A stretch of 54,935 nucleotides of DNA from positions 1 through 54,935 of the forward strand of contig SHYW01000018.1 of assembly GCA_009692615.1 (NCBI GenBank), given 5' to 3'. This document shows, in pieces, positions 1-54,935 of the stretch (position 1 is its first letter; the number at the start of each line of letters is the position of its first letter). The DNA is from Deltaproteobacteria bacterium. Its GTDB lineage: Bacteria; Desulfobacterota; Binatia; UBA9968. The translations under genes were made by a program, and so were the position numbers. Below the pieces are notes generated by a model. That model ran no database searches. It had not been told where the DNA came from and saw only the letters and a list, made by a program, of their open reading frames with translations.

Positions 1-71
1 GCGGCCTCAACCACGGTGATCTCGCTGCGATATACTCGTTGAATTACGTCTAGTCGTTTCTCGTCTTTCAT
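1..71 (-). CDS. Transposase, N-terminal fragment cut by window edge
   Basis: The minus strand from 71 reads ATG followed by 22 further codons, MKDEKRLDVIQRVYRSEI then TVVEA, still open at the window edge. This matches the N-terminal helix-turn-helix of ISNCY/IS1202-type transposases, as far as I recognise it ('...EMTVVEAA..LG.S.RQ..R'). The gene starts just inside the inverted terminal repeat. Only 23 residues are visible, so the catalytic core and intactness cannot be judged. Confidence 0.7.
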   Translation of the reverse strand, partial: MKDEKRLDVIQRVYRSEITVVEA

Positions 72-147
72 TGTCAGGGTTGTCATCCTTCCACCCTGAC
101 ATAATTACGTTGCCGTTAACCCCTGACATAATCACTTTGCTACAACA
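1..147 (-). mobile_element. Insertion sequence end (left window edge)
   Basis: Terminal part of an insertion sequence that continues beyond the window to the left. Read on the minus strand from 147 it begins TGTTGTAGCAAAG and holds two direct copies of a 17-base motif of the form GCAANGNNATTATGTCA (complements of 124-140 and 97-113, 27 bases apart), then the start of a transposase gene at 71. The same arrangement, inverted, occurs at 54790-54935. Two spaced motif copies at each tip look like transposase binding sites. The exact outer boundary at 147 is inferred from the shared TGTYGTRGCAA at both ends. Confidence 0.75.
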
Positions 148-223
148 TCACGCTCTCCCTGCGCTTGACCGCCGTCCCCAAACCGGCATAAGCTGGCGGC
201 AAATCTTAAAAGCGAGGTGACCC

Positions 224-631
224 ATGGCACAGGAGACCAAAGAGTTCAGACACAAAACCGTCGAGTTCGAGGGGCCAAAGAAAACTTGGCATGTTTGCAA
301 CAGTGACCTGATGAAGGTTCAAGTCCAGGTGGTGAAAGGCGGCGGGGAGAATAATCTGCACACTCACACCGGTGAAGACGCCTTCTGGTACGTTGTCAGC
401 GGCGCCATCAGATTTTACGGCGAAGGCGACAAGGTCCTCGGCGAATATCAAAAGGGCGAAGGCCTGTTGGTGCCGCGCGGCTTCAAATACTGGTTCGAAA
501 GCGCCTCGAGCGAAACTCTGGAAGTTCTCCGCGTCACCGCCAAGGACCAAAACGTCGACAACAAGCGCGTCGACCTGTCACCGCAAAAAGATTGGATGAT
601 CCAACAGAACACCTTCGGCGCGCGCACCTAG
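224..631 (+). CDS. Cupin-domain protein
   Basis: A 135-residue single-domain cupin. Residues 39-52 carry the first cupin motif with a His-x-His pair (H46, H48) followed by E51, the usual metal ligands. The second motif region follows around 'KGEGLLVPRGFKYWF'. The start ATG has a good ribosome site (AGCGAGGTG, 6 bases upstream). There is no signal peptide, so it is probably cytoplasmic. Cupins of this size include small dioxygenases, isomerases and sensors; the substrate cannot be told from sequence. It is the first gene inside the left IS end and converges on the binding-protein gene at 681-1640 across a hairpin at 657-680. Confidence 0.85.
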   Translation: MAQETKEFRHKTVEFEGPKKTWHVCNSDLMKVQVQVVKGGGENNLHTHTGEDAFWYVVSGAIRFYGEGDKVLGEYQKGEGLLVPRGFKYWFESASSETLEVLRVTAKDQNVDNKRVDLSPQKDWMIQQNTFGART

Positions 632-656
632 CCGGCCGCTTGCTGAAATCGATATG

Positions 657-680
657 TAGGGGGCGGTCGCGCGCCCCCTA
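657..680. terminator. Hairpin between convergent genes
   Basis: A perfect 9-bp stem (TAGGGGGCG at 657-665, CGCCCCCTA at 672-680) with a 6-base loop lies between the convergent cupin and binding-protein genes and ends one base before the latter's stop codon. A clean T-run is absent on the plus side (only TTATTT). It is a plausible bidirectional terminator, or a degenerate copy of the GTAGGGG palindromic repeats seen elsewhere in the window. Confidence 0.5.
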
Positions 681-1640
681 TTATTTACCGCTCTCCAACT
701 CCTTCAACGCCTGACGCGCTAGCGAGAAATCCCGCACTTCATCGATGGGCCGTTTCTTATCGCCCAGTTTGACCATCAGCGCGTCCAGTTCGGCGTCCGT
801 CATCAAACCGTCCCGGCTCAGTCCTTTTAGTTCGTAGTCGTAGGAATGGGCCGCCACTTCGGGCGACTGGGGTAGCCATTGCAACAGCGCTTGAATGGTC
901 TCGTGGCGGTTTTCGAGAATGTAATGCTGGGCGCGTAGGAGCGCGCGCAAAGTCTTACGCACCACCAGCGAGTTTTCGCGAAGAAATTTTTCCGGCGTAA
1001 ACACGCCGGCACCGGGCACGCCGACTTCCGGCGGACCGGCGAGGGTGGAGAACCCTTTTTGGCGCAGCATCAGATCATGGGGCGTGGCCACCGCCACGAC
1101 ATCGATGATGCCGCCGACCATCGCCTGATAACGCATCGACGCGTCGCCGATGACGATGGGCTGCACGGCGGCGGGATTGAAGCCTTTGGCGAGCATCAAC
1201 TCGTCCGCCACCAAGTGATCCGAGCCGCGCAGCGTGGCGACGCCGAGCCGCTTGCCTTTGAGCTGTTGAATGTCTTTGATATCCGGCCGCGCGATCAGAA
1301 AATACGGCCCCTTCTTTTGGTGCACCATCACCAACTTGATCGGGAAGCCCTGCATCATGCCGCGAAAAGTACTGGTGAACGCGTCGGCGTAAGTTACGTC
1401 GCCGTTGATGATCGCGGTGGCGCTCAGGCGCGGATTCATCTGGATCATCTCGACTTCCAACCCTTCGGCTTTGAAATACCCCCGTGATTGCGCAATATGC
1501 TTCGGCGTGACGATGTTGCTGCGGCTGGCGTACGCGAAGCGAATTTTCTGCGGCGCTTCCGCCGCTCGGGCCGGTATAACCGAGCTGGACATCGCGCCGA
1601 TCAGGATCGCGCTTAACAACCGCAATAATTTACTGGCCAT
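681..1640 (-). CDS. ABC-type substrate-binding protein (NMT1/SsuA-like), paralog of 4314-5258
   Basis: 319 residues starting at MASK; GGGAGGG six bases upstream of this ATG favours it over an upstream TTG. A Sec signal peptide (residues 1 to about 27, ending ...PARA/AEA) precedes a periplasmic binding-protein fold of the NMT1/THI5 and SsuA group: 'IRFAYASRSN', 'YFKAEGLEVEMIQM', 'LKGKRLGVATLRGSDHLV'. This family usually captures small organic ions for an ABC importer, but no permease or ATPase gene is nearby. It is closely similar along its whole length to the protein at 4314-5258, including the C-terminal 'KKRPIDEVRDFS.AR.ALKE' tail. It lacks the GFI..LY tail seen in eight other binding proteins here. 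It is divergent from the binding-protein gene at 1793. Confidence 0.88.
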   Translation of the reverse strand: MASKLLRLLSAILIGAMSSSVIPARAAEAPQKIRFAYASRSNIVTPKHIAQSRGYFKAEGLEVEMIQMNPRLSATAIINGDVTYADAFTSTFRGMMQGFPIKLVMVHQKKGPYFLIARPDIKDIQQLKGKRLGVATLRGSDHLVADELMLAKGFNPAAVQPIVIGDASMRYQAMVGGIIDVVAVATPHDLMLRQKGFSTLAGPPEVGVPGAGVFTPEKFLRENSLVVRKTLRALLRAQHYILENRHETIQALLQWLPQSPEVAAHSYDYELKGLSRDGLMTDAELDALMVKLGDKKRPIDEVRDFSLARQALKELESGK

Positions 1641-1792
1641 GGAATTCCCTCCCAATCAATTGGCTTTGCGCTTCCTTCCTAACATAAGCCGCCAGGAAAT
1701 AGGTAGCGAAACTCCCTATGTGATCGCCATCCCTAGCGCAAGGCCGGATTTTTTATTATATCTACCTAAACTTTTTCTCAGGAGGGTTGCCA

Positions 1793-2779
1793 ATGCATCT
1801 TCGTACCATCCGTCTTGTTTGCTTATTTGTACTCATGACAATTTTCCCGGCAAACACCGCCGTTCGCGGCGCCGAGCTGATACCGTTGCGGGCGACTTAT
1901 GCGTCCATCGGCGGTGCCTTCGCGCCGCTGTGGATCGCCCAGGATAAAGGGGTCTTTAACAAATACGGCTTAGCCGTCGATCTCAAGTATATGCTCTCGG
2001 CCACCGGCACCCAGGCGCTCTTGTCCGGCAGCGCCGACATCGTCAACCCGGCGACGGAATTGATCGAAGCCGGCCTCGGCGGCGCGCGGGTCGCTTTCAT
2101 TATTGGCATTCTCAACCGCGCGGTATTGTCGATCTATAGCAAACCGGAATTCAAACAATTGTCGGATTTAAAAGGTAAGACTCTCGGAGTCACGCTGCCT
2201 GGCTCGACCACCGATCTAGCGGCGCGGATGCTGCTCCAACAGGCTGGCTTGGTCCCTGGCAAAGATGTGCTGATTACCCATTTGCAAGGTATGCCCGACA
2301 TGATCACCGCATTAAGCCAAGGCCGCATCGACGCCGGCATCGTTTCGGCGCCGACGACGTTGAAGGCCAAGCAAGCCGGACTCAAGGAACTAGTCGACAT
2401 CACGGCACGCAACATATCGATGATCCACGCCGGTCTCGCGACCACCCGCGACTTCATCAAGAGTAACCCGGATAAAGTGCGCCGGTACGTGCAAGCGTAC
2501 ATCGAAGCGACCAAGATCGCCCTCACCGACCCGGAAACCACCAAGCAAGTGATCGGCAAATGGACCAAGACTGAAAACAAAGAGGACCTCGACGAAACCT
2601 ACAACACCTATGCGAAAGCGTGGGAGCAGGCGCCCTACGTCTCAACTTCAGCGATGCAGGCGGTGCTCAACTACGCGATCAACCCCGCCGCCAAAACCGC
2701 CAAACCGGAGCAGTTCATCGACAACTCGTTTGTCGCCGAGTTGGAAAAATCCGGTTTCATCAAGGAACTGTATAAGTAG
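1793..2779 (+). CDS. ABC-type substrate-binding protein (NMT1-like)
   Basis: 328 residues. ATG at 1793 follows AGGAGG by seven bases, so the upstream in-frame TTG at 1787 is rejected. Signal peptide to about residue 27 (ending VRG/AE), then a type-II binding-protein fold with 'PLWIAQDKGVFNKYGLAVDLKY', 'LKGKTLGVTLPGSTTDLAARM' and a C-terminal tail ending in 'SGFIKELYK'. Role by family: periplasmic capture of a small organic ligand. It is divergently transcribed from the binding-protein gene at 681-1640, with a 152-base intergenic region that is A+T-rich near 1750-1775 and could hold promoters. The acyl-CoA dehydrogenase-like gene follows after a perfect 18-bp inverted repeat at 2797-2872. Confidence 0.88.
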   Translation: MHLRTIRLVCLFVLMTIFPANTAVRGAELIPLRATYASIGGAFAPLWIAQDKGVFNKYGLAVDLKYMLSATGTQALLSGSADIVNPATELIEAGLGGARVAFIIGILNRAVLSIYSKPEFKQLSDLKGKTLGVTLPGSTTDLAARMLLQQAGLVPGKDVLITHLQGMPDMITALSQGRIDAGIVSAPTTLKAKQAGLKELVDITARNISMIHAGLATTRDFIKSNPDKVRRYVQAYIEATKIALTDPETTKQVIGKWTKTENKEDLDETYNTYAKAWEQAPYVSTSAMQAVLNYAINPAAKTAKPEQFIDNSFVAELEKSGFIKELYK

Positions 2780-2796
2780 AGGGAAAAGACTCTCTC

Positions 2797-2872
2797 ACCA
2801 CGGAGGACACGGAGCACACGGAGGAAAGAAATATCGTTTTCCGAACTCCGTGCCCTCCGTGTCCTCCGTGGT
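2797..2872. repeat. Palindromic dispersed repeat, 'CACGGAGGACACGGAG' type
   Basis: A perfect 18-bp inverted repeat (2797-2814 against 2855-2872) with a 40-base loop between two plus-strand genes. Related copies that differ in sequence but share the ACCACRGAGG/CCTCYGTGGT ends are at 7446-7533, 21887-21970, 41690-41728, 47461-47490 and 53474-53528. In RNA it would fold into a strong stem-loop and may also act as a transcription attenuator. Confidence 0.8.
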
Positions 2873-2906
2873 AAGTTAATTCCTCCACGACAAGCAGGCT
2901 GCCCCC

Positions 2907-4046
2907 TTGGACTTCGGCTTCACCCCAGCACAGCAAGCGCTCATCGAGCGCGTCAGCGCCTTGGCCAAGGAGCGCATGGCGCCACGGGCGGCACAGTACG
3001 ACGCCGACTTCGCCATGCCGGCGGATGATCTCCTCGACATCCACCGCGAAGGCTGGCTGCTCGCCAACCTCGATAAAAAACGCGGTGGCTTGGGCTTCGG
3101 ACTTTACGGCGACGATCCGCTGAGCTTCTTTCTCATCGACGAGCATCTTGCTTACGGCAATCCATCCACGGCGCACTGCTTTCAAGTGCACAACAACGGC
3201 CTGATGATGATCGACGCCATGGCCAGCGACGAGCAAATTCAAAAGTGGATCGAACCGACGATAAACCGCGGCGCCTTACTCCCCGGCGCCGGCGCCGAAC
3301 CCTTGGGCGTGCCTCCAACAGCGGCGAAAAAAGTCGCCGGCGGTTATCTGCTCAGCGGCACCAAACATTACGCCACCAATGCAAGCATGGCGGAATGGCT
3401 CTGGATCGGCCGCATCGCGTCCGACTTCCATCCCAAGCCGATCATGTGCATGCTCCACAAAGACACGCCTGGTTTAACCATCGACACAGAAGCCTGGCGT
3501 CCCACCGGCATGCGCGCCTGCGTCAGCCCATGGCTGTACTTGAAAGATTGTTTCGTGCCGGAAGAAAACCTGCTCGGCCGTCCGGGGCAATTTCTCGACG
3601 AGAACTGGATGGGGAAAATAAACTTCGCCTTCACTGCGAATTATTTGGGCTCGGCGCGCGCCATGTACGACTGGGCGCTGGCCTACATTCGCGAACGCGG
3701 CGGTGGTAAAGACTCTTATCGACAATTGCGCTTCGGCGAGTTGAAAGCCATGCTCGACGCCGCCCGGCTGACCCTCTACACCGCCGTGCGCATGTTCAAA
3801 AAAAATTCCAACGAAGCGATGATCGCCGCCCACCAAGCGAAATGGCTGGCCAAAGAAATGTTAGAAAAGATGATCTGGAGCACGGCTGAAATCTGCGGCT
3901 CGACAGCGCTGTTCGTCAAACATCCGCTGGAGCGTTTCTACCGCGACATGCATTTGCACATGATGCACGGCCGCCACGACATCGCCGCCCAGATCGTCGG
4001 CGCGTCGGAACTCGGCGAGCCGTTCGATACCAATCGGAATCACTAG
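2907..4046 (+). CDS. Acyl-CoA dehydrogenase-family flavoprotein
   Basis: 379 residues, normal for the family, with the N-terminal helical domain (1-120), middle beta domain (about 120-230, 'GAGAEPLGVPPTAAKK' and 'GTKHYATN') and C-terminal helical domain (240-370). Start: the frame's only upstream option is TTG at 2907, giving MDFGFTPAQQ, which matches the typical N-terminus; no clear ribosome site is present. Where medium-chain dehydrogenases have the catalytic Glu in a 'YEGT' motif, this protein has MHGR (H354-G355). That points to an altered-reaction member, such as a flavin-dependent monooxygenase-like or isomerase-like protein, or to a base placed elsewhere. The substrate is unknown. Confidence 0.8.
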   Translation: MDFGFTPAQQALIERVSALAKERMAPRAAQYDADFAMPADDLLDIHREGWLLANLDKKRGGLGFGLYGDDPLSFFLIDEHLAYGNPSTAHCFQVHNNGLMMIDAMASDEQIQKWIEPTINRGALLPGAGAEPLGVPPTAAKKVAGGYLLSGTKHYATNASMAEWLWIGRIASDFHPKPIMCMLHKDTPGLTIDTEAWRPTGMRACVSPWLYLKDCFVPEENLLGRPGQFLDENWMGKINFAFTANYLGSARAMYDWALAYIRERGGGKDSYRQLRFGELKAMLDAARLTLYTAVRMFKKNSNEAMIAAHQAKWLAKEMLEKMIWSTAEICGSTALFVKHPLERFYRDMHLHMMHGRHDIAAQIVGASELGEPFDTNRNH

Positions 4047-4179
4047 CCGGCTGCTGAAAAACCTTTCGGAGGCCTTCGACAAGCTCAGGCCGAACGGAGA
4101 GGGAATTGAATTAGCTGAGAAAAATCCGTTCATGCTGAGCCTGTCGAAGCATGTTCCGCTTTTTTCAGCAGCCTGCTAG
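4043..4179. mobile_element. MITE-like element with 19-bp terminal inverted repeats
   Basis: A 137-base non-coding element: 4043-4061 (CTAGCCGGCTGCTGAAAAA) is repeated inverted at 4161-4179 with one mismatch (18 of 19). Inside are 'TTCGACAAGCTCAGG' and, inverted, 'CTGAGCCTGTCGAA', the core of a palindrome widely seen in environmental genomes. A partial copy of that core lies at 21812-21830 (CCTTCGACAGGCTCAGGG). The element directly abuts the end of the acyl-CoA dehydrogenase-like gene. No transposase is present, so any movement would need one in trans. Confidence 0.7.
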
Positions 4180-4195
4180 CGGAATGGGATCTCCT

Positions 4196-4254
4196 GTAGG
4201 GGGACCCTATGTGGTCGCCCGTCCGAGCGGGCGGACACGCAGGTCCTCCCCTAC
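4196..4254. repeat. Palindromic dispersed repeat, GTAGGGG type
   Basis: GTAGGGGGACC... at 4196 is matched by ...GGTCCTCCCCTAC ending at 4254, with an inner pair around 'CGTCCGAGCGGGCGGAC'. It belongs to the same GTAGGGGC/GCCCCTAC-bounded family as 17721-17779, 18933-18977 and 20025-20090. It lies in the convergent gap between the acyl-CoA dehydrogenase-like gene and the binding-protein gene at 4314. Confidence 0.7.
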
Positions 4255-4313
4255 GTAAACGTGTCGTTGAAGCGAGATCGAACCACTACCGACGCCTTTC
4301 GGAAATCCAATCT

Positions 4314-5258
4314 TCACCGTCCGATCTCTTTCAGCGCCGCCCGCGCGAAGGAAAAATCTCTCACTTCGTCCAACGGCCGTTTCTTTTCGCCGATGCGCTC
4401 GATAATCGACTCGATCTCCGCGTCGGTCATGGTGCCGTCGCGATTCAGCGTCTTTAACTCGGCGTCATAGGAGTGTTCGGCGATGTCAATCGGTTGGGGC
4501 AGCCACTTGATCAGAGTTTGAATCGCGTCCTGGCGGTTTTCGACAATGTGATAGTGCGCCCGCAATAGCGCCTTGAGCGTGCGCCGGACAATCTGGGGAT
4601 TCTCCTTGATCAAACGATCCGAGGTGAGCATGCCGGCGGAAGGAAGGCCGATTTCCGGCGGTCCGAGCAGCGCGTTGTAACCCATTTTGCGCAGCATTAG
4701 ATCGTGCGGTGGCGCGACGCAGATCGCCTCCACCACGCCGCTGACTAGCGCCTGCATGCGCACCGGCCCATCGCCGATAGCGACGGCTTGTAACAGATTG
4801 GTGTTGAAGCCTTTGGCTTGGAGCATCTCTTCGGCGACCAATTGATCCGTGCCTTTGATCGTCGCCACGCCGATTTTTTTGCCTCGAAGCTGCTGCACGT
4901 CCTTGATCTCCGGCCGCACCATCACGTAGTAGGGCCCTTTCTTGATATGCACGAAGACCAGTTTCATTGGAAAACCCTGCAAGACGCCGCGAAACGTGCT
5001 GGTGAATGGTGTGGCGAAAGACACGTCGCCGTTGACCACGGCGGTGGCGCCGAGCCGCGGATTCATCTGAATGATCTCGACGTCCAAACCTTCGGCTTTG
5101 AAGAAACCTTTTTGCAGCGCCATATATTGCGGCAATGCCGAGCTGCTTCGGCTGGCGTAGGCGATACGCACTTTCGGCGGCGCTTCCGCGCTCAACGCCA
5201 TTGTCGCGATGCCAAGGATGCCGGTCAGAATGAAAACGATCGCGCCCTGAGTTTGCAT
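4314..5258 (-). CDS. ABC-type substrate-binding protein (NMT1/SsuA-like), paralog of 681-1640
   Basis: 314 residues with a signal peptide to about residue 24 (ending LSA/EAP). The mature part is collinear with the 681-1640 product: 'VRIAYASRSSSALPQ', 'FFKAEGLDVEIIQMNPRLGATA', 'HIKKGPYYVM', 'LRGKKIGVATIKGTDQLVAEE', 'EKKRPLDEVRDFSFARAALKE'. The pair clearly arose by duplication. AAGGAT lies upstream of the ATG. It is the last gene of a minus-strand run: amidohydrolase (7402-6311), binding protein (6221-5268), then this gene only nine bases downstream. The ligand is unknown and no transporter genes accompany it. Confidence 0.88.
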   Translation of the reverse strand: MQTQGAIVFILTGILGIATMALSAEAPPKVRIAYASRSSSALPQYMALQKGFFKAEGLDVEIIQMNPRLGATAVVNGDVSFATPFTSTFRGVLQGFPMKLVFVHIKKGPYYVMVRPEIKDVQQLRGKKIGVATIKGTDQLVAEEMLQAKGFNTNLLQAVAIGDGPVRMQALVSGVVEAICVAPPHDLMLRKMGYNALLGPPEIGLPSAGMLTSDRLIKENPQIVRRTLKALLRAHYHIVENRQDAIQTLIKWLPQPIDIAEHSYDAELKTLNRDGTMTDAEIESIIERIGEKKRPLDEVRDFSFARAALKEIGR

Positions 5259-5267
5259 AGTAAATCC

Positions 5268-6221
5268 TTACTGAATCCCCATCTCTTTTTGCACTTCTCT
5301 CAACAAGGTGTAATCCACCAACCGCTCCGGCGGAAAGTCGACGTTCTTGCCCACCGCCGTGCCGAGGGTGTCGATCATATTGCGCAAGCCTTTGTCAGTG
5401 GCCAAACCGTTCTCGCTCATCGCCGGCAACAGCGAAGTATAAACTTTGTCCGCCACCGCTTCTTGGAGCTTGTAATCCTTAGCGATGAAGCGAACCGTAT
5501 CAGCGCGGTTTTTCAAAGTGAACTGCAATCCGCGCAGGGTACCGCGCAGTAGCCGTTTAATCAGGTCGCGCTTGTTCTTCAACGTCGCATCGGAAACCGT
5601 AAAACCGCTCTGGGGAAATTCCAGAAAGTCGCCGGTGTAAGCCAGCACCCGCAAGCCCATCTGCTCGGCGTAAATGTTGAACGGCGGCGACAGCGTGGTC
5701 GCGTCCATGGAGCCGGCCTTCAAACCTTGCAAGCGCGTCGCCGTCGAGCCGGCGACGATGCGCTTGATATCTTTTTCCGGATCGAGCTTGCCGCTCTGGG
5801 CGTAAACTTTCATCGCCAAGTCGGTGTCGCTGCCGAAAGAGCTGATGCCGACGATCTTGCCGCGCAGATCCGCCGCGCTGCGAATCTCCGGCTTGGCGAC
5901 GACGTAAAACGTCGGTTTCTTGAACAACCAGATCACCGTGCGCACCGGCACGTTCTGGCTGGCGATCACCCGCGACGCCGTGCCGACGCAGCCGCTCGCT
6001 TGCAGATCGCCGGTGAGCAACGCCGTCACCGCGACATCGCACTTGGTATTGAGCAATTTGACGTCGAGCCCGAGCTCGCGAAAAAAGCCCCGCTCAATGG
6101 CCAGATCGAAGTGAAAAAAATTTAGGCTCTTGCCCGGATTGCCGATGAAGACTTCCTGGCTCCGGCCCCACCCCGGAAGAGTAAGCATTACAAACAATGC
6201 AAGCAGGATTCCTTTAGTCAT
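5268..6221 (-). CDS. ABC-type substrate-binding protein (NMT1-like)
   Basis: 317 residues when started at MTKGILLALF (ATG at 6221). An upstream in-frame start would run through the ACTCC repeat at 6234-6306 and lacks support. Signal peptide to about residue 21 (ending GRSQ). Features: 'LNFFHFDLAIERGFFRELGLDVKLLN', 'DLRGKIVGISSFGSDTDLAMKVYAQ', 'RLQGLKAGSMDATTLSPP'. It lacks the GFI..LY C-terminal tail and ends 'LLREVQKEMGIQ'. It sits nine bases upstream of the 5258-4314 gene and 89 bases downstream of the amidohydrolase, so the three are probably co-transcribed despite the repeat between the first two. Confidence 0.86.
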   Translation of the reverse strand: MTKGILLALFVMLTLPGWGRSQEVFIGNPGKSLNFFHFDLAIERGFFRELGLDVKLLNTKCDVAVTALLTGDLQASGCVGTASRVIASQNVPVRTVIWLFKKPTFYVVAKPEIRSAADLRGKIVGISSFGSDTDLAMKVYAQSGKLDPEKDIKRIVAGSTATRLQGLKAGSMDATTLSPPFNIYAEQMGLRVLAYTGDFLEFPQSGFTVSDATLKNKRDLIKRLLRGTLRGLQFTLKNRADTVRFIAKDYKLQEAVADKVYTSLLPAMSENGLATDKGLRNMIDTLGTAVGKNVDFPPERLVDYTLLREVQKEMGIQ

Positions 6222-6233
6222 GCGCACCCCACC

Positions 6234-6306
6234 CTGGAGTGATGGAGTACTGGAGTGTTGGGGCCGGAAACCCATCACTCCACCACTCCATTACTCCATC
6301 ACTCCA
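6234..6306. repeat. Dispersed repeat, ACTCCATCACTCCA type
   Basis: An imperfect palindrome built of 8-10 base units: TGGAGTGATGGAGTACTGGAG on the left arm and CATCACTCCACCACTCCATT and further units on the right. A related copy lies at 40621-40713. It occupies the gap between the amidohydrolase and binding-protein genes and would add a spurious N-terminal extension to the latter if a distal start were chosen. Confidence 0.75.
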
Positions 6307-6310
6307 ATCT

Positions 6311-7402
6311 TCAAAGCGCATAAAACGCGCGTGGGTTGTCGTAAAGAATTTTCTGCTTGAGCGGCGCCGGGATGTCGCTGCGCATGTTGATGGCGTTGAC
6401 GAACTGATCTTCCCGCGACGGATCGCTGTGCGGATAGTCCGAACCGATGAGTAAATGATCGTCGCCCATGCATTTGGCGATGTAGGGAATATCTTCGTCG
6501 GCTTCGCAGGCGATGAACAGCCGGTACTCGCGAAACAATTCGGCGCTCGATGCGTATTTAAACTTGTCTTTTAGCAATCGGCGAATGATGTGCATCAAAA
6601 ACGGCGCCCAGCCCGCCGCCGCTTCGATGAAACCGAAACGCAGACCGGGAAACTGTTCGGGAATTTTATTAGCGACCAAATCGCGAAAGGCCAACAGCGG
6701 CATCACCCGGGTGTGGCCGAAGGTGTGGTTGCGCGACAGATCGAACATCTCCAAGACTTGCCTGACGCCGCAGCCGGTGTGCACGCAGATCGATAGATTG
6801 TGTTTCTGCGCCTCTTCGTAAACTGGAAAGAGATAAGGATTTTCGAGAGTGTACTCGCCCTCGATGCCGCGAAAGAAAATCCCCACCGCGCCGTTCTGCT
6901 TGGCGAAACGGATTTCGTCCAGCGCCACGTTCATAGTCTGAAACGGCAACACCGCCACCCACGTCATACGCCCGTTCGACTGGGCACAGGCCTGGGCGAG
7001 GAAACGGTTGTAAGCGCGGCACAGCGCCACTTCCAGTTCTTTGTCCTTGGTATTATAAACCAAAAACAGCGTCGGATAGACGATCTGCAACGCCGTGTTG
7101 AGCTTATCCATATCCGCCAGCCGGCCTTTGATATCGGTCATCTCGCGGGTCGCCGGCGCCGAGTCCTTGCGGCCGACTTGGACCTGCTGTTCCGACGGCG
7201 TCACCAGCGCGAAGCTGCCCTTGCCCGCCGGCTTGGGATAGATCTCGCCGTCGATGAGCCAGAAAGCATTGCGATTGCCGTACCAAGTATCTTCCGGCAC
7301 CGATAACATCACCGGCCGGCGCGGCTGCATCGCACGATCCATTAATGCCCACATCGCCGCGCCCTCTGAGATATGCGTGTCCGCGTCAATAATTCCCTGC
7401 AT
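6311..7402 (-). CDS. Amidohydrolase_2-family metal-dependent hydrolase/decarboxylase
   Basis: 363 residues. TIM-barrel metal-binding motifs: N-terminal 'DADTH' (D7-x-D/T-x-H10 region), 'SICVHTGCG' near the middle (metal His) and 'LLIGSDYPHSDPS' near the C-terminus (catalytic Asp). This is the PF04909 group, which includes aminocarboxymuconate-semialdehyde-type decarboxylases and other aromatic or carboxylic acid (de)carboxylases and hydrolases. GGAGGTAAACC precedes the ATG. It probably starts the minus-strand run ending at 4314. Three further amidohydrolase_2 genes occur in the window (14568, 33561, 39495), each near binding-protein genes. The substrate cannot be assigned. Confidence 0.87.
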   Translation of the reverse strand: MQGIIDADTHISEGAAMWALMDRAMQPRRPVMLSVPEDTWYGNRNAFWLIDGEIYPKPAGKGSFALVTPSEQQVQVGRKDSAPATREMTDIKGRLADMDKLNTALQIVYPTLFLVYNTKDKELEVALCRAYNRFLAQACAQSNGRMTWVAVLPFQTMNVALDEIRFAKQNGAVGIFFRGIEGEYTLENPYLFPVYEEAQKHNLSICVHTGCGVRQVLEMFDLSRNHTFGHTRVMPLLAFRDLVANKIPEQFPGLRFGFIEAAAGWAPFLMHIIRRLLKDKFKYASSAELFREYRLFIACEADEDIPYIAKCMGDDHLLIGSDYPHSDPSREDQFVNAINMRSDIPAPLKQKILYDNPRAFYAL

Positions 7403-7445
7403 GGTTTACCTCCAGAACTTTAGCTCTTCAGGCTTCCTTTTGGCT

Positions 7446-7533
7446 CACCGCGGAGGCGCGGAGGGTTCGGAGTAAAGAGGTTTTGATTAAAAAACATTCC
7501 GAACTCTGTGAACTCTGTGCCTCTGTGGTGAAT
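7446..7533. repeat. Palindromic dispersed repeat, 'CTCACCGCGGAGG...CCTCTGTGGTGAA' type
   Basis: Imperfect inverted repeat: CTCACCGCGGAGGCGCGGAG on the left and CTCTGTGCCTCTGTGGTGAA on the right, with an inner GTTCGGAGT/ATTCCGAACT pair. It fills most of the 184-base gap between the outer-membrane barrel gene and the amidohydrolase gene. Confidence 0.7.
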
Positions 7534-7586
7534 ACTTCTTCACTGGAAACCCGGAAGGGGCACAACTTTTAACCGTCTCAACCCGT

Positions 7587-8414
7587 CTAAAACAGATCAT
7601 GCTCAACCGATAAATAAAGAAACGCGCCATGATTGTCGGCCTTGCGGTTGAGCCCGATGGGCGAGGCCGCGCCGACGACGATTTGCAATTTCTCCTCATT
7701 GACGATCGCCGTGCGCAATCCCGGCGAAAGGATCGGTTTGAAAGCGCGCTCTGTGCGGCCGGCGTCGTTGAGCGTCTGCTCGAAGTTGCCTATCCATTCG
7801 AGCATCAAGTGAAAGCGCGAGAACAGCGCGTAAATGCCGCTGGCGCCGACATTGTAAGAGACTAATGAATGTTTCCCGGTCGGCCCATGCACATGCGGCA
7901 GCGCGGTCAAGCCGAAGTTGGCGTGGGTCGCGATTCTATCGGTCCATTTTTTGCTGAACGGCAGATTAACCTGGTAACCGACGACGTTGTTGCCGGTGCC
8001 GGTTTTGCGATCGCCGGTCGGTAGAATCAAACTCAAACGCGGCGCAATTGCCGGCTTGGCGTCGTCCTCCATGAGCAACTGGTAACGATAATTGAGCAAG
8101 ATATCTCCCACTCCCGAAACCCGCTCGCCGCCGTCATGTAAATGATACGACGGAATCGTGTAGGAGAACTGATGATCCTGGGAAAAAATCGGCCACTCCT
8201 GCGTGAAGCTAAACGTCCATCCGGGCCGGCGCGAGTCGTGATTATACGTGAAACCGAAGATATGCTGAATCACTCCCAGCTCTTGGTTGTAAGCCTCTTC
8301 GATTAGAAAACTATTATCTTCGATCACGTCGATCGGTCTCTCCGCAGCCAACGACAAACCGCCCAATCCACACAGAGCCATCAGCAACAAGCCACCGATT
8401 AAGTTTTGCCCCAT
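7587..8414 (-). CDS. Outer-membrane beta-barrel protein (phenol-pathway transporter-like)
   Basis: 275 residues with a signal peptide to about residue 24 (ending SLAAE) and a C-terminal Phe ('LYLSVEHDLF'), the usual outer-membrane insertion signal. Alternating hydrophobic strands and phrases such as 'PTGDRKTGTGNNVVGYQVNLPFSKKW' and 'LMLEWIGNFEQ' resemble the 'MetA-pathway of phenol degradation' barrel family (PF13557), thought to pass hydrophobic or aromatic compounds. ATG at 8414 follows GGAGG closely; the TTG three bases upstream is less likely. It lies 24 bases downstream of the binding-protein gene (9374-8439), itself 11 bases downstream of a zinc alcohol dehydrogenase, which suggests a three-gene operon for import and oxidation of a compound. 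Confidence 0.75.
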   Translation of the reverse strand: MGQNLIGGLLLMALCGLGGLSLAAERPIDVIEDNSFLIEEAYNQELGVIQHIFGFTYNHDSRRPGWTFSFTQEWPIFSQDHQFSYTIPSYHLHDGGERVSGVGDILLNYRYQLLMEDDAKPAIAPRLSLILPTGDRKTGTGNNVVGYQVNLPFSKKWTDRIATHANFGLTALPHVHGPTGKHSLVSYNVGASGIYALFSRFHLMLEWIGNFEQTLNDAGRTERAFKPILSPGLRTAIVNEEKLQIVVGAASPIGLNRKADNHGAFLYLSVEHDLF

Positions 8415-8438
8415 CAATCCTCCGCCACCGAGAAAGCT

Positions 8439-9374
8439 TTATTGAAAATAGCGCAAATCGATCAATTGTTGAACTGTGAGTGCCTTGGCTTTAGGATTTT
8501 CTTTGGCGACGCCTTCCAAGACGATCTCCATGCCTTTGAGCGTCGGCTTACCATCGTCGGGCGTGGCGCGCAGCGAGCCGTCATAAACCACTTCGCCCAT
8601 GCGGTTGTCGGGAAGTTTGCTCAAAGCGACGATCTTTTTAACCGCTTCAGTGCGATGACTTTTGTAATAACGCAGCGACTCGATGTAGGCGCGCAGAAAC
8701 GTCCGCACGGTTTGCGATTGGCTATCGAGATAATCGTCCCGCGCGACAAAATTCACATGGGGAAACTCGATGCCCTTTTCGATAAAATCGAGCAGCACGC
8801 CGTAGCCCATGGTCTGCGCCACCACCGCTTCTTCAGGACTAAGCACAGTCGCGGCGATGGCACCGCTCTTCATCGCCACCAGCCGCGCCTGGGAACCGCC
8901 GATTTGCAGGATCTGCACATCGTTCACCGGCAAGCCGAATTGATTCAGCGCCAAGCGCACGACATAGTCGGTGTTGCTGCCGAAGCGGCTGATGCCGATC
9001 TTTTTACCCTTGAGCTGCTCGGCGCCGCGAATGCCGCCGACGGCGACGAAGGTGTAAGGTAACAGATTGATCACGCCGCCGATGATTTTGATTTTCGCTC
9101 CCTGAAGAACCGCATTAGCCACCGGCGGCCCGCCGGTCATCAAAAGATCGAGGCTCTTGCCGATCAACGCTTGCAATGACAACGAGCCGCCGGGAATGAA
9201 AATCATTTCCAACGATAAATTGTGCTTCTTAAAAATCCCCACGTCTTGGCCCAAAGCAAGCGGCGCGACGCCGCCGAAACCGTTGAAGGCGATACGCACG
9301 GGCGTCGTCTGCGCCGAAGATTCGCAAACGCAAATCAGCAGCAACAACACGATGAAAATCGGCCGACGAAGCAT
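8439..9374 (-). CDS. ABC-type substrate-binding protein (NMT1-like)
   Basis: 311 residues with a signal peptide to about residue 21 (ending ESSA/Q). 'PLALGQDVGIFKKHNLSLEMIFIPGGSLS', 'LKGKKIGISRFGSNTDYVVRLAL' and 'QILQIGGSQARLVAMKSGAIAATV' are typical of the NMT1 group. AGGATAACG precedes the ATG. It ends in 'QQLIDLRYFQ', without the GFI..LY tail. It sits between an alcohol dehydrogenase and an outer-membrane barrel in one minus-strand run, so it may bind an alcohol- or aromatic-type ligand (inference). Confidence 0.86.
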   Translation of the reverse strand: MLRRPIFIVLLLLICVCESSAQTTPVRIAFNGFGGVAPLALGQDVGIFKKHNLSLEMIFIPGGSLSLQALIGKSLDLLMTGGPPVANAVLQGAKIKIIGGVINLLPYTFVAVGGIRGAEQLKGKKIGISRFGSNTDYVVRLALNQFGLPVNDVQILQIGGSQARLVAMKSGAIAATVLSPEEAVVAQTMGYGVLLDFIEKGIEFPHVNFVARDDYLDSQSQTVRTFLRAYIESLRYYKSHRTEAVKKIVALSKLPDNRMGEVVYDGSLRATPDDGKPTLKGMEIVLEGVAKENPKAKALTVQQLIDLRYFQ

Positions 9375-9385
9375 TTTTCGTTATC

Positions 9386-10441
9386 CTAGTTCCACAACGA
9401 AATGCCCATGCGCAGCTTGCCATGCTCCAAATCGTCCAACGCTTCGTTGATCTGCTCGTAGCGATAGCTCTTGGTGATCAAATTTTTTAATTCGATGCGC
9501 CCCTGCTGGGCCATCTGAAATACTTCATCGACATCGTTGGCCTGGCGGCTCGATACGCCGGTGATGGTGATTTCTTTGGTAACGAAGTTGCCGCTGCTGA
9601 TGGTAAACGGCCCGCTGCCCAAGCCGCCGATGATCGTCGCCGTGCCGCCCGGCCGGGTCGCCTGAATGATTTGATCGGAAGTTTTGCCGTTGCCGATCGC
9701 CTCGAAAGATTTATCGACGCCTCCAGCAGTGAGTTTGATCACCGCCTTGACCGGATCTTCGGCGCTGGCGTTGATCGTATGCGTCGCGCCGAAACTTTTC
9801 GCCGCGGCTAGCTTATCTTCGGCGATATCGACGGCGATGATCGGATAGGCGCCGAAGCATTTGAGGAATTGAATCGTATTGAGGCCGATGCCGCCGCAGC
9901 CGATCACCAGCGCCGATTCGTTGGGCTCCAACTTGCCGCGATGCTTCACCGCGTTGTACGCCGTGGTCACCCGGCAGCCGACCACGCTCGCCTCTTCCAT
10001 CGAGATGCCATCGGGAATTTTAAAAATCATATACGCCGGCACCGAAACGTATTGAGCGAAGCCGCCGACGTTCCAACGGGTCACCACCGTGCCGTCTTTC
10101 TTTTTCAGATTGGGCGGCGCCGGCCGGCGTTCGCAGAGATTTTCATGGGCGGATAAGCAATAGCGGCACCGGCCGCATTTGTAGCGCATGCCGATGATCA
10201 CCCGGTCGCCGACTTTGAAATCCTTACACTGCGCGCCAACTTGCTCGACCGTGCCCGCCACCTCGTGGCCGAGAATCGTCGGCGGCGTAAAGCGATTGCG
10301 CCCCTCGATGACTTTCAAATCGGTGTGGCACACGCCGCACGACACAACTTTGATCAACACGTCTTCATCGTGCACGTCCGGCATTTCCAGATCTTCGATC
10401 TTAAGCGGCTGGCGCGCTTCGTAGAGAATCGCAGCTTTCAT
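9386..10441 (-). CDS. Zinc-dependent alcohol dehydrogenase (MDR family)
   Basis: 351 residues from MKAAILYEA (ATG at 10441 preceded by AAGGAAC); a longer frame upstream lacks a ribosome site. Zinc motifs are complete: 'CGVCHTD' (35-41, catalytic Cys38), 'GHEVAGTVEQVG', and four structural cysteines in 'KCGRCRYCLSAHENLC'. The Rossmann motif 'GCGGIGLNTIQ' binds NAD(P). It oxidises an alcohol or reduces an aldehyde in the cytoplasm; the substrate is unknown. It is the first gene of a minus-strand run with the binding protein 11 bases downstream and the outer-membrane barrel after that. Confidence 0.9.
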   Translation of the reverse strand: MKAAILYEARQPLKIEDLEMPDVHDEDVLIKVVSCGVCHTDLKVIEGRNRFTPPTILGHEVAGTVEQVGAQCKDFKVGDRVIIGMRYKCGRCRYCLSAHENLCERRPAPPNLKKKDGTVVTRWNVGGFAQYVSVPAYMIFKIPDGISMEEASVVGCRVTTAYNAVKHRGKLEPNESALVIGCGGIGLNTIQFLKCFGAYPIIAVDIAEDKLAAAKSFGATHTINASAEDPVKAVIKLTAGGVDKSFEAIGNGKTSDQIIQATRPGGTATIIGGLGSGPFTISSGNFVTKEITITGVSSRQANDVDEVFQMAQQGRIELKNLITKSYRYEQINEALDDLEHGKLRMGISLWN

Positions 10442-10594
10442 GGGAGTTCCTTTCGCCACGGATAATGGAAAAGGCAACCCCAAGGGATTGCCCGAAGTAA
10501 AAAATGTTTTCTGTCTTACTTATGTCAGGCCAACGGTGACCGTCAAGGGAAACCGCAGGCGCCGAAAGCAAAGCCAAAGTTTTCGAACGGTCGA

Positions 10595-10966
10595 TTAGGT
10601 CAAAGGCGTGATGAGAACGCTACCCCTTTCAACAACTCTGATTGTCAGCTCAGAGGCGTAGAGAAGAGACATGCCAACCAAGGGCACGAGATCGACCAGA
10701 TCGACCGCGACCCGCCGCGGGCTGCCGTGCCAAATCACCGTAGCTTCATAGATATCGAACAAGGTCTCATTGCCGTCAGCCAACAGCGACCTGCCCCGGC
10801 GTCGCCATGGCAGTCTTAACGACGTAATAACCTGGGCGGGAAGAGTCAGTGAACCATCGAACCCCGTATCGATCACTGCGTGAATTTCTACTTCTTGACC
10901 GCTTGGCCCGCGCACATTTAGAACGATGACGGCTTCTCGGGCAGCAGTGACGATCCCCGTGATCAT
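10595..10966 (-). CDS. Clan AA aspartic protease, DTGF type (retropepsin-like)
   Basis: 123 residues. The single catalytic motif 'VIDTGFDGSLTLP' (D33-T34-G35) and C-terminal 'LVGMSLLYASELTIRV' match the small prokaryotic clan AA aspartic proteases (AF_0612-type 'DTGF' family), which are half-size and presumably act as homodimers like retroviral proteases. The start is set by an ATGA overlap: this ATG shares bases 10963-10966 with the TGA of the upstream partner gene, so the two are translationally coupled. No signal peptide. The natural substrate is not known; the partner protein is the obvious candidate to test. Confidence 0.82.
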   Translation of the reverse strand: MITGIVTAAREAVIVLNVRGPSGQEVEIHAVIDTGFDGSLTLPAQVITSLRLPWRRRGRSLLADGNETLFDIYEATVIWHGSPRRVAVDLVDLVPLVGMSLLYASELTIRVVERGSVLITPLT

Positions 10967-11238
10967 AGTTGCGGCGAGTGACCACGTGGACCGAAGCGCC
11001 GAACATAGCGAGAGCCAACACGCAGTAACCAAGTCTGTGCGTCGGGGTGTTTCGCTAGCAGGCGATCCGACGCGACCAGTTCGTCGCCGTCGATTTCGAA
11101 GGCTTCGGTTTGGATATCGATCGCAACAAACTTACCTTCATCCCCTGGCGAGAGCTGTGGCAAAACCATGCGCTGATAAATTTCATCGCCCCGCCTCGCG
11201 AACTCTTCCTTGCTAAAGAGCGGTTGTTGAGAACCCAT
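10963..11238 (-). CDS. Small conserved-type protein coupled to the aspartic protease
   Basis: 91 residues from MGSQQPLFSK, with AGGAGGAAT upstream of the ATG at 11238. No signal peptide or membrane segment. The central part 'GKFVAIDIQTEAFEIDGDELVASDRLLAKHPDAQTWLLRVG' recalls small proteins found next to DTGF proteases, as I remember them; I cannot assign a domain with certainty. Its stop overlaps the protease start by four bases. It could be a regulator, chaperone or substrate of the protease. Confidence 0.75.
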   Translation of the reverse strand: MGSQQPLFSKEEFARRGDEIYQRMVLPQLSPGDEGKFVAIDIQTEAFEIDGDELVASDRLLAKHPDAQTWLLRVGSRYVRRFGPRGHSPQL

Positions 11239-11307
11239 ATCATTCCTCCTTTTCGACCGTGCGGGTGGCAAACATGCTGAAATCATCGCACACAACGTAA
11301 GCTTCCG

Positions 11308-11730
11308 CTATTCTTCCCACAGATTGAGGCAGACAACTCCGCAGCGTGCAAAATCTTCCGTATTACGGGACACCATCTGAAGCTCATTGACCAAAGCGGT
11401 CGCGGCGATAAGACTATCGACGACTGGCAACGGCAACCCTCGCCGCTCCGACGCACCGGTGATCGTCCCCCAATGCGATGCAACGCGCGCGTCTATCGAT
11501 AGCACGCGGCCAGTAAATCTTGCGGTCAGATCACGCCGAACCCAAGTCGTCAGTCTAGTCTTGCGAGCCGAAGCAGGCAGCTTTACGATCCCTTTTTCGA
11601 GTTCGCCAATCGTTAACGCACTCAGGTAAAGCGTCGATTCCTCCTGAGCGTCTATCCAGTTTACCACCTGACGGCGAGGACTTTTCTTTACCAACTCGGA
11701 AACCACGCAGGTGTCGAGCAGATAACTCAC
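11308..11730 (-). CDS. PIN-domain toxin (VapC/FitB-like)
   Basis: 140 residues, a complete PIN domain. Acidic residues expected to hold Mg2+ are present: D6 ('LLDTCVVSEL'), E43 ('IGELEKG'), D105 ('VVDSLIAATA') and D126 ('SRNTEDF'). This is the ribonuclease toxin of a type II toxin-antitoxin pair, and the 'DTCVVSEL...R..N' pattern is FitB-like. It overlaps the antitoxin gene by four bases (11727-11730). The target RNA is unknown. Confidence 0.88.
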   Translation of the reverse strand: MSYLLDTCVVSELVKKSPRRQVVNWIDAQEESTLYLSALTIGELEKGIVKLPASARKTRLTTWVRRDLTARFTGRVLSIDARVASHWGTITGASERRGLPLPVVDSLIAATALVNELQMVSRNTEDFARCGVVCLNLWEE

Positions 11731-11981
11731 AGCCTAACCTTTCTACCGGTATCCCGGCTGCGTGTCAGATCAAGATCAACGCCGACGAGCGGTGATTTGC
11801 GAAAAAAATCGACCAGGCTTCCCTTCCGTGGGGCAAACATTCGGTAATCCTTCGTTGAAACAACAACCGCCGCATCCTCCCCATGCAACGTGATAACCTG
11901 CGGGCCTTCGCTTCGCGCCTTGCGAACGACTTCGGAGAAACGGTTCTTCGCGTCTTGCAACTGCCATTTCGCCGTCGACAT
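11727..11981 (-). CDS. Antitoxin, Phd/YefM family
   Basis: 84 residues. 'WQLQDAKNRFSEVVRKARSEGPQVITLHGEDAAVVVS' is the Phd/YefM DNA-binding fold; the C-terminal part 'DFFRKSPLVGVDLDL' is the usual toxin-wrapping segment. GGGAGGTGACTC precedes the ATG. It would neutralise the PIN toxin encoded immediately downstream and repress the shared promoter. Confidence 0.88.
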   Translation of the reverse strand: MSTAKWQLQDAKNRFSEVVRKARSEGPQVITLHGEDAAVVVSTKDYRMFAPRKGSLVDFFRKSPLVGVDLDLTRSRDTGRKVRL

Positions 11982-11995
11982 GAGTCACCTCCCAT

Positions 11996-12017
11996 TCTGG
12001 CTAGTCTGGCTATAATA
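11996..12017 (-). promoter_or_regulatory. Putative toxin-antitoxin promoter/operator
   Basis: Upstream of the antitoxin ATG the plus strand reads TCTGGCT twice, nine bases apart (11996-12002 and 12005-12011), directly followed by ATAATA, which on the minus strand is a -10-like TATTAT (12017-12012). Paired short repeats at the -10 fit autoregulation by a Phd-type antitoxin. No convincing -35 box is seen. Confidence 0.35.
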
Positions 12018-12077
12018 CCGATTCTTGGAGAACAACGAAAGGGCGCGCCAAGGATTCGCAGCTTTCCAGTTCCGAAA

Positions 12078-12109
12078 CGGCTTGAACGATTTAAACTACT
12101 TGAACGGGA
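12078..12109. repeat. Dispersed repeat, 'CTTGAACGATT' type
   Basis: CGGCTTGAACGATTTAAACT followed by ACTTGAACGGGA: short, nearly repeated TTGAACG units. A related stretch with GTCTTGAACGG and GATTGAACGATTGGAAC flanks a GC hairpin at 22510-22558. It lies just past the end of the binding-protein gene at 12119. Confidence 0.5.
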
Positions 12110-12118
12110 TTCTGTTTT

Positions 12119-13132
12119 TTACCGCGAATACAATTCTTTAATGAACCCTTCCTTAGCCAACTGATCCAGCGGCGCCGGATCGTAAAAGCGGCGCGCGTCT
12201 ACGCCTTTGGCCTTGGCATTGCGCTCGGCCAAGTCTTCCATCACCGCTTCCATTTCCGGCAGCGTGACCGTCGGGATGTTGCGGATGTAACCGAGCACGT
12301 AGCTTTTAAATGCGCTCATCAGCAACTTCGTATCCGTGTTGCGCGTGTACTTGCCGAGCACGCGCACGGTGAAGTCGGGATTGGCCTTGGCGTATTTGAT
12401 TCCTTCCAAGGTTGCCTTGAGAAAGCGATTCAATGTCTGCGGCCGGTTGCGAATGAACGAATCGGTAGTCACTAGCGCCGTGCCGGGATAGCGAAATTTG
12501 ACTTCCCCTAAATTCATCAACTCTCGGTATCCCAACTCTTTGGCCTTCTCCAAAGTCGGCGAGGAAATCAAGCCGCCTTTGATCACGCCCTGCTGCATGA
12601 ATAGTAAAATCTCCGGCACACCGCCGGTTTGAATCATCTTGATGTCTTTGTTCGGATCGAGACCGAATTCGGCCACGGCTTTGCGCAAACCGAGATCGGT
12701 GAGCGAACCGAACCGGCTGACGCCGAAGGTCTTTCCCTTTAAATCTTGCGCCGTGGCGATATCCGGCGTGGTCACCAGGCTCATGGGAATCACATTGATC
12801 GTGGTCGCGATGGTAATCGCATCCGAGCCCGACAAGCGCGACAACGCCGCCGCCGCTCCCGAACCTTGCACGATATGGGCATCGCCGGAGAGCAACGTCG
12901 TAATCGCCTGGGCGCCGGCAACGTAAATGACGTTTACGTCGAGACCGTATTTTTTAAAAATCCCCGCTTCCTGCGGCACCCACGTGGTGATCGAAGTCGC
13001 TGCGATGGACGAGTAGCAGACGTTGAGCTTTTCCAGCTCGGCCGCCTGGGCGGCCCGAGCGATGCCGGCGCTCGAAACTGCCAGCGTGGGAAACAAGATA
13101 GCCACTAAAGCCAATATCTCGAAGCGTTTCAT
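12119..13132 (-). CDS. ABC-type substrate-binding protein (NMT1-like)
   Basis: 337 residues from MKRFEILALV (ATG at 13132, GGAAG upstream); GTG at 13153 and ATG at 13141 are in-frame alternatives. Long signal peptide to about residue 29 (ending ARA/AQA). 'TTWVPQEAGIFKKYGLDVNVIYVAGAQA', 'LKGKTFGVSRFGSLTDLGLRKAVAEFGLDPNKDIKMIQTGGVPE' and C-terminal 'DQLAKEGFIKELYSR' place it in the large GFI..LY-tailed group. Close in sequence style to the 15495 and 19002 products. Ligand unknown. Confidence 0.87.
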   Translation of the reverse strand: MKRFEILALVAILFPTLAVSSAGIARAAQAAELEKLNVCYSSIAATSITTWVPQEAGIFKKYGLDVNVIYVAGAQAITTLLSGDAHIVQGSGAAAALSRLSGSDAITIATTINVIPMSLVTTPDIATAQDLKGKTFGVSRFGSLTDLGLRKAVAEFGLDPNKDIKMIQTGGVPEILLFMQQGVIKGGLISSPTLEKAKELGYRELMNLGEVKFRYPGTALVTTDSFIRNRPQTLNRFLKATLEGIKYAKANPDFTVRVLGKYTRNTDTKLLMSAFKSYVLGYIRNIPTVTLPEMEAVMEDLAERNAKAKGVDARRFYDPAPLDQLAKEGFIKELYSR

Positions 13133-13171
13133 CGAAACCATCTTCCATTTCACGAACGTTCAAAGCCAAGA

Positions 13172-13193
13172 GGGCGGGTTTAAAACCCACCCC
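13172..13193. repeat. Palindromic repeat, GGGCGGGTTT/AAACCCGCCC type (imperfect)
   Basis: GGGCGGGTTTAAAACCCACCC followed by CTAC. This is a mismatched copy of the palindrome that is perfect at 30239-30259 and 41611-41631. It is followed at 13214-13247 by a TTTGCGCCCTTTGCGC...TTGCGGTTAA tract of another dispersed family. Confidence 0.6.
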
Positions 13194-13399
13194 TACAATT
13201 CGGAAATCTTTTTTGCGCCCTTTGCGCTTTTTGCGGTTAATTCTCCGGTTCCGAATCTTTAGCTGCGGCTTTGCGCGCTCGCACGCAGTAATAGAGAACG
13301 CCCTCTACCAAGTCAAGGCGAACAATTTCACAACATTGAGTTGCCCTGTCGCCTATGATATTTCCGGTCGAGTCGAATTGGTTCCCGCACTACGAGCAC

Positions 13400-14557
13400 A
13401 TGAACGATCCAATCAAAACCGTCGGCGTCGTCGGCCTTGGCGTGATGGGCTTCGACATCGCCTTTCTCTACGCCATGAAAGGCTTTCGCACACTCGTCTA
13501 TGACGCGGCGAAATCAATAATGGATTCGCTGACCGACCGGCGTGAGCAAACTATCGATCGTTTGCACAAACGCAACCGCATCGCGGACCGGGAGATCGAC
13601 AATCTTCGCACACTGCTAATCCCGTCCAGCAGTCTCGTTGGACTAGTTAATGCCGATCTGATCACCGAAGCGGTTTCGGAAAACGCCAGAACCAAACTCG
13701 CCGTCTACAAAACGCTTCGCGATAGCGGCTTCAACGGGCTGCTCACGACCAACACGTCCTCGGTGACGCGCGCGACTTTATTGACTGACGAAAATGTCGA
13801 CGGCAAAAAGTTTGCTTTGACGCATTTCTTCAATCCCGTGCTCTACACCCAGATGGTCGAAGTCGTCACCGGCGACATCGACGCGGCGAACCGAGAAACG
13901 ATCTTGGAATTCTTAAAAATTCTCGACCGCGAACCCGTCCCGACGCAAGACATCTCCGGATTCGTCTCGAATGGCATTCTGATGGTCTACGCGGTCATGG
14001 CAGTGCGCTTGTTGGAATGCGGCGCGCGCATCGAGCAGGTCGATCAGGCGGCCAAGGAACTAAAACTGCTGCCGCCGTTGATCAGCTTCGATAGTTGGAA
14101 GCCGTCCATCGTCGAAGACGTCACGCGCATCATGGCGGAACTGCGCGGCGACGCGTTTCTGCGCTCGTCGCCGCTGCTAAGCCGCCTCGCCAAAGACAAC
14201 CCAAGATTCTATGTCGATCAGAAGCCCAATCCGAAGATTTATGAATTAGCCGATGCTCACGGTAAATCTGTCGACGACGAAAGCATCAAGCGCGCGCTCA
14301 TGACTTCGATGTTGATCGCCGCCGCGCGAGTCGCGGAGCTAGGCGAAGCGCCGGCGACAGTGGACTTTGTCGCGACGGAAGGAATCAAGATGTCCCGGCC
14401 ACCGTTGAAAGAGATCGACGCCACCGGCGCAGCAGTGCTGCGAGAGGAGTTGGAGAAAACCAATCGCATGCTCGGCCAGAACCCCTTGGCGATTCCAGCA
14501 ATTCTCGCTGAGATGAGTAACGGTAAGAAAACTTTTCACCTAGCCCGCAGGGAATAA
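13400..14557 (+). CDS. 3-hydroxyacyl-CoA dehydrogenase
   Basis: 385 residues from MNDPIKTVGVVG; the frame is open further upstream but only this ATG places the NAD motif at the normal distance. N-terminal Rossmann motif 'GVVGLGVMG' (9-17), then 'NTSSVTRATLL' and 'THFFNPVLYTQMVEVV', which carries the catalytic His of the family. The C-terminal dimerisation domain follows ('SGFVSNGILMVYAVMAVRLLE'). It oxidises an L-3-hydroxyacyl-CoA to the 3-keto form in beta-oxidation-like breakdown. An amidohydrolase gene follows ten bases downstream and a binding-protein gene after that, probably one operon. Confidence 0.88.
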   Translation: MNDPIKTVGVVGLGVMGFDIAFLYAMKGFRTLVYDAAKSIMDSLTDRREQTIDRLHKRNRIADREIDNLRTLLIPSSSLVGLVNADLITEAVSENARTKLAVYKTLRDSGFNGLLTTNTSSVTRATLLTDENVDGKKFALTHFFNPVLYTQMVEVVTGDIDAANRETILEFLKILDREPVPTQDISGFVSNGILMVYAVMAVRLLECGARIEQVDQAAKELKLLPPLISFDSWKPSIVEDVTRIMAELRGDAFLRSSPLLSRLAKDNPRFYVDQKPNPKIYELADAHGKSVDDESIKRALMTSMLIAAARVAELGEAPATVDFVATEGIKMSRPPLKEIDATGAAVLREELEKTNRMLGQNPLAIPAILAEMSNGKKTFHLARRE

Positions 14558-14567
14558 GCGAACTTTT

Positions 14568-15401
14568 ATGAAAGCCATCGACGTTCACGTCCATCCCAGC
14601 ACCCGCGGCCTCGACCATCACGCTTGCGGCTACTTCAGAAGAAACCTCGCCGATATCCCGCAAACAGCGGAAGGTTTCGCCGAGTTGTACGCGAAGAACG
14701 ACGTTCAAGCGCTGCTGATCGGTTGGCATCCCTCGACGGTCAACGAAGGCGCGCGCAACAGCAACGAGCATGTGCTGGAACTCGTCGGCAAGTATCCTGA
14801 AACTTTCCCCGGCATCCTCGCTTCACTCGATACCAACGCGGTAGATTTAACCGCCGTCGCGCACTACGCGGCGGAGTTGGTGCAGAATCCCAACGTCAAA
14901 GGTTTCAAGTTCCATCCGCCCGATCAAGGTTTCTATCCCAACGACAAACGCTTTTACGATATCTGGGAAGTTCTCCAGGCCGGCGGCAAGCCCGTGATGT
15001 TCCACGTCGGCTTCACTGTGCTAGGAGCGAATACCGACGGCGGCAGCGGCATCGCCCTCGATTACGGCAGGCCAATTCATCTCGACACTCTTGCGCGGGA
15101 TTTTCCCAAGATGAAAATCATCGCCGCCCATCCGGGCTGGCCCTGGGAACAAGAACTGATCGGCGTCGTCACTCATAAAAAAAATCTTTTCGTCGACACC
15201 TCCGGCTACTTGGCCGAACAACTGCCGGAGATTTTTCAAAAAGCCATCGGCGGCCGTTTGCAAGACAAAGCGCTGTTCGGCACCGACTTCCCCTATGTCG
15301 ATTTAGAAAAAGCGTTGGCGAGCTTCGACAAAATGAATTTCAAACCGGCGGTGAAGGACAAGCTGTTAGTGGACAATGCGAAGGCTCTGTTCGGCCTGTG
15401 A
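14568..15401 (+). CDS. Amidohydrolase_2-family hydrolase/decarboxylase
   Basis: 277 residues, a short PF04909 member. Metal motifs: 'DVHVHP' (5-10), 'VMFHVGF' in the middle, 'IIAAHPGWPW', and 'LFGTDFPYVD' with the catalytic Asp. The family acts on carboxylic acids and related ring compounds. It lies ten bases after the 3-hydroxyacyl-CoA dehydrogenase gene, so the two likely serve one pathway. A weak ribosome site (GGGAA, far upstream) fits read-through coupling. Confidence 0.85.
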   Translation: MKAIDVHVHPSTRGLDHHACGYFRRNLADIPQTAEGFAELYAKNDVQALLIGWHPSTVNEGARNSNEHVLELVGKYPETFPGILASLDTNAVDLTAVAHYAAELVQNPNVKGFKFHPPDQGFYPNDKRFYDIWEVLQAGGKPVMFHVGFTVLGANTDGGSGIALDYGRPIHLDTLARDFPKMKIIAAHPGWPWEQELIGVVTHKKNLFVDTSGYLAEQLPEIFQKAIGGRLQDKALFGTDFPYVDLEKALASFDKMNFKPAVKDKLLVDNAKALFGL

Positions 15402-15420
15402 TAGCGCAGTTCACTCTTAT

Positions 15421-15459
15421 CCCCTCGCCCACAGAGTGGGAGAGGGCCAGGGTGAGGGC
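15421..15459. repeat. Dispersed repeat, CCCTCKCCC/GGGAGAGGG type
   Basis: CCCCTCGCCCACAGAGTGGG then AGAGGGCCAGGGTGAGGG: an imperfect palindrome of a very common environmental repeat. Related copies, including both arms, lie at 22391-22496. Confidence 0.7.
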
Positions 15460-15494
15460 TTCTTAAAACCTGTAACGCCTCGGGAAAATGATCG

Positions 15495-16487
15495 ATGAAA
15501 CAAGTCCTATTCCTCCTAATTATCAATTTTCAATTCTCCATTCTCCATTCGTTCGCGGCGCAGAGCACTGCGAACGTCAAGCTTCGCGTCGGCTACCCGT
15601 CGCCGAGCGCGGCTTTCTATCCGCTTTTCGCGACCAAGGAAGCGGGGCTCTTAGAAAAATACGGCTTAGATGTCGAGATGGTTTACGTTCAAGGCGTCAA
15701 GCTGATACAAGTTCACGTCTCTGACCAGCTCGACATTGCGACAGTATCATCGGTTGTCTACTTGCAAGCAGCTGTTGGTGGAGCCGACTTGATGCAAGTG
15801 GCCAGCTCCATCGACAACCAGATCATGAAATTGATGGTTCATCCGAACATCGCCAAACCGCAGGACCTGCGCGGCAAGACTCTCGCTGTGACGGGGTTCG
15901 GATCGTTGACTGATTTGCTGCTCCGGCCCGCGCTCAAGAACTGGGGGTTGGAAGCGCAGAAAGACGTCAAGCTCATTCAGATCGGCAGGATGCCCGATAT
16001 CGCCATCGCCATCGCCCAAAAAACCGTCGACGGCGGCATGCTGTCCTTCCCGACTTCGGTGCACGCCGAAAAGTTCAATTTGCGCACGATGATCGATTTC
16101 GCTGAATCGGGATTCGAGAGTCCTGCCAGCACTGTGGTTGCGAGCCGCCGCTACCTCAAGGCCAATCGCGACATCGTGCTGCGATTTCTCAAGGCCTACA
16201 TCGAGGGGACCAAGCGCCTTCTCACCGACCGCGAGCTCGGCATTCGCGCACTGAGGAAATACGGCGGCGTCAGCGATCGCGATATGCTGGCGACCACCCA
16301 CGACCTGTTCGCGAGTCGTTACATTAAGAAAATCCCCAAACTCAATACTAAAGGCATCGAAAATTCTCTAAGCCTGATCGCCGAGAACAACCCCAAAGCC
16401 AAAGACCGCAGAGCCGAGGAATTCATGGACACGAGCTTCATGGACGAGTTGGAAGCGACGGGATTCATCAAGTCGGTTTGGCCGTAA
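15495..16487 (+). CDS. ABC-type substrate-binding protein (NMT1-like) with repeat-derived signal peptide
   Basis: 330 residues. Signal peptide MKQVLFLLIINFQFSILHS then FAAQ. Bases 15516-15555, coding residues 8-20, have the AATTATCAATTTTCAATTC / TCCATTCTCCATTC pattern of a dispersed non-coding repeat, so the hydrophobic core appears to be built from repeat DNA. Mature part: 'YPLFATKEAGLLEKYGLDVEMVYVQGVK', 'LRGKTLAVTGFGSLTDLLLRPALKNWGLE', C-terminal 'DELEATGFIKSVWP'. It follows the amidohydrolase gene by 93 bases that contain another repeat. Ligand unknown. Confidence 0.86.
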   Translation: MKQVLFLLIINFQFSILHSFAAQSTANVKLRVGYPSPSAAFYPLFATKEAGLLEKYGLDVEMVYVQGVKLIQVHVSDQLDIATVSSVVYLQAAVGGADLMQVASSIDNQIMKLMVHPNIAKPQDLRGKTLAVTGFGSLTDLLLRPALKNWGLEAQKDVKLIQIGRMPDIAIAIAQKTVDGGMLSFPTSVHAEKFNLRTMIDFAESGFESPASTVVASRRYLKANRDIVLRFLKAYIEGTKRLLTDRELGIRALRKYGGVSDRDMLATTHDLFASRYIKKIPKLNTKGIENSLSLIAENNPKAKDRRAEEFMDTSFMDELEATGFIKSVWP

Positions 16488-16540
16488 GCTTAAGTATCGA
16501 TCCGCGAAGTTTCAATGTAACCAACATCGTTCCACCATCC

Positions 16541-16652
16541 GTCATTCCCGCGCACGCGGGAATCCAGGTGACGGACAGCGTCCGTCATACCGTTGGAAAA
16601 CGGTATCCAGGTTATGGGGATGGGATGGACCCCGGCTTTCACCGGGGTGACG
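16541..16652. repeat. Compound dispersed repeat, GTCATTCCCGC type
   Basis: Contains GTCATTCCCGCGCACGCGGG (stem CCCGCG-CAC-GCGGG), GACGGACAGCGTCCGTC, ATACCGTTGGAAAACGGTAT and ACCCCGGCTTTCACCGGGGT, four hairpins in a row. These are typical pieces of a repeat found widely in environmental genomes. It fills the 253-base gap before the tandem PF04392 genes. A TTGTCAGGTGTCAGT stretch at 16702-16717 belongs to a further repeat type. Confidence 0.75.
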
Positions 16653-16740
16653 ATCGCGATGGCTCTACTCTGGACAGGTTTTGGATTTGGTTTAAGGTAG
16701 ACAGTTGTCAGGTGTCAGTAAAATCACAGGAGCGAAACCC

Positions 16741-17724
16741 ATGACGAAAAAAATTCTTGTCTGGCTACTGATAATTTTCTTTGTTGCAAATGTTTCCGTC
16801 GCTCAGGCGCAGCAGCCAACGAAAATCCCCCGGATAGGATACCTAGCTGCTAACTCCCGCGCGGCTACGTCGGCCCGCACCGAGGCCTTCCGGCAGGGTC
16901 TGCGCGAGTTAGGGTACGTCGAGGGGAAGAACATCGCCATCGAGCATCGATATGCGGACGGCAAGCCTGATCGCCTCCCCGCGCTCGCGGCCGAGCTAGT
17001 GCGTCTCAAGGTCGACATCATCGTCTCGGGTGGTCCGTCATCAACCCGTGCTGCTAGGGAAGCGACTGTTACAATTCCCATTGTTATGGCGCAACATCCC
17101 GATCCTGTTGGCAGCGGGTTCGTCGCCAGCCTAGCGCAACCGGGCGGAAACATCACTGGGTTATCTACTCTTGCCCCTGAGTTAAGCGGAAAACGACTGG
17201 AACTGCTGAAGGAAACAGTTCCTAAGCTCTCCCGCGTGGCCATCGTTGGGACTTCGACCGTGCCCGGCTACGCGCAAATGTTAAACGAGATGGAACTCGC
17301 CGCAAGGGTGTTGAAGGTGCAGCTTCAATACCTAGACGTGCTAGAGCCCAAGGATATTGAGACTACATTCCGAGCCGCGAGCAAGGGACGTGCTGAAGCA
17401 GCCCTCACGCTGAACAGCCCCGTCTTCAATTCTCATCGAACACGGATTGTAGAACTCGCGGTAAAGAACCGGCTACCGGCGATGTACGACAGGGCAGAAT
17501 TTGTCGAAGACGGGGGCCTCATGACCTACGGCGTGAATTTCAACGACTTGGACCGGCGCGCCGCTACGTATGTGGACAAGATTTTGAAAGGCAGGACGCC
17601 CGCGGATCTTCCCGTAGAGCAGCCGATGAGGTTCGAGTTCATCATCAGCCTGATAGCGGCCAAGCAGATCGGCCTGACGATTCCACCGAATGTGTTGGTG
17701 CGGGCGACTAAGGTGATCAGGTAG
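16741..17724 (+). CDS. ABC_sub_bind (PF04392) substrate-binding protein, first tandem copy
   Basis: 327 residues. Signal peptide to about residue 21 (ending VAQA/QQ). Family hallmarks: 'IPRIGYLAANS', 'AFRQGLRELGYVEGKNIAIEHRYADGK', 'VDIIVSGGPSSTRAAREAT.TIPIVMAQHPDPVGSG', 'LAQPGGNITGLS'. This is the YtrH/TrpX-like type-I binding-protein fold, often tied to amino-acid or aromatic ligands, and unrelated to the NMT1-type proteins around it. AGGAG precedes the ATG. Its TAG stop is part of the GTAGGGG repeat at 17721. The next gene is a paralog of identical length. Confidence 0.9.
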   Translation: MTKKILVWLLIIFFVANVSVAQAQQPTKIPRIGYLAANSRAATSARTEAFRQGLRELGYVEGKNIAIEHRYADGKPDRLPALAAELVRLKVDIIVSGGPSSTRAAREATVTIPIVMAQHPDPVGSGFVASLAQPGGNITGLSTLAPELSGKRLELLKETVPKLSRVAIVGTSTVPGYAQMLNEMELAARVLKVQLQYLDVLEPKDIETTFRAASKGRAEAALTLNSPVFNSHRTRIVELAVKNRLPAMYDRAEFVEDGGLMTYGVNFNDLDRRAATYVDKILKGRTPADLPVEQPMRFEFIISLIAAKQIGLTIPPNVLVRATKVIR

Positions 17725-17779
17725 GGGCGGACCTGTGTGTCCGCCCTCCGAACGGGCCGACACGCAGGTCGGCCCCTAC
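17721..17779. repeat. Palindromic repeat bounded by GTAGGGGC/GCCCCTAC
   Basis: 59 bases between GTAGGGGC (17721-17728) and GCCCCTAC (17772-17779), with inner arms GCGGACCTGTGTGTCCGC and GGCCGACACGCAGGTCGGCC. The upstream gene's stop codon (TAG, 17722-17724) is supplied by this repeat. Relatives: 4196-4254, 18933-18977, 20025-20090. Confidence 0.8.
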
Positions 17780-17821
17780 ACGGGTCCGACTGGTGTCAGT
17801 AAAAACACAGGAGCGAAACCG

Positions 17822-18805
17822 ATGATGAAAAAAATTATTGTCTGGCTACTGCTAATTTTCTTTCTTGCAAATGTTTGCGTCGCCCAGGCCCAGCAGCCGA
17901 CGAGAATTCCACGGATAGGATACCTATCTGGCTCCTCCCCTTCCACTTCCCCGAACCGCCGCGAGGCATTCCGGCAGGGTCTGCGCGAGCTTGGCTACGT
18001 AGAGGGGAAAAGCATTGTCATTGAGTATCGTTGGGCAGAGGGAAAGTTCGATCGCCTCCCCGCGCTTGCGACCGAGCTAGTGAGTCTCAAGGTCGACATC
18101 ATTGTCACAGCTGGTCCCAATGCAACCCGTCCTGCCAAGCAAGCAACTTCTACGATTCCCATTGTCATGGGGCAGGATCCCGATCCTGTTGGCAGCGGGA
18201 CCGTCGCCAGTCTGGCGCGGCCTGGCGGGAACATCACGGGATTGGCAACCTTTGCCCCGGAGCTAAGCGGAAAACAACTGGAGCTTCTGCAAGAGACGGT
18301 TCCGAAACTCTCCCGCGTGGCCGTCCTCGGAACCTCGACCAACCCGGGCCACGCACAAGTGTTAAAAGAGGTCGAACTCGCCGCAGGGGTGTTGAAAGTG
18401 AAGATTCAATATCTAGACGTACTGAGTCCGAACGATATTGAGACTGCATTTCGAGCCGCGAGCAAAGGGCGTGTTGACGCAATCCTCGTGCTACCAACCA
18501 ATGTCCTCAATTTACAGCGAGCACAGATTACAGAACTCGCGGTAAAGAACCGGGTCCCGGCGATTTACCCACAAACGGAATTTATGGAAGCCGGCGGCCT
18601 CATGTACTACGGCGTAAACACTCCCGACTTGTTCCGGCGCGCCGCTACGTATGTGGACAAGATTTTGAAAGGCAGGACGCCTGCGGATTTGCCCGTGGAG
18701 CAACCGATGAGGTTCGAGTTCATCATCAGCCTGATAGCGGCGAAGAAGATCGGCCTGACGATTCCACCGAATGTGTTGGTGCGGGCGACTAAGGTGAATC
18801 GGTGA
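17822..18805 (+). CDS. ABC_sub_bind (PF04392) substrate-binding protein, second tandem copy
   Basis: 327 residues (ATG at 17822, AGGAG upstream), the same length as the preceding gene. Leader, signal peptide (ending VAQA/QQ) and the last 60 or so codons are almost base-for-base the same as in the first copy, including 'RRAATYVDKILKGRTPADLP' and 'LTIPPNVLVRATKV', while the middle has diverged. The duplicated block includes the upstream GTGTCAGTAAAA.CACAGGAG leader, so it is a tandem duplication with end homogenisation or central divergence. Substrate choice may differ between the copies. Confidence 0.9.
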   Translation: MMKKIIVWLLLIFFLANVCVAQAQQPTRIPRIGYLSGSSPSTSPNRREAFRQGLRELGYVEGKSIVIEYRWAEGKFDRLPALATELVSLKVDIIVTAGPNATRPAKQATSTIPIVMGQDPDPVGSGTVASLARPGGNITGLATFAPELSGKQLELLQETVPKLSRVAVLGTSTNPGHAQVLKEVELAAGVLKVKIQYLDVLSPNDIETAFRAASKGRVDAILVLPTNVLNLQRAQITELAVKNRVPAIYPQTEFMEAGGLMYYGVNTPDLFRRAATYVDKILKGRTPADLPVEQPMRFEFIISLIAAKKIGLTIPPNVLVRATKVNR

Positions 18806-18932
18806 AGAACGCAACAGGCAATGGTAGAAGCGGATAAGGGAGCGCGGGTTTCCGCCACAGGACGGATCAGCCTCAAATTGTTTGGCTGATTCTAACCCGC
18901 GATTAACCGCGGACAAGAATGTCCGCGCTCCA

Positions 18933-18977
18933 ATGTCCGCCCGTTCGGAGGGCCGACGCGCAGGTCGGCCCCTACAC
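18933..18977. repeat. Partial GTAGGGGC/GCCCCTAC-family repeat
   Basis: The right part, AATGTCCGCCCGTTCGGAGG then GCCGACGCGCAGGTCGGCCCCTACACG, matches 17738-17782 except for an inverted central CCGTTCGG. The left GTAGGGG arm is missing and is replaced by a separate GCGGACAAGAATGTCCGC hairpin at 18909-18926. Confidence 0.65.
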
Positions 18978-19001
18978 GTGAGACGACTGAAGGAAAGACA
19001 A

Positions 19002-20012
19002 ATGAAGCGCGATCGCTGCACAGCAGATCATTTCATTTTCAGCTTGATCATCCTGACGACGCTCTTCTCCGCTCACATTGTATTTGCCCAGCCCGTACTC
19101 GAAAAAATGATCGCCGGCTACAGCGCTCAAGCCGGTGCCTATGCACCGATCTGGATTACAAAAGAAGCCGGGCTGTTTAGAAAAAACGGCTTGGACGTCA
19201 ATCTAATTTTTATTCCCGGCGGGCCGACGGCAGCGGCGGCGATGATCGCTAACGAAGTGCAAGCGATGGCGATGGCCGGACCGGCGATCGTCGCTAGCAA
19301 TCTTGCCGGTTCTGATCTGGTGATGACGGCTGGAATCGTAAACACCTTCGCCTTTCAACTCGTCACGGTCAAAAGCATCACGTCGCCGAACCAGCTCAAA
19401 GGCAAACGCATCGGCGTCAACCGCTTCGGCGCGGCGCCTGATATCGCGGCGCGCTACGCGCTCAATCATCTGAAGATCGACCCACGCGAGGTGACGATTT
19501 TGCAGTTGGGCGAACAGTCGACGCGGCTCGAAGCGATGAAAGTTGGCCAGCTCGACGCCGCCATCCTGCTGCCGCCGATCACCACCATCGCGCAAAAAGC
19601 CGGCATGAATATTCTGCTCGACATGTCGGAGCTGGGCGGCGAGTTCCTGATTACCGGTCTGGCCAGCAGCCAGAAATTTCTTACGCAGAATCGCCCGTCC
19701 GCGTCACGTCTGATGCGCGCCTTCGTCGAAGGCATTCACTATTTCAAGACCAACCGACGAGAGAGCGAGAAAATCATCGCGCGCTACATGCGCACGGACA
19801 ACATGGAAGCGGTCGGCGCGACCTGGGACTACTTCGCGGCCAAGATCGTGCCGCGCAAACCCTATCCGTCGGTCAAAGGCGTCAAGGCGCTGCTTGACCT
19901 CGCGGCCAAGGAACGCCCGGAAGCCGCCAAAGCCCAGCCGGAGCGCTTTATTAACGCAACTCTGCTAAAAGAATTGGACGACAGCGGCTTCATCGACGGT
20001 TTGTATCGATGA
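19002..20012 (+). CDS. ABC-type substrate-binding protein (NMT1-like)
   Basis: 336 residues from MKRDRCTADH (ATG 19002 after GAAGGAAAG). The frame is open upstream through repeat sequence, which is rejected. Signal peptide with a long n-region, ending about residue 29 (IVFA/QP). 'YAPIWITKEAGLFRKNGLDVNLIFIPGGPTA', 'LKGKRIGVNRFGAAPDIAARYALNHL' and C-terminal 'LKELDDSGFIDGLYR'. It is followed at 20122 by a thiamine-diphosphate enzyme after a repeat-filled gap. Confidence 0.88.
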   Translation: MKRDRCTADHFIFSLIILTTLFSAHIVFAQPVLEKMIAGYSAQAGAYAPIWITKEAGLFRKNGLDVNLIFIPGGPTAAAAMIANEVQAMAMAGPAIVASNLAGSDLVMTAGIVNTFAFQLVTVKSITSPNQLKGKRIGVNRFGAAPDIAARYALNHLKIDPREVTILQLGEQSTRLEAMKVGQLDAAILLPPITTIAQKAGMNILLDMSELGGEFLITGLASSQKFLTQNRPSASRLMRAFVEGIHYFKTNRRESEKIIARYMRTDNMEAVGATWDYFAAKIVPRKPYPSVKGVKALLDLAAKERPEAAKAQPERFINATLLKELDDSGFIDGLYR

Positions 20013-20024
20013 ACAAGAATGATT

Positions 20025-20090
20025 GTAGGGGCGCACCTATGTGTGCGCCCGACAGTGGGGCGAACACGCAAGCCCGTACAGTGCCCCTAC
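20025..20090. repeat. Palindromic repeat bounded by GTAGGGGC/GCCCCTAC
   Basis: GTAGGGGC (20025-20032) and GCCCCTAC (20083-20090) enclose GCGCACCTATGTGTGCGC and a less regular right arm. Same family as 17721-17779. Confidence 0.75.
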
Positions 20091-20121
20091 GTTTATTCGA
20101 TGATAAGGAGCGACGATAGAA

Positions 20122-21804
20122 ATGTCCGAAGAAAAAATTGCGTCGCAAGCCTATTTAGAAGTCGCCGCCGCCCACGGCGTCGAGTATATCTTCGGCTTGC
20201 CGGGAACCAGCGGCCAGGAATTTATCGGCACCATCGCCGATCAGGAAAAAATCCGTTTCATCCTGGCGATGCACGAGACCTGCGTGGTGTCCATGGCCGA
20301 CGGTCATGCGCGCGTCACCGGCCGGCCGCAACTGGCCCAAGTGAGCACGCTGCCCGGGTCGGCGAACTCGGTCGGCGCGCTCTACGATGCTTACCGCGAC
20401 CGCTCGCCGGTGATCGTCACTTCTACGAATGTCGACACGCGCATCGACGGCCGCGACTCCCACACCGAGGGAAAGAATCTCGTCGAGATGACCAAGCAGT
20501 TCACCAAGTGGAGCGCCGAAGTTCATCGCGCCGACCGCATCCCGGAATATTTGAATCGCGCTTTCAAAGTGGCTTCGACGCCGCCGACCGGACCGGTCTA
20601 TCTCGCACTGCCGAGCAATCTCCTCGGCGAGCCGATCACAGTCGCAAATCCAGACGCGGAACGTTCGCGGATTTCGCCGCGCATCGCCGGCGATCCGGAA
20701 GCGTTGGCAGAAGCAGCCAAGCTGCTCGCGCAAGCGAAGCGGCCGTTGATCGTCGCCGGCAGCGCCATCGCGAAATGCGGCGCGACCGAAGAATTGATCA
20801 AGCTCGCCGAAATGGTCGCCGCGCCGGTGGTCATGGAGCCGCGCTATTCGTTTCTGTCTTTTCCGACCACCCACCCGCAGAGTTTTCAGATCGCCGAACG
20901 GCAACCTTCATTCGATTTACCCGTGTGGGGTGAGCCGGATGTCATCATTGCCATCGGCTGCCGCCTGATCCGGGAATATCGCTATATCCCCGATCCCGTC
21001 ATCAAGCCGGCGACGAAAGTGGTTCACATCGAAGAAGATCCCTGGGAGATCGGCAAAGTTTTTCCCGTCGACGTCGGTATCGTCGCCGACGCCAAGAGCG
21101 CGCTCAAGTCACTGATCGAATTCTATCCGAAAGTCGAACCGACAGCGGCGGTTAAGAGCGAGCGCTTGGAATGCATCGGCAAAGCCAAGCAACAAGCCAC
21201 CGCCGACATCGAAAGCCGCGTCAGCAAAGGCTGGGACGCCACGCCGATCAACGCCGCGCGGCTCGCGCGCACGATGGACCGGCTCATCGAGAAAGACGCG
21301 TTAATCGTCAACGAAAGCCCCACCAGCAAAGATCTCTTGATGTCGAACTTTCAGTTCTCGCCGGGGCGCGATTATTTTTCCAACTCGTCGGGCGGATTTC
21401 TCGGCTGGGGTCTGGGCGCAGCGATCGGCGCCAAACTCGCCTCGCCCAAGCGCCGCGTCGTCGCCTGTCTCGGCGACGGCAGCACCATGTTCGGCCTGCA
21501 AGGTCTTTGGACGCTGGCGAAGTATCGCATCCCACTTGTCGTCATCGTATTTAATAATCGCGCTTACATGGCGGTGAAGAATCAGTTCCGTGGATCCGAA
21601 GAAAGAATCCGCATCGCCGCCGAAATGGGCGCGGAAATTTCCGGCCCGGAAATCAACTTCGCCAGGCTGGCGGAAACTTTTGGAATTTTCGGCGAGCGCG
21701 TGGAGCATCCCGACGCAATTGAACCAGCGCTCAAGCGGGCCTTAGAGCAAAACGGCCCAGCGCTGGTCGACGTCGTGATCAGCCAGAATACTCGGAAGGA
21801 TTAG
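20122..21804 (+). CDS. Thiamine-diphosphate-dependent enzyme (acetolactate synthase/benzoylformate decarboxylase type)
   Basis: 560 residues with the three expected domains: N-terminal Pyr domain holding the cofactor-activating Glu (E52 in 'AMHETCVVSMADGHARV'), a central domain (about 190-330), and the C-terminal PP domain with the Mg/ThDP motif 'CLGDGSTMFGLQGLWTLAKY' ending in 'VVIVFNNRAY'. The 'GSANSVGALYDAY' loop resembles the acetolactate-synthase-like decarboxylases. No FAD-site certainty and no small-subunit gene nearby, so biosynthetic acetolactate synthase is less likely than a catabolic 2-oxo-acid decarboxylase or lyase. AGGAG lies 11 bases upstream of the ATG. Confidence 0.88.
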   Translation: MSEEKIASQAYLEVAAAHGVEYIFGLPGTSGQEFIGTIADQEKIRFILAMHETCVVSMADGHARVTGRPQLAQVSTLPGSANSVGALYDAYRDRSPVIVTSTNVDTRIDGRDSHTEGKNLVEMTKQFTKWSAEVHRADRIPEYLNRAFKVASTPPTGPVYLALPSNLLGEPITVANPDAERSRISPRIAGDPEALAEAAKLLAQAKRPLIVAGSAIAKCGATEELIKLAEMVAAPVVMEPRYSFLSFPTTHPQSFQIAERQPSFDLPVWGEPDVIIAIGCRLIREYRYIPDPVIKPATKVVHIEEDPWEIGKVFPVDVGIVADAKSALKSLIEFYPKVEPTAAVKSERLECIGKAKQQATADIESRVSKGWDATPINAARLARTMDRLIEKDALIVNESPTSKDLLMSNFQFSPGRDYFSNSSGGFLGWGLGAAIGAKLASPKRRVVACLGDGSTMFGLQGLWTLAKYRIPLVVIVFNNRAYMAVKNQFRGSEERIRIAAEMGAEISGPEINFARLAETFGIFGERVEHPDAIEPALKRALEQNGPALVDVVISQNTRKD

Positions 21805-21811
21805 CCGCACC

Positions 21812-21970
21812 CTTCGACAGGCTCAGGGCGATCGGGACGGCAAAGGGCGAAATTCGACAGAGGCAACTAAAGAGGCAAGGATATTCTTCACCACGAAGTT
21901 CACGACGGACACGAAGGGTTCGGAGGATTAAGACTCCGAACTTCGTGACCTTCGTGTCCTTCGTGGTGAA
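21812..21970. repeat. Two dispersed repeats: CCTTCGACAGGCTCAGGG piece and CACCACGAAG palindrome
   Basis: 21812-21830 is one arm of the palindrome found inside the MITE at 4043-4179. From 21887 TTCACCACGAAG is matched by CTTCGTGGTGAA ending at 21970 (perfect 12 bp), with inner CGGACACGAAGG/CCTTCGTGTCC and GTTCGGAG/CTCCGAAC pairs. It fills the gap between the thiamine-diphosphate enzyme and the CMD-family gene. Confidence 0.75.
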
Positions 21971-22011
21971 AACTTTCTGGTCAATCTGGTAACGCAAACT
22001 GAGGAGGTAAC

Positions 22012-22386
22012 ATGGCCAACGAATCTCAAAGCGCTTTCGAAAAAACCGCGCTCGGCGCACAGAACAAAGCTTACGACATCATCGCTAAACTCGACCCGGA
22101 GTATTTTGAAAAACTCAAAGGCCTCTACGTCGACGGCACCTTCGGCCGCGAGGGCGCGCTACCGCGCAAAACCAAAGAGCTGATCATGGTCGGCATCTGC
22201 TGCGCGCTCAATCGCCCGCGCGGCGTCAAACTGCACAGCGAACGAGCGCTGACTTTAGGCGCGGCGCCGAGAGAAATCTTGGAAGCCGTCGAAGTCGCCG
22301 CGATCCCCGGCGGCATGCCCGGTCTGTGGCTCGGCGTGGAAACCTTGGACGAAATTCTTAAAGCCAAAGGAATCGAGTTTAAATGA
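22012..22386 (+). CDS. Carboxymuconolactone decarboxylase (CMD)-family protein
   Basis: 124 residues, one CMD domain. 'TKELIMVGICCALNRPRGVKLHSERALTLGAAPREILEAVEVAAIPGG' aligns with the family core. The conserved His in 'KLHSERAL' is present but the CxxC peroxidase cysteines of the AhpD branch are not, so it is nearer the PcaC type. A strong GGAGG precedes the ATG. Members act in aromatic-acid catabolism or have unknown roles. It starts a run with CoA-transferase, MaoC-like and LLM genes. Confidence 0.85.
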   Translation: MANESQSAFEKTALGAQNKAYDIIAKLDPEYFEKLKGLYVDGTFGREGALPRKTKELIMVGICCALNRPRGVKLHSERALTLGAAPREILEAVEVAAIPGGMPGLWLGVETLDEILKAKGIEFK

Positions 22387-22390
22387 CTCT

Positions 22391-22496
22391 GAGCCCCTCT
22401 CCCTCTGGGAGAGGGCAAGGGTGATGGCCTCTTGTAGGGGCGACCGGCGGTCGCCCTTGCCCTCACCTCAATCCTCTCCCAGAGGGAGAGGAAGTA
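22391..22496. repeat. Compound repeat: CTCTCCC palindrome enclosing a GGGGCGACC palindrome
   Basis: CCCCTCTCCCTCTGGGAGAG at 22394 is answered by CTCTCCCAGAGGGAGAGG near 22475-22492, and between them GGGGCGACCGGCGGTCGCCC (22437-22456) forms its own hairpin. One dispersed repeat has evidently landed inside another. Confidence 0.75.
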
Positions 22497-22503
22497 AGAT
22501 TTT

Positions 22504-22558
22504 CCAAAACGTCTTGAACGGACCCCGGCGAAAGCCGGGGGATTGAACGATTGGAACT
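22504..22558. repeat. Dispersed repeat, TTGAACG units around a GC hairpin
   Basis: CGTCTTGAACGG, then ACCCCGGCGAAAGCCGGGG (stem CCCCGGC/GCCGGGG), then GATTGAACGATTGGAAC up to the CoA-transferase start. The TTGAACG units also occur at 12078-12109. The CoA-transferase ribosome site would have to lie within it; none is clear. Confidence 0.6.
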
Positions 22559-23761
22559 ATGAGCGAAGCGAATAACGGCCCCCTCGCCGGCATCCGGGTC
22601 CTCGATTTGACGCGCGTGCTTGCCGGTCCGTACTGCACGATGTTTCTCGGCGATCTCGGCGCCGAGGTCGTCAAAGTCGAACAGCCCGGCGTCGGCGACG
22701 ACACGCGCGGCTGGGGCCCGCCATTTTCCGGCGGCGAGAGCGCTTATTTTCTCTGCGTCAATCGAAATAAAAAAAGCCTCACCGTCGATCTCAAATCGGC
22801 TGAAGGCGTCGCGTTGATTCGACAATTGGCGGAGCGCGCCGATGTCCTCATCGAAAACTTTCGCCCCGGCGCCATGGATCGGCTCGGTCTCGGCGAAAAA
22901 GATTTGCGCGCAACGAATCCGAATCTCGTCTACGCGTCGTTGTCGGGCTTCGGCGCCGACGGGCCGATGGCGGACATTCCCGGCTACGATCTCATCGTGC
23001 AAGCCTGGGGCGGCCTGATGAGCATTACCGGCACGGACGACAGCGGTCCGCTGAAAGTGGGAGTCGCGATCATCGATCTGGTCGCGGGCTTGATGCTCGG
23101 CAAGTCGATCGTCGCCGCGCTCTACGCCCGGGAAAAAATCGGCGTCGGCCAAAAAATCGACACCTCGCTGCTCGAAGCTGAAGTCGCGGCGTTGATCAAC
23201 GTCGGCAGCAATTATCTCATCAGCGGCAAAACTCCCGAGCGCTGGGGCAACGCCCATCCGACCATCGTGCCCTATCAAAGCTTTCAGACCGCCGACAGCT
23301 TCTTGGTCCTGGGCGCTGCAAGCGAAACGATTTGGAAACGGCTTTGTCCCGCTCTTGGTAAAGCCGACCTGGCCGACGATCCGCGCTTCGAGAAGAACGC
23401 CAATCGAGTCGAGAACCGAAAAGAATTGATCGACATTCTTTCTACGGTTTTCATGAGCCGCAGCACTGAAGATTGGGTTAATGTTCTAACTGAAGCCGAT
23501 GTTCCCTGCGCGCCGGTGCAAACCATCGATCAAGTTTTCGCCGCGCCGCAGGTGCTGCATCGAAACATGCTGGTCGAAGTCGACCATCCAACCGCGGGGA
23601 AACTTCGCATGGCTGGCATCCCAGTAAAATTTTCCGCCACGCCGGCGTCAGTGCGCTTGCCGCCGCCGTTGCTCGGTGAGCACAGCGGCGAGGTGCTGTC
23701 GAATTGGCTTGGAATGGCGAGCGAACAAATCGACCAACTGAAAAAAGAGAAAGTGATATGA
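22559..23761 (+). CDS. CaiB/BaiF-type (class III) CoA-transferase
   Basis: 400 residues, usual length. 'LAGIRVLDLTRVLAGPYCTMFLGDLGAEVVKVE' at the N-terminus, 'NRNKKSLTVDLKS', and the catalytic Asp in 'IPGYDLIVQAWGG' (D144). It moves CoA between organic acids, activating one acid at the expense of another acyl-CoA. Its stop overlaps the start of the MaoC-like gene by four bases (23758-23761), implying coupled translation and a shared pathway. Acid substrate not assigned. Confidence 0.92.
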   Translation: MSEANNGPLAGIRVLDLTRVLAGPYCTMFLGDLGAEVVKVEQPGVGDDTRGWGPPFSGGESAYFLCVNRNKKSLTVDLKSAEGVALIRQLAERADVLIENFRPGAMDRLGLGEKDLRATNPNLVYASLSGFGADGPMADIPGYDLIVQAWGGLMSITGTDDSGPLKVGVAIIDLVAGLMLGKSIVAALYAREKIGVGQKIDTSLLEAEVAALINVGSNYLISGKTPERWGNAHPTIVPYQSFQTADSFLVLGAASETIWKRLCPALGKADLADDPRFEKNANRVENRKELIDILSTVFMSRSTEDWVNVLTEADVPCAPVQTIDQVFAAPQVLHRNMLVEVDHPTAGKLRMAGIPVKFSATPASVRLPPPLLGEHSGEVLSNWLGMASEQIDQLKKEKVI

Positions 23762-24213
23762 ACGGCAAAACATTTGAACAATTTCACGCCGGCGATCGTT
23801 ACCAAACCGGCCGGCGCACGGTCACCGAACACGACATTCTGACGTTCGTCAATCTCGTCGGTCTCACCGAACCGCTGTTCTTGGACATGGAATACATTCG
23901 CAAGGAAAGTCTCTTCGGCGAGCGCATCGCGCCCGGCAGTTTGACTTTTGCCCTCGCCGAAGGATTGACGGTGCAGACCGGATTGATCCACGGCACCGGC
24001 TTGGCCTTCGCCGGCCTCGATAAGATGCGCCTGTTCGCGCCCGTGAAAGTCAACGATACGATCGAAGTCGAAATCGAAGTGCTCGACACCAAACCCGTGC
24101 CCGCCCGAGGCGGCGGCATCGTTCGCTACCGCCAGTGGGTGAAAAATCAACGCGGCGAAGCGATCATGGAATATGACGTGGCACGGCTGATCCGCGGCGG
24201 CGATAATAAATAG
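23758..24213 (+). CDS. MaoC-like hot-dog protein lacking the usual catalytic pair
   Basis: 151 residues from MNGKTFEQFH, started at the ATGA overlap with the CoA-transferase. Single hot-dog domain: 'VTEHDILTFVNLVGLTEPLFLDMEYIRKESLFGERIAPGSLTFALAEGL'. In active (R)-hydratases the motif runs G-D-x-N-P-[LI]-H; here it is G-L-T-E-P-L-F, so both Asp and His are replaced. It may be a non-hydratase member, a thioesterase-like protein, or use another base. Coupling to the CoA-transferase says it acts on the same acyl-CoA. Confidence 0.85.
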   Translation: MNGKTFEQFHAGDRYQTGRRTVTEHDILTFVNLVGLTEPLFLDMEYIRKESLFGERIAPGSLTFALAEGLTVQTGLIHGTGLAFAGLDKMRLFAPVKVNDTIEVEIEVLDTKPVPARGGGIVRYRQWVKNQRGEAIMEYDVARLIRGGDNK

Positions 24214-24215
24214 AG

Positions 24216-24238
24216 GTAGGGGCGACCGGCGGTCGTCC
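24216..24238. repeat. Palindromic repeat, GTAGGGGCGACC type
   Basis: GTAGGGGCGACCGGCGGTCG then TCC: same unit as 22434-22456 with one mismatch. It sits just after the MaoC-like gene. Confidence 0.65.
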
Positions 24239-24275
24239 GTTTGCGCAAAGCAAAACAAGGTCACCGAATAAGCCT

Positions 24276-25235
24276 ATGAATCAAACACCGATAAACTTCG
24301 GCGTCCTCCTGCCCACTCGCGAAGCGATCATGTCGGGGCGCGCCGATTCGTCGAGTCTCTATCGAATCGCCGAGCGCGCCGAGGCATTGGGATTTCATTC
24401 GGTCTGGGTCGGCGACAGTTTGACGGCGCGGCCGCGCATCGACGCGTTAACCACGCTTGCCGCCGTCGGCGCGCGCACGCAACGCGTGCGGCTCGGCACG
24501 GCGATTTATTTAGCCGCGCTGCGCAATCCGATTTTGCTCGCCTATCAACTCGCCAGCCTCGACTGGCTGACCGGTGGGCGGGTCGATTTCGGCATCGGCT
24601 ACGGACGGCCCAAAGAAGCCGCGGCGGAACATGAGTTCGAAATTTTGGGACTCGATCCGAGCGCGCGCATGAAGATGAGCGAAGAAGTCGTCGACGTCAT
24701 GCGCCGGCTCTGGCGCGAGAACGACGTTTCCTATCAAGGCAAGTTCACGCGCTTCGATCACGTCACCATCGAGCCGAAAACCATCCAGCCCGGCGGCGTG
24801 CCGATCTGGCTGGCGTCTAACGATATCGAGCCGGGACTCAAACGGGTCGGGCGCACGGCTGACGCTTGGATCAACAACATCAAGTCGCCCGAAGTATTCT
24901 CCGTCTGCTGGGAAAAAGTCCGCGACTACGCGGTGCAAGCTGGCCGCCCTGCCGATGCGATCCACCCGAGCATTTATTTTACTCTCGCCGCCGGCGATCA
25001 CGACGCCGTCGTCGAAGGCCAAACTTTTCTCGCCCAATACTACAACCGCTCCTACGAAGCCGTGGTCAACGCCATGCTCTGCGTCACCGGCTCCTGGGAC
25101 GAAGTGATCGACTGGATGGAAAAGTATATCGCCGCCGGCGCGCGCACCGTCGTGCTCCGTTTCGCCGCCCGCGATCAGTTGGGCGCCGTCGAAGCCTGCG
25201 CCGAAGCGCTAAATCGGCGCGGCTTGATCGACTGA
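24276..25235 (+). CDS. LLM-class flavin-dependent oxidoreductase
   Basis: 319 residues, luciferase-like TIM barrel: 'INFGVLLPTREAIMSG', 'AERAEALGFHSVWVGDSL', 'LGTAIYLAALRNPILLAYQLASLDWLTGGRVDFGIGYG', 'GGVPIWLASNDIEPGLKRVGRTADAW'. The family uses FMN or F420 for oxidation or dehydrogenation. No clear ribosome site; it lies 62 bases after the MaoC-like gene behind a short palindrome. It probably belongs to the same catabolic run. Cofactor and substrate cannot be told apart here. Confidence 0.87.
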   Translation: MNQTPINFGVLLPTREAIMSGRADSSSLYRIAERAEALGFHSVWVGDSLTARPRIDALTTLAAVGARTQRVRLGTAIYLAALRNPILLAYQLASLDWLTGGRVDFGIGYGRPKEAAAEHEFEILGLDPSARMKMSEEVVDVMRRLWRENDVSYQGKFTRFDHVTIEPKTIQPGGVPIWLASNDIEPGLKRVGRTADAWINNIKSPEVFSVCWEKVRDYAVQAGRPADAIHPSIYFTLAAGDHDAVVEGQTFLAQYYNRSYEAVVNAMLCVTGSWDEVIDWMEKYIAAGARTVVLRFAARDQLGAVEACAEALNRRGLID

Positions 25236-25335
25236 CATAACGAATTGCTATGACCGCGCGAAAAGAAATCATAGCGCGTGGTCACGACGACGCGCTGAAA
25301 CGTTCTGGAAAAATGAAAAATCCTTTTTAGAGGAA

Positions 25336-25367
25336 AGGGTGTCCCCTCTGGGGAAAGGGGACACCCT
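25336..25367. terminator. Strong hairpin after the LLM gene
   Basis: A perfect 12-bp stem (AGGGTGTCCCCT 25336-25347, AGGGGACACCCT 25356-25367) with an 8-base loop lies between the plus-strand LLM gene and the minus-strand zinc-finger gene. No T-run follows on the plus strand. It may terminate by structure or be another dispersed palindrome. Confidence 0.5.
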
Positions 25368-25453
25368 GGGGGTTAGCCGCAAACGTGAACTGAGGAGGAG
25401 GCCCATGTTGCGCTCGGGAAACACGGTTGAGCCGGCGGGCGACCGGCGCGAGT

Positions 25454-25654
25454 CTAACGCATTCTGTTCATCGCGTACTGCAATTTCTTCAGTTCGCTTT
25501 CCAAATACATATCTTTGAGTTGATGACGATCCATGTGGGCTTCGAGCAATTCCGCCGGAAACATCTTGGCGTTGCAGCGGTGGCAAACCGCCGCTTCATA
25601 CGTTGCGTTCTCGTGGCGAATCTCGTAGGTGTCGTTGCTGACTGACGTTTCCAT
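25454..25654 (-). CDS. Small C2H2 zinc-finger protein
   Basis: 66 residues with a ribosome site (GAGAGGGAC, 5 bases upstream of ATG). C24-x2-C27-x12-H40-x3-H44 is exact classical C2H2 spacing, and L37 falls at the conserved Leu position of the finger; M31-F32 occupy the conserved aromatic position. A C-terminal charged helix ('DRHQLKDMYLESELKKLQYAMNRMR') follows. It stands alone between two plus-strand operons. It could bind DNA, RNA or a protein. It is not similar in spacing to Ros/MucR (which have a shorter Cys-His gap). Nothing links it to a neighbour. Confidence 0.75.
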   Translation of the reverse strand: METSVSNDTYEIRHENATYEAAVCHRCNAKMFPAELLEAHMDRHQLKDMYLESELKKLQYAMNRMR

Positions 25655-25870
25655 ATTGTCCCTCTCTGACGTTAAATTGCTGCTCGCTTCATAGCTTCAG
25701 CAATCGCTATGCCAGCCAACGAGGGCTTTTGAAGATTAGCCAACATGTTGATATCTCATGCGAATGGCCTGGCGTGTTGAATTGACGCCGAGGTCGCAGC
25801 GAACAAACTCAGTGAGACAGGGCTGTCCAAGTAATACATTTTTGTGCTCGTAGAGATCAGGACTCGACCC

Positions 25871-27028
25871 ATGATGACTCATCAATTGACGACTCAGCCG
25901 ATTGAAACCAGTGAAAACCTAACTTTGACCGAAGCCAGCGCCGGGCCATTCAAGATCGGCATCGCTAGCTTGGACAATCCGCGCGCCCTTAATGCGCTGA
26001 CGCTGGAAATGTTCCAACTCCTCGAAGCCAAGCTGCTCGAATGGCGCGCGCGCGCCGATATCGTCTGCGTCGTCCTCCACGCCGAATCGGAAAAAGCTTT
26101 CTGCGCCGGCGGCGATGTCAAAGCGTTGGTCGGCGAACTCAATCGCAGCGCGTCGATCGAGATGGCGGTGGAATATTTTTCCCACGAATATTTAGTCGAC
26201 TATCTCATCCATAGTTATCCTAAGCCGATCCTGTGCTGGGCCGACGGCATCACCATGGGCGGCGGCATCGGCATCATGAACGGCGCCTCGTGCCGCGTCG
26301 TCACCGAGCGGACATTGATGGCGATGCCGGAGATCGCCATCGGTTTGTTTCCCGATGTCGGCGGCAGCTATTTTTTGAATCGCATGCCCGACGGGCTCGG
26401 ACTGTTTCTCGGCCTCACCTCGATGCGCTTCGACGGCGGCGACGCCATCGCCATCGGCATGGCCGACTTGATGATCCGCGCCGAACAAAAATCCGCGGTA
26501 CTCGCCGGCTTGGAACAAGTTCAATGGACGACGGATGGTGAGAGCAACAAACGGACACTGCGCACTTATCTCACAGGCTTTGCGCAAACTGTCGACAGCG
26601 CGCAATCGGTGCTAATCAATCGTTACGACGCCGTCAAAAAACTGACGCTGCAACCGAACATTGACGCCGTCGATCGCGGCCTGCGCGCGTGGAACGGCGT
26701 GGACGATTGGCTCAAGCATGCCATCTCTAGCTATCTTTCCGGATCGCCGACTTCGGCCAAAGCGATCTTTCAACAGATCGCTGGCGCCCGGCAGCTTTCG
26801 CTGCGACAAGTGTTTTTGCGCGAGTGGGACTTGGCGCTCAACTTCTGCGCCGACTCCGATTTCCGCGAAGGCGTGCGCGCGCGCTTGATCGACAAGGACC
26901 AAGCCCCTCGCTGGCAGCCACCGACCTTAGCTGAAGTCTCGGAGTCGACGATCGCGCGATTGTTTTCCCAGCAGCATGGCCAACCTGACCGCTTGGCGGA
27001 AAAGTTCGCGGCCCACGGCTTGAGCTGA
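25871..27028 (+). CDS. Enoyl-CoA hydratase/isomerase family, 3-hydroxyisobutyryl-CoA hydrolase-like
   Basis: 385 residues from the ATG pair at 25871. A GTG at 25844 would add nine residues. Crotonase fold with oxyanion-hole motifs 'AFCAGGDVK' (77-84) and '[10 protein letters not shown]' (127-136), and '[20 protein letters not shown]' with E154 and D162, the signature of 3-hydroxyisobutyryl-CoA hydrolases rather than hydratases. The length (about 385) also fits that branch. It hydrolyses a 3-hydroxyacyl-CoA, as in valine breakdown, or a similar CoA ester. It opens the plus-strand run of aromatic-acid genes. Confidence 0.86.
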
Positions 27029-27079
27029 CCGGCGCATCGCTTGGCAGTAAGAATTCTTCGCGCGATGGATAAATAAATT

Positions 27080-28054
27080 ATGAGCAGCAACCAAATTCTC
27101 GAAGTCGACTTCCCGGTGATGCGCTACGACATCACCTTGCCGCTGCTCGAAGGCCGCGTGGCGATCGACGGCGTGACGTTGAAACCGGTCAAAGCATCGT
27201 CGATGATCAACAAGGAAGAGCCCAAGCTGATGGCTGGCGACTTCGGCTTGATGGATTTGAACATCGGCTATTTTTTGCCCGCCGTCGAAGCCGGCTGGGA
27301 AATCATCGGCTTGCCGGTGTTCTCCAAACGCAAACCGGCCTATCAATTGATTTTCTGCCGCGCCGATCGCGCCATTCAATCGCCCAAAGATCTCGCCGGC
27401 AAACGCATCGGCTCGCGCACCTATCGCACCGCGCTGACGGTGTGGGCGCGCGGATTATTGCAGGAACACTACGGCGTCGATTTTTCCAACGTCCAGTGGG
27501 TCTTGCAGGCCAAAGAAGTTTTTCCGGTTCATGACCCGAAGGTAAAGATCGACTACGTCGACGACAGCCAAAACATGTCGCAGCGGCTGATCGCCGGCGA
27601 GATCGATGCCATCATCGCCGACATCTCCGACACCAAGATGTTCGAAAACCTCGAGGGCAATGCGCAGATCAAGCGGCTGTTCCCTGACTATTTAAATGAA
27701 GACCGAAAGCTCTATCGCCAAACCGGCATCTTCACGCCGGTGCATATGATCGTCATGAGCCGCAAGCTCGACCGCAACCATCCCGAGTTGGCGGGGAAAT
27801 TTTACGCCGCCTTGGAAAAAGCCAAGGCCCTCGCCTATGACGATATCTCCAGCGACCGCAGCGGCTTTGCCATCGCCTACCTGCGCGAAGCGATGAAATC
27901 ACAGACCGCCACTTGGGGCGACCCATGGCAATACGGCATCAAAGCCAACCGGTCGACCATCGACGCCTTTATCAAATACAATGTCGAGCAAGGCATGATC
28001 CGCGCGGCGCCATCCTATTCCGACATCTTCGCTGCCGGCACCCTGGACACCTAG
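27080..28054 (+). CDS. 4,5-dihydroxyphthalate decarboxylase-like protein (binding-protein fold, no signal peptide)
   Basis: 324 residues starting directly at 'MSSNQILEVDFPVMRYDITLPLLEGRVAIDGVTL' without a signal peptide, so it should stay in the cytoplasm, unlike the other NMT1-type proteins here. The N-terminal 'YDIT.PL..G.V...GV.L' and 'FGLMDLNIGYFLPA' patterns match the family of 4,5-dihydroxyphthalate decarboxylases, which share the periplasmic-binding-protein fold. The next gene resembles phthalate 4,5-dioxygenase, which supports an enzyme role: removing a carboxyl group from a ring diol. An alternative is a cytosolic ligand-binding protein. Confidence 0.75.
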   Translation: MSSNQILEVDFPVMRYDITLPLLEGRVAIDGVTLKPVKASSMINKEEPKLMAGDFGLMDLNIGYFLPAVEAGWEIIGLPVFSKRKPAYQLIFCRADRAIQSPKDLAGKRIGSRTYRTALTVWARGLLQEHYGVDFSNVQWVLQAKEVFPVHDPKVKIDYVDDSQNMSQRLIAGEIDAIIADISDTKMFENLEGNAQIKRLFPDYLNEDRKLYRQTGIFTPVHMIVMSRKLDRNHPELAGKFYAALEKAKALAYDDISSDRSGFAIAYLREAMKSQTATWGDPWQYGIKANRSTIDAFIKYNVEQGMIRAAPSYSDIFAAGTLDT

Positions 28055-28060
28055 AAAATT

Positions 28061-28098
28061 TTGAATCTGTAATCTGGAATTTGAAATCTGAGATTCCG
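28061..28098. repeat. Dispersed repeat, GAATCTGTAATCTGGAATTTG type
   Basis: TTGAATCTGTAATCTGGAAT then TTGAAATCTGAGATTCC, in the short gap before the Rieske oxygenase gene. A second copy lies at 46218-46247 (GGAATCTGTAATGTGGAATT...). Confidence 0.65.
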
Positions 28099-28112
28099 AG
28101 AGGAACGAGGAC

Positions 28113-29396
28113 ATGCTCTCACGCGAAGACAACGACCTGATCACCCAAACCGGCGCCGGCACGCCGTGCGGCAACTTGATGCGCAGCTATTGGATACCGG
28201 CGCTGTTGTCGGAAGAGGTTCCCGCCCCCGACTGTCCGCCGGCGCGGGTAAAATTGCTCGGCGAAGAATTGGTCGCCTTTCGCGACAGCCAAGGGCGCAT
28301 CGGTCTGATCGGCGAGCACTGCGCTCACCGCGGCACGTCGTTATTTTTTGGCAGGAATGAAGAATGCGGCTTGCGCTGCATTTATCACGGTTGGAAGTTC
28401 GATGTGCAGGGCAATGTCTTGGACACGCCGGCGGAGCCCGGCGACAGCGACTACGCTAAAAAACTTCATCACACCGCCTATCCGACCCATGAAGCCAACG
28501 GCGTCATCTATGCGTACCTTGGCGCGCCGGAAAAAATGCCGCTGTTTCCCAACTACGAATGGACCCAGGTGCCGCCGGAATATGCCTACGTCACCAAATG
28601 CTTGCTCGAATGCAACTATCTTCAGGGTCTCGAAGGCGAATGCGACTCGTCGCACCTGTCGTTTCTCCACCGCAACTTTACCAACGAGAGCAACCAGCCG
28701 GTCTACAAAGGCGATCCGACGCCGGCCTACGACACCGAAGACACCGACTTCGGCGTGCGCTTGATCGCCACGCGCAATTTCGAAGACCAACATTACGTCC
28801 GCTTCTCGGCATTCGTCATGCCGGTCTATGGCTGCGTGCCGGCCGGCCGCAAGACCAACGATCTCGAAGGCTACGAGATTCACACCTACGTGCCGGCCGA
28901 CGACACCCATTGCTGGCGCTACGATATCGGATTTCACCGCGGCCGGGTCGTGCGCGAAGACGAAGTGCACCGGCGCAAACAGATTCTTCCCGACTACACC
29001 AAGGTGCGCAATGCGCGGAATAATTACTTGCAAGACCGCCAAAAGCAAAAAACCTTGAGCTTCACCGGCATCGACGATTTTTTGAATCACGACGGCTGCG
29101 CAACCGAAAGCATGGGCGCGATCTTCGATCGCACCAAGGAACATCTCGGCGTCAGCGACAAGGCGGTGATCGCCGTGCGCAAATATTTGCTAACGGCGAT
29201 CAAGGAGTTGCAGCGCGGCAAAGAACCGCCGCATATTTTGCGCGATCCAGAGCGCAACTGGTTTCCTCACATCGATTGCTTCGCCCATCTGGTGCCGCGC
29301 CATCTGCCATGGCAAAAAAAGTTTGACTTCTTGACCAACCAGGCGAAAAAAGAAAACCCCATGTCCTACGCGGCGCGCAAAAAAGCCGCGTCGTAA
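28113..29396 (+). CDS. Rieske non-heme iron oxygenase, phthalate 4,5-dioxygenase-like
   Basis: 427 residues. Rieske cluster: C70-x-H72 ('EHCAHRGTS') and C89-x2-H92 ('LRCIYHGWKF'). Mononuclear iron site: 'LEGECDSSHLSFLHR' with H181 and H186 and nearby acidic residues E175/D178. The N-terminus 'LSREDNDLITQTGAGTPCGNLM..YW.PALLSEE' closely recalls phthalate 4,5-dioxygenase oxygenase subunits. It would hydroxylate an aromatic ring in the cytoplasm, fed by a reductase not found in this window. AGAGGAACGAGG precedes the ATG. The flanking genes are decarboxylase-like, as expected for a phthalate-type pathway. Confidence 0.88.
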   Translation: MLSREDNDLITQTGAGTPCGNLMRSYWIPALLSEEVPAPDCPPARVKLLGEELVAFRDSQGRIGLIGEHCAHRGTSLFFGRNEECGLRCIYHGWKFDVQGNVLDTPAEPGDSDYAKKLHHTAYPTHEANGVIYAYLGAPEKMPLFPNYEWTQVPPEYAYVTKCLLECNYLQGLEGECDSSHLSFLHRNFTNESNQPVYKGDPTPAYDTEDTDFGVRLIATRNFEDQHYVRFSAFVMPVYGCVPAGRKTNDLEGYEIHTYVPADDTHCWRYDIGFHRGRVVREDEVHRRKQILPDYTKVRNARNNYLQDRQKQKTLSFTGIDDFLNHDGCATESMGAIFDRTKEHLGVSDKAVIAVRKYLLTAIKELQRGKEPPHILRDPERNWFPHIDCFAHLVPRHLPWQKKFDFLTNQAKKENPMSYAARKKAAS

Positions 29397-29428
29397 TTTC
29401 CCACGCAATCGACAGCTAGGAGCAATCA

Positions 29429-30175
29429 ATGAAACAAGCCAAGAAAATATTAACTCGTGCCCTGATCAAAACCGCCGAAGCCGAACTGGGCATCGCCTGC
29501 AAAATCCTCGAGTGGGAGATCGGCGATATCTGGGGCCATGTCGGCGTGCGTTTGCCGGACGACAAGGGCATCGCCGTGCAAATGTTTCGCCGCGCTGAAG
29601 AGGGCAACAAAGACTGGCTCGTCCATTTCGATTACAACTTGAAGAAGCTCGCCGGCGTCGGCACGCCGCCGCGCGAGTCGGTGATCTATACGGAAATTTT
29701 CAAGGCCCGGCCCGATGTCAACGCCGCGGTGCACTGCCACGCCTCCACCTGTGTCGCCATGAGCCTCGCCGACACGCCGGTCTCCTGTGTGCACATGCAA
29801 TCGGGACGCTACGGCACCGGCGTGCCGATCTATCCCCAGCCGATTTACATTTTGGATCAAGACGAAGGCGCTGATCTCGCCCGCACCTTGGGCAACGCCA
29901 ACGGCATGATGATCAAAGGCCACGGCATCGTCACGGTTGGAAAAACCATCGACGAAGCCTGCTTCAACGCCGTCTACATGGAACGCACCGCCAAGATTAT
30001 GGTAATGGCGAAGCTCTTCGGTTTCAAAGGAGTGCCCGGCGACTTCATCGGTCAATTGGCGAGCAGCAAAGAAAAGCTTCTCACCCGCGGCAAACGCTTA
30101 CCGCACTCCTCCGAATGGAACTACTACGCCCATCTGATCAAGTTGGGAAAAACCTGGAATCGCGGCGGCATGTAA
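29429..30175 (+). CDS. Class II aldolase/adducin-family protein
   Basis: 248 residues. Zinc ligands H102 and H104 ('AAVHCHASTCVAMS') and H165 ('MIKGHGIVTVG'), with the conserved E84 region ('PPRESVIYTEIF'). The family includes sugar-phosphate aldolases and also the 3,4-dihydroxyphthalate decarboxylase of Gram-positive phthalate pathways. Being 32 bases after the Rieske oxygenase gene, a decarboxylase or hydroxy-acid lyase role is more likely than sugar metabolism (inference). AGGAG lies upstream. Confidence 0.85.
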   Translation: MKQAKKILTRALIKTAEAELGIACKILEWEIGDIWGHVGVRLPDDKGIAVQMFRRAEEGNKDWLVHFDYNLKKLAGVGTPPRESVIYTEIFKARPDVNAAVHCHASTCVAMSLADTPVSCVHMQSGRYGTGVPIYPQPIYILDQDEGADLARTLGNANGMMIKGHGIVTVGKTIDEACFNAVYMERTAKIMVMAKLFGFKGVPGDFIGQLASSKEKLLTRGKRLPHSSEWNYYAHLIKLGKTWNRGGM

Positions 30176-30238
30176 AATTCGTTTCAAGTTCGCAAACACT
30201 TCAGTTAATGTCGTTGAGCGTGGGAAAGATCTTCGTAG

Positions 30239-30259
30239 GGGCGGGTTTCAAACCCGCCC
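30239..30259. terminator. Perfect palindrome GGGCGGGTTT/AAACCCGCCC with T-run
   Basis: GGGCGGGTTTCAAACCCGCCC followed by TTTCTTAT on the plus strand, after the aldolase-fold gene. It could act as an intrinsic terminator separating the enzyme genes from the binding-protein genes, but the same palindrome recurs at 41611-41631 and, imperfectly, at 13172-13193, so it is also a dispersed repeat. Confidence 0.6.
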
Positions 30260-30287
30260 TTTCTTATCGTCGAGCAAGGAGCCAGCC

Positions 30288-31271
30288 ATGCTAAACAATT
30301 TACTCATCGCATCGCTTTTCTTCCTGGTCCTTCCGTTTAACGTCCGCGCCCAAGAAACCAATCTCGTCGCCTACGCCGGCTTCGCCGGGTTTCAAGCGCC
30401 GATCTGGGCGCCCAAAGATCTCGGGCTGTTCGCCAAATACGGCTTCAGCGGCGACCTGGTTTTTCTCTCCGGCTCGGTGCGGCAAATTCAGGCGCTGCTC
30501 GGCGGCAGCATTCAGTTCGCTCAGGCCGACGCCGCCACCGCGTTAAACGCCATCAATCAAGGCGCCGACATGGTGATCATCTCCGGTTCGCTCAATAGCT
30601 TTCCCTACAGTTTCGTGACCACCAAAGATTTGCGCAAGCCGGAAGATTTAGTCGGCAAGAAGATCGGCATCCTCGCCGTCGGAGGCGCCACCGAAACCGC
30701 GACGTTGCTCGCGCTCAAGGCGTGGAATATTCCGCGCCAAGCCGTGACCATGTTCCCCGCCGGCGACTCGGCAGCGCGCATCGTCGCGATCTCCGCCAAG
30801 GCGATCGACGGCACCATGCTCTCCTATCCCGATATCAACGAAGCGCTGCGCTTGGGCATGCACGAGTTTGCCAAGATGAGCGATGTCAAAAGCTCGTCCT
30901 TCCCGATGAACGTCGTGATCGCGCGCCGCTCCTACGTCGAGAAAAACCGCGACACGGTGAAACGGTTTCAGCAGGCCTACGCGGAGGGCGTTTATCAGTT
31001 CATGAACAGCAAAGAAAAAGGATTGGCGGTGCTCGGCAAATGGCTGCGCTTTCGCAATCCGAAAACCGTCGAAGAGACTTATAACTATTTCGCCAAGAGC
31101 TTCGCTTTTCCCACCCGGGTATCGCCCGAAGGATTGCGCAACACTTTGGAAATCATCGCCCAGCGCAACCCAGCGCTTAAAGTCGACATGAACATCAACC
31201 GCTACTTGGACGAAAGCACCGTCGACGAACTGGAACGCGAAGGCTTCTTCAAACGCTTGGCGGCGAAATGA
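30288..31271 (+). CDS. ABC-type substrate-binding protein (NMT1-like)
   Basis: 327 residues, signal peptide to about residue 21 (ending VRA/QE), AAGGAG upstream of the ATG. 'FQAPIWAPKDLGLFAKYGFSGDLVFLSGSVRQ', 'LVGKKIGILAVGGATETATLLALKAWNIP', C-terminal 'DELEREGFFKRLAAK', a variant of the GFI..LY tail. Its stop overlaps the next binding-protein gene by four bases (ATGA at 31268-31271), so the two proteins are made together and might bind related ligands or act as a pair. Confidence 0.88.
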   Translation: MLNNLLIASLFFLVLPFNVRAQETNLVAYAGFAGFQAPIWAPKDLGLFAKYGFSGDLVFLSGSVRQIQALLGGSIQFAQADAATALNAINQGADMVIISGSLNSFPYSFVTTKDLRKPEDLVGKKIGILAVGGATETATLLALKAWNIPRQAVTMFPAGDSAARIVAISAKAIDGTMLSYPDINEALRLGMHEFAKMSDVKSSSFPMNVVIARRSYVEKNRDTVKRFQQAYAEGVYQFMNSKEKGLAVLGKWLRFRNPKTVEETYNYFAKSFAFPTRVSPEGLRNTLEIIAQRNPALKVDMNINRYLDESTVDELEREGFFKRLAAK

Positions 31272-32299
31272 TGCAACTCATATCCCAGCTCATCTTCGTT
31301 TGTCTTCTTGCCGGAATGATCAATGCCGCCCACGCCGCCGATTCGCCGGCGCGACCGACGAAGCTGATCCGCATGCGCCTTAGCCAATCCACCGTGAACA
31401 CGCGCTCGGCGATTCTTTGGGTCGCCCAGGCCCAAGGCTTTTTCGCCAAATACGGTTTGGATGTCGAAACGATTTTTTTGCAAAGCAGCAATCTACAAAC
31501 CGCCGCGTTGGCAACTAACGAAGTGCAGATCGGCAACATCGGCGGCGCGACAGTTCTCTCCGGCGTCGCCGGCGGCCAAGCCTTTCGCATCATCGCCAGC
31601 CCGAGCAATCAACTTTTTTACGATCTGGTCGCGCGGCCGGAAATCAAAGACGGCAGGGACATGCGCGGCAAACGCATCGGCGTCACGAGCATTGGCGGGA
31701 CGACGTGGATGGCGGCCAATCTCGGCCTGCAACATTACGGCTTGGACGCCGGCCGCGATGGCGTTCAGATCAACGCTATCGGCAACCAAAGCGTGCTGGT
31801 GCAGGCGCTGGAAAGCGGCAGCATCGATTTGGCGGTGATCGATCCGTTCTTGAGCCGCCGGCTCAAAAGCAAAGGCATGAAGGTGATGATCGAGTTTGCC
31901 AAGGTGAACATACCGTTCATCTCCACGGCGGTGGTCACCACCGCGGCATTCTTGCGCGAGCATGAAGATCAAGTCGAAAGATTTCTGCGGGCGTTTCTCG
32001 AAGGCCAAGCGTTTATCGCGAAACCCGAAAACAAAAACGCCGTGCTCAAGACCGTCGCCACGAAAATGAAAATCAGCGACCCAGCCGCCGCCGAAGAAGG
32101 CTATCAAGACATGTTGATCGGTATCGAGCGCAAGCCCTACCCGTCCATCGAAGCGCTCCGCAACATCCAAAAACTAATGGCGCAAATGAATCCCAAAGTC
32201 GCCAGCGTCAAGAGCGAAGATGTCATCGATGCGCGGATCATCCGCCGGCTCGACGAAAGCGGCTTCATCGACGCCCTGTACGAAGCGAAGAAACGATAA
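31268..32299 (+). CDS. ABC-type substrate-binding protein (NMT1-like), paralog of 37360-38385
   Basis: 343 residues, coupled by ATGA overlap to the preceding gene; ATG at 31271 is an alternative. Signal peptide to about residue 23 (ending AHA/AD). 'AILWVAQAQGFFAKYGLDVETIFLQSSNLQ', 'MRGKRIGVTSIGGTTWMAANLGLQHYGLDAGRDGVQI', 'RIIRRLDESGFIDALY'. The 'SIGGT.WM' segment and the tail are shared with the 37360-38385 product, marking a subfamily. Ligand unknown. Confidence 0.88.
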   Translation: MMQLISQLIFVCLLAGMINAAHAADSPARPTKLIRMRLSQSTVNTRSAILWVAQAQGFFAKYGLDVETIFLQSSNLQTAALATNEVQIGNIGGATVLSGVAGGQAFRIIASPSNQLFYDLVARPEIKDGRDMRGKRIGVTSIGGTTWMAANLGLQHYGLDAGRDGVQINAIGNQSVLVQALESGSIDLAVIDPFLSRRLKSKGMKVMIEFAKVNIPFISTAVVTTAAFLREHEDQVERFLRAFLEGQAFIAKPENKNAVLKTVATKMKISDPAAAEEGYQDMLIGIERKPYPSIEALRNIQKLMAQMNPKVASVKSEDVIDARIIRRLDESGFIDALYEAKKR

Positions 32300-32313
32300 C
32301 GCAGCGCGCATGA

Positions 32314-32335
32314 GGCGACCACCGGTCGCCCCTAC
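32314..32335. repeat. Palindromic repeat, GGCGACC/GGTCGCC...CCTAC type
   Basis: GGCGACCACCGGTCGCC followed by CCTAC: the reverse-orientation form of the GTAGGGGCGACC units at 22434 and 24216. It lies after the second of two coupled binding-protein genes. Confidence 0.6.
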
Positions 32336-32434
32336 AGCCCTCTAAATGCCTTGACTCCAACACGAGCCGTGCCATATAAAACGAATTGTAATGCAGCGGA
32401 TTCAACTGACGATTCCAAGAAAGGTACGACGCCC

Positions 32435-33442
32435 ATGCGAAAAATTTTAGTGCTATCGATTGGCTTGGTTTTACTGGCAGATAATCAGAGCGCATTCGCG
32501 CAATCGGCCCAAGCGGTCGCCGCGGCGAAAAAGGAAGGCGGCAAAGTCATCGTCTACACGTCGATGGAAACATTCACCGCCGATGCGCTCAAGGCCGCCT
32601 TCGAAAAACGCACCGGCCTGCAGATGGAGTATTGGCGCGGCGGGTCGACGGAAGTTCTCGACCGGGTGCTGAGCGAACATAGAGTCGGCAAACCGGGATT
32701 TGACGTAGTCGCGATCACCGGCGATCATATGCGACTGATGGCCAACGAAGGCGCGATCGGCAAATATCAATCGCCGTCAATGCAAGGCTTCGCCAAAGAA
32801 GCCATCGATCCCGTCCTCGGCGCCCGCTATCGCAACATCATGTACGGCGTCATTTACAATAAGAATGCGCTCAAAGCCGGCGAATATCCCAAGACTATGG
32901 AAGACATCGTCAAACCGGAATATCGCGGCAAGTTGGTGATGCCGCATCCGACAGCGCACACGCTGACGACTCAATGGCTCGCCAGCTTGGACAAGATTAT
33001 GCCTAAGCAGCGCGCCGAAAAATTCATCTACGATCTGGCCGCCGCCAAACCGGTGTTCGCGGAATCGATTGTCCCGTCGGCGGACAAAGTTGGCAGCGGC
33101 GAAGTCGCCATCGGCATCACCTTCGCGCGCTTCGTGCTGACGTATAATAAACAAGGCGCCAATCTCGATTACATCCGCGACTACAACATGTTGGGCGACG
33201 GACAATACATCAACCTCGGCGCCAAAGCGCCGCGCCCCAACGCCGGCAAGGCGTTCATCGACTTTTTCCTCGACGAACAGAGCATGAAGATCCAGGCCGA
33301 CACCGGCGAGTTCGTCAACCGCAAGGGCGTCTACCCGCCGCTCCAGGACGCCGACAAAATCAAGTTCGTGCAAATGTACCAATTCACCAAAGAAGACTTC
33401 GAAGCAAAGAAAAAGGAATACCAGAAAACCTTCGTGCAATAA
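32435..33442 (+). CDS. Extracellular solute-binding protein, Fe3+/AfuA type (SBP_bac_6-like)
   Basis: 335 residues from MRKILVLSIG (ATG 32435). Signal peptide to about residue 23 (ending AFA/QS). 'AAKKEGGKVIVYTSMETFTADALKAAFEKRTGLQMEYWRGGSTEVLDRVLSEHRVG' is typical of the AfuA/PotD-like type-II binding proteins, a different family from the NMT1 proteins around it. 'YRNIMYGVIYNKNALKAGEYPKTMEDIVKPEYRGKLVMPHP' continues the pattern. The family binds ferric iron, phosphonates or organic ligands. The usual permease gene is absent. Confidence 0.87.
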   Translation: MRKILVLSIGLVLLADNQSAFAQSAQAVAAAKKEGGKVIVYTSMETFTADALKAAFEKRTGLQMEYWRGGSTEVLDRVLSEHRVGKPGFDVVAITGDHMRLMANEGAIGKYQSPSMQGFAKEAIDPVLGARYRNIMYGVIYNKNALKAGEYPKTMEDIVKPEYRGKLVMPHPTAHTLTTQWLASLDKIMPKQRAEKFIYDLAAAKPVFAESIVPSADKVGSGEVAIGITFARFVLTYNKQGANLDYIRDYNMLGDGQYINLGAKAPRPNAGKAFIDFFLDEQSMKIQADTGEFVNRKGVYPPLQDADKIKFVQMYQFTKEDFEAKKKEYQKTFVQ

Positions 33443-33450
33443 CGAGGGTA

Positions 33451-33523
33451 GGATTTCTCCTTCGCTTCGCTCACTCGAAATGACAACGTGATTGCGCTGT
33501 CATTTCGACCGCAGGGAGAAATC
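33451..33523. repeat. Palindromic repeat, GGATTTCTCC/GGAGAAATC type
   Basis: GATTTCTCC (33452-33460) pairs with GGAGAAATC (33515-33523), and TCGAAATGACA (33475-33485) with TGTCATTTCGA (33498-33508). A nested palindrome of a widely distributed type, in the gap before the amidohydrolase gene. Confidence 0.75.
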
Positions 33524-33560
33524 TATTCTTGACGACTGAACCAACGTATTCGGAGGAACA

Positions 33561-34634
33561 ATGGCAGAATTCATCATCGACGCCGACGGCCATATAATGG
33601 AAGACCACAAGGACATCTTCGCCCACATCAAAGGCAACTTCGCCGAGATGAACTGGCACTCGACCTGGCCGATGTTCGACGCCGACGGCTGGCAGCGCGG
33701 CCTGGCGCGCAAGGGCAAACGCGAAGATCCCGACGCCGAGCGCTGGATAAAATTTCAAGACGAGAACGGCATCGACATGGCGGTACTCTACCCGACATCT
33801 GCGCTAGCATTGGGCATGATTCAACTGCCGGCGTGGGCGTCAGCGCTTGCTCAAGGATATAATGACTGGCTCTACGATCGCTTCATGACGCAGTCGCCAC
33901 GCTTGAAAGGCGTCGCCCTGCTCGCGCCGCAAGATCCCAAAGCCGCCGCGCTTGAACTGCGCCGCTGCGTCAAAGAACTTGGCTTCGTCGCCGGCCTGTT
34001 GCCGTCGGCGACCAACAACCGCACGCCGCTCTACGGCTCGCACGAGTTTCATGTCATCTACGATGAAGCGCAAAGACTCGACGTACCGCTGACCATCCAC
34101 GGCGGCGTCAGCCAAAATCTAGGCCTCGACCGCGTCGCCAGCTTTCTCGAAGCACATATGCTCGAACATCCTTTCGGCCTGTTTCTGCACATCACCAACA
34201 TGATGTTCCAAGGCGTGTTCCAAGAATTTCCCAAACTGCGCGTGGCTTATTTAGAAGCTGGCGCCGGCTGGGTGCCTTTCATGATGGATCGCATGGAAGA
34301 AGACTACGAAAAATTCGCTGCCCGCCTGGCGCCGAATTTAAAAAGTCCACCGAGCCACTTCTTCGAGAGCGGCAACATCTTCGTCACCATGGAAGTCGAA
34401 GAGCGCACCGCGCCCTACGTCGTCAAATTACTGCGCGACGACGTCATCATGTGGGCCTCCGACTTCCCCCACGAACGCGAACGCGACCAATTCGGCGGCG
34501 ACCTGCCGACATTAAAAGCACGCAAAGATTTGACGAACGAGTTCAAAAACAAAATGCTCTGCGATAACCCGGTAAAATTTTATCGCCTGAGCGAAGGCGA
34601 CATCGCCGCGGCGAGAAAGGCGAAGGGGAATTGA
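33561..34634 (+). CDS. Amidohydrolase_2-family hydrolase/decarboxylase
   Basis: 357 residues with TCGGAGGAACA before the ATG. Metal motifs 'IDADGHIMED' (D7/D9, H11), 'PLTIHGGVS' (metal His) and 'IMWASDFPHERE' (catalytic Asp). The arrangement and 'GAGWVPFMMDRMEEDYEK' are shared with the 39495-40538 product, so the two are paralogs. It closes the long plus-strand run next to the TIR-DnaB island. Substrate unknown, probably a carboxylic acid from the same catabolic route. Confidence 0.87.
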   Translation: MAEFIIDADGHIMEDHKDIFAHIKGNFAEMNWHSTWPMFDADGWQRGLARKGKREDPDAERWIKFQDENGIDMAVLYPTSALALGMIQLPAWASALAQGYNDWLYDRFMTQSPRLKGVALLAPQDPKAAALELRRCVKELGFVAGLLPSATNNRTPLYGSHEFHVIYDEAQRLDVPLTIHGGVSQNLGLDRVASFLEAHMLEHPFGLFLHITNMMFQGVFQEFPKLRVAYLEAGAGWVPFMMDRMEEDYEKFAARLAPNLKSPPSHFFESGNIFVTMEVEERTAPYVVKLLRDDVIMWASDFPHERERDQFGGDLPTLKARKDLTNEFKNKMLCDNPVKFYRLSEGDIAAARKAKGN

Positions 34635-34690
34635 ACACTTGATATGGCGAAGATCAAAAAAATTGAACGGTAGCCGAGTGAATATCCCTG

Positions 34691-36037
34691 TCAGTCCTCA
34701 TTTGTCTCCGACATTTCCAGAAAACTAGACGTTTCGGGTTGATATTGTGTTATTACAAGACCGGTAGGACCGTTTCTGTTTTTAGCGACGTCGATCTCCA
34801 AGACACCTGAGTAAATGGATCCAGGATGGTAAACTTCATCTCTATACAGGAAAAGTACTACATCCGCCTCTTGTTCTAGACTTCCGTTTTCCTGTAAATC
34901 TGCAAGTATGGGGCGTTTGTTTTTTCTCTGATCGGTTCTCGGCGACACACTGCAAGTGACTACCACTGGTACGCGGAGGTCCCTAGCCAACAACTTCAAG
35001 GCAAGTATGCTTTGGGAGGCCGTGTTGGAATCAGTAAACAAGAGTTGCTGCAAGCTATCGATTATAACCAACTGAATCTGCTTCTCGTCCCTGAGAGATT
35101 TCGCCCGCTCTACAATATCGGTGACGGTTATTCGTGGTGAATCGTCAATGTAGATAGGTGCTTCCATAAGCTTGCCGAACGCAAGCGCCATCTTTGGAAA
35201 ATCTTTCTCGCCAAGATATCCTCTCCACATATGATTTGAATTCACATCACTCACCGCTGCAACCATCCGCTGCACTATTTTCTGCACCGGGTTTTGCATA
35301 CTATAAAATGCAACCGCTAGCCCACGTTCAACCGCTGCCTTTATAGTCAGACGGAGCACGATATCGCTCTTTCCCATTGACGGACGTCCCGCAATTACCA
35401 GCAACTCGGACGCACGTAAGCCGCCTAATAGGTAATCAAGATCAGTGATCCCTGTTGGAATTCCATCACAGAAAACACTCGGGGTTGTGTTGGCTGAGTA
35501 TACTGCTTCTAATCGTTTCAGTTCTCCTCCCAAAACGTCACGTAATGAAGTCAACGTCGTAGTCGCATTGTCCCTAAACTTTATCTCCTGAATCTCCTGA
35601 ATCGCGTTTTTGATTCCTTTTTCAACATCTAGCCAAGCCTCATCGTGATTTTTCCAAGACATCACTGGGACGGCGTCTTTTGGAAGGGCCTGAAGTCTAG
35701 CAAACGGCGCATCACTCCAATCAACTGCTCGCACAATAATAGGAACAACTTTAATCTCGTTACGTTCTTGGCGTTCCATAGCTCGGGCGAGCTCTTTACC
35801 GTAGCAGTATTCAGAGGCCATAAAGTCAGCACTCACCAACAAAAGAATGATATCGGCTTCATCGAGATGACTATCAATCGTAGCGTCCCAGTCTTGTCCT
35901 GCAACGATACGGCGGTCATGCCACGTCTTAACGAGGCCCTTTCTTTGAAGCAGAGCTAAGTGAGTATCTAACTGCTCCTTTAACACCTCGTCTTTGTGAG
36001 AATAACTGTAGAAAATTGTTATCGGCATTGTTGGCAT
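34691..36037 (-). CDS. TIR domain fused to DnaB-type helicase/ATPase domain (candidate defence protein)
   Basis: 448 residues. Residues 5-104 are a TIR domain ('ITIFYSYSHKDEVLKEQL', 'DEADIILLLVSADFMAS', 'YCYGKELARAMERQ'); E82 in YCxxKEL is at the position of the catalytic Glu of NAD-cleaving TIRs. A linker to about 185 leads into a DnaB C-terminal RecA fold: 'GIPTGITDLDYLLGG', Walker A GRPSMGKS (217-224), Walker B VIIDS, and the H4 region 'RPILADLQENGSLEQEADVV'. The DnaB N-terminal domain is absent and the TIR takes its place. In DnaB the strand after Walker A ends SLEMP with a catalytic Glu; here it is SMQNP (Q248), and the H3 'LSQL' Gln is also lost, so ATP may be bound more than hydrolysed. 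A+T content is visibly higher than in neighbours. No signal peptide. Start: ATG 36037 or 36028. Confidence 0.88.
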   Translation of the reverse strand: MPTMPITIFYSYSHKDEVLKEQLDTHLALLQRKGLVKTWHDRRIVAGQDWDATIDSHLDEADIILLLVSADFMASEYCYGKELARAMERQERNEIKVVPIIVRAVDWSDAPFARLQALPKDAVPVMSWKNHDEAWLDVEKGIKNAIQEIQEIKFRDNATTTLTSLRDVLGGELKRLEAVYSANTTPSVFCDGIPTGITDLDYLLGGLRASELLVIAGRPSMGKSDIVLRLTIKAAVERGLAVAFYSMQNPVQKIVQRMVAAVSDVNSNHMWRGYLGEKDFPKMALAFGKLMEAPIYIDDSPRITVTDIVERAKSLRDEKQIQLVIIDSLQQLLFTDSNTASQSILALKLLARDLRVPVVVTCSVSPRTDQRKNKRPILADLQENGSLEQEADVVLFLYRDEVYHPGSIYSGVLEIDVAKNRNGPTGLVITQYQPETSSFLEMSETNED

Positions 36038-36095
36038 CCGTCACCACCCTGAATTAGGAAACAACTACAAGTTTTACAAGGGTATAGCCGAAACT

Positions 36096-36235
36096 CTACC
36101 GCCCCATTAACTTCTGCACAAACCCTTCCTCTTCCAGTTTCTTCAAGTACCTATCTGTGAGGAAATTCTTCGCGTCAATTTCGCGACTTGGGTTCCGCTG
36201 CGACCAATGGGTCGACCACGGCTTGCATGGCGCTC
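36096..36235 (-). pseudogene. Binding-protein gene remnant (3' end, copy of 38461-39447)
   Basis: The minus strand here matches the last 45 or so codons of the 38461-39447 gene: 'AMQAVVDPLVAAEPK' in one frame, then after a two-base deletion near 36180-36184, 'IDAKNFLTDRYLKKLEEEGF' and 'VQKLMGR*' in another. There is no start and the frame is shifted, so it cannot make protein. It lies just beyond the 5' end of the TIR-DnaB gene. Confidence 0.85.
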
Positions 36236-36296
36236 CCGCACAGTTATGGCAGTATCGGGGCCAGGCTCTGCAAACTTGCAATTAACGACTGACGGC

Positions 36297-36516
36297 TTAT
36301 TTGAGACTCACACCTTGCGCTGCGAAAACCCTGTCGATAAAACCGGATTCATTCAGCTTGCGCATGATGCGCGCGGCGATCACTTCTTCGGTTTTAACTT
36401 CGCCGATTTTTGGATTGCGCGGTTTCAGCATTCTTTGCACGTTGCGCAAGCCTTCCAGCGATGGGAACCGTTTGCGGTCGACGCCTTTGAATAAATCTTG
36501 ACAACCTTCCTCGGCC
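36297..36516 (-). pseudogene. Binding-protein gene remnant (3' end, copy of 37360-38385)
   Basis: An open but startless minus-strand stretch corresponding to the last 73 codons of the 37360-38385 product: 'EEGCQDLFKGVDRKRFPSLEG', 'LRNVQRMLKPRNPKIGEV', 'RIMRKLNESGFIDRVFAAQG', 'VSLK*'. Homology stops abruptly near 36516, where unrelated sequence leading to the PIN gene begins. The break looks like an insertion or deletion junction. Confidence 0.85.
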
Positions 36517-36578
36517 TCATGGTTTTTATCACCATGGAATTATCGGGAGAAGCGAAATCAAAGGGTTCTGGCGACGTC

Positions 36579-37010
36579 TCATTTGTGAACAACGTCTGAC
36601 AGCACCAGAAGCGGAATAAGTCGGCGGCCCTTTTGCCGGTAAATCTGGAAATCGGAATCGAGAGTAAACAGTGTCGCCGAGGGAGTGAGTTCGACCAATC
36701 TCACAAGACAAGCATCCGCTAGGGACATCGGCACGTTGGCGTACCGGCGAATCAAGTTCGTAACCGAGTGGGCTTCATTGTCGAACAGCGGAGCCACGCT
36801 TAGCACCCCACGCTCGACCAGTTGAGTGACGGCACTTGTATCCGCGCCGGCGCGGGCAATTAAGAAGCATGACTCAGTCAGAACTGCTGCACAGGTTTGC
36901 AGCGGTGGTCGAAGGCGGGCGAACTGGGCTTTGGCCTAGGAATGATACTGATCGTCGGCGTCGAGCAACGCCACGATCGGACCGGTATCAACGATGACGC
37001 TTGCTGCCAC
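36579..37010 (-). pseudogene. PIN-domain toxin with in-frame amber stop
   Basis: From GTG at 37010 the minus strand reads VAASVIVDTGPIVALLDADD then QYHS, a TAG at 36938-36936 (codon 25), and then continues in frame for 118 codons to the stop at 36579: 'AKAQFARLRPPLQTC', 'AAVLTESCFLI', 'VPMSLADACLVRL', 'LFTLDSDFQIYR'. D8, the later E (in 'LTESCF'), D in 'LADACL' and D in 'LDSDF' are the PIN acidic set. The stop falls where PIN toxins often have Trp in 'H.WA', consistent with TGG to TAG. It overlaps the RHH antitoxin gene by 23 bases. A short ORF after the stop (GTG at 36806) would lack the first catalytic Asp. Confidence 0.8.
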
Positions 37011-37263
37011 GGCGACCGTTGTCAGCGACTATATCTTGGAGCAGCTTTTTGTTGGTCGAGAGATCGCGCCGCCCGCTGCGAACCGATCCCACTAAGTTGC
37101 CAGCTAGATCCGCGCAATTCGCCTGCCGCCGGCTCGCCGGACGAGCCAATACAAGCTCTAGCGATTCGCGCACAATCGTCGACAGGGAGACGTTACGTCT
37201 CTGTGCCTCTTGGGCAACCTTGGCTCGCAATTCTTGCGGAAGCTTGACGGACATTAATTCCAT
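36988..37263 (-). CDS. Ribbon-helix-helix (CopG-like) antitoxin
   Basis: 91 residues. 'ELMSVKLPQELRAKVAQEAQRRNVSLSTIVRESLELVLA' is a ribbon-helix-helix DNA-binding domain with the strand, two helices and Ser/Thr helix cap in order; the basic C-terminal tail would contact the toxin. ATG at 37263 or 37254; neither has a strong ribosome site. It is the antitoxin of the PIN gene that overlaps its 3' end, though that toxin is interrupted. Persisting antitoxin could still repress its own promoter. Confidence 0.75.
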   Translation of the reverse strand: MELMSVKLPQELRAKVAQEAQRRNVSLSTIVRESLELVLARPASRRQANCADLAGNLVGSVRSGRRDLSTNKKLLQDIVADNGRRGSKRHR

Positions 37264-37270
37264 AAGCGAA

Positions 37271-37281
37271 TGGTAATACCA
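37271..37281 (-). promoter_or_regulatory. Palindromic putative operator upstream of the RHH antitoxin
   Basis: TGGTAATACCA, an 11-base perfect palindrome eight bases before the antitoxin ATG. On the minus strand a TTGTCA lies about 17 bases upstream of TACCAT, possible -35 and -10 boxes overlapping the palindrome. It fits autorepression by a ribbon-helix-helix protein. Confidence 0.4.
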
Positions 37282-37359
37282 ATCGACACCGTTGACAATA
37301 CCACAACCAGCCCGGCATTGGCACGACGCCCCGTGATCTCGCCATTGACGATTGACCGC

Positions 37360-38385
37360 TCATTTCAAACTCACCCCCTGCGCCGCGTAAGCCCGATCGA
37401 TAAACCCGGACTCATCCAGCTTGCGCATGATGCGCCCATCTATCACTTCCTCGGCCTTGATCTCGCCGATCTTAGGATTACGGGTTTTCAGTATTCGTTG
37501 GACGTTGCGCAGGCCGTCCAGCGACGGGAACGGTTTGCGGTCGACGCCTTTTAGCAAATCTTGATAGCCTTCCTCGGCGTCGTTGGCGTTAGCTTTAAGC
37601 CGCTTCATGATGGTTTTGATAACCACTGCTTTGTTTTTCGGCGCTACGGAAAAGGCCAGCGATTCGATCTCCGCCTTGAGATAGCTTTCGACAATGTCCG
37701 GGCGTTGGTTGAGAAACGTGGTAGGCACCACCATCGCCTGGCCGACGGTGCGTTGCGGCAGGTTGGCGGATTCGCCGAGGACGGTGAAACCTTTTGCCCG
37801 CAGATGTTTGCTGAAGACGCCGTCGAGCGCGGCGATATCGGCGATGCCGCTCTCGACCGCTTGCATCATGATCGGCTGATCGCCCAACACCTGCATGTTG
37901 ATCTGATCGCGGGTTTGATCGAGGCCGAAATGTTCGAGCCAAAAGAGCACGCCCATCCAGCCGGTGCCGCCGATGCTGTTGAGCGCGATCTTTTTGCCGC
38001 GCATATCTTCCGGCCGCTTAATGTTGGGCCGGGCGATCAAGTCATATGTGTTGCGGCTGGAAAACGTCGCGACGATTTTGAAATCATGACCGGCGCCGAT
38101 CGCCGCCAGCGTCGCGCTGCCGCCGCTGCGGCCGAACTGCAAGTCTCCCGAAGCCATGCCGGCGACCAGCAGCGGCGCGCCGCGCATGTAAACTTGTTCG
38201 GCTTGGAGGCCGTTACGCGCGAGAAAGCCCTGCTCCTCGGCGATCCACAATGGCACCACCCGGCCATTGATCGCCGCGTAACCGAGCACCACCTTGGTCA
38301 GCGGCGTTGCGGCGAACGCGGGAGCGAGGGCCAGGGCGAGTAACCAGAGACACGCGGCATAGAAAAACAAAGTCCTGATCAACAT
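37360..38385 (-). CDS. ABC-type substrate-binding protein (NMT1-like), paralog of 31268-32299
   Basis: 341 residues. Signal peptide to about residue 25 (ending AFA/AT). 'VVPLWIAEEQGFLARNGLQAEQVYMRGAP', 'MRGKKIALNSIGGTGWMGVLFWLEHFGLD', 'RIMRKLDESGFIDRAYAAQG' and VSLK at the end; the tail extends eight residues past the usual GFI..LY end. GGAGAATTAC precedes the ATG. It is third in a minus-strand run after an amidohydrolase and another binding protein. A truncated copy of its 3' end is at 36297-36516. Confidence 0.88.
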   Translation of the reverse strand: MLIRTLFFYAACLWLLALALAPAFAATPLTKVVLGYAAINGRVVPLWIAEEQGFLARNGLQAEQVYMRGAPLLVAGMASGDLQFGRSGGSATLAAIGAGHDFKIVATFSSRNTYDLIARPNIKRPEDMRGKKIALNSIGGTGWMGVLFWLEHFGLDQTRDQINMQVLGDQPIMMQAVESGIADIAALDGVFSKHLRAKGFTVLGESANLPQRTVGQAMVVPTTFLNQRPDIVESYLKAEIESLAFSVAPKNKAVVIKTIMKRLKANANDAEEGYQDLLKGVDRKPFPSLDGLRNVQRILKTRNPKIGEIKAEEVIDGRIMRKLDESGFIDRAYAAQGVSLK

Positions 38386-38394
38386 TTGTAATTC

Positions 38395-38430
38395 TCCGAA
38401 CTTCGCGCCTTTGCGCCTTTGCGGGAGATC
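38395..38430. repeat. Dispersed repeat, TTTGCGCCTTTGCGGGAGA type
   Basis: CCGAACTTCGCGCCTTTGCG then CCTTTGCGGGAGATC. Half of the palindrome that is complete at 52619-52688; a further half copy is at 39461-39490. Both lie in the short gaps of the same minus-strand binding-protein run. Confidence 0.65.
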
Positions 38431-38460
38431 ATCCGGTCCTTAAACCCAACATTGTTTCAT

Positions 38461-39447
38461 CTACCTCGCCATCAACTTCTGCACGAAGCCCTCTTCTTCA
38501 AGCTTCTTCAAATAGCGGTCGCTGATAAAATTCTTCGCGTCGATCTTGCCGAGCTTCGGTTCGGCGGCGACCAACGGATCGACCACGGCCTGCATGGCGC
38601 TCACCGACGGATACGGAATGTCGGGGATTTTGTTTTTGTTGTAATCGTAGGCCTCGCGCAACAACTCTTGATCGTTGACGCGGCTGAACTGCGCCAGCGC
38701 TTTGAGCGTATATTCCGGCTCGGTTTTGAAAATCTTGATCGCTTCGACGTAGGCGCGCATGAAACTCAATATCCGGCCGTCATTTTTCTGCATCACTTTG
38801 GCGCTGCCGCACATCCCGGTGTTGAAGTAGGGAATACCGAGCGCAAAGGCGTCCGCCAGCACGTTGAAGTTGAATTTCTTCGCCACCGATCCGAACGGCG
38901 CGTTGAAGACCGATCCGTCGATGCTGCCGGCGCGCAGCGCCGCGAGCCGTTCCGGTTCGTTGCCGATTTGCAGAATCGTCACATCTTTGGGATCGGTGCC
39001 GACTCGTCGCAACAACGTGCGCAAACCGAAATCCGCCGACGACGCGAAGCGGCTGATCGCGAAGCGTTTGCCTTTGAGATCAGCAGTGTTCTTGATGTCC
39101 GGGCGGGTCACCAATTGATAACCCATGCGATCGTCGGTCATGGCGATATAAGTGATATCGGCGCCGCGCAGATTGGCGGCCACGCCTGGCGGGCCGGTCA
39201 ACTGGCCCAAGTCGATATCGCCGGACACCATCGCTTGAATCGCCGTGCTGCCGCCGGGAATATAAACCACCACGGAAGACAAGCCGTACTTGGCATACAA
39301 GCCGCGCTTCTCGGCGATCGAAACCAACAGCGCATGCGGGTTGAGCGAACTGTAAGCGATGCGAATGGTGTCGGCCCCGTGGGCTAAACCAGCGCAAACC
39401 GCGCAGAATAAACATACGGAAATGATTCTCGTGATTTTCATGTTCAT
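38461..39447 (-). CDS. ABC-type substrate-binding protein (NMT1-like)
   Basis: 328 residues; ATG at 39447 or the second Met (39441). Signal peptide to about residue 24 (ending AHG/AD). 'HALLVSIAEKRGLYAKYGLSSVVVYIPGGSTA', 'LKGKRFAISRFASSADFGLRTLLRRVGTDPKDVTILQIGNEPERL', 'YLKKLEEEGFVQKLMAR'. It lies 47 bases after the amidohydrolase gene and 75 before the next binding protein. A frameshifted 3' copy is at 36096-36235. Ligand unknown. Confidence 0.88.
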   Translation of the reverse strand: MNMKITRIISVCLFCAVCAGLAHGADTIRIAYSSLNPHALLVSIAEKRGLYAKYGLSSVVVYIPGGSTAIQAMVSGDIDLGQLTGPPGVAANLRGADITYIAMTDDRMGYQLVTRPDIKNTADLKGKRFAISRFASSADFGLRTLLRRVGTDPKDVTILQIGNEPERLAALRAGSIDGSVFNAPFGSVAKKFNFNVLADAFALGIPYFNTGMCGSAKVMQKNDGRILSFMRAYVEAIKIFKTEPEYTLKALAQFSRVNDQELLREAYDYNKNKIPDIPYPSVSAMQAVVDPLVAAEPKLGKIDAKNFISDRYLKKLEEEGFVQKLMAR

Positions 39448-39494
39448 CGAAAATTTTTTACCTTAGCGTCTTTGCGGGAGATATTCCGAATCCC

Positions 39495-40538
39495 TCACAA
39501 CGAAAACAGTTCCTTGGCATTTTTGTAGAGAATCTTCTCTTTGGCCTCGGTCGACAATATTTTGTGGCCGCGCAGATCGTTTAGATTGTGCGGGAACTCG
39601 TTGTCCCAGTGGGGAATGTCCGAAGCGTAAAGAAAATGCTCGGCGCCGACGTAGTCCACCGTGTGCACCAGCTGCGACTCGCCGGGCTCGACGCTGAAAT
39701 ACATTTTCGCCCCGCGCACCAAGTCGCTCGGTTTCTTTTTCAGCAGCGGCATTTCCATCGCGCCGCGTTTTTCCCAGTGCTCGTCGAGGCGATCGAGATA
39801 ATACGGCAACCACGTCGCGCCGATTTCGAGAAACGCCAATTTTAATTTAGGAAAGCGCACCGGCAAGCCTTGGCAAACCATGCTGGTAAATTGCAGCATG
39901 ATGCCGACGGGGAATGCGTAGGAGTGAACCTCGGAGAAAGTCGACAACCCCGAAGTGCCAAGCTCCCGCGAAGTGTTGCGCGTGCCGTGGATGCCGAGCA
40001 CCGCACCCAAACGTTCGGCCTCCTCGTAAATCGGATCGTAAAACGGATCGCCCAAAGCGAACGGCAAACCGGTCGGCAAAATTTCGAAACCTTTCAAGCC
40101 CAACTCGGTGACCGCCCGGCGCAACTCTTCCGCCGCCGCTTTCGGCGCGCGCATCGGCAGACAGCCGACGCAGAACAAACGATTGGACCGCGCGTTGTAC
40201 TCCTTGGCGAACTGCGTGTTGGCCGCGCGCGCTACGGCGATTTGATACGGCACTTCCTGATTCTTGGCGATGTTGCCTGAGCCGGTGGGAAAGCAGATCG
40301 CTTTCTCGATGTCGTGCTCGTCCATAATCTTGTGCCAGTTGTCGACCTGCTGCGCGGCGCTCAATCCTTTCCAGTTCCGCGCCATCTCGAAGCCATCCAT
40401 CATGTCGTTGTCCCAAGGCTGATCGCCGGGCCATAAACTGGTTGGCCGCTTGGTCCATGGATCTTCGAGATATTTGCGGATGTCGGATTGCCGTTCGAGG
40501 ATATGACCGTCGGTATCGATGACGGGGAAGTTAGACAT
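39495..40538 (-). CDS. Amidohydrolase_2-family hydrolase/decarboxylase
   Basis: 347 residues, AAGGAG before the ATG. 'IDTDGHILER' (D7/D9, H11), 'VLGIHGTRN' (metal His) and 'FLYASDIPHWDNE' (catalytic Asp). Same architecture as the 33561-34634 product. It heads the minus-strand run amidohydrolase, binding protein, binding protein, again pairing a periplasmic capture protein with a hydrolase. Substrate not assignable. Confidence 0.87.
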   Translation of the reverse strand: MSNFPVIDTDGHILERQSDIRKYLEDPWTKRPTSLWPGDQPWDNDMMDGFEMARNWKGLSAAQQVDNWHKIMDEHDIEKAICFPTGSGNIAKNQEVPYQIAVARAANTQFAKEYNARSNRLFCVGCLPMRAPKAAAEELRRAVTELGLKGFEILPTGLPFALGDPFYDPIYEEAERLGAVLGIHGTRNTSRELGTSGLSTFSEVHSYAFPVGIMLQFTSMVCQGLPVRFPKLKLAFLEIGATWLPYYLDRLDEHWEKRGAMEMPLLKKKPSDLVRGAKMYFSVEPGESQLVHTVDYVGAEHFLYASDIPHWDNEFPHNLNDLRGHKILSTEAKEKILYKNAKELFSL

Positions 40539-40620
40539 GGGATGGACTCCTTTGTGAATTGAGATGTCATTCTTCTAGTCCTGTGCGAAGGCCACTGTCA
40601 ATGCGGAAGTGGACGAAGAA

Positions 40621-40713
40621 TTGGAGTGGTGGAGTATTGGGTTTCGGATTAGCAATTCGACTCTCGATTTTCTTTTACCCAGTACTCCATCACTCCAATA
40701 CTCCATTACTCCA
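40621..40713. repeat. Dispersed repeat, ACTCCATCACTCCA type
   Basis: TTGGAGTGGTGGAGTATTGG on the left and CCAGTACTCCATCACTCCA, ATACTCCATTACTCCA on the right, with a 40-base loop. Second copy of the 6234-6306 repeat; it fills the gap between the amidohydrolase and RmlD-type genes. Confidence 0.75.
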
Positions 40714-40714
40714 A

Positions 40715-41566
40715 CTATCCCCTGGCATACGCCGCGAGCGCGGCGCGCCAGTCGCGCATCGGCGCCAAGCCGATCTGTTCCGACAACAAGCAGCGTAGCG
40801 GCGTGTAGCGCGGCCGTTCCGCAATCCGCTTCATATCGCGTTCGTGGGTGATTTCGATCAACGGCGCAAGCTGCGCCGTGGTCAATCCTTGCAACCGGCC
40901 CGCTTCGAGGGCGAATTCATAGTAGGAGCAGACGCCGCCATTGACGACATGATATGTGCCATGCCGACCAGCGGCGCGGATCGCCATCACCCGCTCGATC
41001 AGGTCATTCACGTAGGTCGTGCTCGACCAGATATCGTCGATGGCGCGAACTTTTTTGCCGGCACGCAAATCGCTGTGCGCGGCGCAGAGAAAACTATTTT
41101 TGCCGCTGCCGTATACCCATGACGTGCGAACGATGTAACTGCGCCGGCAAGCGTCGCGCACGGCTTGTTCGCCGGCGACTTTGGTTCTGCCGTAATTGTT
41201 AACCGGGCGAGGCTCGTCTTCAGTGGTATAAGGCCTGCGACCGATGGGTTCGCCTTCGAATGCATACTGCGTGCTGAAGTGCACGATCTCCGCGCCAACC
41301 TCGTTCGCGGCTTGAGCGAGATAGCGCGGCCCATCGACATTAACCACGTGAGCTTTGACCGGATCATGTTCCGATTCGTCGACCTGAAGCACCGCGCAGT
41401 TGATAATGACCGCGGGCTTCGCCTGCACGACACGATCTCGCACGGCAGTAGCGTCGGTAATATCGAGATCTCTACGTTTCAGCGCCACCACTTCATGTTC
41501 ATGTGCCAAGCGCCGCGCCAGATGAGCGCCAACCAACCCCGCCGCGCCGGTAATCAAGATTTTCAT
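40715..41566 (-). CDS. RmlD-type NAD-dependent sugar-nucleotide reductase (dTDP-4-dehydrorhamnose reductase family)
   Basis: 283 residues. Rossmann 'ILITGAAGLVGAHLARRLAHEHEVVALKRRDLDITD', 'STQYAFEG' with S98/T99, and the YxxxK pair in 'VNNYGRTKVAGEQAV' (Y125, K129). The pattern is that of RmlD, which reduces dTDP-4-dehydro-L-rhamnose to dTDP-L-rhamnose. No other rhamnose genes (rmlA, B, C) are in the window, so another SDR substrate is possible. It ends inside repeat DNA at 40715. Confidence 0.8.
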   Translation of the reverse strand: MKILITGAAGLVGAHLARRLAHEHEVVALKRRDLDITDATAVRDRVVQAKPAVIINCAVLQVDESEHDPVKAHVVNVDGPRYLAQAANEVGAEIVHFSTQYAFEGEPIGRRPYTTEDEPRPVNNYGRTKVAGEQAVRDACRRSYIVRTSWVYGSGKNSFLCAAHSDLRAGKKVRAIDDIWSSTTYVNDLIERVMAIRAAGRHGTYHVVNGGVCSYYEFALEAGRLQGLTTAQLAPLIEITHERDMKRIAERPRYTPLRCLLSEQIGLAPMRDWRAALAAYARG

Positions 41567-41610
41567 CGCTCCCGACTGTAAAACGAGTTGCGCCAGTCAG
41601 CAAGCGAAGA

Positions 41611-41631
41611 GGGCGGGTTTCAAACCCGCCC
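41611..41631. repeat. Perfect palindrome GGGCGGGTTT/AAACCCGCCC
   Basis: Identical over 21 bases to 30239-30259. It is followed by CCTAC and then at 41647-41728 by TTCTTTACGTTCTTTGCGGC and CTCTGTGCCCTCTGTGGTGAA tracts of two other repeat families. Together they fill the 196-base gap before the esterase gene. Confidence 0.75.
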
Positions 41632-41762
41632 CTACCAATCCGAATCCTTCTTTACGTTCTTTGCGGCTAATACTCCGAATCCGAATCTACTACTCTGTGG
41701 TCTCTGTGCCCTCTGTGGTGAATTCCTATCTTCGATCACAGCGAGAAGCGCGCGAAGAAATT

Positions 41763-42677
41763 CTACATCTCTTGGTTGGCGTTGATGATGTCGGTGGACG
41801 GACCGAGGATTGTCTCTAGGACTTTTTGTTTGCCGCCGGGCCAGACATGGCCGGCGCCGGTGAGTTTCCACAGCACGACCTCGGCGCCGTCGCGGCAACT
41901 TGAATAAATATATTTCGTCGCCGTGTGGCCGCGCCCGTCGCGCCGTTCCGCGATGGTGGGTTCGGCGGCGCAACCGTTGTGCTTGACCCAGTTGGCAATC
42001 ATCTGATCGATGTTGGGATGAAACACCTGGCTCTTGGTCATGGGAAACGGCGGACCGAGACCGCCGCCGTAAAGTGCGCGCGGATCGTCGATGCTGTGGA
42101 TATGCAGGACCGGTACCGCCCGCGAAGATTTTATCGTCGGCAACACCATGCCGCCGGCCACCGGCGCCACCGCGGTGATAATATCGCTAGCCTGCGCCGC
42201 CAGTCGGTGCGCCATCATGCCGCCATTCGACATGCCAGTCGCAAAGATGCGGCGCCGATCGATGGGCAACTTTTGCGACAGTTCTAAAATCAGCGCGCGC
42301 ACAAAACCGACGTCGTCGATCTTGTTCAGTACCGCGTAGGCGCAGCAAGTGCCAGCGTTCCAAGTCAGTAAGCGATTGCCGAAACGGCCGCTGCCGTTGG
42401 GATAGACGGCGATAAAGTTTTCCCGATCGGCGAGCCGATCCATTAAAGAGTACTGCTGTTCGTTGGCGCCATGGCCGCCACCGCCGTGGAAATTGAGAAC
42501 AACTGGAAGCGTCGGCTTATCGCCCGCGCGCGCTGGCACATGGACGATAGCGCTACGCTCGCGCCCAGCGTGCGTGAAATTAACTTGATGATCGCCCGGC
42601 GCGAACGCCGCAGTGGCGTTGTTGGTGCACAGCGAAAAAAATACCAGCGGCATCAATATGCGTGAGGTGATCTTCAT
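41763..42677 (-). CDS. PHB-depolymerase-like / feruloyl-type secreted esterase
   Basis: 304 residues from MKITSR with a signal peptide to about residue 24 (ending ATA/AF); a longer frame upstream is open but would bury it. Alpha/beta hydrolase: 'VVLNFHGGGGHGANEQ' (oxyanion loop), nucleophile S150 in 'ATGMSNGGMM', acidic D197/D198 in 'IHSIDDPR', His277 in 'GAGHVWPGG'. This matches the poly(3-hydroxybutyrate) depolymerase/LpqC family that also holds feruloyl and acetylxylan esterases. Probably exported and acting on an ester polymer or plant ester. Confidence 0.85.
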   Translation of the reverse strand: MKITSRILMPLVFFSLCTNNATAAFAPGDHQVNFTHAGRERSAIVHVPARAGDKPTLPVVLNFHGGGGHGANEQQYSLMDRLADRENFIAVYPNGSGRFGNRLLTWNAGTCCAYAVLNKIDDVGFVRALILELSQKLPIDRRRIFATGMSNGGMMAHRLAAQASDIITAVAPVAGGMVLPTIKSSRAVPVLHIHSIDDPRALYGGGLGPPFPMTKSQVFHPNIDQMIANWVKHNGCAAEPTIAERRDGRGHTATKYIYSSCRDGAEVVLWKLTGAGHVWPGGKQKVLETILGPSTDIINANQEM

Positions 42678-42749
42678 GTACAGCCACGCCGAGCAAACAA
42701 ATTCGGGGAGCATTGCTCCCCGAATCATGCGAAGTTATTGATGGAGCGT

Positions 42750-43112
42750 TTAGTATTCGCGCCGCTGTCTCAACTGCTCCAGATCGCGCCGCTGTTGCAG
42801 AAGCTCCTGATTGTTCTGGTTGATCTGGCGATCCTGGTCGTAGGCCTGATTGTCTCGCCCCTGCAACTGGTCACCGATCAATGCGCCGGCGCCCAAACCG
42901 AGCGCTCCGCCGATGGCCGCGCCCAAGGCGGGATGTTTCACCGCCGAACCGATTAACCCGCCGACGCTGGCGCCGCCCAACGCACCGATGCCCGCGCCTT
43001 TTTCCCGGCTGGTTAAATTGCCGCCGGCACAGCCGACGAACAGTGACGCGGTAAGCGCCGCGCTCACCACCATCACGGAAAAACTTTTCTTGCTCTGCGA
43101 AAAATGGTTCAT
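42750..43112 (-). CDS. Glycine-zipper lipoprotein
   Basis: 120 residues. Lipobox LFVGC with Cys28 after a hydrophobic signal. Residues 38-85 form a glycine zipper ('GAGIGALGGASVGGLIGSA' and 'GAAIGGALGLGAGALIGDQ'), able to span or line a membrane. The C-terminal 'NQNNQELLQQRRDLEQLRQRREY' is Gln/Arg-rich and coiled-coil-like. AGGAGAG lies upstream of the ATG. It is probably an outer-membrane lipoprotein of the envelope-stress or OsmB/YMGG type. It is downstream of the M48 protease gene on the same strand. Confidence 0.85.
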   Translation of the reverse strand: MNHFSQSKKSFSVMVVSAALTASLFVGCAGGNLTSREKGAGIGALGGASVGGLIGSAVKHPALGAAIGGALGLGAGALIGDQLQGRDNQAYDQDRQINQNNQELLQQRRDLEQLRQRREY

Positions 43113-43212
43113 GGCATTTGCTCTCCTTAGAACCTTTAGACGCGCGACGAGTGAGATTGTTTACGAGAAAAAAGCATTACCGCGAAGCGGATACCCGAAG
43201 ACGATCACGTCA

Positions 43213-43980
43213 TCAGCGCATGCGCTGAATCGTCGCGATTCGATCATCCAGTGCCGGATGGGTCGAAAGAATCCCGCCGCCCGCGCCGCTGCCGGCGCTG
43301 CGGCGAATCCAGGTAAGCGAGTTGAGCATGGTCTCTTTGGAATAACCGGCGCGGCGCAAGATCTCGACACCATGTTCGTCGGCTTCATATTCTTCGCTGC
43401 GGCTGTAGCCGCGCGCGACCAATTCGCCGGCGATGGGCGCCAGCGCGCCGGCAGCCGGGAACAAGGACTGGAGTCCGGCGGAAAGAATGTTGAGACCGGC
43501 ACCCACGGTTTGCGCTTTGGCGACGTGACCGAGATCTTCATGCGCTAGTTCGTGCGCCAATACGCCGCGCAGTTGATCTTCGTCGGCGCGCCGCAGCAAA
43601 CCGGCGGTGACGTAGAACTGGCAATTGCCGGCGTTGGCGGCATTGATTTCAGTTTGGTTGAGTACGCCGATGCGCACTTGCTCGGCGCGGCAAGGATGAT
43701 TCATCGCTTGGATCAACGGCAGCATCACCCGGCGTAAACGCTCCGCGTCAAACGAATCGCCGCGACTCGTGGCATTGCTCGGCGGCGGCGAGTAACTGTC
43801 GCGGCTCGGCCGCCGGCTCGGCGCAGGCGCCGGCGTTAGCGCTAAGCAAGCGGAAAGCGACATAACAGCGAGCGCAGAAGCGCTAAACGTAGTTGTCAGT
43901 TCCCAGTTTTTAGTTGCCAGTTTTCTGGCAACTGAAAACTGCCAACTAGAAACTAACAACTTTCTCACTCCCTGTTCCAT
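43213..43980 (-). CDS. M48-family metalloprotease, lipoprotein, with repeat-derived N-terminus
   Basis: 255 residues. Zinc motif HELAHEDLGH (HExxH at 143-147), later 'SEEYEADEHGVEI' with the third ligand Glu, and the 'STHPALDDRI' motif: a periplasmic Oma1/BepA-like protease. A lipobox-like LSAC (Cys45) follows a modest hydrophobic stretch. Bases 43887-43961, coding about residues 7-31, are a palindromic dispersed repeat (TTGTCAGTTCCCAGTTTTTA / GAAAACTGCCAACTAGAAAC), so the n-region seems to have been replaced by repeat sequence. Whether the export signal still works is uncertain. The DUF3108 gene precedes it by 18 bases. Confidence 0.82.
   Translation of the reverse strand: MEQGVRKLLVSSWQFSVARKLATKNWELTTTFSASALAVMSLSACLALTPAPAPSRRPSRDSYSPPPSNATSRGDSFDAERLRRVMLPLIQAMNHPCRAEQVRIGVLNQTEINAANAGNCQFYVTAGLLRRADEDQLRGVLAHELAHEDLGHVAKAQTVGAGLNILSAGLQSLFPAAGALAPIAGELVARGYSRSEEYEADEHGVEILRRAGYSKETMLNSLTWIRRSAGSGAGGGILSTHPALDDRIATIQRMR
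43887..43961. repeat. Palindromic repeat, GTTGCCAGTTTTC/GGCAACTGAAAAC type
   Basis: Left units GTTGTCAGTTCCCAGTTTTT and AGTTGCCAGTTTTC; right units TGGCAACTGAAAACTGCCAA and CTAGAAACTAACAAC. It is an imperfect palindrome centred near 43925 that lies inside the reading frame of the M48 protease. Confidence 0.75.
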
Positions 43981-43998
43981 ACCGTAGCCTGCGAAACC

Positions 43999-44865
43999 TT
44001 ACGACGCCGGCCGCTTACCATCCGCCGCGGTGGTCGACTCGGCGCCGCGTTTTTCCTCGATCAAATCCAAATAGACTGTGCCGAAAACGATCTTGCTGCT
44101 AAGTTTCACCGGCAAGCGCCGTTCGTCCGCAGAAATCCAGATCACCGCTTCGTTCAAGCGTCCGGCGTAACCTTTCTTGGTCGTGTTCTGGACCCGCGGC
44201 AGGATGCGAAACGCCTCGATCGACTTGCCCGACTCCAACTCGACCATTTCCTTTTTCTCGATGAACAGTTCGAGCAAATAGCGGTAGCGTCCGCCGAACA
44301 GTTTGAAGTACAGCCGATCGCCGACTTTGAAATCGATGCTGCGCGCCAGATAAATCGCCGAAATCGGATCGAGGGTATTGTTGGATTCGAACCGATAGTC
44401 CCGGGTGCGGTGGCCAACCTGCGTGCGATAAACCTTCCACTGCTTGGTGCCCGCATCGTACTTGGCATCGGTGTCGATCACCCGCGAGTTCTCCCGCTGG
44501 CTAAAATTGTAATGCACCGGCTCCAGGTTTTTGGCGTCGAAGGTCGACAGGATTACGTCGCGCATTTTCCAGATCAAGTCGAGGGCGCGCGAGGTTTTGG
44601 CGTCCACCCGCACGTTAATCACTTTCTTGCCATCGACCACCGTCTGGGTCGTCTGAACCTCAGCGATCGCCACCGAGAACATGCCGTTCCAAGTCGCGCG
44701 ATAAACTTCCTTCTTGCCCCTTTCGGAAGGCAAAGTATGCGGTTGATAAACCGGCACCGCCTCTAATTTCATCATCAGCGCTTGCGGCGCTTGCGCGGCG
44801 CGGATCGGCAGCGCGCTGAGAAATGCACACAGGACGGTTATGAGTATCGCTTTGGTTCGGATCAT
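43999..44865 (-). CDS. DUF3108-domain periplasmic protein
   Basis: 288 residues with a signal peptide to about residue 23 (ending IRA/AQ). 'ATWNGMFSVAIAEVQTTQTVVDGKKVINVRVDAKTSRALDLIWKMRDVILSTFDAKNLEPVHYNFSQREN' and 'IYLARSIDFKVGDRLYFKLFGGRYRYLLEL' are typical of the DUF3108 family, beta-rich envelope proteins of unknown role. It is the first gene of the minus-strand set DUF3108, M48 protease, glycine-zipper protein, esterase. The context suggests cell-envelope maintenance. Confidence 0.85.
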   Translation of the reverse strand: MIRTKAILITVLCAFLSALPIRAAQAPQALMMKLEAVPVYQPHTLPSERGKKEVYRATWNGMFSVAIAEVQTTQTVVDGKKVINVRVDAKTSRALDLIWKMRDVILSTFDAKNLEPVHYNFSQRENSRVIDTDAKYDAGTKQWKVYRTQVGHRTRDYRFESNNTLDPISAIYLARSIDFKVGDRLYFKLFGGRYRYLLELFIEKKEMVELESGKSIEAFRILPRVQNTTKKGYAGRLNEAVIWISADERRLPVKLSSKIVFGTVYLDLIEEKRGAESTTAADGKRPAS

Positions 44866-45020
44866 GTCACACTATTAGACGCGCGAGTTGGCCAAACGTT
44901 TAAGTTTCCTAACATAAAAGTCGCGCCCTGAATACGGCTCTTTTGCGATAGCCACAACACAGAGCTAAGTCAGCCATATAATTGCAGTCACCCGTGCTTT
45001 TGGTTAGTATTGACCTGCCA

Positions 45021-46196
45021 ATGAACTTCGCAATGATAGTCCAGCAAGTTAACCGCAGTCCTTACATTGCGCAGTTTCTCGTAGCCATCGTTTTTCTGGG
45101 TTTAGCAAGCGTCGCGGTCGGGCAAGACGTAAAAACTTTCCCGGCCGCGATGCCATCGGCGCAGGCTCTCAAATCCTGCATGGAGAGCCGCAACGGCGCC
45201 GAGTGCATGGACCAACTGTTTCGCGTCGCGCTTAAACAGCACTCGACCAAAGAAATCTTGCAACGGTTACAAAGCTATCAAGACAATGACCCGGAAATTC
45301 GCCGCGATTGTCATCCCATCGTCCATGCCATCGGCCGGGAAACCTACCGCATTAAAGGTACGATCCACGACTCCTTCGACGCCTGCGACCAAACCTGCCA
45401 TTCGGGTTGCTACCATGGCTCGGTGGAGCGCTTTTTGCGGGGCGAAAATATTTACGCCGAGATTAACAAGCATCCCGGCACCAACGAACTCAAACAAAAA
45501 GCCGCCATCGCCTGCGATCCAAAAGTCGTCGCGCGCTTCCGCTTCCAATGCTTGCATGGCCTCGGCCACGCGCTGCTGTATTTTTCGAGTTACAAGCTGA
45601 TGCCTTCTTTGGAAATCTGCGACGTGCTGCCCGAGGACTGAGGCCGCTCGTCATGCTACGGCGGCGTGTTCATGGAAAATGTTTTCAACGCCACACCGGA
45701 GACCCGCGATTTGAGCCCCACCGACCCGCACTATCCGTGCAACAAGCTCGATAAAAAATACCGAGCAGATTGCTACGTCATGCAGACTTCGCGCATGACC
45801 GAGATGGGACTCAGCACCGAAAGTTTATTTCAGGAATGCGCCAAAGCCGGCGAGTTTCAAATCCGCTGCGCCACCTCCATCGGCCGCGACTTGTCCAACG
45901 ATGTCCGTCTCGGCAACCATCAACCGACGGCGCAAAAATGCCAACTCGCCACGGGCGATGCGCGCCTCGCCTGCGTGCGCGGCGTGATTTACGCGCTCAT
46001 CGATAACACCTGGGACGGCCGCTACGCCCTGCCCTTTTGCGCCGCCCTGAGCCAAGACAGCGATCAATCCGCCTGCTACCGCGACAGCGTCAGTTATCTC
46101 AAAGAGACCTTTGAAAAATCCACCGCCGACATCGCCAAGGAATGTGTGATCCACGTCGGTCAATCCAAACGTTGCAGCGAACTCGCGGCGCGCTAA
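45021..46196 (+). pseudogene. Cys/His-rich secreted protein interrupted by an in-frame TGA
   Basis: One reading frame from ATG 45021 to the TAA ending at 46196 (390 sense codons), broken only by TGA at 45639-45641 (codon 207): '...MPSLEICDVLPED' stop 'GRSSCYGGVFMENVFN...'. Hydrophobic N-terminal segment 'IAQFLVAIVFLGLASVAVGQ' suggests export. Repeated motifs C-H-P-I-V-H-A, C-H-S-G-C-Y-H-G, C-L-H-G-L-G-H-A and C-Y-G-G-V-F-M-E-N point to a disulfide-rich or metal/heme-binding protein built of repeats. I recognise it only as a family of hypothetical proteins. The stop probably replaces Trp (TGG to TGA). A second ORF could restart at GTG 45666 or ATG 45672. Confidence 0.75.
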
Positions 46197-46217
46197 ACCG
46201 CGCCGGGACAATTATTT

Positions 46218-46247
46218 TGGAATCTGTAATGTGGAATTTGGAATCGC
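46218..46247. repeat. Dispersed repeat, GAATCTGTAATNTGGAATTTGG type
   Basis: TGGAATCTGTAATGTGGAAT then TTGGAATCGC; second copy of the 28061-28098 repeat, upstream of the response-regulator gene. Confidence 0.65.
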
Positions 46248-46327
46248 ATCAGCACTCTTGCGCGTCCTCTGAGTAAGTGAAAGAGTAGCCGCGCAATCCT
46301 CTCCAGTCGCCCGGCACTTGTGAAATT

Positions 46328-46726
46328 ATGGAAGCTCCGCTGTTAATGATCATCGACGACGAATTTGGCGTGCGCGAGTCGCTCAAGATGGTCTTCGGCA
46401 AACAATATCGCGTGCTCGAAGCCGACTCCGTCGACGTCGCCCTGCCGATCGTTCAAGAAACCCGCCCCCAAGTAATTTTACTCGACGTTATGATGCCCAA
46501 GACCGACGGCTTCGAGATGCTTCAGCGGCTAAAAGAGATCGACGCGGGCTGTGAAGTCATCATGTTGACCGGCGTCAATTCGCAGCAGCTGGCGGAAAAA
46601 GCCAAAGACTTCGGCGCCTGCGATTTTGTCGGCAAACCTTTTGACATCGTCGAGATCCGCAACAAAGTCGCCCAAGCCTTCGAACGCATCGCGCAAAAAA
46701 ATCCGCCGCCGCCACTGCAAAGTTAA
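46328..46726 (+). CDS. Stand-alone response-regulator receiver protein
   Basis: 132 residues, one CheY-like receiver domain. Acid pocket D10/D11 ('LMIIDDEFGVRESL'), phospho-acceptor D53 ('VILLDVMMPKTDG'), T81 ('VIMLTG') and K103 ('FVGKPFD'). There is no output domain, only a short Pro-rich tail. It relays phosphate from a histidine kinase that is not encoded here. It is followed 24 bases on by a lipoprotein methyltransferase gene. Confidence 0.92.
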   Translation: MEAPLLMIIDDEFGVRESLKMVFGKQYRVLEADSVDVALPIVQETRPQVILLDVMMPKTDGFEMLQRLKEIDAGCEVIMLTGVNSQQLAEKAKDFGACDFVGKPFDIVEIRNKVAQAFERIAQKNPPPPLQS

Positions 46727-46750
46727 GCGCAGCACCGACGCATCGAAGCG

Positions 46751-47377
46751 ATGGCCACAACCATTCAGCGCAAAACTCTTTACGTCATTGTTATCGCGTT
46801 GCTGCTCGCCGGCTGCGCCAGCCTCAAGCAGTGCGCCTACCGCGGCGTCAACCGCGATCAATGGCAGCAACCGGAAAAAGTCATCGCCGCGCTGCAAATT
46901 CGTCCCGGCGATCAAATCGCCGACCTGGGCGCCGGCGGCGGCTATTTCACATTCAAGCTGGCAAACGCAGCCGGACGCACTGGCAAAGTCTACGCCGTCG
47001 ATATCGATCGAGAGATGACCGACCTGATCGCCCAACAAGCGCAAAAAGACGCAGTTAAAAATGTCGCCACGATCGTCGCCAAAGACAGTGATCCCATGTT
47101 GCCGCAGTCCGGCGTCGATCTGGTCTTCACCAGCAACACCTATCACCACATCGGCGACCGCGTCGCCTATTTCGCCAACCTGCGCAAATATCTCCGTCCC
47201 GGCGGCAAAATCGCGATCATCGACTACGACCGGCGCGCCTGGATCGAAGGTTTGCTACGCCACTACACGCCGAGCGAGTTCATCAAACGGGAGATGGAAC
47301 AGGCGGGATACAAGTTGCAACAAGAATTTGATTTCCTCGACCGCCAATCGTTCCTGGTTTTCACCATTTCCAAATAA
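46751..47377 (+). CDS. Class I SAM-dependent methyltransferase-like lipoprotein
   Basis: 208 residues. The N-terminus 'LYVIVIALLLAGCASLK' is a lipoprotein signal with lipobox LAGC (Cys22). The rest is a Rossmann methyltransferase: motif I 'IADLGAGGGYFTFKLA' (56-71), 'VYAVDIDREM' (acidic end of strand 2), 'DLVFTSNTYHHIGD', 'LRPGGKIAIIDYDRRAW'. S-adenosylmethionine is not known to be available in the periplasm, so either the protein faces the cytoplasm as a membrane-anchored enzyme or it has another function. Substrate unknown. Confidence 0.82.
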   Translation: MATTIQRKTLYVIVIALLLAGCASLKQCAYRGVNRDQWQQPEKVIAALQIRPGDQIADLGAGGGYFTFKLANAAGRTGKVYAVDIDREMTDLIAQQAQKDAVKNVATIVAKDSDPMLPQSGVDLVFTSNTYHHIGDRVAYFANLRKYLRPGGKIAIIDYDRRAWIEGLLRHYTPSEFIKREMEQAGYKLQQEFDFLDRQSFLVFTISK

Positions 47378-47404
47378 ATCCGGCAACCGGAATCTCCTAC
47401 TTTT

Positions 47405-47490
47405 TCTTTGTGAGCTTTGCGTTCTTTGCGGTTAACATTTTCCGAATCCAAATCCTCATCCTCTGTGATCTCTGTGCCCTCTGTGGTTAA
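47405..47490. repeat. Two dispersed repeat tracts (TTTGCGGTTAA and CTCTGTGGTTAA types)
   Basis: CTTTGTGAGCTTTGCGTTCT then TTGCGGTTAA, and CTCTGTGATCTCTGTGCCCT then CTGTGGTTAA. Same pair of families, in the same order, as 41647-41728. They fill the gap before the helicase gene. Confidence 0.65.
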
Positions 47491-47607
47491 ATCCTTTCGC
47501 CGTTCCGGTAGCGGGTTAGACTTGGTCCATCACGGCACGCCGAATCTCCCTTCATCGCTTGCTCCACTGAGCAAAAATCGGTACTTTACCCTGCAACTGG
47601 AGCTTTC

Positions 47608-49608
47608 TTGACCACCACTTACATCCTCAAAGATTTATCCGAACCGATCCGCAATAGCTCAGGGCTCGACTACCGCAAGGAGCTGAACGACGCGCAGTAC
47701 GAAGCGGCGACGGCGATGGACGGACCGTTGTTGATCGTCGCCGGCGCCGGCACGGGAAAAACCCGCACGCTAGTTTACCGCGTCGCCCATCTGATCGATC
47801 AAGGCATCGATCCGCGTTCGATCTTATTGATGACCTTCACTCGGCGCGCCGCCGAGGAAATGATTCGGCGCGCGAGTTTGTTGATCGACAGCCGCTGCAG
47901 CCAAGTTTCCGGCGGCACGTTTCATTCGTTCGCCAATTTGGTCCTGCGCGTGCACGGCCGCCATGTCAACTTGGCGCCGTCGTTCACGATCATGGACCGG
48001 CCCGACAGCGAAGACGTGATTCAGACGCTGCGCTCGGACATGGGACTCAACACCAAAGAGAAGCGCTTTCCGCGCAAACAAACCGTCGCGGAAATTTTTA
48101 GCATGACCCACAACAAGCATATTGCGCTGAACGAATTGCTTGAATTGGAATATCCCCATTTAGTCGAAGTCCAACCGGAACTAGCGGAAATGCAGCGCCG
48201 CTATACGGAATTTAAACAAACCAAGTCGCTGACCGACTACGACGATCTCTTGATCAAGCTGCGCGACCTGTTGGCCGACCATGCCGAAGTGCGTAACCGG
48301 CTGTCCGATGCCTATCGCTATATAATGGTCGACGAATATCAGGACACCAACCACTTGCAGTCGGAAATTGTCCGGCTGTTGGCGGCCACCCATGACAACG
48401 TCGCGGTGGTCGGCGACGACGCCCAGAGCATTTATTCTTTTCGCGGCGCCGATTTTCGCAACATCATGGACTTTCCCAAGCAGTTTCCCGGCGCGCGCAT
48501 CATCAAGCTCGAAGAAAATTACCGCAGCACCCAGCCGATTTTGAATTTGACCAACGAGATCATCTCGCGCGCCACCGAAGGCTATGACAAGCGTTTGTTC
48601 ACGCGCAAAAGCGTCGGCAGCCGGCCCAAGCTGGTGCAGGCCGGCAGCGAGCAGATGCAGTCGCAATTCGTCTGTCAAAAAATTTTAGAGCTGCGCGAAG
48701 AAGGAGTCCCGCTGTGGGACTTGGCCGTGCTGTTTCGCTCGAGCTTTCATTCTTTCGATTTGGAAATCGAGCTGGCCCGGCGCAACATACCGTTCGTCAA
48801 GCGCGGCGGCTTTCAATTCATGGACGCCGCCCATGTAAAAGATCTGCTCGCCCATCTGCGCGTCCTCGCCAATCCTCAAGACGCGGTGTCGTGGAATCGA
48901 GTTTTAATGTTGCTCGAAGGCGTCGGACCAGGGGCGTCGCAGAAGATTATCAAATGGCTGCTCGAAGGCGGCAACGCCGTGGAGCGGCTGCGCTCTTACA
49001 ATGCCAAGGGCAAGATCGCCCATGGCCTACGCACTCTGGCGCAAGTGTTGGAAGAAGCCGCCCGCGCCGAGCTGCCGTCGGAGCAGGCTAATTATTTGCT
49101 GCAATATTATTTGCCGATCCTGAAACAAAACTATCCCGACGATCATCCCAGGCGTCTCAGAGACATGGAACATTTCCAGGGCATGACCGAACGCTATCGC
49201 GATCTCAATCGTTTGTTGAGCGACATGGCGCTGGAACCGCCCAACGATAGCATCGGCGGCGAACTCGCCGTTGACCCCGATGAAGGTCCGTTGATTCTAT
49301 CGACGATTCACTCAGCCAAGGGATTGGAGTTTCACTCGGTGTTCATCATCTGGGCGCTGGAGGGACGCTTCCCGTCGTTTTACAACACCAACTCGGCCCA
49401 GGAATTGGAAGAAGAGCGGCGCCTGCTCTATGTCGCCGCCACCCGCGCCAAACAAAATCTTTTTATCAGTTACCCAACCCGGGTCTTCGACAAGAGTTTA
49501 CGCATGGTGTTGTCGCAACCGTCGCAGTTCGTCGACGGCATTTCCTCGCGCATGTTGGAACCGGTCGCCCTCGTGCCCGAGGGCTCCTATTGGAATTGGG
49601 AGAGTTAA
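47608..49608 (+). CDS. UvrD/PcrA-type superfamily 1 ATP-dependent helicase
   Basis: 666 residues. Helicase motifs in order: Walker A AGAGTGKT (45-52), Ia 'MTFTRRAAEEM', II 'VDEYQDTN', III 'VVGDDAQSIYSFRGAD', IV 'ENYRSTQPIL', V 'TIHSAKGLEFHSVFI', VI 'RLLYVAATRAKQNLFI'. It unwinds DNA 3' to 5' in repair or replication. Start is TTG at 47608, with GGAG five bases upstream. It is shorter than E. coli UvrD (about 720) and lacks much of the C-terminal tail. The membrane spermidine-synthase-like gene begins two bases after its stop. Confidence 0.92.
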   Translation: MTTTYILKDLSEPIRNSSGLDYRKELNDAQYEAATAMDGPLLIVAGAGTGKTRTLVYRVAHLIDQGIDPRSILLMTFTRRAAEEMIRRASLLIDSRCSQVSGGTFHSFANLVLRVHGRHVNLAPSFTIMDRPDSEDVIQTLRSDMGLNTKEKRFPRKQTVAEIFSMTHNKHIALNELLELEYPHLVEVQPELAEMQRRYTEFKQTKSLTDYDDLLIKLRDLLADHAEVRNRLSDAYRYIMVDEYQDTNHLQSEIVRLLAATHDNVAVVGDDAQSIYSFRGADFRNIMDFPKQFPGARIIKLEENYRSTQPILNLTNEIISRATEGYDKRLFTRKSVGSRPKLVQAGSEQMQSQFVCQKILELREEGVPLWDLAVLFRSSFHSFDLEIELARRNIPFVKRGGFQFMDAAHVKDLLAHLRVLANPQDAVSWNRVLMLLEGVGPGASQKIIKWLLEGGNAVERLRSYNAKGKIAHGLRTLAQVLEEAARAELPSEQANYLLQYYLPILKQNYPDDHPRRLRDMEHFQGMTERYRDLNRLLSDMALEPPNDSIGGELAVDPDEGPLILSTIHSAKGLEFHSVFIIWALEGRFPSFYNTNSAQELEEERRLLYVAATRAKQNLFISYPTRVFDKSLRMVLSQPSQFVDGISSRMLEPVALVPEGSYWNWES

Positions 49609-49610
49609 CC

Positions 49611-51119
49611 ATGGTGAAACCGCTACTCTATATCGTCGTCTTCATCAGCGGCGCGGTCTTGATGGCGTTAGAGATCGTCGGCAGCCGCGTGCTCGCGCCC
49701 TACTTCGGCAGCTCGATCTTTGTCTGGGGCAGCTTGATCTCGGTGGTCATGACCGCGCTCAGCATCGGTTACTACTGGGGCGGTTGGCTGTCGGCACGCG
49801 AGCCCTCCTACGGCAAATTGCTTTTGCTGCTGGTGGTGCCCGGCGTCCTGATTTTCTTTTTGCCGTTTATTTATCCGTCGGTGAACGAGCAGATCGCCAT
49901 GATCGATTTCGGCAACCGGCTAAATCCGTTGATCGCTTGCGCCGCGCTGTTCTTGGCGCCGGGAATTTTCCTCGGCGCGGTCTCGCCCTACGTGATTCGC
50001 CTCGCCGCTACGCAATTGAATACCGTCGGCAGCACCGCCGGCACGCTGTACGCGGTGTCCACCGGCGGCAGCATCTTGGGCACGCTGCTCACCGCGTTCT
50101 ATCTAATTCCCGTTCTCGGCGTCAGCAATATTATCCACGCCCTGGGTATTACGCTGGTGTGTTTGTCGTTAGTTGTAGTACCTTTGATCCGGTTGCAGCG
50201 AATTCCCTTGAGCCAAGCCATCGCCACCTTTTCGGTATTGCTCGGTTCGCTGAGCATGTTTGGAGCGCCGTTGGCTTGGGCAAAGACCATCATGCAAAAA
50301 GATACTTTCTACCATCGCATCCGCGTCGAAGAAGACGACGAAGCGCGCTACATGTACTTCGACCGTACGTTGCAAAGCGCCATGACCTTGAAAGATCCGA
50401 GCGCCTTGCGGCTGATTTACTCGCGCTACACCTCCTTGGGATTTACTTTCCGGCCCGATGCCAAGAAAATGCTCATCATCGGCGTCGGCGGCGGCTCGAT
50501 CCCGAAAAAAATCCAGAAAGAATTTCCCAACATTGAAATCGACGCCATCGACCTCGATCCCGAAGTGATCAAGATCGCCAAGGAGCGCTTCAACGTCAAG
50601 GAAACCAGTCATCTGCGGCTGCACGCCCAGGACGGCCGGCTGTTTCTCACTCGCACGCAGAACTTGTACGATATAATTTTACTCGACGCCTACTTCACCG
50701 ACGCCACGCCGTTTCATCTGGCGACCAAGCAGTTTTTCGAACTGGCGCAGAAAAAGCTCACGCCCAACGGCATCGTCGTGGCCAATTTGATCAGCGCCGT
50801 CACCGGCCCGTCGGGCAAGATCGCGCGCGCCTTCGTGCGCACCCAGCGCCAAGTGTTTCCGCAGATTTATATTTTCGCCGCGCGCCGCCCGGAGAACGTC
50901 AGTCTCGACACGATCCAGAACGTCATCGTCATCGCCACCCGCGACAAACAGCGCGTCGACATCAAAGAGATCGTCAAACGCGCCAGCGCCATCGACAAAG
51001 ATCTTTTCCCCGATCCGATCCAAGACGTCGCCGTCGCCTATTACGACCGGGCCCTGGCTGAAGACGTGCCGATTCTCACCGATGACTACGCGCCGACGGA
51101 TAATCTGCTCAATCCTTAG
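49611..51119 (+). CDS. Membrane protein with spermidine-synthase-like domain
   Basis: 502 residues from MVKPLLYIVV (GGGAGAG upstream). Residues 1 to about 225 hold seven or so transmembrane helices ('LYIVVFISGAVLMALEIVGSRVLAPYFG', 'YGKLLLLLVVPGVLIFFLPF', 'LNTVGSTAGTLYAVSTGGSILGTLL'). Residues 270-440 resemble polyamine synthases/methyltransferases: 'MLIIGVGGGSIPKKIQ', 'IDAIDLDPEVIKIAKERF', 'AQDGRLFL', 'YDIILLDAYF'. Such fusions are common and of uncertain function; polyamine or decarboxylated-SAM transfer at the membrane is possible. The metzincin gene starts inside its 3' end. Confidence 0.85.
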   Translation: MVKPLLYIVVFISGAVLMALEIVGSRVLAPYFGSSIFVWGSLISVVMTALSIGYYWGGWLSAREPSYGKLLLLLVVPGVLIFFLPFIYPSVNEQIAMIDFGNRLNPLIACAALFLAPGIFLGAVSPYVIRLAATQLNTVGSTAGTLYAVSTGGSILGTLLTAFYLIPVLGVSNIIHALGITLVCLSLVVVPLIRLQRIPLSQAIATFSVLLGSLSMFGAPLAWAKTIMQKDTFYHRIRVEEDDEARYMYFDRTLQSAMTLKDPSALRLIYSRYTSLGFTFRPDAKKMLIIGVGGGSIPKKIQKEFPNIEIDAIDLDPEVIKIAKERFNVKETSHLRLHAQDGRLFLTRTQNLYDIILLDAYFTDATPFHLATKQFFELAQKKLTPNGIVVANLISAVTGPSGKIARAFVRTQRQVFPQIYIFAARRPENVSLDTIQNVIVIATRDKQRVDIKEIVKRASAIDKDLFPDPIQDVAVAYYDRALAEDVPILTDDYAPTDNLLNP

Positions 51120-51729
51120 CGCCGGCGTTCTCTCCGCCTGCGCGCTTTTCAACCACGCCACGCCCGAGCGCGTCGTCCGCGTCAAGCTGCTCGCCGACGT
51201 CGCCTTTCGCGCGAGAAATCCCGAGTGGCAGAGCGAAGCGCGCGGCCTTATCGAAGCGACCTCGGACTACTACGAGCGCGAGTTCAACATTCGTCTAGTC
51301 AGTCAAAACGTCGCCGCATGGCCGGAGCGCGAACGCATGAGTTCCACGCCGCAACTGCTAAGCCGCTTGCAAAAAGATTTTTCCGCGCCGAGCGCCGACT
51401 ATGACGTGATCGTCGCCTTCAGCGGCGAAAACGTCAGCCGCTATCTCACCGCCGGCCGGCCGCGGGTCGACCGAGTCGGCGAGTGTATACGAGGCTTGAG
51501 CCAGTACATGATCGTGCCCACTGCGAAAATTTTTCGCTACGGCGGTTTGAACCGCGAGCCCGAGCCCGATGTGATCACGCTGATTCATGAATTCGGCCAT
51601 GTCTTCGGCGCCGAACATGTCGACGACAATCAATCGCTGATGCATGAGAACTACGGCTACCGCACCGAGTTCGACGCCAAGAACCGCGCGGCAATAGTGA
51701 AAAATAAATTCTGCCTATTTGCCAAATAG
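51082..51729 (+). CDS. Lipoprotein metzincin-type zinc protease
   Basis: 215 residues. Signal with lipobox LSAC (Cys20). Zinc motif HEFGHVFGAEH (H169, H173, H179 with E170), the extended HExxHxxGxxH of metzincins, followed eight residues later by a Met in 'SLMHENYG' (M187) that fits the Met-turn. It should be an exported, lipid-anchored protease. The start overlaps the preceding gene by 38 bases in another frame, suggesting coupling. The Gly at position 7 of the usual motif is replaced (F-G-A shift), so activity should be tested. Confidence 0.82.
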   Translation: MTTRRRIICSILSAGVLSACALFNHATPERVVRVKLLADVAFRARNPEWQSEARGLIEATSDYYEREFNIRLVSQNVAAWPERERMSSTPQLLSRLQKDFSAPSADYDVIVAFSGENVSRYLTAGRPRVDRVGECIRGLSQYMIVPTAKIFRYGGLNREPEPDVITLIHEFGHVFGAEHVDDNQSLMHENYGYRTEFDAKNRAAIVKNKFCLFAK

Positions 51730-51732
51730 AAA

Positions 51733-51816
51733 ATTAGGCAGTAGGCAATAGGCAACAGCCAATAGTCTGAAATCCGGATTCGGACTTCAATCTTACTGTT
51801 GCCTGATGCCTTATGC
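51733..51816. repeat. Dispersed repeat, AGGCAATAGGCAAC/GTTGCCTGATGCCT type
   Basis: GGCAGTAGGCAATAGGCAAC and AGCCAATAG on the left; TACTGTTGCCTGATGCCTTA on the right, with an inner CCGGATTCGGA. It runs right up to the start codon of the TrmJ gene, so that gene has no normal ribosome site. Confidence 0.65.
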
Positions 51817-52574
51817 TAAACAAGCTCCGCATCGTCATGGTTCGTCCCCAAGGCTCGGGCAACGTCGGCTCGGTGGCGCGGGCGATGAAAAACGTCGGCG
51901 CCAGCGAACTCGCCATCGTCGGCGACGCGCGCACGCAAAGTTTCTGGGCCAAGGCGATGGCGGTCCATGGCCGCGATGTTTTGGCCGAGGCGAAACACTA
52001 CCCGACGATCCGCGAAGCGATCGCCGATTGCATCTTTGTCGTCGGCACCACTTGCCGCACCGGACTCTATCGCAGTCACAGCCAAAGCGTGCGCGAAGCG
52101 GCGCCGTCCATGGCCGCGGCATTGAGCAACGGTAAAGTCGCTTTGCTATTCGGCCCGGAAGACCACGGCTTGAGCAACAAAGATCTCGAACACTGCCAGG
52201 AACTGATTATCATTCCGGCCAATTCCGAGTACCAATCCTACAACGTCGCCCAGGCGGCGGTGATCTGTCTCTACGAGATTTACGTCGCGTCGTTGGAAAA
52301 ACCGCCGGCGGCGAATGAATTTGCCCTCGCCCAAGCGGAAGACATCGAGCGGCTCTTCGACCTCATGAGGAGTTCGCTGCTCAAAATCGGATTCTTAAAT
52401 GCCGAAAATCCCGAACACATACTGCTCGCGCTGCGGCGCATCCTCGGCCGCGGCGGTCTAGCCGCCCGCGACAGCCGCATCTTGACCGCCATGTTCCGCC
52501 AGATCGAATGGTTCGCCAAAGACGGCTGGAAAGCCGTCGAAGAAAAAGAGCGGCAGGGCATCAAGATTAAGTAG
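51813..52574 (+). CDS. trmJ: tRNA (cytidine/uridine-32-2'-O)-methyltransferase, TrmJ type
   Basis: 253 residues, SPOUT fold with the knotted SAM site. Motif 1 'VRPQGSGNVGSVARAMKNVG' (usually P.NIGS.ARAM), motif 2 'VALLFGPEDHGLSNKDLEHC', motif 3 'IIIPANSEYQSYNVAQAAVI'. The C-terminal extension (165-253) is that of TrmJ rather than TrmL. It would methylate the ribose at position 32 of tRNA anticodon loops. The ATG lies at the edge of a dispersed repeat with no clear ribosome site; an upstream start is not available. Confidence 0.88.
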   Translation: MLNKLRIVMVRPQGSGNVGSVARAMKNVGASELAIVGDARTQSFWAKAMAVHGRDVLAEAKHYPTIREAIADCIFVVGTTCRTGLYRSHSQSVREAAPSMAAALSNGKVALLFGPEDHGLSNKDLEHCQELIIIPANSEYQSYNVAQAAVICLYEIYVASLEKPPAANEFALAQAEDIERLFDLMRSSLLKIGFLNAENPEHILLALRRILGRGGLAARDSRILTAMFRQIEWFAKDGWKAVEEKERQGIKIK

Positions 52575-52618
52575 CGGCGCAGCACATCTTGTCATCATAA
52601 ATATCGGATTCGGAAATT

Positions 52619-52688
52619 TCTCCCGCAAAGGCGCGAAGGCGCAAAGTTAAGAAAATAAGATTTCCGAAGTTAGCGCCTTTGCGGGAGA
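52619..52688. repeat. Perfect palindromic repeat, TCTCCCGCAAAGGCGC/GCGCCTTTGCGGGAGA
   Basis: A 16-bp perfect inverted repeat (52619-52634 against 52673-52688) with a 38-base loop, followed by a TTTGCGTTCTTTGCGGCCAA tract. Half copies lie at 38395-38430 and 39461-39490. It fills most of the 246-base gap before the isochorismatase-fold gene. Confidence 0.8.
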
Positions 52689-52820
52689 TTCTCCGATTCA
52701 TTATTTGCGAACTTTGCGTTCTTTGCGGCCAACTCCTATCCTCTTTCCTTGCCGCAGCGCTGGACCGCGCCGTCAAGCCGCGCTAAGGTGCGGCCAATCA
52801 TCGCTCGCTCAGGAGGAGAA

Positions 52821-53459
52821 ATGAACGTCAACGATTTCAACTTGAAAAAAACCGCGCTGCTGTTTTTCGATATTCTCAACGGCTATGTGCCGGAGCCGGC
52901 GCCAGGCAAGCCGCGAGTATTGAAGCCGTGGATTCAAAACGCCGTCAAGCTCAGTAAAGCCGGGCGCGCCGCCGGCTTGCCGGTATTTTTCGCCAAGGGT
53001 AATCACCGTCCGGACAACGCCACCAGCGCGCTGCTGCTCACCGACACCAACAACTCGCTCGCGCCTTGGCCCAACGGCGAAGTGACGAAAACTAAGATGC
53101 ACGTCATCGCCGGTGACAAAAGCTCCGACGTGCTCGCCGACTTGGAACCGAAGGCCGACGACTACTACATCGTCAAATATCGCTGGAGCGCGTTCTTTCA
53201 AACCTATCTCGATCTGGCGCTGCGCACTCGCGGCATCGACACGATCATCATCTCCGGCGGCTCGACGGATGTCGGCGTGACCTCGACCATGTACGCCGCC
53301 CGCGACTTGGATTATAACCAGATCGTCGTCAGCGACGCCTGCGGCACCTCCCACGACCAACGCGCCCACGACACCCTGATGGAAATAATTTTTCCGCGCA
53401 TGGCCCGCGTGCGCACGACCGAGCAGGTGATCGAGATGATTGTGAAGGCTGGCAAATAG
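52821..53459 (+). CDS. Isochorismatase-fold hydrolase lacking the nucleophilic Cys
   Basis: 212 residues from MNVNDF (AGGAGGAGAA upstream; the frame is open further up but without a ribosome site). Cysteine-hydrolase fold: D17 in 'LLFFDILNGY', K119 in 'YIVKYRWSAFF', and 'IIISGGSTDVGVTSTMYAARDLDY'. In amidase members the last motif holds a Cys (G..T..CV.S); here G152 replaces it, as in true isochorismatases such as PhzD. So it is more likely a vinyl-ether or other non-amidase hydrolase, or inactive. Followed by a palindromic repeat and the LVIVD gene. Confidence 0.83.
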   Translation: MNVNDFNLKKTALLFFDILNGYVPEPAPGKPRVLKPWIQNAVKLSKAGRAAGLPVFFAKGNHRPDNATSALLLTDTNNSLAPWPNGEVTKTKMHVIAGDKSSDVLADLEPKADDYYIVKYRWSAFFQTYLDLALRTRGIDTIIISGGSTDVGVTSTMYAARDLDYNQIVVSDACGTSHDQRAHDTLMEIIFPRMARVRTTEQVIEMIVKAGK

Positions 53460-53473
53460 GATAAAAGAACTGT

Positions 53474-53528
53474 TCACCACGAAGGACGGAATATTATTTA
53501 TCCGAAACCTTCGTGCCCTTCGTGGTGA
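53474..53528. repeat. Palindromic repeat, TCACCACGAAGG/CCTTCGTGGTGA
   Basis: A perfect 12-bp inverted repeat (53474-53485 against 53517-53528) with a 31-base loop, between two plus-strand genes. Same family as 21887-21970. Confidence 0.78.
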
Positions 53529-53589
53529 GATGAAATTTTCATTCGACAAAAGACAATAACAAATTGATTTAAGAAACAAGGAGTCCAAC

Positions 53590-54726
53590 ATGGCAGCGAA
53601 CGTCACCGCCCCCGTCGGCATCAGCAAGAACATCAAACAGATCGGCCGCATGGATCTCGCCGGCGGCGGCTCGGTGGTCGTCGAGAACGGCTACGCCTAC
53701 GTCGGCCACATGGACCCGCCGCACGGCACCTCGATTATCGACGTCAAGGACGCGAAGAATCCCAAAGTCGTTGCCCACATCGGAATCCCCGAAGGCCTGC
53801 ACTCGCACAAGGTGCGCGTCAGCGGCGACATCATGCTGATCAACTACGAACGCTACAAAGCCAAACAAGAACTGCAATCGGGACTGAAGATCTTCGACAT
53901 CTCGAACAAGACGAAACCGCGCGAGATCGCCATGTACAAGACACCGGGCAAAGGCGTGCACCGCTTCACTTTCGACGGCCGCTACGCCTATATCTCACCG
54001 ACCATCGACGGCTATCAAGGCAACATCGCCATGATGCTCGACATGAAAAATCCCGAGCAGCCCGAAGAAGTCATGCGCTGGTGGATGCCCGGTCAATGGG
54101 TCGCCGGCGGCGAGACGCCAAATTTTAAAGGCGCGGACACGCGCTGCCACCATCCGATCCGGCGCGGCGACCGTTTGTACATCAGCTACTGGCACGGCGG
54201 CTTCGCCATCGTTGATATCTCGAACATGAGCAAACCGCGAACCGTCAGCACGCTCGACTGGAGTCCGCCCTATCCCTGTCCGACCCACACGACGCTGCCG
54301 CTGCTGAACAAAATCATGGAGCGCGACTGGCTGATCGTCACCGACGAAGAGGTCGGCGAGAAGTTGAACGAAACCCACAACGCCTTTCTCTGGGTCGTCG
54401 ACATCACCAAAGAAGATTTGCCATTGCCGGTGGCGACTTTCATCGTCCCCTTCGAAGGCAAGTCGACGCCCATGAACCGCTTCGGCGCGCATCAACCGGC
54501 GGAGCAAGTCTACGGCAACACGCTCTACGTCACCTGGTTCGCCGGCGGCCTGCGCGCGGTGGATTTTTCCAATCCCTATCAGCCCAAAGAAGTCGGCTAC
54601 TACGTGCCCAATCCCGGCAAAGGTCAGAACGTCGTCATGAGCAACGACGTGTTCCACGACAAAGACGGCAATCTGTATTTGATCGACAGATACGATGGAT
54701 TAGAAATTCTCGAATCACGGATTTGA
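53590..54726 (+). CDS. LVIVD-repeat beta-propeller protein
   Basis: 378 residues. Repeated blades with 'VENGYAYVGHMDPPHGTSIIDVKDAKNPKVVAHI', 'SGLKIFDISNKTKPREIAMY', 'GGFAIVDISNMSKPRTVSTL' and 'GGLRAVDFSNPYQPKEVGYY' fit the LVIVD family (I-x-D-[IV]-S-[ND]-P..P). It is a propeller scaffold with no visible catalytic motif and no signal peptide. AAGGAGTCCAAC precedes the ATG. It is the last gene before the right IS end. Related proteins occur near catabolic genes, but a role cannot be assigned. Confidence 0.87.
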   Translation: MAANVTAPVGISKNIKQIGRMDLAGGGSVVVENGYAYVGHMDPPHGTSIIDVKDAKNPKVVAHIGIPEGLHSHKVRVSGDIMLINYERYKAKQELQSGLKIFDISNKTKPREIAMYKTPGKGVHRFTFDGRYAYISPTIDGYQGNIAMMLDMKNPEQPEEVMRWWMPGQWVAGGETPNFKGADTRCHHPIRRGDRLYISYWHGGFAIVDISNMSKPRTVSTLDWSPPYPCPTHTTLPLLNKIMERDWLIVTDEEVGEKLNETHNAFLWVVDITKEDLPLPVATFIVPFEGKSTPMNRFGAHQPAEQVYGNTLYVTWFAGGLRAVDFSNPYQPKEVGYYVPNPGKGQNVVMSNDVFHDKDGNLYLIDRYDGLEILESRI

Positions 54727-54789
54727 AAGCATGATCGTGGCTCGTGTAAAGACGTAGGGTGCGCTTGCGCACCGTCTTCGTAGGATGGG

Positions 54790-54935
54790 TGTCGTGGCAA
54801 CGTCAATATGTCATGTTAACAGCAACGCGATTATGTCAGGGTAGTGCGTTGGGTTGAGGTCGTAAGTTAGAAACCTGGCCATAGCGGAACCCCACCTTGT
54901 TGGAGTTGGTTCGATATAGGCCAAGTGTGTGCGTC
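54790..54935 (-). mobile_element. Insertion sequence end (right window edge)
   Basis: Starts TGTCGTGGCAACG at 54790, with two motif copies GCAACGTCAATATGTCA (54797-54813) and GCAACGCGATTATGTCA (54822-54838), and TGTTAAC between them. Inverted, this mirrors the left-edge IS tip (1-147). The rest (54839-54935) shows no recognisable transposase start, as expected for the opposite end of an element in the same orientation as the left one. Minus-strand frames here are short or have no recognisable product. Confidence 0.7.

Follow-up and report, generated by a model that had tools for sequence, protein, structure and literature searches.

TIR NADases are known effectors, and some bacterial TIRs have non-defence roles. 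Among the closest described parallels to the protein reported here is SpbK, a one-gene TIR effector in which the other domain takes the trigger. Its own N-terminal sensor binds the phage portal, a ring-shaped phage component; in SpbK and others, an active site is made by two TIRs together, and a partner domain that clusters the TIRs switches them on (PMC12847820). Ring ATPases can also scaffold effectors, as in HerA-DUF4297 (PMC11291478) and SIR2-HerA, where a RecA-like ring holds a nuclease or an NADase. These HerA systems comprise two separate proteins, an active HerA-family ATPase and a DUF4297 or SIR2 effector. Here we describe a protein in which a TIR domain is joined to the C-terminal domain of DnaB, encoded in a stretch of 54,935 nucleotides from a Deltaproteobacteria bacterium assembly (the window). 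Unlike in SpbK, the TIR is followed, on its C-terminal side, by a second domain that is a degenerate version of the DnaB C-terminal domain. Unlike the HerA systems, it is a single chain of the DnaB family with a TIR effector and a lost catalytic Glu, and the HerA family is not among the Pfam matches of the window protein. On balance, we favour the view that this is a one-gene NAD-depleting immune protein, a TIR NADase carried by a DnaB pseudo-helicase.

The fusion gene (Table 1) begins with ATG and contains no internal stops. Pfam places TIR_2 at residues 8–116 (E 6e-15) and DnaB_C at residues 192–439 (E 5e-67), both well over the cut-off; PF00772, the DnaB N-terminal domain, gave no match in the protein or its genome. 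The TIR stands in place of the DnaB N-terminal domain and is followed by the linker helix and then the motor domain as usual, with an H4 stretch (KNRNGPTG) in the latter. A full-length AlphaFold2 model, built on an 11-row alignment, has a pLDDT of 83 and consists of the TIR domain, helix 165–181 and the RecA-like domain. Residues 164–446 superpose on DnaB 4esv with Z 37.8 and rmsd 4.2 over 273 residues (Foldseek, VIA-align). As DnaB filled the fold list of the full-length model, the TIR was modelled separately, giving a pLDDT of 91 and matches to RPP1-type, RUN1, SPARTA, AbTir and SARM1 TIRs (Z 13–16 over ∼120–139 residues), the best being RPP1-type, RUN1 and SPARTA (Z about 15–16). With a one-residue insertion, Glu82 aligns to the WCxxEL glutamate of solved TIRs; like the TIR catalytic Glu, it lies in the helix that follows strand four.

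Table 1. Features of the fusion gene and of the flanking DNA (window coordinates)
Feature	Position	Strand	Basis
TIR-DnaB fusion gene, 448 aa	34691..36037	−	ORF reading, Pfam, at least 10 full-length homologues
TIR domain, residues 6–150	35588..36022	−	Pfam TIR_2, AlphaFold2, invariant columns
Glu82, predicted TIR catalytic glutamate	35792..35794	−	invariance, alignment to solved TIRs
Helix 165–181, DnaB linker helix equivalent	35495..35545	−	model helix, alignment with canonical DnaB
DnaB C-terminal RecA-like domain, residues 192–439	34721..35464	−	Pfam DnaB_C, Z 37.8 to 4esv
Walker A GRPSMGKS, residues 217–224, intact	35366..35389	−	alignment
Gln248 at the DnaB catalytic Glu site (FSLEM)	35294..35296	−	alignment, phmmer
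Walker B Asp327	35057..35059	−	alignment; retained 11/11
Gln382 replacing the DNA-contact Arg of DLRESG (BstDnaB R381)	34892..34894	−	alignment
Lys419 and Arg421, Lys and Arg finger equivalents	34775..34783	−	alignment
Flanking amidohydrolase gene (name by eye)	33561..34634	+	left border of variable spot
Remnants of two paralogous substrate-binding-protein genes, beside fusion gene	36095..36518	−	internal matches, G011 matches
VapBC-like pair, common to window and G011	36579..37263	−	domain matches

A preliminary description, made from the DNA letters, had proposed a 448-residue fusion of TIR and DnaB RecA-like domains, with Glu82 as the catalytic-type residue, a Walker A GRPSMGKS, an H4 region and the TIR sitting where DnaB normally has its N-terminal domain. 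The intact ORF, the Pfam matches, the models and their fold matches, and the alignments with solved TIRs and canonical DnaB bear all of this out. Three features were absent from that description: the minus strand, Gln248 at the site of the FSLEM Glu and the missing Arg of DLRESG.

Residues 7–153 match the PADLOC model for ThsB1, PDLC00420, with 202 bits, and automatic tools may for that reason call a TIR-DnaB protein ThsB. Unlike in ThsB, the remainder is DnaB, and the ThsB1 profile was matched over positions 3–149 of 319 only. As to Thoeris, no ThsA-like gene was seen near the window gene; a STALD search for ThsA gave no match in the 11 TIR-DnaB genomes, and control genomes were likewise without a match. 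The likeness to DnaB extends over the linker helix and the RecA-like domain: TIGR00665, the NCBIfam DnaB equivalog, matches residues 137–443 with E 5e-79 and 266 bits, which falls short of the 385-bit cut-off. What separates the protein from DnaB is the TIR in place of the N-terminal domain and the loss of the catalytic Glu and the DNA-contact Arg. A third likeness is to TIR-NLR, TIR-Roc-COR and TIR-NB-ARC proteins, for many bacteria carry closely related TIR modules (45–61% identity) joined to Roc-COR, NB-ARC, TPR and other domains. One such protein (L028, on G014:C167) carries the same module inside ∼1200 residues, flanked, as judged by eye, by a GTPase-like/COR-like region on one side and a metallophosphoesterase-like region on the other. 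In TIR-DnaB, by contrast, the partner is an SF4/RecA DnaB domain, with no STAND or Roc-COR NTPase and no separate repeat sensor; NB-ARC and NACHT had no Pfam match in the window protein. The preliminary description gave no named system for the fusion, and neither a named system nor any description of a TIR-DnaB fusion came up in a literature search that covered few subscription journals. The TIR-domain survey PMC7075850 does not mention DnaB, and we found no earlier description of a replicative-helicase domain as the partner of a TIR NADase.

A search for proteins with the same domain order, as the preliminary description had proposed, recovered at least 10 full-length homologues beyond the window protein, in scattered bacteria. 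These data indicate that TIR-DnaB is a rare but conserved family, and chance or mis-assembly as the origin of the fusion is ruled out by the identical domain order of these homologues. Two of them (40–41% identity) came from 395 sampled genomes of the window's phylum. A genome contig scan added at least eight more, from a Burkholderiales MAG, Shewanella salipaludis, Marinobacter iranensis, Methylophaga, Cellvibrio, Massilia, Caballeronia arationis and Luteimonas endophytica. The Burkholderiales protein (L116, 707–2455) has about 130 additional C-terminal residues. In one family relative (L010), a contig end truncates the copy, which shows 57% identity. No other TIR-DnaB was found in 148 genomes of the class, and the Burkholderiales MAG was the only one besides the seed in 399 genomes of one order. 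In 369 genomes of another class, a profile scan gave 288 matches; among the matches listed there was no TIR-DnaB besides the seed, and all those outside the seed genome covered the DnaB part only. The plasmid, phage and viral collections gave plain DnaB-type matches only, with no TIR-DnaB among the matches listed; one unannotated phage record, MT835537, aligns over residues 71–441 at 28%.

In a tree, a supported branch (96/98) separates the DnaB parts of all twelve proteins from host and viral DnaBs, with the proviso that the TIR-DnaB branches are very long and long-branch attraction is possible. In a quick tree the TIR parts group likewise, the Luteimonas protein excepted. The simplest reading is that the family arose once and then spread.

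The two halves of the protein differ sharply in conservation. We compared residues in 11 TIR-DnaBs with those in 14 canonical DnaBs from the same bacterial family. Glu82 is invariant in the 11 (and in 47 of 47 wider TIR rows), and 31 of the 150 TIR columns are invariant among these homologues. Mean pairwise identity is 52% for the TIR part versus 33% for the DnaB part, and the TIR value is the higher one in 55 of 55 pairs; for canonical DnaB domains, taken from a similar set of hosts, the average is 61%. DnaB belongs to the P-loop NTPase division defined by a catalytic Glu (PMC8421360). This residue, the FSLEM glutamate, occurs in 14/14 canonical DnaBs and 0/11 TIR-DnaBs, which have Q, R, T, N or K instead, and phmmer pairs Gln248 of the window protein with the catalytic Glu of solved DnaBs. 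The titles of stalled T7 and T4 helicase structures name E343Q and E227Q, which we take to be the same position as the DnaB catalytic Glu, and the natural Glu-to-Gln change would by this analogy resemble laboratory mutants that stall related ring helicases. The DNA-contact Arg is likewise missing in 11/11, and the H3 Gln in 9/11. In BstDnaB it is the side chain of R381 that contacts DNA, and the fingers of HpDnaB are K444/R446 (PMC8421360). The Lys finger is retained in 10 of the 11 TIR-DnaBs and the Arg finger in three (missing in eight), both being present in the window protein. Walker A is intact in most members and broken, with its Lys gone, in the Cellvibrio (L120) and Luteimonas (L123) proteins, so ATP binding is not essential in every member.

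The main new result is that the TIR half is strongly conserved and the DnaB half is degenerate, a pattern that fits an enzyme under constraint coupled to a non-motor partner that changes fast. Because the residues for ATP hydrolysis and for gripping ssDNA are missing in all 11 proteins, the helicase half is probably not a motor and is probably instead a sensor or decoy that forms rings and so brings TIRs together. The preliminary description had proposed that an active DnaB-like ring senses a replication intermediate; the losses point away from this and toward a pseudo-helicase scaffold or decoy. We regard as unlikely the related reading in which an active or DNA-engaging ring loads onto invader ssDNA or forks and so switches on the TIR. 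The window protein does keep Walker A, Walker B and both fingers, and its RecA fold is close to that of DnaB; nevertheless, the losses of the catalytic Glu, the DNA-contact Arg and the H3 Gln, the absence of the Walker A Lys in two members and a divergence far above that of canonical DnaB argue against it.

In the window's own assembly (G000, 98.7% complete), neither a canonical DnaB nor a DnaB N-terminal domain was found. This is the observation on which a role in replication, perhaps as the working helicase of that genome, would rest. However, canonical DnaB (345–385 bits) is present in 10/10 genomes with other full-length members and in three of four congeners, the fourth being only 67% complete. 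G000 also lacks any recognisable counterpart of the congener's dnaB region, and because the flanks of dnaB are absent too, an assembly gap is the likely explanation for the missing gene. With the catalytic residues missing as well, we consider a replication role extremely improbable; the comparison indicates that TIR-DnaB is not the cell's helicase. In the same assembly, contig C156 (L201, 5938–9172) carries a second radA and the start of a second bioF-like gene (names by eye), adjoining an integrase and a large primase-like gene (also by eye), and contig C9 holds another radA/bioF pair. The two pairs may reflect duplication, a mobile element or a strain mixture.

The fusion gene has a GC content of 0.463 and a GC3 of 0.459, compared to 0.569–0.591 and 0.715–0.749 in the flanking genes. 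The congener G011 carries the flanking genes at 83–90% DNA identity, including the syntenic amidohydrolase gene (90% identical, on G011:C192), and lacks TIR-DnaB; an insert at the same place holds toxin-antitoxin genes (ParE/Phd, PIN). A second congener, G010, has isocitrate lyase and malate synthase there. Given the foreign base composition and the absence at the syntenic congener locus, the gene looks acquired, and the spot in which it lies is variable. On the other side of the gene, the substrate-binding-protein remnants are recognised by internal matches (36275–36518 to 37338–37581 at 81%; 36095–36134 to 38460–38499). The VapBC-like pair beyond them consists of a CopG-type antitoxin (36988–37263) and a PIN toxin whose frame (36579–36980) is broken in the window and intact in G011. 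On G011:C192 (L255), 3373–3589 and 4314–4485 are copies of the amidohydrolase 3′ end, 87% and 82% identical to the window's, that adjoin the toxin-antitoxin genes carried there, as though inserts arrived with a copy of the end of this gene. Two short sequences of the window, 38395–38437 (∼40 bp) and 21888–21977 (∼80 bp), recur on dozens of G000 contigs, like dispersed palindromic repeats; the 80-bp one matches both strands and the 40-bp one is also found in the genus.

The fusion gene sits among broken genes (36095–36935), which raises the question of whether it is itself a decayed relic with no present function. Its ORF is intact, however, and the TIR part is strongly constrained in all homologues, making this reading very unlikely.

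The preliminary description had asked whether homologues cluster in defence islands, and here the outcome was mixed. Two relatives of 10 are clearly linked to defence and a third possibly so. In Massilia, a DRT5 reverse transcriptase (736 bits) and a protein kinase directly precede TIR-DnaB. In Cellvibrio, a compact cluster of three different ThsB-like TIR genes and a SLOG LD_cluster3 gene (L120, 7193–9940) lies directly before it; on its far side are large recombinase-like genes, only one of which has a weak integrase match. In Caballeronia, a DarG-like macrodomain gene adjoins TIR-DnaB. For the other seven, the neighbours scanned or read include no clear known defence gene. The same holds for the window gene, and the window is not a defence island. 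The findings that might have told against the original proposal, namely loss of the TIR acidic residue, no defence link at all or folds other than TIR and RecA-like, were each looked for and not encountered.

The solitary setting of most TIR-DnaB loci, together with the occurrence of related TIR modules (45–61% identity) on Roc-COR, NB-ARC, TPR and other domains, would suit a general stress or cell-death hub of the NLR type, with the RecA-like domain as a nucleotide-gated oligomerisation module responding to non-phage cues. Set against this are the two or three homologues in defence loci and a patchy distribution, which is sporadic and, judging from the genomes scanned, horizontally mobile. 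We accordingly give the hub reading little weight.

Returning to the NAD-depleting immune protein that we favour, the TIR domain is predicted to destroy cellular NAD, and defence by NAD depletion is its likely role. In the mechanism that we envisage, the RecA-like domain would still bind ATP in most members, the window protein included, and such domains could form rings without translocation, with the TIRs occupying the place of the DnaB N-terminal collar. Assembly or capture of the ring would fall, most plausibly, to phage replication proteins with affinity for DnaB C-terminal domains, such as helicase loaders or replisome parts; these are favoured as the trigger because the C-terminal part has been retained and the N-terminal domain is gone. 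Neighbouring TIRs would then pair, composite active sites would form, NAD would be destroyed and the infection would be aborted. More tentatively, the hydrolysis-dead ring may be a decoy of the replicative helicase, which phage helicase loaders or replisome proteins assemble instead, switching on the TIR NADase.

The systematic loss of helicase catalytic residues alongside an intact TIR gives a clear and testable indication that a pseudo-enzyme has become a sensor. Should the decoy reading be true, it would explain a protein that tools now file as ThsB or DnaB, and it would mean that bacteria guard the helicase-loading step hijacked by phages. Such a guard of the start of DNA replication would, to our knowledge, be unlike any defence system known.
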